From: Paludibacteraceae bacterium
GTDB taxonomy: Bacteria > Bacteroidota > Bacteroidia > Bacteroidales > Paludibacteraceae
Length of the DNA stretch: 40,858 nt
Direction: 5' to 3'
Assembly (NCBI GenBank): GCA_024683975.1
Contig: JAIKXR010000137.1
Span: 1-40,858, forward strand
A program made the translations under genes and the position numbers. The notes beneath the pieces were generated by a model. It had not been told where the DNA came from and ran no database searches. It saw nothing but the letters and a program-made list of their open reading frames with translations. Shown one piece after another: positions 1-40,858 of the stretch (positions are counted from its first letter, which is position 1; every line of letters starts with the position of its first letter).

Positions 1-2
1 TG

Positions 3-458
3 GCACAGACTTTGTCATTTGCGCCTTCATGCTTGTATATAGGGCGCAGTTACAACTTCCCTGTAGCACTTGAGGGCGCACTCAAACTCAAGGAAATCAG
101 TTATATACACGCAGAAGGTTATCCTGCTGCCGAGATGAAGCATGGACCTATAGCACTTATTTCACAAGACATGCCAGTTGTCTCCATCGCTACACAAAGT
201 GAGATTTATGACAAAATAGTGAACAATATTCAGGAGATTCGGGCAAGACAAGGCCGGGTAATCGCTGTTGTTAACGACAATGACAGCGCGGTCTCAGCTC
301 TTACAGACGATTATATCACAGTCCCCGCTACAGCCGAATGTTTAAGTCCGATAATCAATATTATCCCTTTGCAACTGCTCTCTTACTATGTTGCTTGTCT
401 CAAGGGATGCAATGTTGACCAGCCGCGTAATCTCGCTAAGTCTGTAACCGTTGAGTGA
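3..458 (+). CDS. glmS: glutamine-fructose-6-phosphate aminotransferase (isomerizing), C-terminal part; 5' end outside window
   Basis: Frame is open from the window edge ([53 protein letters not shown]); ends with the typical GlmS terminus [13 protein letters not shown]. Confidence 0.95.
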
Positions 459-596
459 TTTTTTTGTACAATCTTATTATCAATAATTTAAGAAACGCAA
501 TCACCTCCTTTCTATGCCGAAAAGGACTGTTTTGCCAATCATAAATTTTCCGAAATTTTCCGAAAACTCAAATTTTTGTATTTTTTTTTCTAAATA

Positions 597-628
597 TTTG
601 CGGAGTTCATTTTCTTGCCGTACTTTTG
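597..628 (+). promoter_or_regulatory. Bacteroidetes-type promoter for tRNA-His
   Basis: TTTG (597-600), 20-nt spacer, TACTTTTG (621-628), upstream of the tRNA. Confidence 0.7.
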
Positions 629-723
629 CGCCCGCTTAACGCGATTGAAGAGCGATAAACTGCATCATGATGTAGATGATTGTTCATTAATTATGTGTTT
701 GTTTGTCGGAATTCAATCTTTAT

Positions 724-797
724 GGTGGTCTTAGCTCAGTTGGTAGAGCATCGGATTGTGGTTCCGAGTGTCGTGGGTTCGAACCCCACATTCCACC
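724..797 (+). tRNA. tRNA-His (GTG)
   Basis: Cloverleaf: D arm GCTCAGTTGGTAGAGC, anticodon arm TCGGA-TTGTGGT-TCCGA (anticodon GTG), T arm GTGGG-TTCGAAC-CCCAC, G-1 present opposite C73. Confidence 0.9.
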
Positions 798-809
798 CAT
801 CTAAAAATC

Positions 810-836
810 AGCACCTTACGTGCTGTTTTTTCTTTT
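810..836 (+). terminator. rho-independent terminator after tRNA-His
   Basis: CAGCA-CCTTACG-TGCTG hairpin followed by a T-rich run. Confidence 0.6.
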
Positions 837-1092
837 TTCTATACCAAAAATTTCCCAAGTGTGAAGTAGAAAGCAATATGCACGTGCATAAGCACTCGCA
901 CCTACATTCCAAAAACAAAAAAGCGATTTTAATAACATCCGGTAGACTTGACATTTCAATTTCTGTTTACAATAACAGCCGGTACAGCAAAGGGCTGTAG
1001 TCAGCCACCGGCAGGTAGAGTGAAGGACACCGCTGTTTAGTCCAGGGCGAACAAACATGACAGAAAGAGGTAGACCGTAGGTAAGTATATAA

Positions 1093-1124
1093 CAAAAACC
1101 GCTGGCCAGTCATTTGCCAACGGT
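1093..1124 (-). terminator. candidate terminator at the 3' end of the long minus-strand operon
   Basis: Minus-strand ACCGTTGGC...GCCAGCGGT imperfect hairpin followed by TTTTTG. Confidence 0.5.
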
Positions 1125-1148
1125 CATGCATAATATTCTTCAACTATC

Positions 1149-2060
1149 TTATTGTACTATTTCTTCCCTAGTTATCCCATCAATACTGAATTCTGAATAA
1201 TGACTACGATATCGATATCGAATTATTCCCTGTTTCTGCTTTCCATTCTCATAACGCAAATATGCTCTTATAACCCCATTCTCATCTTGCGTAAGGTAAT
1301 AAGTTCCGTTCAAAATTCCTAACTCTCGTATTACACGGCCATATGCATCGTATGTGGCATTATGCTGCCGAAAAGTTCCATAATTCGTAAATTCGTAGTG
1401 CCAAACCCCATTTATACCATAAACAGCCTTAATGTTTTGAATTTTGTGCTCTTGTGGTTGACTCCTATACTGATTATCATAATTGCTATTACTGTAATTA
1501 TTCGTTCTACCAGTACTTGTGCCCCAATCTGGTTGGAAGGTACTACTGCGCGTATTAACATTATTCCAAGTAATACTCCTATATTCATAATCATAGTATC
1601 CTCCACTGGCATTAGGAATAACAGGTTCCGCAAGTTCATCTTTTTCAAGGGCGAAAAAACGAACTTGATACTGAACCTCTCCTTGAGGGTGAACAATGAC
1701 GTCATATGGAAAAAAAATCACATATTTCTCTATCAATGTTCCGTCATAAGGTAAATACTTATAAGCTCCCTGCGCCCATACTCCTTGACCGCTAGAATAC
1801 GCTGCACTCCCCTTATTTGAGAAAGGAACATTTTCCCATCTACCATCGTTCCTCTGAAGAAGTTCTGCGCATACGTGGACATCTTTCCCCTTTAACCCAT
1901 CAAAATTTACGTCCAAAACGTATCTCATTCCAGATTTTCCTTCTGAATTTCTAACATTTAGTTCAAAACTAATAGACCTAATCTTATACGTTGCTCCTTG
2001 GAGATTAAATCCACAACAAGCGACTAACAAAACCAACAACCCTATAATTTTTTTTCTCAT
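1149..2060 (-). CDS. exported protein of unknown function
   Basis: 303-aa ORF with signal peptide (MRKKIIGLLVLLVACCGFNLQGA). Confidence 0.75.
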   Translation of the reverse strand: MRKKIIGLLVLLVACCGFNLQGATYKIRSISFELNVRNSEGKSGMRYVLDVNFDGLKGKDVHVCAELLQRNDGRWENVPFSNKGSAAYSSGQGVWAQGAYKYLPYDGTLIEKYVIFFPYDVIVHPQGEVQYQVRFFALEKDELAEPVIPNASGGYYDYEYRSITWNNVNTRSSTFQPDWGTSTGRTNNYSNSNYDNQYRSQPQEHKIQNIKAVYGINGVWHYEFTNYGTFRQHNATYDAYGRVIRELGILNGTYYLTQDENGVIRAYLRYENGKQKQGIIRYRYRSHYSEFSIDGITREEIVQ

Positions 2061-2235
2061 AATGAAAAAATGTTAATTGTCTTTCACATTAACTTGCTTA
2101 TTTACACGCTTTGCTACAATAATACTAACTTATACTGTCCAACAAAATCCTTTTCTCAGCACCACCTGACTGTGCATTTGCATCTGGTTGTTTTTGAAAT
2201 ATCTTTTCCTTTTGTTCCAAAATTGCACATCGTCT

Positions 2236-2931
2236 CTATACTTCCCGTTTTTCTGCCGGAGTCAGATATTCTTCACCAATTCGGAACACTTTCTTAACTT
2301 TATTCGCCGCACGTTTTTTGACACCATTATAGATGTCCCGTGTGTACCTGTTTAACTGTCCATAATCTATGGCTCTCAGAGTCTCCGCACATTGCTCAAA
2401 CATCCCGGCCTCCCGATATAGTTCCGCTTTGAACAAAATATCATCAGGCCTTTCCCAATCCGCTAAAGCAATATATCTTTGGATGTTGTGAACAAAGAAT
2501 TCAAATTCCTCTTGTGGCGGATTTGGTTCACACGGAGGTTCATGAATGAATGTTCCGCTCCTATCATAAAGTCGATAATAGGCATTGTTGTATGCATGTA
2601 TCATGTTCAAAAGTATGATACACCTGTCTCTATCATCGATTGTTGTATCTTCTTTAAACTGCTCATACGCCGCCTTCCATTGGGAATATGACAGTTCCCC
2701 TAACTCATCAGACATGGTATTTCCTGTTCGTCCTTCTTGCTTATAGTGCAGATAATACTTGCCACACCGTGGGCATTTCTGTACCGGCGAAACTCTCGGC
2801 ATCATAGGACCTACAGTCTTTCTGTCAGACCAGCTTGTAGAGCCTATCCCATTCCCTGAAAGCAGTGACAACAATTCTTTTTCAGCCCCGCAAAATGGAC
2901 ATTCGACAATTCTTGAGTTAGCTTTCTGCAT
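2236..2931 (-). CDS. zinc-ribbon-containing cytoplasmic protein of unknown function
   Basis: 231-aa ORF with CPFC...CPRC cysteine pairs; in series with the neighbouring genes. Confidence 0.7.
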   Translation of the reverse strand: MQKANSRIVECPFCGAEKELLSLLSGNGIGSTSWSDRKTVGPMMPRVSPVQKCPRCGKYYLHYKQEGRTGNTMSDELGELSYSQWKAAYEQFKEDTTIDDRDRCIILLNMIHAYNNAYYRLYDRSGTFIHEPPCEPNPPQEEFEFFVHNIQRYIALADWERPDDILFKAELYREAGMFEQCAETLRAIDYGQLNRYTRDIYNGVKKRAANKVKKVFRIGEEYLTPAEKREV

Positions 2932-2996
2932 AAAATATATTTTGTGTTTGATGACTAAGAGGAAGATGAGTATCGATAGGTTTTGCCATATATAAA

Positions 2997-4433
2997 CTAT
3001 CGAATATTAAAATCTCCCATTTCTGCTTTGAACTCTTTATCTATCAAGTGGCACTGCTGCCGGATAATCTGCCGAGAAGTAACCGCAGGCCCAAGGCAAT
3101 AACGTGCGTACAATTGTTTGAAATTCTCTTGATCGTCTTCGACAATGTCTTCCATTGACTGAATATGTGGGAACAAAAGCTTATGATATGCAGCAGTAAG
3201 CCTCTTTACTGCTTTCTTGTCACGTAAATCACAATCCTCATTAGTTTCCACTAGTATATCAAACATATCATCATACTCCGGAGCGGGACGCAATAGGTGA
3301 AGTACGGTAGAGAAATACTCTGTATTAAGCGTCCAACCCTCCATGATATGGCTTTGGTTGAGACGCGGTAACTTCCACCCCTCGATGAAACCATGAAAGC
3401 GATCCATTGTCGCAGACTCATGGAACATCTCCGGCAGATTTCGGAAATAGTCCGTATGCTGAGGTTTAAGGTCTTTATTCAAAGGTATGTTCCCTAACAA
3501 CACCAAACCACACTCTGATTGAAATGGAACGCTATCGACTTTCGTTTCACCGGCTTCAAGATATACTTTCAGAATAGCCTGCATCTCGTCAGGCTCTGCA
3601 AAGGTCATAGTAGAAATCTCATCCATACCGACCACATCGTGGTTCTTTATCACCCCAAACTGCTTAGTAGCCTTATTGTAAAACAAGCGAGCGCGTGAGG
3701 TTTTACCTCCACCAAGCAGCCACGCATACTTGCTAAGGTTAGTATAAACATACGACTTACCCGTCCCCTTAGGACCAAGCTCAATTATGTTGAGGCGTGG
3801 CTCTACTAAGGAGAGCATTCTGCTAATCATGAGCAGTTTCTCCTCCTGCGAGAGCATTTCCGCATTATACTCCATGATGGTAACAAGTACGTCTATCCAC
3901 TCGTCCAACGAGAATTGCTGACGTGCTTGCATAAAATAGTCCATATCTATTTTATATGGCTCAAATGCAAGGTACGATGTGATTTGAATATAGCCATTTC
4001 TTTTGCCCTCCGGCTCTACATATTCAAGAGTGATATTGCCCCAATACTCTCCATCGGCTAGTTCTGCGCCCTTTTCTTGTAGCAGAGTGTCAGTAACATA
4101 AGCATCCGAGGTGATACCTAAATCTGGGATGGTCACTTTGACACGTTTCTTCGCTATATCTGTAGTCGTCGTAAAGCGAGTTGTTATATTTACAACTTCT
4201 CCAGAAATCAGACGTTGCTTGATATAGTTGCTATCAATAGGCATTTTCTCGTCAAGATAATGCTTGAGCGCATCCGCATCAATATTGCCTTCTCTGTCCG
4301 TATAACGACGAAGAACAAAGTCTTTGACAAAAGAAGGCAGATTGCGCCCCTTAAAAAAGGCATTATTACTTACCTGCTTTATAACAGACAAATCCGGAAA
4401 AACTTCCTTGATTTTTTGATTGATGTAAGACAT
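2997..4433 (-). CDS. BrxL-like (BREX Lon-related) AAA+ ATPase, short form without a Lon protease domain
   Basis: Walker A in LIELGPKGTGKSYVYTNLSKYAWLLGGG, Walker-B-like DVVGMDEIS, LVLLGNIPLNKD; resembles BrxL from memory. 478 aa, ends at TAG. Confidence 0.8.
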   Translation of the reverse strand: MSYINQKIKEVFPDLSVIKQVSNNAFFKGRNLPSFVKDFVLRRYTDREGNIDADALKHYLDEKMPIDSNYIKQRLISGEVVNITTRFTTTTDIAKKRVKVTIPDLGITSDAYVTDTLLQEKGAELADGEYWGNITLEYVEPEGKRNGYIQITSYLAFEPYKIDMDYFMQARQQFSLDEWIDVLVTIMEYNAEMLSQEEKLLMISRMLSLVEPRLNIIELGPKGTGKSYVYTNLSKYAWLLGGGKTSRARLFYNKATKQFGVIKNHDVVGMDEISTMTFAEPDEMQAILKVYLEAGETKVDSVPFQSECGLVLLGNIPLNKDLKPQHTDYFRNLPEMFHESATMDRFHGFIEGWKLPRLNQSHIMEGWTLNTEYFSTVLHLLRPAPEYDDMFDILVETNEDCDLRDKKAVKRLTAAYHKLLFPHIQSMEDIVEDDQENFKQLYARYCLGPAVTSRQIIRQQCHLIDKEFKAEMGDFNIR

Positions 4434-4437
4434 AATG

Positions 4438-5133
4438 TTATGAGACTATAAATGTAACAATATTTACTAAAAGATTCCATAAATCAATAGCAATAGTCTT
4501 AAATGCAAGAAAAACATTCTGCTCAGGTATATACGATAACAATAACACTGCCAAGTCGAATAACCAAACGGAAGTAATATAACAGTAACTAAACCACAAT
4601 GGAAACTGAGAAATGTCCGTCTGATAACTTCATGTCTGCTCAGCTATGCAAACAACATGCAGTCCCAAACTAAAACCTATAAGTATGTCTATGACCGGCA
4701 AGAATGGCGTTACAACTACACTGCGTAGCACCAATAACGGAAACGTATATATTGGAAAACAATAAGGGGCGAGAGCCGTTAAAAACAAAGTCTTTTCACT
4801 ACCACTTGATCTAACAACACCACTTCCTGCCTCTTCTGCATGAAACGAATGTATTCTCCGGAAAAGAAGAAGATCTGTTATCGTATGGGTTAATTCATGC
4901 GTAAAGGTTTTCGTCATCTCCATGTTCTTAACAAAAAACTTATTCATAAGCGGGAAAATGATTGCTCCTATAGCACACCAAATATACCAAGGATAATAGT
5001 TCCCACGCATATTATGAAACCAGCGTAATAACAAGCCCCAATGCTTAGTTAGAGCACTCCATATCTCTATTCCCCAAAATATCCCTAAAATCAAGCAAAG
5101 AATAGTCAATAATATGGCTTTGTATGTCCTCAC
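4438..5133 (-). CDS. integral-membrane metallopeptidase-like protein (HELTH), interrupted by an in-frame TGA at 4630-4632
   Basis: 167-aa ORF 4630..5133 (GTG start overlapping the upstream TAG) with THELTHTITDLLLFRRIHSF and hydrophobic segments. The same frame stays open after TGA for 64 codons (SYQTDISQFPLWFSYCYI...LLVNIVTFIVS) to a TAA just before the BrxL-like start. Confidence 0.65.
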
Positions 5134-5762
5134 TAAAAAATATCGCTTTCTTCAAACCCTCTAAATTTTGATGTTTTTGACTCTTCAGGCGAATGTGCCG
5201 GAGGTACTGAGTCCCGTACTTCTATTTTTCTCCTCAAAGAACTCTCACTCTTAGGCTCATCAACAACTTGCTTGTCTCGTAATGGCTTAGTTATCTGATT
5301 CTTGCCCTTATTAAACCCGGAAAGTTTTGCACTAAATTCTGAGCGCAATATAATATCCCTGCTTGAAGATACTTTCAACGCCCCTTCAATATCAGTCGCA
5401 ATCGAATAGTCTTTACCCAACTTTACATTATAACTCTTACCGTCATGGAAAACGAGCAGAGATTCAGACCAATTGAAAATGCATGAACGATGATACTTGC
5501 GTTTAATATTGTAAGGCGAAGATTGCTTTTCCAAATGTTGAGCTGTATCAATCCGGAAGCGCAGCAACTCTTGCTCGTACCAATAGTCACGCACATTGTG
5601 AATAACCTGCAAATCACCCACATTCACCACATCAGAAATTGCGCCACGCTTATAAATGGGCATGAGACTCACTAATGCCCAATGATAAAAACGTATGCGC
5701 CAATTCCAATCGGTCTTGCGATTTGGGATATCTTTAGGTCTAAATAACTTCAACCAAAACAT
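5133..5762 (-). CDS. hypothetical protein of the kinase/FHA/PP2C operon
   Basis: 209-aa ORF; stop overlaps the next gene's GTG start (TAGTG). Confidence 0.7.
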   Translation of the reverse strand: MFWLKLFRPKDIPNRKTDWNWRIRFYHWALVSLMPIYKRGAISDVVNVGDLQVIHNVRDYWYEQELLRFRIDTAQHLEKQSSPYNIKRKYHRSCIFNWSESLLVFHDGKSYNVKLGKDYSIATDIEGALKVSSSRDIILRSEFSAKLSGFNKGKNQITKPLRDKQVVDEPKSESSLRRKIEVRDSVPPAHSPEESKTSKFRGFEESDIF

Positions 5763-5789
5763 ATTACTGCAACCCTTTTAGAACATCTA

Positions 5790-7033
5790 TCTCTTATTAA
5801 CCTTTGTTAGATTTTGTTTCAGCTTGACAATCTCCTGCTCTTTTTGTATAAGTTCTTTCTTCAAGACTTCTACCTCATGGATATTTGCGTTTCCATCAAG
5901 TTCACATTTCAGTTGTTCTATTTCTCTCTCCCGCTGTGAAATTACTTCAACAATGAATCAGTATCCAAAGAGACTTCAACTTCCTCAAATACGCCATCTG
6001 TTTGAAGGTCTGAATACTGCAAATGGTTCTCGAATTGCGACTGCAAATTTACCAATTTTTGATTAACCCGGTACGTATAGAACAAACAAACACCACATAA
6101 GAGGAATACAATAACTACCGCTATTGTTCCGACTAAATTAAGTTTCTTCATATCTTTAGTTTCTACATTAATTTTATCTTCTTTTCCCTTATCGGACTCC
6201 TTAACAGGAGCAACACCTCCCTCTTCACGAACTTGCTCATGCTCTGTTTGGTTAACTGTTTTCTCTTTCTCTTCAGCGATATATTCCACCAGCACGACAG
6301 TTATATTATCTTTCCCCCCTGCTTCATTAGCAGCAGCAATAAGAGATTTCGCTTTGGAGGTTAAATTTTTGCCTGTTTTAAGAACTTCAATTATCTGCTT
6401 AGACGTAATTAAGTCAGTTAATCCATCAGAACAAAGCAAAAAAATTGAGTTTGGCAACAAAGGAAATTCCGCTGCCTCTAAAAAATCACGGTCGGCTACT
6501 TCGTGCTTTGCAGAGCCAACATCACGGCTTATGACATTACGTTGCGGATGATGCATAGCCTGCTCTTCTGTCAAGTCACCCATTTCCTCTCGATAACCGA
6601 TGAGTGAGTGATCATGAGACAACTTTCGAAGTTCCCCATGATGAAATTGATACAAACGTGTATCACCAACATGCACCATGTCAATGACTTTCCTTTGTTT
6701 GTCAACTATAGCTGATGTCAATACACAACTCATAGATGGCCTGGCCGTGTCAACCTGACGCCTGTCAAAAATAGCATTATTTGCACTAACTACTGCCTGC
6801 TTCAGCAGTTCAAGACGCTCACCATTTTGGAAGTTTTGCAGATACTTCGGGATTTCTGTCCGCGCAATCTCGGCAGCAACTTCACCTCCTTCGTATCCAC
6901 CAACTCCATCAATAGCCACTGCAAGGACGGTGTTAATATCCATCTGCTTAGCAACGAACGCATCTTCATTATTAGTGCGTTGCCGCCCCATATCTGTCAA
7001 ACCGTAAACGGATAATTTCTCTTTCGTTTTCAT
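5790..7033 (-). CDS. membrane-anchored PP2C-family Ser/Thr phosphatase with a coiled-coil C-terminus separated by a -1 frameshift near 5945
   Basis: ORF 5942..7033 has AIDGVGGYEGGEVAAEIA, LCSDGLTDLI, GGKDNITVVLV and a late TM helix (LVGTIAVVIVFLLCGVCLFY). Another frame continues VEVISQREREIEQLKCELDGNANIHEVEVLKKELIQKEQEIVKLKQNLTKVNKR* to about 5790. Confidence 0.85.
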
Positions 7034-8031
7034 ACTAATTCAGGATTTGCATTAAACTCTACACTGATAGTATCATTCAAGAAGATTTTTGAATTGAACT
7101 TTGATAAAGTAACCCAATTCAATGAACCTCCATAACTAAGCGGTACTTCGCGGGCATTTAAACGAGTCTTAGCAAATGCCGCCAAAGCAAAAGTTTGCGT
7201 CATTTTGTCATACTTAATCTGAACATGGGACTTGCTAACTGCATCGCTGTCTATCTTAACGATATTCCTTGTCGAGCGTGTATCTGAGTTCCCGGAAATA
7301 TCTATGTAGTCATCCATCATTTCATATACGTTATATCCGCCTCCTTCCGCTGCCCATCGCAATGTTGCCCATCCTTTTCTTTGCATGTCGGAAGAAGCAG
7401 TGATTAGAGTTGTATCTTCACTGAGATTCTTGTCGAAGTTGAATGTGTATGAGCCTTCGCTCAGAATTTCCATACCAAGAAGCGCGTCCATATTAATATT
7501 ATTCTCGTTGGTATTGGAATTCTGACATTTAACAGATAGATGAACATTCGCTTCTTGTCTAACATTTCCATGCTGTGCCTTTTGAATGTCAAAAGTTGTT
7601 AAACTTCCAGTTGTGATGATTTCTCCCCGCCTAATAATGTCCTCTTTGCCGTCTTTCTCGCCAAACTGACAAGCAGAAAATTGGAAGAACCAATAAGTAG
7701 CTGGAGGTGCGAAATTAACACCGCTATTATATGTGTCACGTTTTTTCTTGATAGAAGCGTAAAACTCTGCGACTACTTCTGGCAAAACGAACGGTAACGA
7801 CTCCTTTGCCGTATTATAGTCATCAGGGTGCATTAAAATGTTAAATGACATAGGATAGAGCAGACGACGACCAACTGACAATTCTTCCATCTGGTCATTG
7901 AAGTGCTCAACCAATTCTTTCAACAAAATCTTGTTGGTTATCTTGGATGTTTGAGGCTTCTGTTTGCCATTATCCGGCTCTACCGTACCTAAAGACAAAC
8001 CTTTCTTCAATAGTTCAAAAATTTTGCACAT
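7030..8031 (-). CDS. FHA-like-domain protein
   Basis: 333-aa ORF; C-terminal IVKIDSDAVSKSHVQIKYDK...LNAREVPLS...SKIFLNDTISVEF looks FHA-like; ATGA overlap with the PP2C gene. Confidence 0.6.
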   Translation of the reverse strand: MCKIFELLKKGLSLGTVEPDNGKQKPQTSKITNKILLKELVEHFNDQMEELSVGRRLLYPMSFNILMHPDDYNTAKESLPFVLPEVVAEFYASIKKKRDTYNSGVNFAPPATYWFFQFSACQFGEKDGKEDIIRRGEIITTGSLTTFDIQKAQHGNVRQEANVHLSVKCQNSNTNENNINMDALLGMEILSEGSYTFNFDKNLSEDTTLITASSDMQRKGWATLRWAAEGGGYNVYEMMDDYIDISGNSDTRSTRNIVKIDSDAVSKSHVQIKYDKMTQTFALAAFAKTRLNAREVPLSYGGSLNWVTLSKFNSKIFLNDTISVEFNANPELV

Positions 8032-8041
8032 AACATTTTAT

Positions 8042-9016
8042 TTATTCATCAATTTGCATATATCTTAATACAACTGCTTTCCCTAATTCAATAAGATCAC
8101 CCGTTTGCAAAGGTATCTTAGCTTGCGGATTATCACACTCAATTTTCTCTTCTCCCCTAAAAATACGAGTTCTTTTGCCCATTAGACGAGTTCCGTCTTT
8201 TTCCACCTGAAAGTAGAAGCCAAATTTCTCCGAGAAGCCAATGTGTGCGTGCATGCGACTAACGTATTTATTCTTCTCAGCCATAGGAGAATTAGGATTG
8301 TCATCAATGGCAATATGATTCTCACGATAGCCTGTCGGAATACGCGGGAACTGACCGCTTCCTATATTATAGGAAGTTAGCATTTTTTTCTTCATGTCAT
8401 TTGAAGAAAGTAGATACTGCTCTTGCAATAAACTTCCGGCTCCTCCAAAGATAGAAATTATTGCTTTGCATGTCTTAACTTCGTTAAAAGTTTCGTGCGC
8501 TAATATTTGCAAATATTCCAGATTACTCTGACCGACTTTTGTAGCATACACCTCTTCTGCGGGGAAACCGATGCAGAAAGCAATTTCATCAAAACCATAC
8601 CCTCGTTCATTAACCAAAGCAATCAATACCCGCTGCTTATATTGCTCCGTGTCGTAATTTTCGAATGTCACTTTGTCGCAAGCAAGCCATATTACCAACT
8701 TCTTGCCAACAGTAGTATCCTTATATTCAACAACTTTTTGCAGAGTATTAATAACGCTCCGAATCAAAGCATCTCTACTTTCTATATGCTCTTCTTTTTT
8801 CTCTTGAGAATCGTTGTTTTTCTGGGCTGGTGCAGACTCTTCATATTTCTGCTCATGAACAACACCTTTCTCATTTTTTTCAACAGCAGATGTCTCGACC
8901 TCCTTATCCGCGGGACTCTCAACCGACGGCGTACCAACTACAGGTTGGTTGTTTTCTTGTAAGGCATCTCCAATACTATTGGAAAGCCGATGAATCCAAT
9001 TCCCTATTTTTGACAT
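8042..9016 (-). CDS. FHA-like-domain protein
   Basis: 324-aa ORF; C-terminal RIPTGYRENHIAIDD...KYVSRMHAHIGFSE...PLQTGDLIELGKAVVLRY is FHA-like. Confidence 0.7.
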   Translation of the reverse strand: MSKIGNWIHRLSNSIGDALQENNQPVVGTPSVESPADKEVETSAVEKNEKGVVHEQKYEESAPAQKNNDSQEKKEEHIESRDALIRSVINTLQKVVEYKDTTVGKKLVIWLACDKVTFENYDTEQYKQRVLIALVNERGYGFDEIAFCIGFPAEEVYATKVGQSNLEYLQILAHETFNEVKTCKAIISIFGGAGSLLQEQYLLSSNDMKKKMLTSYNIGSGQFPRIPTGYRENHIAIDDNPNSPMAEKNKYVSRMHAHIGFSEKFGFYFQVEKDGTRLMGKRTRIFRGEEKIECDNPQAKIPLQTGDLIELGKAVVLRYMQIDE

Positions 9017-9028
9017 ACATCTTTAATT

Positions 9029-11011
9029 TTATTCACATATACTCTTAAGTACAGCAATTTCTTTATTTGCTTTGTCTAAAGCTGTTGATTTTTCTCCCAA
9101 TTCCTTATTCAGGCGAGTGATTTCGGCATCTTGTTGCTTAATTTTTATCTGCAAGGCTGAAGCATCTGTTCCCTTAGCTTTCTGTAATTGTGTATTTAGA
9201 GATGCCTTATCTTTATTTGCTTGTTCCAACTCGGATATTTTTTGCCTCAGTTGATCCGTCAAACGTTTATTTTCCGTATCTCTGTCAGAAAGTTTACTAT
9301 TGAGCGATGCTATTTCAGCAGATTTATCCGATGATATTAGTTTCTGCTTTAATTCTTTGTTCTCTTTTTGTAATTGGGATATTTCCTTATCTTTTTGAGA
9401 TATTTGACTGTTAAGTGATGCTATTTCAGCAGATTTATCCGATGAACCTTGTTTCTGCTTTAATTCTTTGTTCTCTTTTTGTAATTGGGATATTTCCTTA
9501 TCTTTTTGAGATATTTGACTGTTAAGTGATGCTATTTCAGTAGATTTATCCGATGAACCTTGTTTCTGCCTTAATTCTTTGTTATCCTTTTGTAATTGGG
9601 CTATTTCCTTATCTTTTTGAGATATTTGACTCTTAAGTGATGCTATTTCAGCGGAATTATCCGATGAACCTTGTTTCTGCCTTAATTCTTTGTTATCCTT
9701 TTGTAATTGGACTATTTCCTTATCTCTTTGACTTTTCATATAGGTCATTGATGCACCCCACATACCCAAACCAAGGAAGAGAATAATAACTATAATAGGA
9801 AGATGGTGCTTAGAGCCTGATTTTACCAGTTCATCTATTTTCTTCTGAGCCGTACGGAGTTCCTGTTGTACTTGCATAAGAGTGTTTTTCGCCCCACTCA
9901 GTTGCGTATTCAACGAGTTGTTGGTAGAACGCAAATCATTAACCTCTGCCGCAAGATCCTTGTTGCTCGAAGTTAAACTCTCAATCACCACATCATTGTA
10001 AACATTATTGTTCTTCTTAGATTGAGCGATGATATACTCATATAATTCCTTGCCGTTTTTAAATCTTTCGGCGGGATTCTTCCGCAAACATTTCAAAATA
10101 ACATCTTCAAGCCATTGCGGATAGTCTCGCTCATACTGCTGCCCATTAAACTTCCGCTCGAAGAACTCCTTACGAATAGCCTCAATGGATGGAGGTGTAG
10201 CTGTTTTATGCGCATTCATCAACTTATACTCTTCCGCAGTCCCATTGCTGTTCTTTAAATCATATTGGAACGGTACGCGCCCCGCCAAATACTGGTATAG
10301 CACAATACCGAAACTATAAATATCTGACTGCTCCGTAAGTATAGATTCGTTATCCCATTTCTCCGGAGCCTTGAATTCCGGTGCTCCGTTCGTATGACGA
10401 CTACTACGCACAACCTCATCACCATTGATAGCCAAACCGAAATCAAGCAGTACAAAGTTACCGTCTTCCCGACGCATGATGTTGCCGGAATGAATATCGT
10501 TATGTATAACTTTGTATCGTTCAATCAAACGATTACGAGTTTTTTCATCAATCAACACCTTTGAACCATCTTCCGGATCATCTTGCAGATTGTCCAGTTC
10601 TCTATCCATACAGAAACGATAGATATCTTCATGACAATATGCAAGAGCACTGCTAATTTGTATTGCCATTAGTACCACATCTTCCGCAGAGACAAAATTT
10701 TGATTTTGTTTGAGATAGTGCAAAATATCTTGACCATCAACATAGTCCATCTCAACAAGAGCCTTGTTGTCAAGCAACCGAGGTTGGTATATATGCACGA
10801 TATTGGGATGATTGCCATTCCCAAGACGCAATAACAATTTACACTCGCGCAAGAACTTCTGATAAGTCTTACTTGTGCTATCAACGATGGTTTCATTCAG
10901 CACACGAATGGCGCGAATATAACCCAACTTATTATGACGAACCTTATAGACAGTGGCGAAACCGCCCTTGCCTAATTCGTCAAGCATCGTATATTCCTGT
11001 AAAAATGCCAT
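9029..11011 (-). CDS. membrane Ser/Thr protein kinase (PknB/STK-like) with C-terminal coiled-coil repeats
   Basis: 660 aa: LGKGGFATVYKVRH, VIHNDIHSGNIM, VLLDFGLA, APEKWDNESILTEQSDIYSFGIVLYQYLAGRVPF; TM helix LPIIVIILFLGLGMWGASM; then KDKEIxQLQKxNKELxQKQGSSDKS repeats. Confidence 0.9.
   Translation of the reverse strand: MAFLQEYTMLDELGKGGFATVYKVRHNKLGYIRAIRVLNETIVDSTSKTYQKFLRECKLLLRLGNGNHPNIVHIYQPRLLDNKALVEMDYVDGQDILHYLKQNQNFVSAEDVVLMAIQISSALAYCHEDIYRFCMDRELDNLQDDPEDGSKVLIDEKTRNRLIERYKVIHNDIHSGNIMRREDGNFVLLDFGLAINGDEVVRSSRHTNGAPEFKAPEKWDNESILTEQSDIYSFGIVLYQYLAGRVPFQYDLKNSNGTAEEYKLMNAHKTATPPSIEAIRKEFFERKFNGQQYERDYPQWLEDVILKCLRKNPAERFKNGKELYEYIIAQSKKNNNVYNDVVIESLTSSNKDLAAEVNDLRSTNNSLNTQLSGAKNTLMQVQQELRTAQKKIDELVKSGSKHHLPIIVIILFLGLGMWGASMTYMKSQRDKEIVQLQKDNKELRQKQGSSDNSAEIASLKSQISQKDKEIAQLQKDNKELRQKQGSSDKSTEIASLNSQISQKDKEISQLQKENKELKQKQGSSDKSAEIASLNSQISQKDKEISQLQKENKELKQKLISSDKSAEIASLNSKLSDRDTENKRLTDQLRQKISELEQANKDKASLNTQLQKAKGTDASALQIKIKQQDAEITRLNKELGEKSTALDKANKEIAVLKSICE
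9298..9738 (-). repeat. four tandem 111-bp (37-aa) coding repeats in the kinase C-terminus
   Basis: QKDKEI[AS]QLQK[DE]NKEL[RK]QKQGSSDKS[TA]EIASLNSQIS repeated four times; nucleotide repeats visible in both strands. Confidence 0.9.
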
Positions 11012-11024
11012 AATTCAAAAAATA

Positions 11025-11615
11025 TTAGAATGTTATAACATAAAGTAGATAGTATCTTCCATTCTTTTCATCAGAGCAATCCACAGAGAGTTCTTTCCCT
11101 GTTTCAATATTCTTCACATAATATCGTATGTCATATATATTACTTGATGTTTTGGCCACGGTTGATGTCCAATAATTTCCACTTAATTGGAGAAAATTCT
11201 TATTAGGAATTATTCTATTTAATTCACTAAGTGTTATTAGATGAGCATCTTCCAAAAGAAACATCTGGCTTGAATACAGATGTTTGGAATATCCGTTATC
11301 ACAAATTGCAAAGCCATGTTCTTTCGATGGTTCCAGGTAAGCCACTTTGAAAGTATAACCTTTGAATTTAATCCTCTCGCCTATTGCATATTTCTTGACA
11401 GCCGCTTCCTTACAATCATCAATTAGAACTTGAACTGATGGTTTCTGCTCACCTGACAGGTCTTTGTAAACATTGTAAAATTTTTGTGCAGACTCACAGT
11501 CGCCCGCTTCCAGTTTCTCCATTGCCTTATTCAGGTAGGAAGAATAATCAGATTGTGCATTTATTGTCAATGCGAACATTGCAAACAATACGAAAATTAT
11601 ACGTTCAGTTTTCAT
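11025..11615 (-). CDS. secreted protein: shared N-terminal helical module plus C-terminal DUF1566/Fib_succ_major-like region
   Basis: Start reassigned to MKTERIIFVLFAMFALTINAQ. Module SDYSSYLNKAMEKLEAGDCESAQKFYNVYKDLSG, then HGFAICDNGY...LSGNYWTST. Confidence 0.7.
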   Translation of the reverse strand: MKTERIIFVLFAMFALTINAQSDYSSYLNKAMEKLEAGDCESAQKFYNVYKDLSGEQKPSVQVLIDDCKEAAVKKYAIGERIKFKGYTFKVAYLEPSKEHGFAICDNGYSKHLYSSQMFLLEDAHLITLSELNRIIPNKNFLQLSGNYWTSTVAKTSSNIYDIRYYVKNIETGKELSVDCSDEKNGRYYLLYVITF

Positions 11616-11653
11616 ATTAAATTGATTTTTAGAAATTAGACCAACGTAACATT

Positions 11654-12451
11654 TTACCAATCCCATTCAACTTCATTTGTAATATCCTTTTTGTCGCCAA
11701 CTTTATTTCCGTCTAAATCATAAAGTTGTTTATAACATTTGCGGGTCTCATTTTGATAGTCGTATTGAGCCCAACTGCATTCAAGAAATTGTTCTCCCTC
11801 CTTTTCTACTATGTCGCAACCGCTGTAATGCGGTATGTGGATGGCAGAGAAAGGGGCTATATTAATGATATAGTGATATAAATTGCGACAATCAGGATCT
11901 CCTGTGATAAGTAATTTGTCATGGGAGAGAACGTTCACTTCTTCTATAGCTCTGATATATCCGTTCTCATAACTTGCTTCTTCTTTATACACCCGTTCAA
12001 TTTCATCATCATTATTGTAAGCAATCCAATTTTGCGCCTTAATCGGTAATTTGGTTCCTGTTTGCTTGTCTCCCTTGGTCTCCAGCAAGAAATATATCTC
12101 TTGTGTCTGACTATCTATTAGATAAATCCTTGATGCTATATAACAAAGTGTTTCTTCTGTGTCTTCTTTATATACAATCCAACCTTTCCCGTGAGCAATT
12201 TGTTTTGCGTTATCAGGCATTTTACCCGAAATTTTTTGCATCCCGCTTGTGAAGACAGGTCGTTCTGTATCTTTAAGTATATCTCCTGTGTCGCCCTCCG
12301 CTGATGTACTTGACATAGCGGGGCCAGCAATACTGTCCGTTAACTCTTGTTCTTCGGTTTTGTTCTCTTTTGTCTTTTGAACAGAAGAACATGCGTCACA
12401 AAAAATTGTTATCGCCATAAAAGCGAGAGAAAAGTATATTTTTGTTTTCAT
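11654..12451 (-). CDS. lipoprotein of unknown function
   Basis: 265-aa ORF with lipoprotein-type signal MKTKIYFSLAFMAITIFCDACSS. Confidence 0.7.
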   Translation of the reverse strand: MKTKIYFSLAFMAITIFCDACSSVQKTKENKTEEQELTDSIAGPAMSSTSAEGDTGDILKDTERPVFTSGMQKISGKMPDNAKQIAHGKGWIVYKEDTEETLCYIASRIYLIDSQTQEIYFLLETKGDKQTGTKLPIKAQNWIAYNNDDEIERVYKEEASYENGYIRAIEEVNVLSHDKLLITGDPDCRNLYHYIINIAPFSAIHIPHYSGCDIVEKEGEQFLECSWAQYDYQNETRKCYKQLYDLDGNKVGDKKDITNEVEWDW

Positions 12452-12482
12452 ATACCCTTAAGTTTTAAACTATCATTTATGG

Positions 12483-12626
12483 TTATTCGATGTAATTTAT
12501 ATTAAAGTCGGTATCATTAACGTCATCAATATCATTATTATAGATAATTATCCTATAATGAGGAAAAAGATGTTGGACTTGGTTAAAAACTACAACTTTT
12601 GATTTAGTTGCTGTGTCTCTATTCAT
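12483..12626 (-). pseudogene. possible C-terminal remnant of a paralogue of the 13351-14295 gene
   Basis: Short frame ending DVNDTDFNINYIE*, resembling ...NNETDFRIDYIERS* at 13351; stops close upstream. Confidence 0.4.
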
Positions 12627-12735
12627 ACATTTCCATAATTACCCCATTGTAAAAGTCTATTTGAATTATGATTAATAATTAAACGGGCAGCGAAAGTTCT
12701 TTCACACGAAATAAAAACGTTAAAGATTACAACGA

Positions 12736-13326
12736 TTAAAATCGATATATCTTAAGGACAACAAGCTTACCCTCACCAACGGCTCTATGATATGTGCCTC
12801 CCCCTGTTGCAAAATCCATAACATACAGAATTGTTTTTTCGGGATTCAATTTACCTTTTACCCAACTCGACTGATACATATTACATGACCAATATTTTTC
12901 GAACAGCCTAACTATATCTCTATTCTCATATATAAGTTTTAACTCTTCTATGCTTGGAATTCCTCTCTTTTCAACATCCTCTTCTAAATCCAGTTCCCCC
13001 CATCCCAAATCGCAAATAGCTAAACCATGTTTCCCGCCATCTCTTACATAAGCCACTATGTACACTTTATCCTAGACTTTTATTTGGTCTCCGATATTAT
13101 ATGTCTTATCCTGACTTTCCCCACAATCCGCTATCAAAACCTCTAACGAAGAGACAGACTGTCCAGACAATTCTTTGTAAACGTCATAAAACTTTTGCGC
13201 AGCCTGACAATCTCCCTGCTCCAGTTTCTCCATTGCTTTATGCAAATAGGATGAATAATCATATTGGGCATTTGCAGAAAATGTAATTAGCGCAAACAAT
13301 GCAAATATGATATCTCTCGTTTTCAT
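12736..13326 (-). pseudogene. secreted paralogue of the 11025 protein, split by one in-frame TAG (13072-13074)
   Basis: GDQIKV*DKVYIVAYVRDGGKHGLAICD is one frame and aligns with GERIKFKGYTFKVAYLEPSKEHGFAICD of the intact paralogue. Confidence 0.7.
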
Positions 13327-13350
13327 ATAAATTAAGTTTTAGGCTACTAT

Positions 13351-14295
13351 TTATGACCTTTCGATGTAATCTATTCTGAAATCGGTTTCATTATTACTTA
13401 TAACTTTCTGCTGATTAGGAGGAACAATACTACAGAAAGTAACCCATTCACCTGAATAATTAAGTTCCAGACCTGCAATTTCCATCGCAATCTCACAGTT
13501 ATTCTCTGCAACTAAGTTCCCCATCAGCCAACCTCTTTTGATAGAGCACTTCACACAGTCGTCATATCTATGCGTTTTTACTATGTCAATACTTTTTGAC
13601 TGAATAAATTCAATTTTCCAATCACTTATGTCGTCCAAAACAAGCATATAACTGCCTTAACATCATAGGCACGAGTATCAGAACTCAATCGAGTAGATAT
13701 GCTAATCATATAGCGCTTATTAGAGTCTTCTTCAACAGGAAAAATCTTAAGTTCCGATACGCCGTTCTATAGAATCTTCCCTTTCCAAGATTGTGTATAG
13801 TATCCGTTTTACTTCCCTTCAGAAAGGGTATGCCCAACTAAATACTTAGAGATTTGAGTATCTTTCGGTTTCGACGGAAATATCAACTTGACTTTCTGTA
13901 AGACAGCAGGAGAAAGTTCTACCGTTTCCAAATCAGGCTCATAAACAAATACGAATACTTCACGAGAAGCCAAACCGGACTCGAATTCCCTTAAGTCAGA
14001 CGTACTCTTTGCTTTCTTACGAACTTGTGCCTCCTTTTGCTCAATTGCGTTCCACTTCTTTAGGTAAGTTTGATGACATTCCCTCAAGAGGTTCAAATAC
14101 TCACCCATCACAGCCGAACAACTATTATATTAGCCCGGAAGTTCCTGAGCGAAATCCTCTCCTACTTTTTCGGTTGCTTCGAAATACGCCTCAACGCAAC
14201 CGTTGTACTCTTCTGCTAATTTTATTCCTTTTTGGTAAGGACTGATGCTACAACATGTAAGGAATATGCAACGCAAATGCAACTATTTTCTTCAT
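13351..14295 (-). pseudogene. decayed lipoprotein gene (two frameshifts, three in-frame stops)
   Basis: Reconstruction: MKKIVAFAL(fs)IFLTCCSISPYQKGIKLAEEYNGCVEAYFEATEKVGEDFAQELPG*YNSCSAVMGEYLNLL...TLSEGK*NGYYTQSWKGKIL*NGVSELKIFPVEEDSNKRYMISIS...DVKAV(fs)MLVLDDISDWKIEF...DYIERS. Confidence 0.65.
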
Positions 14296-14310
14296 ACCAA
14301 AATTTATTTA

Positions 14311-15114
14311 TTACTTTTGCCACCCCCATGCCACACCTATCTTCAAATTAACTGACGGGGCATAAATTTTATTTAACACGTCATACGAAGCGCCTCCGCT
14401 TAAACCCAGAAAGAATCCTGCGCCGTCTTTAAGATCAGTAACCAGATTATAACCTGCATGGAAAAGAATACCGCGACTGTTTTTTACCTCCTTTTTGGCA
14501 TAATTAGGTTGTTCGTCATTTGAATATGAATCAGGCACTGAGATATTATCAACAGACAGTTTGGCAATTGTTCCATATCCACAGTCAAGAAACAATCCCT
14601 TGTACGGATAAAACCTCACTCCTCCCGCATAGCGGAAAGCTGTTTTTAAGGTTTTGTCGTGTCCAGTGTTATTATTGTAGCCGTATTTATAAGTGTATTC
14701 TATTTGTGTAAAATCCATACCGATGTCTCCATATAGTCCTACGCCAACAATTCCCCCTCCACGAAACTCAATTCCAGTCACTAAATTCCATGGATAGCCC
14801 GCACCTGCTATATTCCATGCAACGTAGCGATTCTTGTTTGCTTTACAGTAGGAACTTTCCATATAATCTCTCTTTGGTTTCTTTTCATTTTTTTTCTGCT
14901 TTTCGACTCGACAATCATCTATCAATGCTTGCACAGAAGGCTTAAATTGCCCCGACACTTCTTTGTAAGCATCATACCACTTCTGTGCCCCCTCACAATT
15001 TTCCTTGCTAAGTTCCTTCATGACCCTATCCAAATAATCAGAATCATCCGATTGCGCGACCATGTTTGCTGCACACATCATGCAAACAGCGATAAAAAAT
15101 AATTTAGTTTTCAT
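14311..15114 (-). CDS. secreted/outer-membrane protein: shared N-terminal module plus beta-barrel-like C-terminus
   Basis: Start reassigned to MKTKLFFIAVCMMCAANMVAQ; module SDYLDRVMKELSKENCEGAQKWYDAYKEVSGQ; Gly/aromatic alternating C-terminus. Confidence 0.65.
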   Translation of the reverse strand: MKTKLFFIAVCMMCAANMVAQSDDSDYLDRVMKELSKENCEGAQKWYDAYKEVSGQFKPSVQALIDDCRVEKQKKNEKKPKRDYMESSYCKANKNRYVAWNIAGAGYPWNLVTGIEFRGGGIVGVGLYGDIGMDFTQIEYTYKYGYNNNTGHDKTLKTAFRYAGGVRFYPYKGLFLDCGYGTIAKLSVDNISVPDSYSNDEQPNYAKKEVKNSRGILFHAGYNLVTDLKDGAGFFLGLSGGASYDVLNKIYAPSVNLKIGVAWGWQK

Positions 15115-15140
15115 ATCTTTAACGATTAAACTTACACATT

Positions 15141-15656
15141 TCACTTGAATGAGAATACTCTCCATTTATTATCTTTGAATACAAGGATAACTCTAGCGTC
15201 TGCATCGTGCTCGTTACCAGAATAAAACTGACCATATACATCAACGCAAACAAATCTGACAGAACATGTAGGTATGTCCTTGTATGATTCTTCAACATCG
15301 GTAAAATTCATCTTATGATAATATTCATCTGAACACGCTATTTGATATCCTTCTTTCAACAAAGGTCTCATACCGCATATATCTTGAATTCTCCCCTCGG
15401 TAAATACCTCACTATATGACTTCAATCCCAACTCGTTGAAATAATAGTCATCAATCATTTTTGTGAAAGATGGATCAACAAAATCTAACATACGTTGGTA
15501 ATCACAATTGATTACCGACATAACAAAATTCCATGCCACTGCTTGCGGTGATTTACACTCATTTATTTCTTCATTGCTCAAGAAATGATAATTCTGAGCA
15601 GCTGAAGTTATTGCACAAAACGTGCAAATTGCAACTAAAAAGATTTTTGTTTTCAT
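15141..15656 (-). CDS. secreted NTF2-like/DUF4878-like small protein
   Basis: 171 aa, signal peptide, SPQAVAWNFVMSVINCDYQRMLDFVDPSF...ARVILVFKDNKWRVFSFK. Confidence 0.6.
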   Translation of the reverse strand: MKTKIFLVAICTFCAITSAAQNYHFLSNEEINECKSPQAVAWNFVMSVINCDYQRMLDFVDPSFTKMIDDYYFNELGLKSYSEVFTEGRIQDICGMRPLLKEGYQIACSDEYYHKMNFTDVEESYKDIPTCSVRFVCVDVYGQFYSGNEHDADARVILVFKDNKWRVFSFK

Positions 15657-15662
15657 ATGGTT

Positions 15663-18600
15663 TTAATTAATTTTATTTACATATCCTTTACTGTACAAGG
15701 ATTCGAGCACTACTGATTTTGTCAAACGTACTGCAGCACCGGATCCTGTACTCCGTTCCATCCGGACAACTACAGCCAAGGGATGTTTTCCATCTTGGCT
15801 CTCCACAAAAAACATATACCAGCCGTCGTTGGGCTTCTCAATAAGCGGACGAGTGTGATATCTTCTGGTCCACTTGTTGTAATAACGTATTTCCTTTACC
15901 CTGCGCTCGCGTTCAGGAGTGCCGGTCTTTCCTCCGACAAAGGATGGAAGAACTATTCCATTTCTGCTCCTTTGATTTGCAGACTCTCCCTTCATATAAT
16001 CTTTTAATATATTGGCCGAACTCGAAGATAAAAGTTGAACATCGCCAGCCTCGATATTATCTTTAGCATACTTGTTGGACGGAAGAAGGAATTGAGTATA
16101 TGGCATCTTGCCATCATTAACTACAGCTGACGCAATACGAGCCATATTCAGAGGAGATGCTTGAAGTTCATATCCGCTATAACCTTGCCCCCACGCCCAA
16201 CGCCATTCTCCTTCATTCATTTTCTTATGCACATCATCCTCAATGCGCTTAGCGTATTTAACGAGCGCCTTACCCTGATTCTGACGTATCTTCTCACGGA
16301 AGGCTCCTTGTTTATCCTTATCCACTGCATAGCGCAGATAGTATGGTGCTATTCCTCCCACACTAACACCAACTGCTTCGTAAACACTATCTAATGCCCA
16401 ATAAAGATCGTTCTCATTCACAAGATTAATAAAATAGCAGTTAGAAGAATAGACGATGGCGTCCCTCATAGAAACCCTATACCCATGTGGTTCCGGGGCT
16501 TTTCCGGTCTCTATAATATCTTCAGCAGTTACTAAATACATCTTATCAGCAGCAGATGTTCCCAGCGCCTCAAAACCAGACATAGCAGACATTACTTTCG
16601 CTGTAGAACCTGGCATTGTCTGATAGGTCAAACCCAAATCTCGCTCTGTATACGCTTGCCAACTCTTGGGCTTGTAATTGTCTGAATAACTATAATGACC
16701 TTGTGCATCTTCTTCTCTTAACCTCCGATAGTCCGGTAGAGGATAGTTCGCTGAGGACAATAGTTCTCCATTCTCTGCGTCAAGAACCACAACTGAAATA
16801 CGAAGCAAATTATTATTCTTCAATACAGGAGTCTGCTCTACATAATTCGAAATCCTATTCTGCAAATCGGTTTGTAATGCAGCATCAAGCGTCAAGTGTA
16901 AATCAAAATCCCCATCACGTACATCCTTGTTATGTCTACGCAAAGGCTTACCGTTAATGCCGGTCTTTAAGTACTTTATCAAATCACTATTGTCCCTCAT
17001 ACGATACGCAATAACTGTATCACGCGTGCCAGACGTTACATACCGGAAACCAGATTGTACAGAACCGGCCAATTTGACTTTGACAGGCTTATGTTGCTTG
17101 TCATATAAGTTGTTATCATAATCGCGCAAGTAAGACAAGTGTTGTGCTTCCGCCATATAACCAATCGGATTATCCTCGTTATAAGTGAAGAACAAACCCG
17201 TATTTTGGTCACCCAACATGAAGTACAAATGCTCCCCAAAAGGATAGTAGCGCCTTGTATGAGATGCATAGATTTTATTTAGACAAGAGTCTGCCACTCC
17301 TGCTTTTACGAGCAATAAATGTACATCTTCATCCTTAAGTTTATCTTTATCACTGGTGGCAAGCAATACACCATTACGGTCATAAATATTACCAGCCCAC
17401 ATCTCTTTGGTAAGCAAAGCTATACGAGGATTATATTCTATTATTGGAAAACCTTCACGCGAGTAGACAAATGCAGGATGAACGAGCGTTTTTCCTCTTG
17501 CCCACAACGCATAATACTGCCATACGCACAAGGTGAATAAGGCTAAAACAATGAAAGACCATGTAACGATTGAAATAGGATAGTTATAGTCTCCCACACT
17601 CCGGCGGCGCACTTCCTCTTGCACTCCATTCATTACCTCATTCCTTGTGCTCATTGAGAGAGAAAGCACAATGGCGAATGCAGTCAAGTTCAGCACCATA
17701 CTAACACGACCGTAACTAAGGAACGGTACGGTAATACCAGTCAGCGGTATCATACCACTGCTACCCAATGCTATAATGAAGAATTGCACCGCAGTCACAA
17801 CTGCGACACCCATGCAAAAATAAAAAGCAAACGGATGCCCGACACGATAACCAATCAAAACTATCCTGCGCAATAATAGAGCAATCGCAACAACAACGAG
17901 CAGCAACCCCAACCATCCCAATTGCTCTCCAATGGATGACAGGATCATGTCTGTGTGAAAGGCAGGAATTAAATTTGGATTGCCATCTCCCAAGCCTTGA
18001 CCTGTCATGCCTCCGGTTGCGATTGCCCACAACCCATTCGCAACCTGAGTGTTGCTTACCGCAGCATTTTTGGCTCTTTTTAAATCAGACCCGTCTGCCA
18101 TCTGCCAATCTCCCCATGTGTTGACGCACATGCGCGTGCGTTGTTCAAAACGCTCCGCCGTATCAGTATCACGCACATAAGGAATTTGTTTGGCAACATC
18201 TCCTCCAAAGATTAAGGCGAATACAAGAAGATTTATTATAAAAGCAGACTCGAAAAATTGTTTATGCCATGTTATACCAAAGAGAACCCAGACAACAAAC
18301 CAAAGCAATGCGAAAACAAGTGTGTTCCCAATAACAGATCCGATGAAAATGAACACAGCAAAACTGATAATACCATATATCATTATAGCGAAGTCGCATG
18401 TGAAGATACGTTTCCATTTATCAATATCTGAAAGATTCTCAAGATTCACTTTGGACTTAACCAGTGAGTAAAGCAATACAAAGGTAACTCCCACTACAAC
18501 CGCTGGCCCCATGTCGCCGAGTACAGCATAAATTAGTACTAAAAACACCAGACCGCCTATGACCCAACCGAGAGTTCGAATCTTATCCCAAACCCGCGTT

Positions 18601-20126
18601 CGGTTTGGTTGCGAATATGCTATAATTGTGTCAGCATTCTGCGTAAAGAAAGCTGCCATGAAGAAAAGAATCAAATATTTTGCAATCTCACTTGGCTGAA
18701 AGGTAAGACCTCCAAGGCTCAAATTGACTTTCATTCCTCCAATCTCTCTACCAAGAGGTGTCCACAAAAGACCTGTAAGAATTATAGCAAAAAACATCCA
18801 GCCAAACCCCTTTGGAGCCATGTCAATAAACTTTAGAATTTGTTTATTGATTTTACTAAGAAATGGCAGATTAAAAATAGCAAATGGCAGAGAAAGCAAA
18901 AGAAGGAATAATGCTCCCAATTTTTTATACCATGCACCATACCCTTTTAGCACTGGAACAAGCCATGAGACTTTCTGCTTGTATGGAAGGAATAACCAAC
19001 GCAAGACTTGCATCGGTATGTCAAAGTCGAACTTATACCCTCCCTGATATAACTTTACGAAATCGACAAACTGAAAGAGTATTATAATTCCAACTCCGAT
19101 CAATACACCAGTTGCCATTTCCGCACCGCGTAATTCCTCGGTGAGAGGATTCTGAATGGCAAACATAATAATCACGCACAATCCTGACAAGAACATAACC
19201 GAAGCCAACAACAGCGGGTCAAAATTGCGCTTGCGCCGAACCATTACAATTGCCAACAGCCACCATGCCAGCAGAACCAATACAAACCATTTAATAACTT
19301 CGGCCTTAAACTCCGAAGGCGTACGCACCGTTATGGTTCCGTCGTTCTTAATCTGCCTAAGAGTAGCATTGTCAATCATCTGTATCCGATGTTCGACCTG
19401 CTCGAATCTAAACGTAACATCCTTTCCGAATTTTCCCTCCTTGATACCTTTAGATGAACCATATTCAAACCCTCGTTTAATTGGCAAAACACTATACGCC
19501 TTTTTTCTGTCCAAGCCTTTAAAAGTTACTTGACCTAACGAATCGGACTTTGCATAAGCGACTACGTTAGCTACAGCATGTCCAGAAGAATCGGTCGAAT
19601 ACTCTGTTAGTGGAATAATAATATCTGCAAAATCTTGCGCTTCCTTCGAATGAATTTGCACGGTAATTATTCCATCCGATCCCTCTTTACAATCACCAAG
19701 TTTGACGGAACATGACATCGAATCAAGCGGAGGAAAACTCTGTAACAAACCTATAGCTTGATTTGACTTTTCCAATTTTTCCGTCAGCACGTGCGCTGAA
19801 TCTGCAACAAGTGCCGGCACTTTGCCATAAGCCCTCTTTTGGAGATGGTACAAATTGCTATACTTAAGGCCACGGCGTAACCTTGCTGTCAATGTATCAG
19901 CTATGAAGTCCGCATCACGCCGATTGGCAACATAGTGGTTGTTTGCCAAAACATCCGATAATTTGTCCCGAGATAGATCGCGAGATAAATTAACCGTGCT
20001 ATAATTTTCATAATTCTCCTCGACTATTGTAAATCGAGGACCAAGATTATGAAAGTAGAGAAACAACATGCTGCACAAAATAAGTGTAGCTATGAGCATT
20101 GCATACTTTGAGAAAGATTTCATCAC
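15663..20126 (-). CDS. SEDS glycosyltransferase (FtsW/RodA family) fused to penicillin-binding transpeptidase
   Basis: 1487 aa: SEDS core (GDMGPAVVVG..., SSIGEQLGWLGLLLVV, GMIPLTGITVPFLSYG), then PBP motifs GSTAK (SxxK), YSSNCYF (SxN), GGKTGTPERE (KTG). Confidence 0.95.
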   Translation of the reverse strand: MMKSFSKYAMLIATLILCSMLFLYFHNLGPRFTIVEENYENYSTVNLSRDLSRDKLSDVLANNHYVANRRDADFIADTLTARLRRGLKYSNLYHLQKRAYGKVPALVADSAHVLTEKLEKSNQAIGLLQSFPPLDSMSCSVKLGDCKEGSDGIITVQIHSKEAQDFADIIIPLTEYSTDSSGHAVANVVAYAKSDSLGQVTFKGLDRKKAYSVLPIKRGFEYGSSKGIKEGKFGKDVTFRFEQVEHRIQMIDNATLRQIKNDGTITVRTPSEFKAEVIKWFVLVLLAWWLLAIVMVRRKRNFDPLLLASVMFLSGLCVIIMFAIQNPLTEELRGAEMATGVLIGVGIIILFQFVDFVKLYQGGYKFDFDIPMQVLRWLFLPYKQKVSWLVPVLKGYGAWYKKLGALFLLLLSLPFAIFNLPFLSKINKQILKFIDMAPKGFGWMFFAIILTGLLWTPLGREIGGMKVNLSLGGLTFQPSEIAKYLILFFMAAFFTQNADTIIAYSQPNRTRVWDKIRTLGWVIGGLVFLVLIYAVLGDMGPAVVVGVTFVLLYSLVKSKVNLENLSDIDKWKRIFTCDFAIMIYGIISFAVFIFIGSVIGNTLVFALLWFVVWVLFGITWHKQFFESAFIINLLVFALIFGGDVAKQIPYVRDTDTAERFEQRTRMCVNTWGDWQMADGSDLKRAKNAAVSNTQVANGLWAIATGGMTGQGLGDGNPNLIPAFHTDMILSSIGEQLGWLGLLLVVVAIALLLRRIVLIGYRVGHPFAFYFCMGVAVVTAVQFFIIALGSSGMIPLTGITVPFLSYGRVSMVLNLTAFAIVLSLSMSTRNEVMNGVQEEVRRRSVGDYNYPISIVTWSFIVLALFTLCVWQYYALWARGKTLVHPAFVYSREGFPIIEYNPRIALLTKEMWAGNIYDRNGVLLATSDKDKLKDEDVHLLLVKAGVADSCLNKIYASHTRRYYPFGEHLYFMLGDQNTGLFFTYNEDNPIGYMAEAQHLSYLRDYDNNLYDKQHKPVKVKLAGSVQSGFRYVTSGTRDTVIAYRMRDNSDLIKYLKTGINGKPLRRHNKDVRDGDFDLHLTLDAALQTDLQNRISNYVEQTPVLKNNNLLRISVVVLDAENGELLSSANYPLPDYRRLREEDAQGHYSYSDNYKPKSWQAYTERDLGLTYQTMPGSTAKVMSAMSGFEALGTSAADKMYLVTAEDIIETGKAPEPHGYRVSMRDAIVYSSNCYFINLVNENDLYWALDSVYEAVGVSVGGIAPYYLRYAVDKDKQGAFREKIRQNQGKALVKYAKRIEDDVHKKMNEGEWRWAWGQGYSGYELQASPLNMARIASAVVNDGKMPYTQFLLPSNKYAKDNIEAGDVQLLSSSSANILKDYMKGESANQRSRNGIVLPSFVGGKTGTPERERRVKEIRYYNKWTRRYHTRPLIEKPNDGWYMFFVESQDGKHPLAVVVRMERSTGSGAAVRLTKSVVLESLYSKGYVNKIN

Positions 20127-20142
20127 GCAATATGGTTTTAAG

Positions 20143-20217
20143 TTACTTCTTAGGACAAACTACCATCTTGAGCGTCCCACAATAAGGGCATGTTATAACG
20201 TAAGCCTGCGTGTTCAT
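20143..20217 (-). CDS. candidate 24-aa Cys-containing micro-ORF upstream of the SEDS-PBP gene
   Basis: MNTQAYVITCPYCGTLKMVVCPKK*, just upstream of the 20126 start; contains CPYC...C. Confidence 0.3.
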   Translation of the reverse strand: MNTQAYVITCPYCGTLKMVVCPKK

Positions 20218-20464
20218 TTGCCATTAAATTTAAGACACAACAAATATGGGCGCGAAATTACAAAAAAAAATCCGTAATTGCAAGTTTTAAAACTAAAAAT
20301 TATTTTGCAACCATTTTTGACAACACTCCGTTAAAAACGAACTTAATTTATTAAAAATAAATGCTTTATTTGAAATATTTTAGTATCTGAAAATTTGGTC
20401 AAGTGGGAGAAATGTTTTTACTCGGATGTCTGTTTTGATAGAGGTATGCGTCAATCACAACGCT

Positions 20465-22486
<2,022 letters not shown>

Positions 22487-22489
22487 CTA

Positions 22490-24055
22490 TCAATTGTCAA
22501 TTATCAATTTCCTATGCTTCACTTCACCGTTTGCATAAACGTGTATCACGTATATCCCTGCTTTCCAATCGCTTGTCGGCAGCGTGTAAGTCTCGCTTTC
22601 TATCTTCCTCTCCATCATCTCCCGTCCTTGCATATCATATACTCTCACGTAACCTCCAGCCGCATTATCCACACTCAAATAACCATCTGCAAACAATATA
22701 TCCGCCCTGCTCACGATCTCCGCTTCCATCGAAACGCCCGCCTTACTCAGATTCAGCCCCACCAATATCGGGTCGTGGTCCGAGTATCTGAACATCGTCC
22801 CGTCATCCGACTTGTCATAGGTGTAACTGTCCCGCTCGTCTGAATTGATATGATAAGCCGTCATTCCGGTCACCTGTGGAAGCATGGTGGCTGTTGCTAA
22901 CGCATGGTCCAAATAACCCGCCTCACCATAATAAGTGTAACTGTAACTGCTGTCCTTGTGATAATATCTGTGCAAATCGGTCATCCCGTAATCGGTCAAT
23001 ATGCGTATGGGATCCTCCTTCGCGTATGCGTTCAAGTCGCCCATCACCAAAAAGTCCTCATCACCGATAAAATATCTGAAACTCTCATACTCTGTCAGCA
23101 GCGATTGTGCCTCCCGCACCCTGTCACCGTTATATGTGCTCTGACCATCACCCTTATCCGCATTGTCACCGCTCCCATAACCGGATTTGGCTTTGAAATG
23201 ATTGACACTCAACACAAAACGCTCACCCGTGGATTTCTCTTCAAAACATTGCATCGTCTTCCTGTACTTGACTCCCGTACTGTTCCATCTCAAATCCCCG
23301 TAGGTGTTCACAGTCTGCACACAATACACATAACCTGCCTTCGTATAACTGCCGTTAGCCGTTGTTCCGTCATCCACGTAAGTGTATGTCCTCCCTGTCG
23401 CTTTCGTCAAATCCGCCGCTAACTCTTTTAAGGCCGACTGCCCCATCTCAATCTCCACAAAACCGTATATGTCAGCACCTATCTTCGCCAAAGCCTGACT
23501 TACTTTCCTCCGCTGTGCCTCATGCTCGCTCTGCGAATCAGGACCGTAACCGGTACCCAGATTCTCCACAAGATAATACTCCAGATTAGCCGCACATACC
23601 AACAGGCTGTGTTTGCCTCGCTTGTCTATTGCGACCACATCATATCCTGCCAATATGTCCTCCCTCGTATTGCCTATCCAAGTTCCGCTCACCAATGTCA
23701 TCGAACCGGTCGATGTGACATTCACCACACCGTCACGCAACCTCTCGCCCATCCTGTGATAACCGCTCACACCTGACAACACCACCGAACCACTCTGATT
23801 CATGCTCAATAGGGAACTGTATTCAGCCGACCCCGGCAACACCTGATTGGTAGGCGAATACAACCGTCTCGGACTTATCCTGTAACCGCCATAGTTGTTC
23901 GTTATATACCACTCATCCGCCAGTTTCACTTGCTTCCCCACATACTGACTGAGCTGGCTCGTGGTCCACCCCTCTTTGTCACTAACAGTCAATATCGTCT
24001 GTGCCGGAAGAGACACACACAATAATAACAGATATATGACTGACGCTTTTTTCAT
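22490..24055 (-). CDS. secreted endonuclease/exonuclease/phosphatase-family nuclease with T9SS-type C-terminal tail
   Basis: Signal peptide; NHFKAKSG, GDLNAYAKEDP, YSDHDPILVGL motifs; C-terminal VRVYDMQGREMMERKIESETYTLPTSDWKAGIYVIHV sorting-like tail. Confidence 0.85.
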   Translation of the reverse strand: MKKASVIYLLLLCVSLPAQTILTVSDKEGWTTSQLSQYVGKQVKLADEWYITNNYGGYRISPRRLYSPTNQVLPGSAEYSSLLSMNQSGSVVLSGVSGYHRMGERLRDGVVNVTSTGSMTLVSGTWIGNTREDILAGYDVVAIDKRGKHSLLVCAANLEYYLVENLGTGYGPDSQSEHEAQRRKVSQALAKIGADIYGFVEIEMGQSALKELAADLTKATGRTYTYVDDGTTANGSYTKAGYVYCVQTVNTYGDLRWNSTGVKYRKTMQCFEEKSTGERFVLSVNHFKAKSGYGSGDNADKGDGQSTYNGDRVREAQSLLTEYESFRYFIGDEDFLVMGDLNAYAKEDPIRILTDYGMTDLHRYYHKDSSYSYTYYGEAGYLDHALATATMLPQVTGMTAYHINSDERDSYTYDKSDDGTMFRYSDHDPILVGLNLSKAGVSMEAEIVSRADILFADGYLSVDNAAGGYVRVYDMQGREMMERKIESETYTLPTSDWKAGIYVIHVYANGEVKHRKLIIDN

Positions 24056-24195
24056 GATTCCAATTCACTGCTTATTTATCCCTCACTCTTTGTACGCTAT
24101 GGTACGCACAAGGTCAGGCGGTGACATCAAAAGCACACCGAAAGCCGCAAAATTACTCCTTTTTCCACATTATGACAAAAAAATCACTGATTTTC

Positions 24196-24226
24196 TTTGA
24201 CAATCACAAAATTTGTCGTACTTTTG
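24196..24226 (+). promoter_or_regulatory. Bacteroidetes-type promoter for tmRNA
   Basis: TTTG (24196-24199), 19-nt spacer, TACTTTTG (24219-24226). Confidence 0.75.
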
Positions 24227-24256
24227 CGCACTTTTCTGAACGAAAACTCCTTACAT

Positions 24257-24651
24257 GGGGATATTCCGGTTTTGACAGCAAGCCGAATAGGTACGTAAGC
24301 ATGTCGGACACGAACACCGGCCGTTATCACGGGTTCAAAGCAAATTTAACTGGCAACTACGAAGTAGCTCTCGCAGCCTGATCGAAGTATAGTAGATCGC
24401 TTTATTGGGGTACAAGGTATCTCATCGGGACGTCTCTCCAAGCCCTTGTCTTGAGGCTTAAGGATAAAGAGGCGCAGCAATATCAAGACTAACCTTTGCA
24501 AGCTGCGATGCACAGGCGAAACTCAAGCAGATAAGGCAACGACCGGAGGCTTGGACCAAAGTCGTTGCACGAAAAGACAAACCAAGACAAGCATGTAGAA
24601 AGCGTATGGATTCCTTGTTTGGACGCGGGTTCGACTCCCGCTATCTCCACA
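24257..24651 (+). ncRNA. ssrA: transfer-messenger RNA (tmRNA)
   Basis: 5' GGGGATATTCCGGTTTTGACAGC, tag frame GCAAATTTAACTGGCAACTACGAAGTAGCTCTCGCAGCCTGA, 3' CGGGTTCGACTCCCGCTATCTCCA. Confidence 0.95.
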
Positions 24652-24662
24652 CTATTGAACAT

Positions 24663-24692
24663 TGAGACATAATCCGTTATGTCTCTTTCTTA
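24663..24692 (+). terminator. rho-independent terminator after tmRNA
   Basis: GAGACATAA-TCCG-TTATGTCTC hairpin followed by TTTCTT. Confidence 0.7.
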
Positions 24693-24707
24693 TATGACAT
24701 CCGACTT

Positions 24708-26690
24708 ATGACTGTCACATCCTCTATCAAAGCTGACGAACGATTCCTGCGCCTCCTCGCCGACAAGTTCCCGAACAGTAGTGCCGCCGTCACCGAAATC
24801 ATCAACCTCAAAGCCATACTCTCACTGCCCAAAGGCACCGAACATTTTGTCAGCGACCTGCACGGCGCATCTACCGAGTTCTTACACATGCTAAAAAACG
24901 CCTCAGGTGTTGTCAGACGCAAAGTGGACGATATCTACGGCGACACACTCTCCGAAGAAGAGAAACGCGCACTATGCGCACTCATCTACTACCCTGACGA
25001 ACGTATCGAACTTGAGCATACTCTACACAGGACACCCGAAGACTTCAACGCTTTTTACAAACGGCGTATACAGCAGGTCATCAATGTCGCACGCGCCGTA
25101 ACCGTCAAATACACACGCTCAAAAGTCAGAAAACTCCTGCCAAAAGCCTACGCTTACGTCATTGAGGAACTCCTGCACGAAAGCACCACAGAGAAAGACC
25201 GGTCGCACTACTTCGAGTCAATCATTGACGCAATCATCGACATCGGCGCAGCCGAACAACTCATCATCGCCACCTGTCACCTCATTCACGAACTCGCTAT
25301 TGACAAACTGCATGTCGTCGGCGATATCTATGACCGTGGACCGGGGGCGGAAAAAATAATGGACGTACTCAGCCGTTACCACAATTACGACATACAATGG
25401 GGCAACCACGACATCGAATGGATGGGAGCGGCAGCTGGCAATCTTGCTCTCATCGCCACAGTTCTGAGAGTGTCTATCCGATACGTCAATATCGAAACGC
25501 TTGAAGAAGGCTACGGTATCAACCTCCTCCCCCTCGCCACCTTCGCTATCGACACCTATGGCGATGACCCCTGCAGGGTCTTCCAAACCAAGGACTTTGA
25601 GAACAACCCCCGCCTCAAACGTTCGGCCGCACTGATGGCCAAGATGCACAAAGCCATCTCCATCATCCAGTTCAAACTCGAAGGACAGGAAATACTCAGG
25701 CACCCGGAATACCGTATGGACGACCGGCTCCTGCTCGACAAAATCAATTTCGATGACGCTACCATCACTGTAGGCAACCGCACCTATCCTTTGCTCGACT
25801 CCAACCTGCCCACTGTCAACCCACGTGACCCGTACGCTCTCTCACAGGAAGAGGAAGCGCTCATGTCCCAACTCGCACGGTCATTCCGCAAGTCCGAAAA
25901 ATTGCAACAACACCTGCACACTCTCTACCAGCACGGATCACTGTTCCTCTGCCACAACAATTTCCTACTCTACCACGCCGCCATTCCGCTCCTTCCCGAC
26001 GGCACTTTTATGCCGGTCAATGTATGCGGCAAGACAGTCTGCGGCAGAGAACTGATAGAACGCATCGATGATGTCATTCGCGATGCATACTACGGCAAAG
26101 GCAAAACAGATACCTATGCCGACTCCCTCGACTATATGTGGTATCTGTGGTGCGGAGAAGGCTCACCGCTGTTCAACAAGGACAAGATGACTACCTTCGA
26201 ACGCTATTTTATAGATGACAACGACATACAGAAAGAACAGAAAGGTGCCTACTATGAACTTGCCAACCGCAAAGACATCTGCGAAATGATTCTGCGTGAG
26301 TTCGGTATCGACCCCGGCAAAGGACGTATAGTCAACGGACATATACCCGTACGCACCCTCAAAGGAGAATCGCCTATGCGCGCCGAAGGCAAACGGTTCG
26401 TCATCGACGGCGGATTCAGCAAACCCTATCAGGAAAAAACAGGCATTGCCGGCTATACGCTCATCTACAACAGCCACGGAATCCAGCTCGTTGAACACGA
26501 CATGTTCGAGTCGAAACAAGAAGCCGTCAGCTCCGGATCGGATATCAACTCACGTATCGAACTGCAGGACTTTTCCGCCAAACGTGTCCTCATACGGGAT
26601 ACCGACAAAGGCAGGCTCCTCAAAGAACAGATACGCAACCTGCAACTTCTCGTACACGCATACGAACACGGAATAATCAAAGAACGCTAA
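24708..26690 (+). CDS. fbp: fructose-1,6-bisphosphatase class III
   Basis: 660-aa ORF: HFVSDLHGASTEFLHMLKNASG, VVGDIYDRGPGAEKIMD, WGNHDIEWMGAAAGN, NGHIPVRTLKGESPMRAEGKRFVIDGGFSKPYQ. Confidence 0.95.
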   Translation: MTVTSSIKADERFLRLLADKFPNSSAAVTEIINLKAILSLPKGTEHFVSDLHGASTEFLHMLKNASGVVRRKVDDIYGDTLSEEEKRALCALIYYPDERIELEHTLHRTPEDFNAFYKRRIQQVINVARAVTVKYTRSKVRKLLPKAYAYVIEELLHESTTEKDRSHYFESIIDAIIDIGAAEQLIIATCHLIHELAIDKLHVVGDIYDRGPGAEKIMDVLSRYHNYDIQWGNHDIEWMGAAAGNLALIATVLRVSIRYVNIETLEEGYGINLLPLATFAIDTYGDDPCRVFQTKDFENNPRLKRSAALMAKMHKAISIIQFKLEGQEILRHPEYRMDDRLLLDKINFDDATITVGNRTYPLLDSNLPTVNPRDPYALSQEEEALMSQLARSFRKSEKLQQHLHTLYQHGSLFLCHNNFLLYHAAIPLLPDGTFMPVNVCGKTVCGRELIERIDDVIRDAYYGKGKTDTYADSLDYMWYLWCGEGSPLFNKDKMTTFERYFIDDNDIQKEQKGAYYELANRKDICEMILREFGIDPGKGRIVNGHIPVRTLKGESPMRAEGKRFVIDGGFSKPYQEKTGIAGYTLIYNSHGIQLVEHDMFESKQEAVSSGSDINSRIELQDFSAKRVLIRDTDKGRLLKEQIRNLQLLVHAYEHGIIKER

Positions 26691-26698
26691 TCTCTGAA

Positions 26699-27778
26699 AT
26701 GTGGTATCAGTGGCTTATATCCCTGCCGATGATGGTGTGCCTGTTCTGGTGCGTCTATTTCTTTATCCGCTGTATGGAACGAAGCAGAGAGGCTAATGTA
26801 AGATACAGTATCCTTCTCTTCTACCTCGCTTCCACTGTCCTCTATACAAATCACTGGCTTTATTTCTCCGGTGTCACGTCTTTTATCGGCTCATGGTCAT
26901 ACGCGGTGGCGAATCTGAGTGTCTATCCCCTGTATTATGCTTACCTTCTTGCGCTCACACGCAAACGGAACCGCAACGAGTTGTATATTCTTCTTATTCC
27001 GGCTGCGGTCATGCTGGTGTTCTGCCCTTTCAACCGCTTTTTTGGTTGGTTAGACAGTCCCGATGTGTTGCTTCCTGCACGTGTATGCTTTGCAATACAG
27101 GTCGTATGGGTGTGGTATCGCGGCGGACAATTGGTGCGTAACACATGCAGGACTCTGGACGACACCTATGCTGACAACCGCAGTCACCTGCTGAAGCCCA
27201 CCCATATTATTCTTGGTCTTATTAGCGTGACGGCGGCATCATCCATACTCCTGAACATTCTCGGCAGCAGCTTCTTTGCAGGCAATTCTTTGATTGCTGT
27301 TCCTGCTGTCATCATGTCCCTGCTTCTCTATCTGCTCGGCTATGTCGCCGCTCACACTGTTCTTCCGCCTGATACAGTTGCGCAGCCCGAAAAACCGGAA
27401 GAGGACAGGGCTACAACGGAAGAAACGGATGAACTCATGAACAGGATTGCAACCGCACTGCGGGAAAAACGGCTGTTCGCCAACCCGCACCTGACGATTC
27501 AGGATCTTGCCGCCGCTGTCGGCAGCAATCGTACGTATGTCAGCAACTGCATCAACCGCCGGACGGGATTGAGTTTCTCTCAATACGTGGCACGCTACCG
27601 CGTGGAACACGCGCAGCTGATTCTGCAAACACCGCAGTACACGTCCGACCACGAAGCCATTGCCGACGCTGTCGCTCTCAGCGGCTTCTCGTCAGACCAG
27701 AGTTTTTACCGTGTCTTTAAAGAAGTAACCGGCATCACTCCTCTCCAATACCGCCGCCAAAACCTGTCAAAAAACTGA
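26699..27778 (+). CDS. AraC-family regulator with N-terminal multi-helix membrane domain
   Basis: N-terminal hydrophobic helices; C-terminal HTH LTIQDLAAAVGSNRTYVSNCINRRTGLSFSQYVARYRVEHAQ...FSSDQSFYRVFKEVTGITPLQYR. Confidence 0.9.
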   Translation: MWYQWLISLPMMVCLFWCVYFFIRCMERSREANVRYSILLFYLASTVLYTNHWLYFSGVTSFIGSWSYAVANLSVYPLYYAYLLALTRKRNRNELYILLIPAAVMLVFCPFNRFFGWLDSPDVLLPARVCFAIQVVWVWYRGGQLVRNTCRTLDDTYADNRSHLLKPTHIILGLISVTAASSILLNILGSSFFAGNSLIAVPAVIMSLLLYLLGYVAAHTVLPPDTVAQPEKPEEDRATTEETDELMNRIATALREKRLFANPHLTIQDLAAAVGSNRTYVSNCINRRTGLSFSQYVARYRVEHAQLILQTPQYTSDHEAIADAVALSGFSSDQSFYRVFKEVTGITPLQYRRQNLSKN

Positions 27779-27884
27779 TTTGTACGTTTTGCGAGTGACT
27801 TTTGTATCTTTTGCGAATGTCTTTTCTCAAAAAGACGGCACTTTTGCGCATTCAACAAAACCAAAACCAACAAATTAACACACT

Positions 27885-28724
27885 ATGAAAAAAATCTTTA
27901 CGCTCGCCATCGCGTTTGCAGCAATCACGATGGTATTCACGGCTTGCAAGAAAAGCAACGGCAACAACCCTACCGAACCGGAAAAGGAAGGCGTTTACAA
28001 CGCCAAGAATTACGTAGGCCAGCAGTGGGTTACCGACTCTACACGCGTAGGGGATGAACTCACCGGTGTTCCTCACGCCTACATCTACGTCAAGTCCGAA
28101 ACGATGGTCGAAATCAACGGATACGATGATGAATACAAGATTGAAGGCAACATTCTGACGCTGCGTCCGAATGATGAATACCCTCAGAAACTTACCATCC
28201 TCAGTGCCGACAAAGACCACGCCAAACTGAGTATGCCCGGTTTCGGAGGCGATGACGTTCCCGGCATTGTCTACATGACCCGCGTTGAAGAACCGCAAGG
28301 AGCAGACCTTGAAGTGAATGCCGCCAATATAGCAGGCAAATGGCGTCTGATGTATTTCACACGCACCGAAACCTACTACGACTCCAACCACCAGCAGCAT
28401 ACCTCTGTCCTCAAACACGCGGAGCCAGGTGAAAGCCTTTTTGATTTCAGTAACGATGGCACGCTCACCACAACCAACTCGTTAGATGTTATTTGGGGTG
28501 CAGAACCGATGACCGGCTGGTGGATGCTGCAAGGCAACAAGATAACATACGCTACCGGCAACGACATATCCCCGGCAGTTCAACCCGACCAGATTAGTGA
28601 TGACTCATGGCAGATGGTCACCAAACTGACCAAGAACGTGATGAACCTCACCTATACCCAGACATCCGAAGGCAACTACAGTTCCAGTTTCGTCTATCTG
28701 TATTATTTCGTAAAAAAGAAATAA
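27885..28724 (+). CDS. lipoprotein, lipocalin-like C-terminal part
   Basis: MKKIFTLAIAFAAITMVFTACKKS lipobox; IAGKWRLMYFTRTETYY... Confidence 0.65.
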   Translation: MKKIFTLAIAFAAITMVFTACKKSNGNNPTEPEKEGVYNAKNYVGQQWVTDSTRVGDELTGVPHAYIYVKSETMVEINGYDDEYKIEGNILTLRPNDEYPQKLTILSADKDHAKLSMPGFGGDDVPGIVYMTRVEEPQGADLEVNAANIAGKWRLMYFTRTETYYDSNHQQHTSVLKHAEPGESLFDFSNDGTLTTTNSLDVIWGAEPMTGWWMLQGNKITYATGNDISPAVQPDQISDDSWQMVTKLTKNVMNLTYTQTSEGNYSSSFVYLYYFVKKK

Positions 28725-28736
28725 CTACTTAACCAC

Positions 28737-30071
28737 TTACTCTGTTACTTTGCGGTATTTGCCTTCAATGATAAGCATACCCGGAAGTATCTCGCCGCCG
28801 CCGGTTTTCTTGAAACTGGTGGCGGTCAGTTCTGAACCTTGGGCTTTCTCCGTCACCGCATTATAACGGTTGTCCCAGATCTTGTCCTTTACAGGCTTGA
28901 GAGAAGCCACATACTTGTAGGTTGTCTTGCCCGTATTGGGATTCTCAACACGCTGTATGACCTGAAATTTCGAATTGGCGGTGATTCCCTCTTTCTTTCC
29001 TATCTTGGCAGAATAGCCTTCCACACGCCCTTTGGCATCTGTCAATATCTGATAGACGGGGGTTTTCACTTTGAAGTCTTCGTAGGCAAGTTGCAACGCT
29101 GCTATGTTCTTGTCTATGGAGCGGGTACACGACATCTTGGCAAGTTCCTTGCGGTCGTATTTGCCAACAAGAGTTGTCTTGCCGCCGTATTCGTATTCAT
29201 GCACCGTATATTTGAGACGAAAAGTTGTTTTGTCTTCAAGAAAAGCCTTCAATTTTTCGGGATCAGGCTTGGATGTATAGTAGTTGTTGTAGAAGATGGC
29301 GGCTATTGAGTCGTTCCATTCCAACTGATAGAGATAAGAATGGGTCTTCACGGTAAAACCTGTGAACGAGTCGGCTATGTTACCGCTGAGTTTTGCGATA
29401 TCGCTGCCTGCCGTGCCGCCGGTCAAAGCATCGGTAATACCCCCAAGTACATTGATTACACCTTTGGCTATAGCGGCACTCTCTTCAGCGGTGACATAGG
29501 TCATATCGTTAATGAGAAGAAAAGTGTTCCCGATCAGTTCCTCGCCCGCATCAGAAAGGGCCGCCACTCCGCGGGTCGTGCGCTCTGCCATCTCCACATC
29601 AATGTCTGAAGCGTTGTACTGACCACGCTCCTGTATGAGACGCATATTGAAACAGGCTGTGTTGATGTCAAAGTCGGCTGAGTTGATGTCAATCCCAAAC
29701 CATTTGGCTACCATCAGTTTAGCCACCTCCGCATCGTTAACGATCTTCTCCAAGGCGGCTGCATTCTTCTTAACATCCTGAGAGTTGAGAGTCTTGCCCA
29801 ACTGCGCCTTGACAAGTCCGTGACTATGCTTGGTGACGTTAGGAATGCTGTCGTTGTCAATGACAAATATTCCGACATTGTGGTCATCATACTTGTCGGA
29901 CTTGGGTTTGGCCATAAACGCCTCGCGAATCTCCTTGCCAAACTCATCTTCCGAATGATAGACCATCATCTCGGCAAGCGAATTGCGGCGGTACTTCATA
30001 TCTGTCTGGGCTGCAGCGCCTCCTGCACACAGGAGTGCTAACGACACAAAAATCAATTCTCTGATTTTCAT
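28737..30071 (-). CDS. exported protein of unknown function
   Basis: 444 aa with signal peptide MKIRELIFVSLALLCAGGAAAQ. Confidence 0.75.
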   Translation of the reverse strand: MKIRELIFVSLALLCAGGAAAQTDMKYRRNSLAEMMVYHSEDEFGKEIREAFMAKPKSDKYDDHNVGIFVIDNDSIPNVTKHSHGLVKAQLGKTLNSQDVKKNAAALEKIVNDAEVAKLMVAKWFGIDINSADFDINTACFNMRLIQERGQYNASDIDVEMAERTTRGVAALSDAGEELIGNTFLLINDMTYVTAEESAAIAKGVINVLGGITDALTGGTAGSDIAKLSGNIADSFTGFTVKTHSYLYQLEWNDSIAAIFYNNYYTSKPDPEKLKAFLEDKTTFRLKYTVHEYEYGGKTTLVGKYDRKELAKMSCTRSIDKNIAALQLAYEDFKVKTPVYQILTDAKGRVEGYSAKIGKKEGITANSKFQVIQRVENPNTGKTTYKYVASLKPVKDKIWDNRYNAVTEKAQGSELTATSFKKTGGGEILPGMLIIEGKYRKVTE

Positions 30072-30102
30072 AATGGTAATTCTAAAAATTTATATATGTG
30101 GG

Positions 30103-30146
30103 AAAAAACAGCATGATACTCCTTTATTCTAACAGGAGTATCATGC
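30103..30146 (-). terminator. rho-independent terminator
   Basis: 13-bp perfect stem GCATGATACTCCT/AGGAGTATCATGC; on the minus strand followed by TGTTTTTT. Confidence 0.8.
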
Positions 30147-30161
30147 TTGCGGTTAATCTTA

Positions 30162-31106
30162 TTAACGGAGGAAACCGATATTGGTGGTGGTAGGCTGCTG
30201 GCCTTTTCCGTAAGCTACACCCACTTGTCTCCAGGCATCAACACGTGCCATCTCCAAATCCACGCCGTCCTGGTATTTCTTCATCTCAAACTTCCAGTCA
30301 TCCAATACCTTGCCTTTTATCTCCTTGTACAGACTCATGGCCTCACCATAGCATTTGGCTTCCGGATATATCTGCGAGAGATATTCGCCTGCGGCGTATG
30401 CCCCCGCTGAATTCTGCTCGGCAGCCCAGGCACTGCGTGCAAGAGCCAGATTGACATCACACAGATGGTCGATATACATCTGGTATATCTCATCTCCGAG
30501 AGCCACTGCCTGCGCATACTTGTCGCACTCCGAAGGTATTGACTGCATAAGGAACAGAGCCTGCTCGAAGTCCTTCTGCTTGGCAAGCGAACGGGCCTTG
30601 AGCATCATATTGTCAGCCTGCTGGTTGTAATAGTCTATTATCTTGGCCTTGCCATCCCTTACAAATGCCTGCAATTCTGGTGAATTGAGATTGATATGCT
30701 TGATCGCGTCCATATAGCACTTGGGTTCGGTCACGCCCACACCTTTGGCGGTAACCGAGGCGGTTGAGAACACTATCTGGTTGTAGTAGTCGGCTATGTA
30801 GAACGTAAACTCCATTGTGGTGGCGATTTGGACAGGAGGGCCGGGAAGGACATCCTTGGTCATGGGGACTTGGCGAACAGTTATGAAGAACTGGCCGATA
30901 TAGTCCATTGAGGCTATACCGTTCTGAGTGAGCAGACGGTTGAGTTTGTTCTCCACCTGTGTTTTGGCTGCTGCGGGGAAAGGTTCCACCAATTCCTCAA
31001 CCAATACTTTGATAGCCAGACTGTTGCCCTTGGGAGCCTGCGGCTGTTGCGCGAAAAACGGTATGGTTACCGCTAATGCCAGTATAATTGAAAATATCTT
31101 TTTCAT
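30162..31106 (-). CDS. exported protein of unknown function
   Basis: Start reassigned to MKKIFSIILALAVTIPFFAQQ. Confidence 0.7.
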   Translation of the reverse strand: MKKIFSIILALAVTIPFFAQQPQAPKGNSLAIKVLVEELVEPFPAAAKTQVENKLNRLLTQNGIASMDYIGQFFITVRQVPMTKDVLPGPPVQIATTMEFTFYIADYYNQIVFSTASVTAKGVGVTEPKCYMDAIKHINLNSPELQAFVRDGKAKIIDYYNQQADNMMLKARSLAKQKDFEQALFLMQSIPSECDKYAQAVALGDEIYQMYIDHLCDVNLALARSAWAAEQNSAGAYAAGEYLSQIYPEAKCYGEAMSLYKEIKGKVLDDWKFEMKKYQDGVDLEMARVDAWRQVGVAYGKGQQPTTTNIGFLR

Positions 31107-31135
31107 TGTAGTATTTTTTAGGGTACTTGTAAAAA

Positions 31136-32086
31136 TTATTTCTCTCCCAGCACAAGGATACACTTGCCAAGACCGCGGTTCATCACCTTTACGGGGATAT
31201 TATAAGGCTCCTTTGTGAGGAATTTGCGCAACTGACGCGCCCATGTCTCGGTATCCATAGCGTTGCCTTTGGCATTGAACAAAGGTATGCGCACCTGCTC
31301 GTAGGATACATAATTCTCCGATGAGCCGAGTTTTGAGAAACGGCCCTCCACCGTGTTCTCTGCAAGCCACTCATCAATTATCTCACCAAGTTCACTGCCG
31401 TCAAATTCGCTTTCAAGATCAATGTCGGCAGCGTTGTTGTCAAACACGCGGATGTCAAGTGTCACCTCGCGGCCATTGGCAAACAGGTCGTCAAAGTGAG
31501 CCTGAAGACGGTTGTTGAAATTGTCGATATTGGCTACCACCGCCTCTTCCAAAAGCACCGCCACATCAGCCGAGAACGAGGGTTGTGAAGTGCCGTTGGC
31601 ACCGCCTATGCTCTTGCCGGTGTAGGAATCCTTGCCTTCCATTATGTAGGTCAAGGTGCGTTTCGGCCCCTGCTCTGTCACATTCCATGTGAGTTCTATG
31701 ATTATGTCGGCTTTGGCCACGCGAAGCAGACGGTCAATGGGACTTTCCGCCATTTCATTGCCGTTCTTCGAGGTTACAAGATTGCTTTCCGCATTCTGTT
31801 GCTGCACCAGTTTGAGCTGCTGCTCAAGATCCTTGAGCGGAAATCCGCGCTCCGCCATCAGGTCGTTTATCTTGGCTATCGCAAGCTTGAGATCCATATC
31901 TTTCTGCAAAGCCTGTTGATAATCAGAAACAGTCTGCTCCATACCCTGATTGTTAAAAATCTGGACATAGCCGTTGTTGTTGCACCATACATCGCTCGGC
32001 ACTACCATCAACGTGGGTTTCTTCGCCTGTGAGAATGCCGACAGGCAGACTGCCATACAGGCCACTATAAATACAATGCGTTTCAT
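31136..32086 (-). CDS. exported DUF6175-like protein
   Basis: Signal peptide then KKPTLMVVPSDVWCNNNGYVQIFNNQG; family assignment from memory. Confidence 0.65.
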   Translation of the reverse strand: MKRIVFIVACMAVCLSAFSQAKKPTLMVVPSDVWCNNNGYVQIFNNQGMEQTVSDYQQALQKDMDLKLAIAKINDLMAERGFPLKDLEQQLKLVQQQNAESNLVTSKNGNEMAESPIDRLLRVAKADIIIELTWNVTEQGPKRTLTYIMEGKDSYTGKSIGGANGTSQPSFSADVAVLLEEAVVANIDNFNNRLQAHFDDLFANGREVTLDIRVFDNNAADIDLESEFDGSELGEIIDEWLAENTVEGRFSKLGSSENYVSYEQVRIPLFNAKGNAMDTETWARQLRKFLTKEPYNIPVKVMNRGLGKCILVLGEK

Positions 32087-32153
32087 ATCAGTAATTTTTG
32101 TTATTCGTTAATCACCATAAACCGTAAGGTGGAATTTTCTTAAATACCCTTTA

Positions 32154-32654
32154 TCAGTATTTCAAAATACCATCCTGTATCAGTTTCTCTTTTAGTTTGT
32201 TGCGATATACGCATACCGTCACCTGTGCCTGCATTTGAGCCTCGTTCTTCTGAAAGCGTGATGAAAACAAACGACGCTCTTTCATTGAGCAGTATTTTTC
32301 AAACTCGCCTCCATCGGCAAAGAACACATTGAAATACTCCTCATATTTGGTTTTGGCATTCACTTCCAGCAGCAACGGCTTCAACACGCCCGAGGTGGAT
32401 GGTGCGGTACCTGTGGCAAACTGTATCTGTGTGAATATCACATCATACACAGCCTGTTTGCGCGCCTGTACGTATGCATCGATTCCGTTACGCGCACGAC
32501 CCCACGCACGGATGGTGTACGAACCGTCCAACTCGGTTCCGATAACCTTGCTCTCATAGTCGTAATACGCTTGCGAACGCTGTGTGCCGCAAGCTGTCAG
32601 CAATGCCATCAGTACAACGGCTGCCAACATTATCAAAACAGAACTTTTCTTCAT
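32154..32654 (-). CDS. lipoprotein; paralogue of 32697-33197
   Basis: 166 aa, lipobox LLTACG; YEEYFNVFFADGGEFEKYC parallels YKEYFDLFFSDKGEYYKYV. Confidence 0.7.
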   Translation of the reverse strand: MKKSSVLIMLAAVVLMALLTACGTQRSQAYYDYESKVIGTELDGSYTIRAWGRARNGIDAYVQARKQAVYDVIFTQIQFATGTAPSTSGVLKPLLLEVNAKTKYEEYFNVFFADGGEFEKYCSMKERRLFSSRFQKNEAQMQAQVTVCVYRNKLKEKLIQDGILKY

Positions 32655-32696
32655 TGCTGTAATGTTTTTGTTTGCGAAAAAATGATTACTGCCGGA

Positions 32697-33197
32697 TTAG
32701 AAGCCGGAGTTCAAACCGCGGACTACACCCGCCTGCTCAAGAGCCTTGCGAAGTTCGTCCTTCTGTATCGACACAATCATACCGACTTTGTACTCTTTGC
32801 CAACCTTGATAATTTCAGAGGCTGACGAAGTTACGGACACATACTTGTAGTATTCGCCCTTGTCGCTGAAAAACAAATCAAAGTATTCCTTATACTCAAC
32901 CTCCGCACCGGCTCTGGATACAAGCGCACGCTGACCGACACAGCCCTCGCCACCGGTAAACCCTTTGAAGATTACACCGTGGACAGCATTTTTCTTACAT
33001 TGCTCTGTTGCCACATTCTTGTTTTTCGAGTAACTCCATACCTTGATAAGGTAAGTTCCCTGCGTACCGTTACCGGCACACTCAAGTTCGTAACGGAAAT
33101 GCTCCGTGTCTTTTTTGGCCTTGTTCTTAGGACCGGCAAACATCGGCAGGCACATCAGCACCGCTGTAAGCAATAAAAAGAGTTGTTTTTTCATCAT
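32697..33197 (-). CDS. exported protein; paralogue of 32154-32654
   Basis: 166 aa, signal peptide MMKKQLFLLLTAVLMCLPMFAG. Confidence 0.7.
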   Translation of the reverse strand: MMKKQLFLLLTAVLMCLPMFAGPKNKAKKDTEHFRYELECAGNGTQGTYLIKVWSYSKNKNVATEQCKKNAVHGVIFKGFTGGEGCVGQRALVSRAGAEVEYKEYFDLFFSDKGEYYKYVSVTSSASEIIKVGKEYKVGMIVSIQKDELRKALEQAGVVRGLNSGF

Positions 33198-33331
33198 AGT
33201 TTTATGTTTTTTTGATTTGTTTGCGTTTTGGAAGCGTCATACATAACGCAAAAGCGATATCCCGGCTTATCAAGCATAGACAATTCGTAGGATGAATAGC
33301 GCGTCCTGTTTCTGTTTTTTCAAAAACGCCG

Positions 33332-33362
33332 CAAAGATACGGCTTTTTGTCATAGATACAAA
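33332..33362 (-). promoter_or_regulatory. Bacteroidetes-type promoter upstream of 33197
   Basis: Minus-strand TTTG-N19-TATCTTTG. Confidence 0.8.
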
Positions 33363-33371
33363 TCATTATGC

Positions 33372-33402
33372 AAAAAAAGCACCCATCGAAGAGTGCTTTT
33401 TT
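33372..33402 (-). terminator. hairpin terminator AGCACTC..GGGTGCT with flanking T/A runs
   Basis: aaaaaaagcacccatcgaagagtgctttttt; duplicated at 40335-40364. Confidence 0.65.
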
Positions 33403-33488
33403 ATCAAACGGCAACACGTCCGTTTCGGGCGGATGCCGTTCAGTTTCGGCTGAATAATGTGTTCTTTGTCAGAAAGGAATGGCGGTGG

Positions 33489-33620
33489 TTACCACTGGTC
33501 GTCGGTCTCGGTGCCGATGTAGGTGATCATACCGCTTTCAGGTTCGCTGACGCAGAGGAAAGACATGGTTCCGATTCCTGTCACATACACTTCGGGGCTA
33601 TAATATTGTTTCTTTGTCAT
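33489..33620 (-). CDS. 43-aa peptide, copy 1
   Basis: AGGAGGACACAACTATG: MTKKQYYSPEVYVTGIGTMSFLCVSEPESGMITYIGTETDDQW*; near-identical copy at 36523-36654. Confidence 0.7.
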   Translation of the reverse strand: MTKKQYYSPEVYVTGIGTMSFLCVSEPESGMITYIGTETDDQW

Positions 33621-33640
33621 AGTTGTGTCCTCCTGATAGA

Positions 33641-36214
33641 TTATCTTACCTGCTTACCTGTCACGTCCAGACGCACGCCGTCCTTCTCGATAAAGAGCTG
33701 TCCGTTCACCATGACTTTTCTCACGCTACCGAAAGCCGCTTCGCTGACGTTCTCCGTACCCGTCGGAACCTGCTCCTGTCCGAAGACAAAACGCATCATC
33801 CGAGGAGGCGCACCGGAACCGCCAAAGATAGCATAGGCTCTGTGCGCCTTGAGAAGCGTTCCTGTGTACAGGTAGAAGCCCACACCCGTTATAGTGTTAT
33901 CGGTCGAGTGTCCGCTGAGTACGTAGCAGTTGGCGGGAATATCATTTGTCTCGACATCTGTACCGAGCAGGTCGTTCGTTGCCCTGAAAGAAACAGGAGC
34001 GGCATCGCTGACGGTGAGAGTGATACTTGCCGACGCGGCTTTGAGAATAACAGCGGTATTGGTAGGCAGTACCTGTCCCGCTTCGGCAATCTTGGTCAGA
34101 ACAAGGTCTGTTCCGTTGAGATCCGCCACATAAGCCTCCACGCCTGCGGGCAGGGCGTACTTGACGGAGCTGTCATAGAACGTGCTGTAGTAAACGCCTG
34201 CGTGCAGCGGGTCAAGGTTGGCGGTGATAACCATGCTTGCCGAAGCCGGAGCAATCGTTACTGGGAACGAAGCCGTAGAGGTACTGTAATGGTTGATGTC
34301 GCCTACCACTCTATAATATACCGTATAGGTGTTGGCATCGGTTGCCGTCGGAAGTCCAGTCCCCCAGACCCAGCCATCCAGCGAGTACTGCATCTCGCCG
34401 CCTGTTGCCTCACCTGCATTGATGAGCGTCTGTGCGCTACCGTTAGCGACGAGACCCTCAATCGCCGTCGGGGCAGTAGTAATCGCAGCATACAATTTAT
34501 TAACGTGAAGTATTCCAGGTTGATACGTAATCTCGTAGTTTGCCGCGCCTGCGCCGTACGGCGTGATGGTATAGGTTCCGGCATTGTCGCCCTGCGTATA
34601 GTCGCTTGAAAACTTCACCGCAGGTTGCACGTAACCGGGACCCTCACCGTTCACAAAGCCGGTATAGGTAGCCACAAGAAATTCCAGCGGGTCGCCGTAA
34701 TCAAGCCACTTGTCATCCGCCTTGATGGTCAGGGGGGCTTTGGCGATAGAAGCCGCAACAGTGTTCGGCGAAGGAGTATAATCCGCGTGGGTTTCGTCAC
34801 CTTGTACCATGTAATAGACGGTGTAGTTACCGGCAGCCGTTCCCGTCGGAATAGCGGCATCCCAAGTGCTGTTATCCAGCGAGTATTTCAGTGTACCGCC
34901 TTCAGCTACGCCGTCATTGTTGAGCAATGCCTGTGCCGTGCCGGTATAAACGAGTCCCTCAACTGCCGTCGGAACTGTAATGAGAGAAGCTTGGAATGGA
35001 ATAAAAGTCCAGTCTATCGGAATATTACCAGCATTACGTTCTTGAGAAGCAAAAACACTGTTTTTAGGTGCATAGAACGTGCCTGTTGCCGCTACACCGT
35101 TTAACCAATCCTTAGTGGCATTTGTATTATCTCGTGCTGTTGCATAACAAGTCATCGAAGAAAGATTGGTACAGCCAGAAAACATCTGATAATAGCAGTT
35201 GGTCACCAATGTGGTGGCTGGAAGTACGGGCGCAGTTGTCAGACCTGTACAGCCAGAGAACATCTGCGAATAACAGCTATTCGCCAACGTGGTGACAGGA
35301 AGTACTGGCGCAGTTGTCAGACCTGTACAGCCTCGGAACATCTGCGAATAACAGCTACTCGCCAACGTGGTGGCTGGTAGTACTGGCGCAGTTGTCAGAC
35401 TAGTACAGCCTCGGAACATTGAATTATAGCAGAAGTTCGCCAAGGTAGTCGCTGGAAGCATATTTAATGGGACACTTGTCAAGTCGAAACAACCCCAGAA
35501 CATACTTTGGTAACAGTATGGTGCCAAAGTGGTGGCAGGCAATTCAGGAACACTTTTAAGACGGTCACAGTATTCAAACATACTATGATAGCATCTGCGC
35601 GCTAACTCCGTGGCAGGCAGCGCAGGAGCAGCCTTCAGCGACGAACAAGCATAAAACATACTATAATAGCAGTTTTCTGTCAACTTCGTGGCAGGCAGCG
35701 CAGGAACTCTGGTCAGTTGATTACAGCCTTGAAACATACTATAATAGCAACTTTCTGTCAATGTGGTGGCTGGCAGCACCAAATCCTTGGAAGCGTGATT
35801 CCAAATGCGATTGTTCAAATAGAACATTCGGTAGAAGGTATAGGCTTCTGTAAGCGTAGTGGCAGTAACATAATTCTCCGCATCCACCAAACTCATTATA
35901 TTACCATAAATGTAGCAATGATCCGAGCAATCGAAGTGGGCGTATAAAGTGGTGCCGGTACTATAGGTTGCGTTATTGCCTCGGAAAGATACTTTGTCGC
36001 CTGCACTTGCCAAAGTGATGGCGGAGGAATAAGTCGTCCAAGTAATACCATCGGTACTATACTCAACCGGCGGAAGTTCTCCGGACGATACAGAATATGT
36101 CACCTGTGTACCAGCTACTTTCGCTTCGAATGTGAGTGGCGCATCAACCTGAGCGTTCAAGTTTGCGGCACAGAACACCGCCACAAGCAGTGTAAAAAGT
36201 TTGATTTGTTTCAT
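33641..36214 (-). CDS. surface protein with BspA-like LRR pseudo-repeats, MBG-like domain and conserved C-terminal tail
   Basis: Start reassigned to MKQIKLFTLLVAVFCAANLNAQ; repeats TTLAxxCYxxMFxGCxxLTTAPVLPA; APLTIKADDKWLDYGDP; tail VNGQLFIEKDGVRLDVTGKQVR. Confidence 0.85.
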   Translation of the reverse strand: MKQIKLFTLLVAVFCAANLNAQVDAPLTFEAKVAGTQVTYSVSSGELPPVEYSTDGITWTTYSSAITLASAGDKVSFRGNNATYSTGTTLYAHFDCSDHCYIYGNIMSLVDAENYVTATTLTEAYTFYRMFYLNNRIWNHASKDLVLPATTLTESCYYSMFQGCNQLTRVPALPATKLTENCYYSMFYACSSLKAAPALPATELARRCYHSMFEYCDRLKSVPELPATTLAPYCYQSMFWGCFDLTSVPLNMLPATTLANFCYNSMFRGCTSLTTAPVLPATTLASSCYSQMFRGCTGLTTAPVLPVTTLANSCYSQMFSGCTGLTTAPVLPATTLVTNCYYQMFSGCTNLSSMTCYATARDNTNATKDWLNGVAATGTFYAPKNSVFASQERNAGNIPIDWTFIPFQASLITVPTAVEGLVYTGTAQALLNNDGVAEGGTLKYSLDNSTWDAAIPTGTAAGNYTVYYMVQGDETHADYTPSPNTVAASIAKAPLTIKADDKWLDYGDPLEFLVATYTGFVNGEGPGYVQPAVKFSSDYTQGDNAGTYTITPYGAGAANYEITYQPGILHVNKLYAAITTAPTAIEGLVANGSAQTLINAGEATGGEMQYSLDGWVWGTGLPTATDANTYTVYYRVVGDINHYSTSTASFPVTIAPASASMVITANLDPLHAGVYYSTFYDSSVKYALPAGVEAYVADLNGTDLVLTKIAEAGQVLPTNTAVILKAASASITLTVSDAAPVSFRATNDLLGTDVETNDIPANCYVLSGHSTDNTITGVGFYLYTGTLLKAHRAYAIFGGSGAPPRMMRFVFGQEQVPTGTENVSEAAFGSVRKVMVNGQLFIEKDGVRLDVTGKQVR

Positions 36215-36378
36215 TAGTGTTGTTGATTTTGTTTGCTTTCGACTGCAAAAGTATAGATGTTTTATGAACCATACAAGAAAATGGCGGAATTTGTTTTTTT
36301 TCACCACAAACCTGAGATTATGCCAAGTCCCCAAGTGAAAATCAGCCAAATGCACATTCCATCCGGATAACAATCCAA

Positions 36379-36414
36379 AGTGTGTGCAATTCCAAAAATG
36401 GAATTGCACACACT
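36379..36414. repeat. 15-bp perfect inverted repeat, 6-nt loop
   Basis: AGTGTGTGCAATTCC-AAAAAT-GGAATTGCACACACT. Confidence 0.9.
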
Positions 36415-36522
36415 CTCTTACTTCACCTTCTGCCCCCAATACGGAATGTATCTTTCCGTCGCGGAGGAGGTAGAGATTGCCATTGATGCTTATCAGTTGT
36501 CCTATAAATCACCCAACAAAGG

Positions 36523-36654
36523 TTACCACTGGTCGTCGGTCTCGGTGCCGATGTAGGTGATCATACCGCTTTCAGGTTCGCTGACGCAGAGGAAAGACAT
36601 GGTTCCGATTCCTGTCACATACATTTCGGGGCTATAATATTGTTTCTTTGTCAT
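36523..36654 (-). CDS. 43-aa peptide, copy 2
   Basis: MTKKQYYSPEMYVTGIGTMSFLCVSEPESGMITYIGTETDDQW*; preceded by an AGGAGGACACAGCT leader. Confidence 0.7.
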   Translation of the reverse strand: MTKKQYYSPEMYVTGIGTMSFLCVSEPESGMITYIGTETDDQW

Positions 36655-36672
36655 AGCTGTGTCCTCCTTTGA

Positions 36673-39600
36673 TTATCTTACCTGCTTACCCGTCACGTCA
36701 AGACGCACGCCGTCCTTCTCGATAAAGAGCTGTCCGTTCACCATGACTTTTCTCACGCTGCCGGAAGCCGCTTCGCTGACGTTCTCCGTACCCGTCGGAA
36801 CCTGCTCCTGACCGAAGACAAAACGCATCATCCGGGGAGGCGCGCCGTAACCGCCAAAGATGGCATACGCCCTGTGCGCCTTGAGCGTTCCTGTGTACTG
36901 GTAGAAGCCCACACCCGTTGTCGTGTTGTCGGAAGAGTGTCCGCTGAGCACGTAGCAGTTGGCGGGAGCCGCCATCGGGTCATCCGTACCGAGCAGGTCG
37001 TTCGTCGCGCTGAAGGTGACGGGAGCGGCATCGCTGACGGTGAGGGTGATACTTGCCGCCGAGGCTTTGAGGATAACGGCAACGCCGTTCGGTAGCACCT
37101 GTCCCGCTTGGGCAATCTTGGTCAGAACAAGGTCTGTTCCGTCGAGGTCAGCCACGTAAGCCTCCACGCCTGCGGGCAGGGCGTACTTGACGGAGCTGTC
37201 ATAGAACGTGCTGTAGTAAACGCCTGCGTGAAGCGGGTCAAGGTTGGCGGTGATAACCATGCTTGCCGGAGCTGGAACAGCAATCGTCACAGCCACGATA
37301 TTGTCAGCCGGAGTATAATCCGCGTGCGTCGCATCGCCTTGCACCATGTAATAGACGGTGTAGTCACCGGCCGCCGTTCCTGTCGGAATAGCGGCATCCC
37401 AAGTGCTGTTATCTAACGAGTACATCATCGTACCGCCTGTAGCCGTACCGGCATTTACCAATGCCTGTGCCACGCCGGTATAGGTCGGGTTTATCGCCGT
37501 TGGAGCGGTGCAAGTGGCGGCAGGATAGATGACGGTGTTGGCATCCGCCATCGTCAGCACGTATGGACCGGCACCAGTCAGTGTGCCTGCCGAAGGCTTG
37601 TAACCTGTGGAACCGCTAATTGCCAGACTCAGGTTATCGCCGTTACCTCCGTAGAGGACATTGTTGTACTTGATACCCGTGCCGTACGAGGTGATACCGC
37701 TGACGTTATAAACGGTTGCCGTTCCTGCGTTTGCTACAGTGACACCTGCTGCGCCGGTGACGGAATAAGTTTGTTTTCCTTGTGCTTTACCGAATGTCTG
37801 GGTATAATACGAATTGGTAAAGGTATAATTGGCACCGCTGTTACCACCATCACGGCCAAAGGTGGCACTCCAGTTAGTAGCCATCGATGCAGTAAACTCC
37901 GTCGGAGCAAAGAGACAGTTACGAATAATTGTACCGCCTTGGCTCCAGCCTACCAATCCACCGCAGTTATAGGTGTTATTGGTTGTAATCAGACGTCCGT
38001 CAAAGATACAGCCTTCAATCGTCGTTCCGGTGGAATTACCTACCAAACCGCCATGACTTCCGTCTCCGTTCTTGCTGGCGGTGACAGTAACACTTGAACG
38101 GCAGTTAATAATCGTACTATTGCCGATAGCGCGACCTGCGATACCACCTGCATAGCCAAATGTTCCGCCATCTACCGTACCGGCCGTATGGAGGTTCTTG
38201 ATGGTTGCACCTTGAATACCGCGGAACGGTCCTGCGTCGTCATCCGTTGCAGTCGGGAAATTCACTGTCAAAGTATGGCTATCTCCGTCATAGGTGCCGC
38301 AGAACGGTTTAGTAATCGAACCGCCGCTACAAACGCCTACCATCTCCGTTGTACTGAAATCAGCCGTTTGGAGGAAGTGCTTGCCATTAAAGTACTCATT
38401 ATAGAACTTGATGTTGGTAACGATTCCCTGCCAATCAGTAGCCGTAGCAATCAGATACGGATTGCCTTCCGTACCTTCACCGGCAAAGTGGTAATAGAGT
38501 ACAGGCACCACCTTGCTATCCTGCACGATCCACACGCTGCCAAGCGCGGAAGCAAGTTGGGCATTGGTATTACTACTTCCATCCGTACCTTGTGCTGTAC
38601 CGAAAGATGTAGTATAGTAACAATTGGTTAAAGTGATATTGGCAGTATTGTTATCGCGTCCGCGGGAGAAAGCAGCAGAACCGGATGAACCGACAGTCAG
38701 TTCGGCGGGAGCGAACAGACAGTTAGTGAACTCGGAAGTAGAACTACCGTATATGGCATCTGTCCACCCCACGAAACCACCGCAGGAGTTGGTATTAGAA
38801 CCTACCATTTTACCGTTGAAAACGCAGTTGGTGAAATGGTTGTGACCATCGTCAGTCACACCGATAAAACCACCGTGTGTGCCATCACCGGATATTGAAC
38901 TGTTGATGACAATGCTCGACCGGCATCTATCGATATAGGTATCGCCATGTGCATTTCCGAGGACTGCAGCAAACTGAGCGGAGGTATAAATGGTACCGGC
39001 GATGATCAGGTTCTTCAGCGAAGCTCCTCGCGTATAGCGGAAAGGTGCGCAAAAATTCTCCGCGAAACGACTGTCTGCCGTACCTTTGTTAAACGTCAGG
39101 GTGTAACCGTCGCCGTCAAATGTGCCAGCGAAGTGATTGTTTTGGTCGGTTCCCACCATTTCGCTGACCGTAATATTATTGGTCAGTTTGAAGAATTTGC
39201 CACTATAGGTCTCTCCCAATGCCACATTGACAGCCAAGTTGTCCCAATCGGTAGCAGAACCAATCAGATAAGGAGACGCTTGTGTTCCCTCACCGGTCAA
39301 AGCTCGGAGAGATATAATCGGTACTACTTTACCGCCGCTAATCTCCCAGCCGATTCCTAATGCTTCTTGGAGTGCCTCATTGCTCATAGAGCCGGCATCC
39401 GCTCCTTGTGCATCGCCATACTGCTGCTTGTAATAACAATTCGAATCCGATACATTGTTTCCGCGAGAAAAGGTTTTGGAGCCGGAGGCGCTGAACGTCA
39501 CAGACGACGGAGCAAACATACAGTTGGTGAAGGTAACACCGTTCTGCGACCAGCCGCAGAACCCGCCGTTGGAATTGGAGGAACTACCGAGCAACTGACC

Positions 39601-40152
39601 GTCAAAGAGACAGTTGGTAAAATAGGTTCTGGTGCCTTCTACTACGCCGATAAAACCGCCATTGGTGCCGTCACCGCTTTTGGAACAGTCAATCGTCAAA
39701 CTGGAGCGGCAAGCAATGATATGGTTCGTGTCGCCTGTGCGACCTACTACACCGGCAAACTGATTAGACGTATAAATCGTACCCGCTATATGCAAGCATT
39801 TGATGGTTGCGCCGTAGATAAAACGGAACGGGGCGCAATGCTGCTCGCTAAAACGGCTGCCCGCCGTACCTTTGTTAAACGTCAGGGTGTGACCGGCTCC
39901 GTCGAAATTACCGGCAAAATACAAGCTACCGGTTCCCACCATCTCGCTGACCGTAATATCACCGGTCAGTTTGAAATACTTGCCACTGTAGTTGTCACTG
40001 CTACTATTGGCAGCCAAGGTGTTCCAATCAGATTCGTTGGCAATCAGGTACGGATCATCAGCTGTGCCACTGCCAGTCCATGCCCAAGCCGTGCTTGTGA
40101 AACAAGTCATCAACGCGGCTATGAGCAAGAAAAAGAGTTGTTTTTTCATCAT
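36673..40152 (-). CDS. large surface protein with three GLUG-like repeats and the same C-terminal tail as 33641-36214
   Basis: Signal peptide MMKKQLFFLLIAALMTCFTSTAWA; three ~200-aa units (GTxxxPYLIAxxxDW...CRSS...GDGTxGGFIGV...FTNCLF); shared tail. Confidence 0.85.
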   Translation of the reverse strand: MMKKQLFFLLIAALMTCFTSTAWAWTGSGTADDPYLIANESDWNTLAANSSSDNYSGKYFKLTGDITVSEMVGTGSLYFAGNFDGAGHTLTFNKGTAGSRFSEQHCAPFRFIYGATIKCLHIAGTIYTSNQFAGVVGRTGDTNHIIACRSSLTIDCSKSGDGTNGGFIGVVEGTRTYFTNCLFDGQLLGSSSNSNGGFCGWSQNGVTFTNCMFAPSSVTFSASGSKTFSRGNNVSDSNCYYKQQYGDAQGADAGSMSNEALQEALGIGWEISGGKVVPIISLRALTGEGTQASPYLIGSATDWDNLAVNVALGETYSGKFFKLTNNITVSEMVGTDQNNHFAGTFDGDGYTLTFNKGTADSRFAENFCAPFRYTRGASLKNLIIAGTIYTSAQFAAVLGNAHGDTYIDRCRSSIVINSSISGDGTHGGFIGVTDDGHNHFTNCVFNGKMVGSNTNSCGGFVGWTDAIYGSSTSEFTNCLFAPAELTVGSSGSAAFSRGRDNNTANITLTNCYYTTSFGTAQGTDGSSNTNAQLASALGSVWIVQDSKVVPVLYYHFAGEGTEGNPYLIATATDWQGIVTNIKFYNEYFNGKHFLQTADFSTTEMVGVCSGGSITKPFCGTYDGDSHTLTVNFPTATDDDAGPFRGIQGATIKNLHTAGTVDGGTFGYAGGIAGRAIGNSTIINCRSSVTVTASKNGDGSHGGLVGNSTGTTIEGCIFDGRLITTNNTYNCGGLVGWSQGGTIIRNCLFAPTEFTASMATNWSATFGRDGGNSGANYTFTNSYYTQTFGKAQGKQTYSVTGAAGVTVANAGTATVYNVSGITSYGTGIKYNNVLYGGNGDNLSLAISGSTGYKPSAGTLTGAGPYVLTMADANTVIYPAATCTAPTAINPTYTGVAQALVNAGTATGGTMMYSLDNSTWDAAIPTGTAAGDYTVYYMVQGDATHADYTPADNIVAVTIAVPAPASMVITANLDPLHAGVYYSTFYDSSVKYALPAGVEAYVADLDGTDLVLTKIAQAGQVLPNGVAVILKASAASITLTVSDAAPVTFSATNDLLGTDDPMAAPANCYVLSGHSSDNTTTGVGFYQYTGTLKAHRAYAIFGGYGAPPRMMRFVFGQEQVPTGTENVSEAASGSVRKVMVNGQLFIEKDGVRLDVTGKQVR

Positions 40153-40294
40153 AGTTTATGTTGTTTTAGTTTTGTTTGTGTTTTTGGTGCGTCATACATA
40201 ACGCAAAAGCGACATTGTGCGAGGTATCCCGGCTTGTCAAGCATAGACAATTTGTAGGATGAATAGCGCTGTTTCTGTTTATTCAAAAACGCCG

Positions 40295-40325
40295 CAAAGA
40301 TACGGCTTTTTGTCATAGATACAAA
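40295..40325 (-). promoter_or_regulatory. Bacteroidetes-type promoter upstream of 40152
   Basis: Minus-strand TTTG-N19-TATCTTTG, identical layout to 33332-33362. Confidence 0.8.
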
Positions 40326-40334
40326 TCATTATGC

Positions 40335-40364
40335 AAAAAAGCACCCATCGAAGAGTGCTTTTTT
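40335..40364 (-). terminator. hairpin terminator, second copy
   Basis: aaaaaagcacccatcgaagagtgctttttta. Confidence 0.6.
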
Positions 40365-40371
40365 ATCCACA

Positions 40372-40401
40372 GGAAAAGCCCCTGCCAACGCAAGGGCTTT
40401 T
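40372..40401 (-). terminator. terminator of the methyltransferase gene
   Basis: AAAAGCCC...GGGCTTTTG hairpin directly after the stop codon. Confidence 0.6.
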
Positions 40402-40402
40402 G

Positions 40403-40858
40403 TTATTTCGCCATTGCCTGATATCTCTTGAACAGTTCTGCCACGCAGTCGCTTTCGGTCATCGTCCTCCAGTCGAAACCGTAAGCCTCCATCACGGCGC
40501 GGTCGTTGTCCTGATGGGCGCGCCGCAGTTCGGGTGGCATGGTGTTGTCATCGTAAAGGTCGGCAAGGCTGCAATCCGGATACAGGGCGCGGGCATCAAG
40601 AATAGCCTGTGCGGTTTGCTCTATCCGGGAGCGCAGGCGGCTCGCCTGCCCGTCTGGGAACGCATAGTCTGGGAGCGCATCGTCTGGGAACGCATCGTCT
40701 GGGAGCGCATTCGGCTCGAATGCATCATCTGGGAGCGCATTCGGCTCGAATGCATCATCTGGGAGCGCATTCGGCTCGAATGCATCATCATCATCATCCT
40801 GCACGCGGGCCGCGTGCGCTCCGACAGGCCACGGGAAGTTGTTATACACTATCGTGTT
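40403..40858 (-). CDS. C-terminal end of MmeI-like class I DNA methyltransferase / type II R-M protein; 5' end outside window
   Basis: Frame open to the window edge (NTIVYNNFPWPVG); IEQTAQAILDARALYPDCSLADLYDDNTMPPELRRAHQDNDRAVMEAYGF resembles the C-terminus of such enzymes from memory. Confidence 0.75.
   Translation of the reverse strand, partial: NTIVYNNFPWPVGAHAARVQDDDDDAFEPNALPDDAFEPNALPDDAFEPNALPDDAFPDDALPDYAFPDGQASRLRSRIEQTAQAILDARALYPDCSLADLYDDNTMPPELRRAHQDNDRAVMEAYGFDWRTMTESDCVAELFKRYQAMAK
40664..40800. repeat. tandem repeat inside the methyltransferase CDS, 30-bp unit plus 15-bp half units
   Basis: gaatgcatcatctgggagcgcattcggctc repeated; encodes DDAFEPNALPDDAFEPNALPDDAFEPNALPDDAFPDDALPDYAFPD. 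Confidence 0.9.

Follow-up and report, generated by a model that had tools for sequence, protein, structure and literature searches.

The systems that come closest to the locus analysed here are the actinobacterial fhaA-fhaB-pstP-rodA-pbpA-pknA-pknB operon (PMC6554272, PMC11898655) and covalent fusions between a SEDS polymerase and a class B penicillin-binding protein (PBP). Activity has been shown for engineered RodA-PBP2 fusions (PMC6207328, PMC10449877), and one carrying a GGGSx3 linker is an active polymerase (PMC6207328). A natural SEDS-PBP fusion is mentioned for the genome of Rhodococcus RHA1 in PMC10449877 (citing its ref. 18), and, as natural examples have thus already been mentioned in the literature, a SEDS-PBP fusion by itself is not new. 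An accessory phospho-signalling module accompanying the Rhodococcus fusion was not found described in the literature searched. The window, by which we mean the whole 40,858 nt stretch of a Paludibacteraceae genome that was analysed, contains such a fusion together with a set of candidate regulators. This module of the Bacteroidota is real, conserved and horizontally spread, and no description of it was found in the literature (open-licence papers).

The fusion gene lies on the minus strand at 15663..20123, where an ATG start gives a protein of 1486 aa. A GTG at 20126, one codon upstream, is an alternative start (1487 aa), but the ATG is the likelier one and residues are numbered from it. An earlier note, made from the letters of the DNA, had claimed a single polypeptide joining a SEDS polymerase to a class B PBP, and this was borne out: one unbroken frame spans 15663-20126 (1487 aa from the GTG), and the same protein exceeds the Pfam cut-offs for both FTSW_RODA_SPOVE (PF01098; 134.7 bits, cut-off 26.4) and Transpeptidase (PF00905; 60.2 bits, cut-off 22.1). 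The SEDS and transpeptidase motifs that it had placed in this frame were found, as Asp725 (in HTD) and as S1173xxK, S1226xN and K1399TG, and both sets of catalytic motifs are invariant in 38 aligned fusions, except that KSG replaces KTG in three of them.

The SEDS part (17646..19226, minus strand, residues about 300-826) is delimited by PF01098 and by profile matches to PDB entries, these being FtsW (8bh1, E 5.6e-43) and RodA (8tj3, 6bar and 6pl5). Its His-Thr-Asp motif (17949..17957, minus strand, residues 723-725) is invariant in 38/38 sequences, Asp725 corresponding to the essential extracellular-loop aspartate of SEDS glycosyltransferases (GT119 / PF01098). A short cytoplasmic linker (17574..17648, minus strand), of 27 residues here and 20 in most relatives, leads from the last SEDS transmembrane segment to the hydropathy-predicted membrane anchor of the PBP (17520..17576, minus strand, residues 850-868). 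Between this anchor and the transpeptidase domain are about 230 residues with conserved RxYP and LRG motifs, while PF03717, the Pfam model for the pedestal/dimerisation region, had no match in the protein. The transpeptidase domain itself (15720..16796, minus strand; S1173TAK, S1226SN, K1399TG) is defined by PF00905, by conservation and by Foldseek, which returned PBP3/PBP2. The assignment to class B rests on a transpeptidase domain with SxxK, SxN and K[T/S]G in all 38 sequences, and a Pfam search of the fusion protein gave no Transgly (PF00912) match.

Also confirmed was an extra region between the first two predicted transmembrane segments (about 7-25 and about 276-294, by hydropathy), comprising some 250 periplasmic residues. 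This N-terminal region (19299..20042, minus strand, residues about 28-275) consists of a helical part and a Cna-B/transthyretin-like beta-sandwich (residues about 139-250). The latter is seen in a structure model (pLDDT 92.8; the row for the plasmid record was left out of the input), for which Foldseek listed pilin/prealbumin-like folds, and the region has a profile match to the pilin 3phs (E 1.1e-5). The beta-sandwich probably substitutes for an external activator or localiser.

As the assembly behind the window is a draft in 182 contigs, two genes could have been joined by an assembly or annotation artefact. We regard this as extremely improbable, as the same junction with a nearly constant linker of 20-30 residues recurs across 38 fusion sequences from independent assemblies, one of them annotated as a single CDS on a complete circular plasmid record, and the conservation of the catalytic residues in these 38 sequences also argues against an assembly fusion. 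A second objection that had been anticipated, that this might be the sole SEDS/PBP of the genome, fails as well, since two further SEDS proteins and two further transpeptidase PBPs are encoded elsewhere: one SEDS on contig C163, where it adjoins a PBP, the other on contig C22, and a PBP on contig C113. The fusion is therefore a third SEDS, and two stand-alone SEDS are kept in all fusion genomes tested. It is accordingly very unlikely that the fusion is the organism's housekeeping RodA-PBP2 or FtsW-FtsI pair in a merely fused form. Its content of SEDS and class B PBP would fit, and the NCBIfam ftsW and rodA models do match, but with scores far below the equivalog cut-offs (TIGR02614, 132.6 vs 337.5; TIGR02210, 103.8 vs 336.7); moreover, the fusion was not found in the four sampled genomes of the same genus, and in a tree with 23 stand-alone SEDS as references its SEDS part forms a clade of its own (support 100/100), set apart from the clades that FtsW and RodA of this phylum form. 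Both readings were rejected on account of the additional SEDS and PBPs, the plasmid CDS and the constant junction.

A further observation, which we consider more telling than the fusion and which was absent from the earlier note, is a linked set of Ser/Thr kinase, PP2C, FhaA-like and FHA genes, all on the minus strand. The transmembrane kinase (9029..11011; transmembrane segment 404-422) continues into a predicted periplasmic coiled coil at its C-terminus, and no Pfam match to a PASTA domain was obtained for it. In this kinase and its close relatives Arg replaces the Lys of VAIK and a His occurs in the catalytic loop (HNDIHSGN in the window, with DFG kept), so that it is uncertain whether the kinases of this clade are active; those of other clades retain HRDIK or HGDVK loops. 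The adjacent gene (8042..9016), in an FhaB-like position, specifies an FHA-domain protein that scores below threshold (17.7 bits) with the SxxH core kept, and it is conserved next to the module in relatives. It is followed by an FhaA-like protein (7030..8031) with an FhaA_N-type N-terminus and a divergent FHA domain. Taken alone, this protein remains below the threshold for FhaA_N (13 bits, E 0.14); its counterpart at locus L044 lies above both the FhaA_N and the FHA cut-offs, and profile comparison of the window's group with the L044/L047 pair gave 98.3% (E 1.8e-14). The PP2C phosphatase gene (5942..7033), PstP-like and with a C-terminal transmembrane segment (300-318), shares 4 nt with the FhaA-like gene.

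A distance of about 4.6 kb separates these regulators from the fusion gene in the window, with genes for secreted proteins and apparent gene remnants intervening; two secreted proteins of 171 and 284 aa, the longer with a weak match to outer-membrane beta-barrels, are encoded directly downstream of the fusion (14311..15656, minus strand). The order kinase-FhaA-PP2C-fusion-FHA-kinase, or a near variant, is found at independent loci and on a Spirosoma plasmid; at loci L016 and L041 the PP2C and fusion genes have 11-14 nt in common, and at L047 the PP2C is itself fused to SEDS-PBP. Kinase, PP2C, SEDS and PBP are thus genetically linked, as in the actinobacterial-type pstP-rodA-pbpA-pkn-fha operon. 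Within the phylum, the fusion is sporadic (15 of 396 sampled genomes). The FhaA-like gene was present in 14 of these 396, every one of which is a fusion genome; the hypergeometric P is ~7e-25 without correction for kinship or linkage. One fusion copy resides on the Spirosoma plasmid and the tree of the fusion SEDS conflicts with species kinship, from which we conclude that the module moves horizontally. Scans for sigma-70 promoters and terminators gave sites no more numerous than in shuffled sequences. A role in defence was considered, as a BrxL gene lies nearby and the kinase matches PD-T4-6/MAD6 models; it was dropped, since the fusion, FHA and FhaA-like proteins match no defence model, the kinase matches seem generic, and L007 is the sole other locus at which BrxL was recognised.

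We favour an interpretation where the fusion is a phospho-signal-controlled accessory peptidoglycan synthase with dedicated regulators encoded nearby, which we consider likely from sequence and gene context. The specialised synthase proposed in the earlier note is supported by a fixed 1:1 SEDS-class B PBP pair that is additional to the other SEDS and PBPs and that sits in a conserved locus with regulators of its own. As a complete, dedicated enzyme, its SEDS half would polymerise lipid II and its tethered PBP half would cross-link the new strand, presumably activating the SEDS half via its transmembrane segment and pedestal by analogy with RodA-PBP2, and the short cytoplasmic linker may lock the pair and block exchange with housekeeping SEDS-PBP pairs. 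The synthase would be under a private phospho-signalling circuit, consisting of the membrane kinase with its extracytoplasmic region and the membrane PP2C phosphatase, in which the FhaA-like and FHA adaptors may recognise phosphothreonines and control either the synthase or the supply of its substrate, comparable to the actinobacterial pstP-rodA-pbpA-pknA/B-fhaA/B system; its physiological role may be conditional or stress-related wall synthesis. More tentatively, we see it as possible that this is a mobile, self-contained wall-growth module, in which a third, ancient SEDS lineage fused to a transpeptidase travels among Bacteroidota together with a dedicated membrane kinase, a phosphatase and two proteins that read phosphothreonine, providing the host with a signal-switched synthase independent of elongasome and divisome.

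Other functions appear less probable. Selection for resistance might have favoured the fusion as a conditional spare synthase, which would allow wall growth while the housekeeping pairs are blocked by antibiotics or by toxins of competitors (the logic of a low-affinity PBP), with the kinase set as a damage sensor. The sporadic, mobile distribution, the presence of the fusion in addition to the housekeeping enzymes and the appearance of PBP2a among the PDB profile matches are consistent with this, but the PBP2a score is on a par with that of ordinary PBP2 (104.9 vs 104.4 bits) and the scan of neighbouring genes revealed no linked resistance gene, so we rate it as unlikely. Less likely still is a role in building a developmental or surface structure (a cyst, a filament, or envelope anchoring of the locus' secreted/outer-membrane proteins), like SpoVE-SpoVD in sporulation. 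A small U213-family secreted protein (11025..11666, minus strand) recurs with the fusion at the loci of close relatives (L005, L006, L007 and L037); however, the secreted proteins were not recognised in other clades, whose loci have the kinase/PP2C/FHA core as their conserved part. That the fusion replaces class A PBPs is hardly credible: the window's own genome gave no Transgly (PF00912) match, but such genes are present in 17/17 other fusion genomes tested and in 4/4 genomes of the same genus, for which reason this idea was dropped, the absence probably being a draft gap (the genome is 93.98% complete).

If the favoured interpretation is correct, some Bacteroidota have a third wall synthase, overlooked by studies focused on housekeeping enzymes, which bears on beta-lactam action. 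With its built-in 1:1 stoichiometry, a natural fusion would also lend itself well to studying SEDS activation by a partner PBP and the control that phosphorylation exerts on wall synthesis.

Compared with described systems, the fusion has the same two catalytic units and motifs as RodA-PBP2 of E. coli and T. thermophilus and FtsWI of P. aeruginosa, but those are natural complexes of separate chains, without the N-terminal periplasmic domain, and the fusion SEDS clade is separate from both FtsW and RodA of Bacteroidota. The engineered RodA-PBP2 fusion has the same covalent order, SEDS then PBP, but is synthetic, whereas here there is a natural 27-residue linker and a locus with putative regulators. 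The Rhodococcus RHA1 fusion, likened here by its published description, likewise has one ORF for SEDS and PBP, in another phylum. With the actinobacterial operon, a likeness based on gene content (the tree holds no actinobacterial sequences), the module shares a SEDS, a class B PBP, a membrane PP2C, one or more membrane Ser/Thr kinases, a putative FhaA-type protein (FhaA_N plus FHA) and a second FHA protein. It differs in that SEDS and PBP are fused (38 sequences) instead of being encoded by separate rodA and pbpA, in gene order, in a kinase lacking PASTA domains (with a coiled-coil C-terminus in the window), in the extra N-terminal periplasmic beta-sandwich, and in being accessory and horizontally spread rather than core, with another RodA and FtsW also present. 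The control set near the fusion nevertheless resembles that by which mycobacteria direct the growth of their wall, and this would imply that the PknB/PstP/FhaA/FhaB set around RodA-PbpA, deemed an actinobacterial speciality, is found in Bacteroidota too, streamlined and portable and built on a distinct SEDS clade.

The fusion gene at 15663-20126 of the minus strand comprises 1487 uninterrupted codons counted from GTG, as the earlier note had it; the ATG at 20123, one codon past the GTG, is the likelier start, and residue numbers used here count from there. That SEDS and SxxK/SxN/KTG motifs share one frame was borne out. The product exceeds the curated Pfam cut-offs, with 134.7 bits for FTSW_RODA_SPOVE and 60.2 bits for Transpeptidase. 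The first TM segment (residues about 7-25) is followed by a periplasmic stretch of about 250 residues, the "extra region" correctly recognised in the earlier note, and then by the SEDS membrane domain carrying His-Thr-Asp725. A cytoplasmic linker of 27 residues leads to the PBP anchor TM (850-868), after which come a pedestal region and the transpeptidase domain, whose motifs are S1173TAK, S1226SN and K1399TG. Across 38 aligned fusions the catalytic residues are invariant, save for Thr/Ser variation in KTG, and the linkers span 20-30 residues, most of them 20.

Residues 1-329 were modelled with a mean pLDDT of 92.8, giving a helical part and then a beta-sandwich (about 139-250), for which both profile and fold searches found Cna-B-type pilin domains and transthyretin/dioxygenase-type beta-sandwiches. 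Query TM-scores were near 0.2, because a single domain aligns, and the modelled likeness is one of fold class only. Residues 290-1486 were modelled in one piece (pLDDT 85.4, pTM 0.77); the best fold matches of this model are PBP3/PBP2, while sequence-profile matches span FtsW/RodA and PBP2 structures alike.

An assembly artefact joining two genes can be rejected, as many independent genomes encode such fusions, their open frames 1222-1551 residues long, and the circular plasmid NZ_CP089545 of Spirosoma oryzicola carries a copy that is a single CDS, annotated 'FtsW/RodA/SpoVE family cell cycle protein'. Nor is the fusion the only SEDS/PBP of its genome, a possibility raised in the earlier note: there are two further SEDS genes, one of them on contig 163 next to a PBP gene, and contig 113 holds an additional PBP gene. 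Matches in 16 further fusion genomes fit two stand-alone SEDS plus the fusion in each, and two same-genus genomes lacking the fusion have only two SEDS each. The protein is not RodA or FtsW in fused form either, since scores against both equivalog models are far under cut-off and, in a tree built from the SEDS parts of 20 fusions together with 23 stand-alone SEDS, all fusions form one clade (100/100) separate from a RodA and an FtsW clade of the same phylum. Given this clade and the stand-alone SEDS in the same genomes, the fusion's SEDS part is, as judged by sequence relatedness, a third SEDS type.

The fusion is sporadic, being found in 3/101 family, 2/393 order and 15/396 phylum genomes, in 25/151 genomes of the family to which G863 belongs and in none of four other same-genus genomes, all counts being lower bounds obtained with strict E-values. 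The fusion of G072, from the window's own family, groups with that of G755 from another family (support 100/99), which, together with the plasmid copy, argues for horizontal transfer. The genome G618 encodes two distinct fusion proteins, each at its own locus (L045, 5165-9088; L044, 8441-12106).

Across most other clades the genes run kinase, FhaA-like, PP2C, fusion, FHA, kinase, give or take small variations. The window and its closest relatives start with the fusion, followed by the kinase, FHA, FhaA-like and PP2C genes, and in the window the four regulator genes are spaced by 10-12 nt or overlap. The PP2C and fusion genes overlap by 11-14 nt in L016 and L041, and in L047 (7262-11416) a single protein of 1384 residues holds PP2C, SEDS and transpeptidase, joining phosphatase to synthase. 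The FHA partner in L046 (10435-11805) has an N-terminal Swt1-like HEPN domain (90.1 bits), which that in L047 (11479-12753) resembles by eye.

Pfam gave no clear match for the 333-residue FhaA-like protein of the window. In L044, its distant counterpart exceeds both the FhaA_N and FHA cut-offs, and profiles of the two groups can be aligned across 262 columns (98.3% probability, E 1.8e-14). Among control genomes, the FhaA_N model matched in C. glutamicum and S. acidocaldarius, above cut-off in one. The gene occurs in 14/396 phylum genomes, all within the 15 fusion carriers; as the chance value of about 7e-25 ignores shared ancestry and physical linkage, this co-occurrence shows that the genes travel as a unit, and is not proof of joint function. 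In three genomes (group f137) the listed FhaA-like match lies on a different contig from the fusion, and an FhaA_N+FHA gene also adjoins the fusion.

In the window, the stretch separating the fusion from the regulators carries secreted-protein genes and apparent gene remnants. Broken fragments at 12700-14250 (minus strand), flanked by the secreted-protein genes, are related to a 317 aa protein in L006 (14453-15406) and are apparently a decaying copy of such a gene. Immediately ahead of the fusion lies a 24-codon frame, MNTQAYVITCPYCGTLKMVVCPKK (20143-20217, minus strand), possibly a leader peptide or a remnant, which recalls the zinc-ribbon proteins preceding the fusion in L005; TIR-like proteins and several zinc-ribbon proteins (L005, 5393-6562 and 22933-24309) share the region of the fusion module there. 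Further upstream, near 20260-20290, a Bacteroidetes-type promoter-like TTG-N20-TAATTTCG can be read. The ligA gene (NAD-dependent DNA ligase; 20465-22483, minus strand) is interrupted by an in-frame stop that follows residue 319 and separates the adenylation domain from the remainder, with the frame identical on either side; this is either a draft base error or a real nonsense mutation. A full-length BrxL-like Lon-type protein (576 bits) is encoded at 2997-4433 (minus strand), with no other BREX genes recognised nearby; its copy at the equivalent site of L007 is 93% identical, whereas the fusion there is just 69% identical.

PknB has a single TM. So does PstP (PMC6554272), and the window's PP2C and the kinases mostly have one as well. 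Window-type kinases have Arg at the VAIK Lys position and the catalytic loop HNDIHSGN, so that phospho-signalling may be altered in this clade. The C-terminal part of the window kinase (9029-11011, minus strand) consists of near-identical coiled-coil repeats, KDKEIxQLQKxNKELxQKQGSSDKSAEIASLNSQIS.

Full activity of SEDS polymerases depends on their class B PBP, and RodA-PBP2 fusions of synthetic design function both in vivo and in vitro (PMC6207328, PMC10449877). Because no catalytic residue has been lost, the fusion is most simply read as an active bifunctional peptidoglycan synthase; it would be gated by phosphorylation that the FHA proteins sense.

In the open-licence literature we found no description of the fusion combined with kinase, PP2C and FHA genes in Bacteroidota, of a separate fusion SEDS clade, or of its patchy, mobile distribution in that phylum. 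The SEDS-PBP fusion as such is already known, natural single-ORF examples being mentioned in PMC10449877, which cites the Rhodococcus RHA1 genome. The pkn/pstP/fha/rodA/pbpA association is likewise known in Actinobacteria, where RodA-PbpA is surrounded by PknA/PknB, PstP, FhaA and FhaB (PMC6554272, PMC11898655), and it is the parts of this operon that the linked genes of the fusion match, a likeness by gene content.
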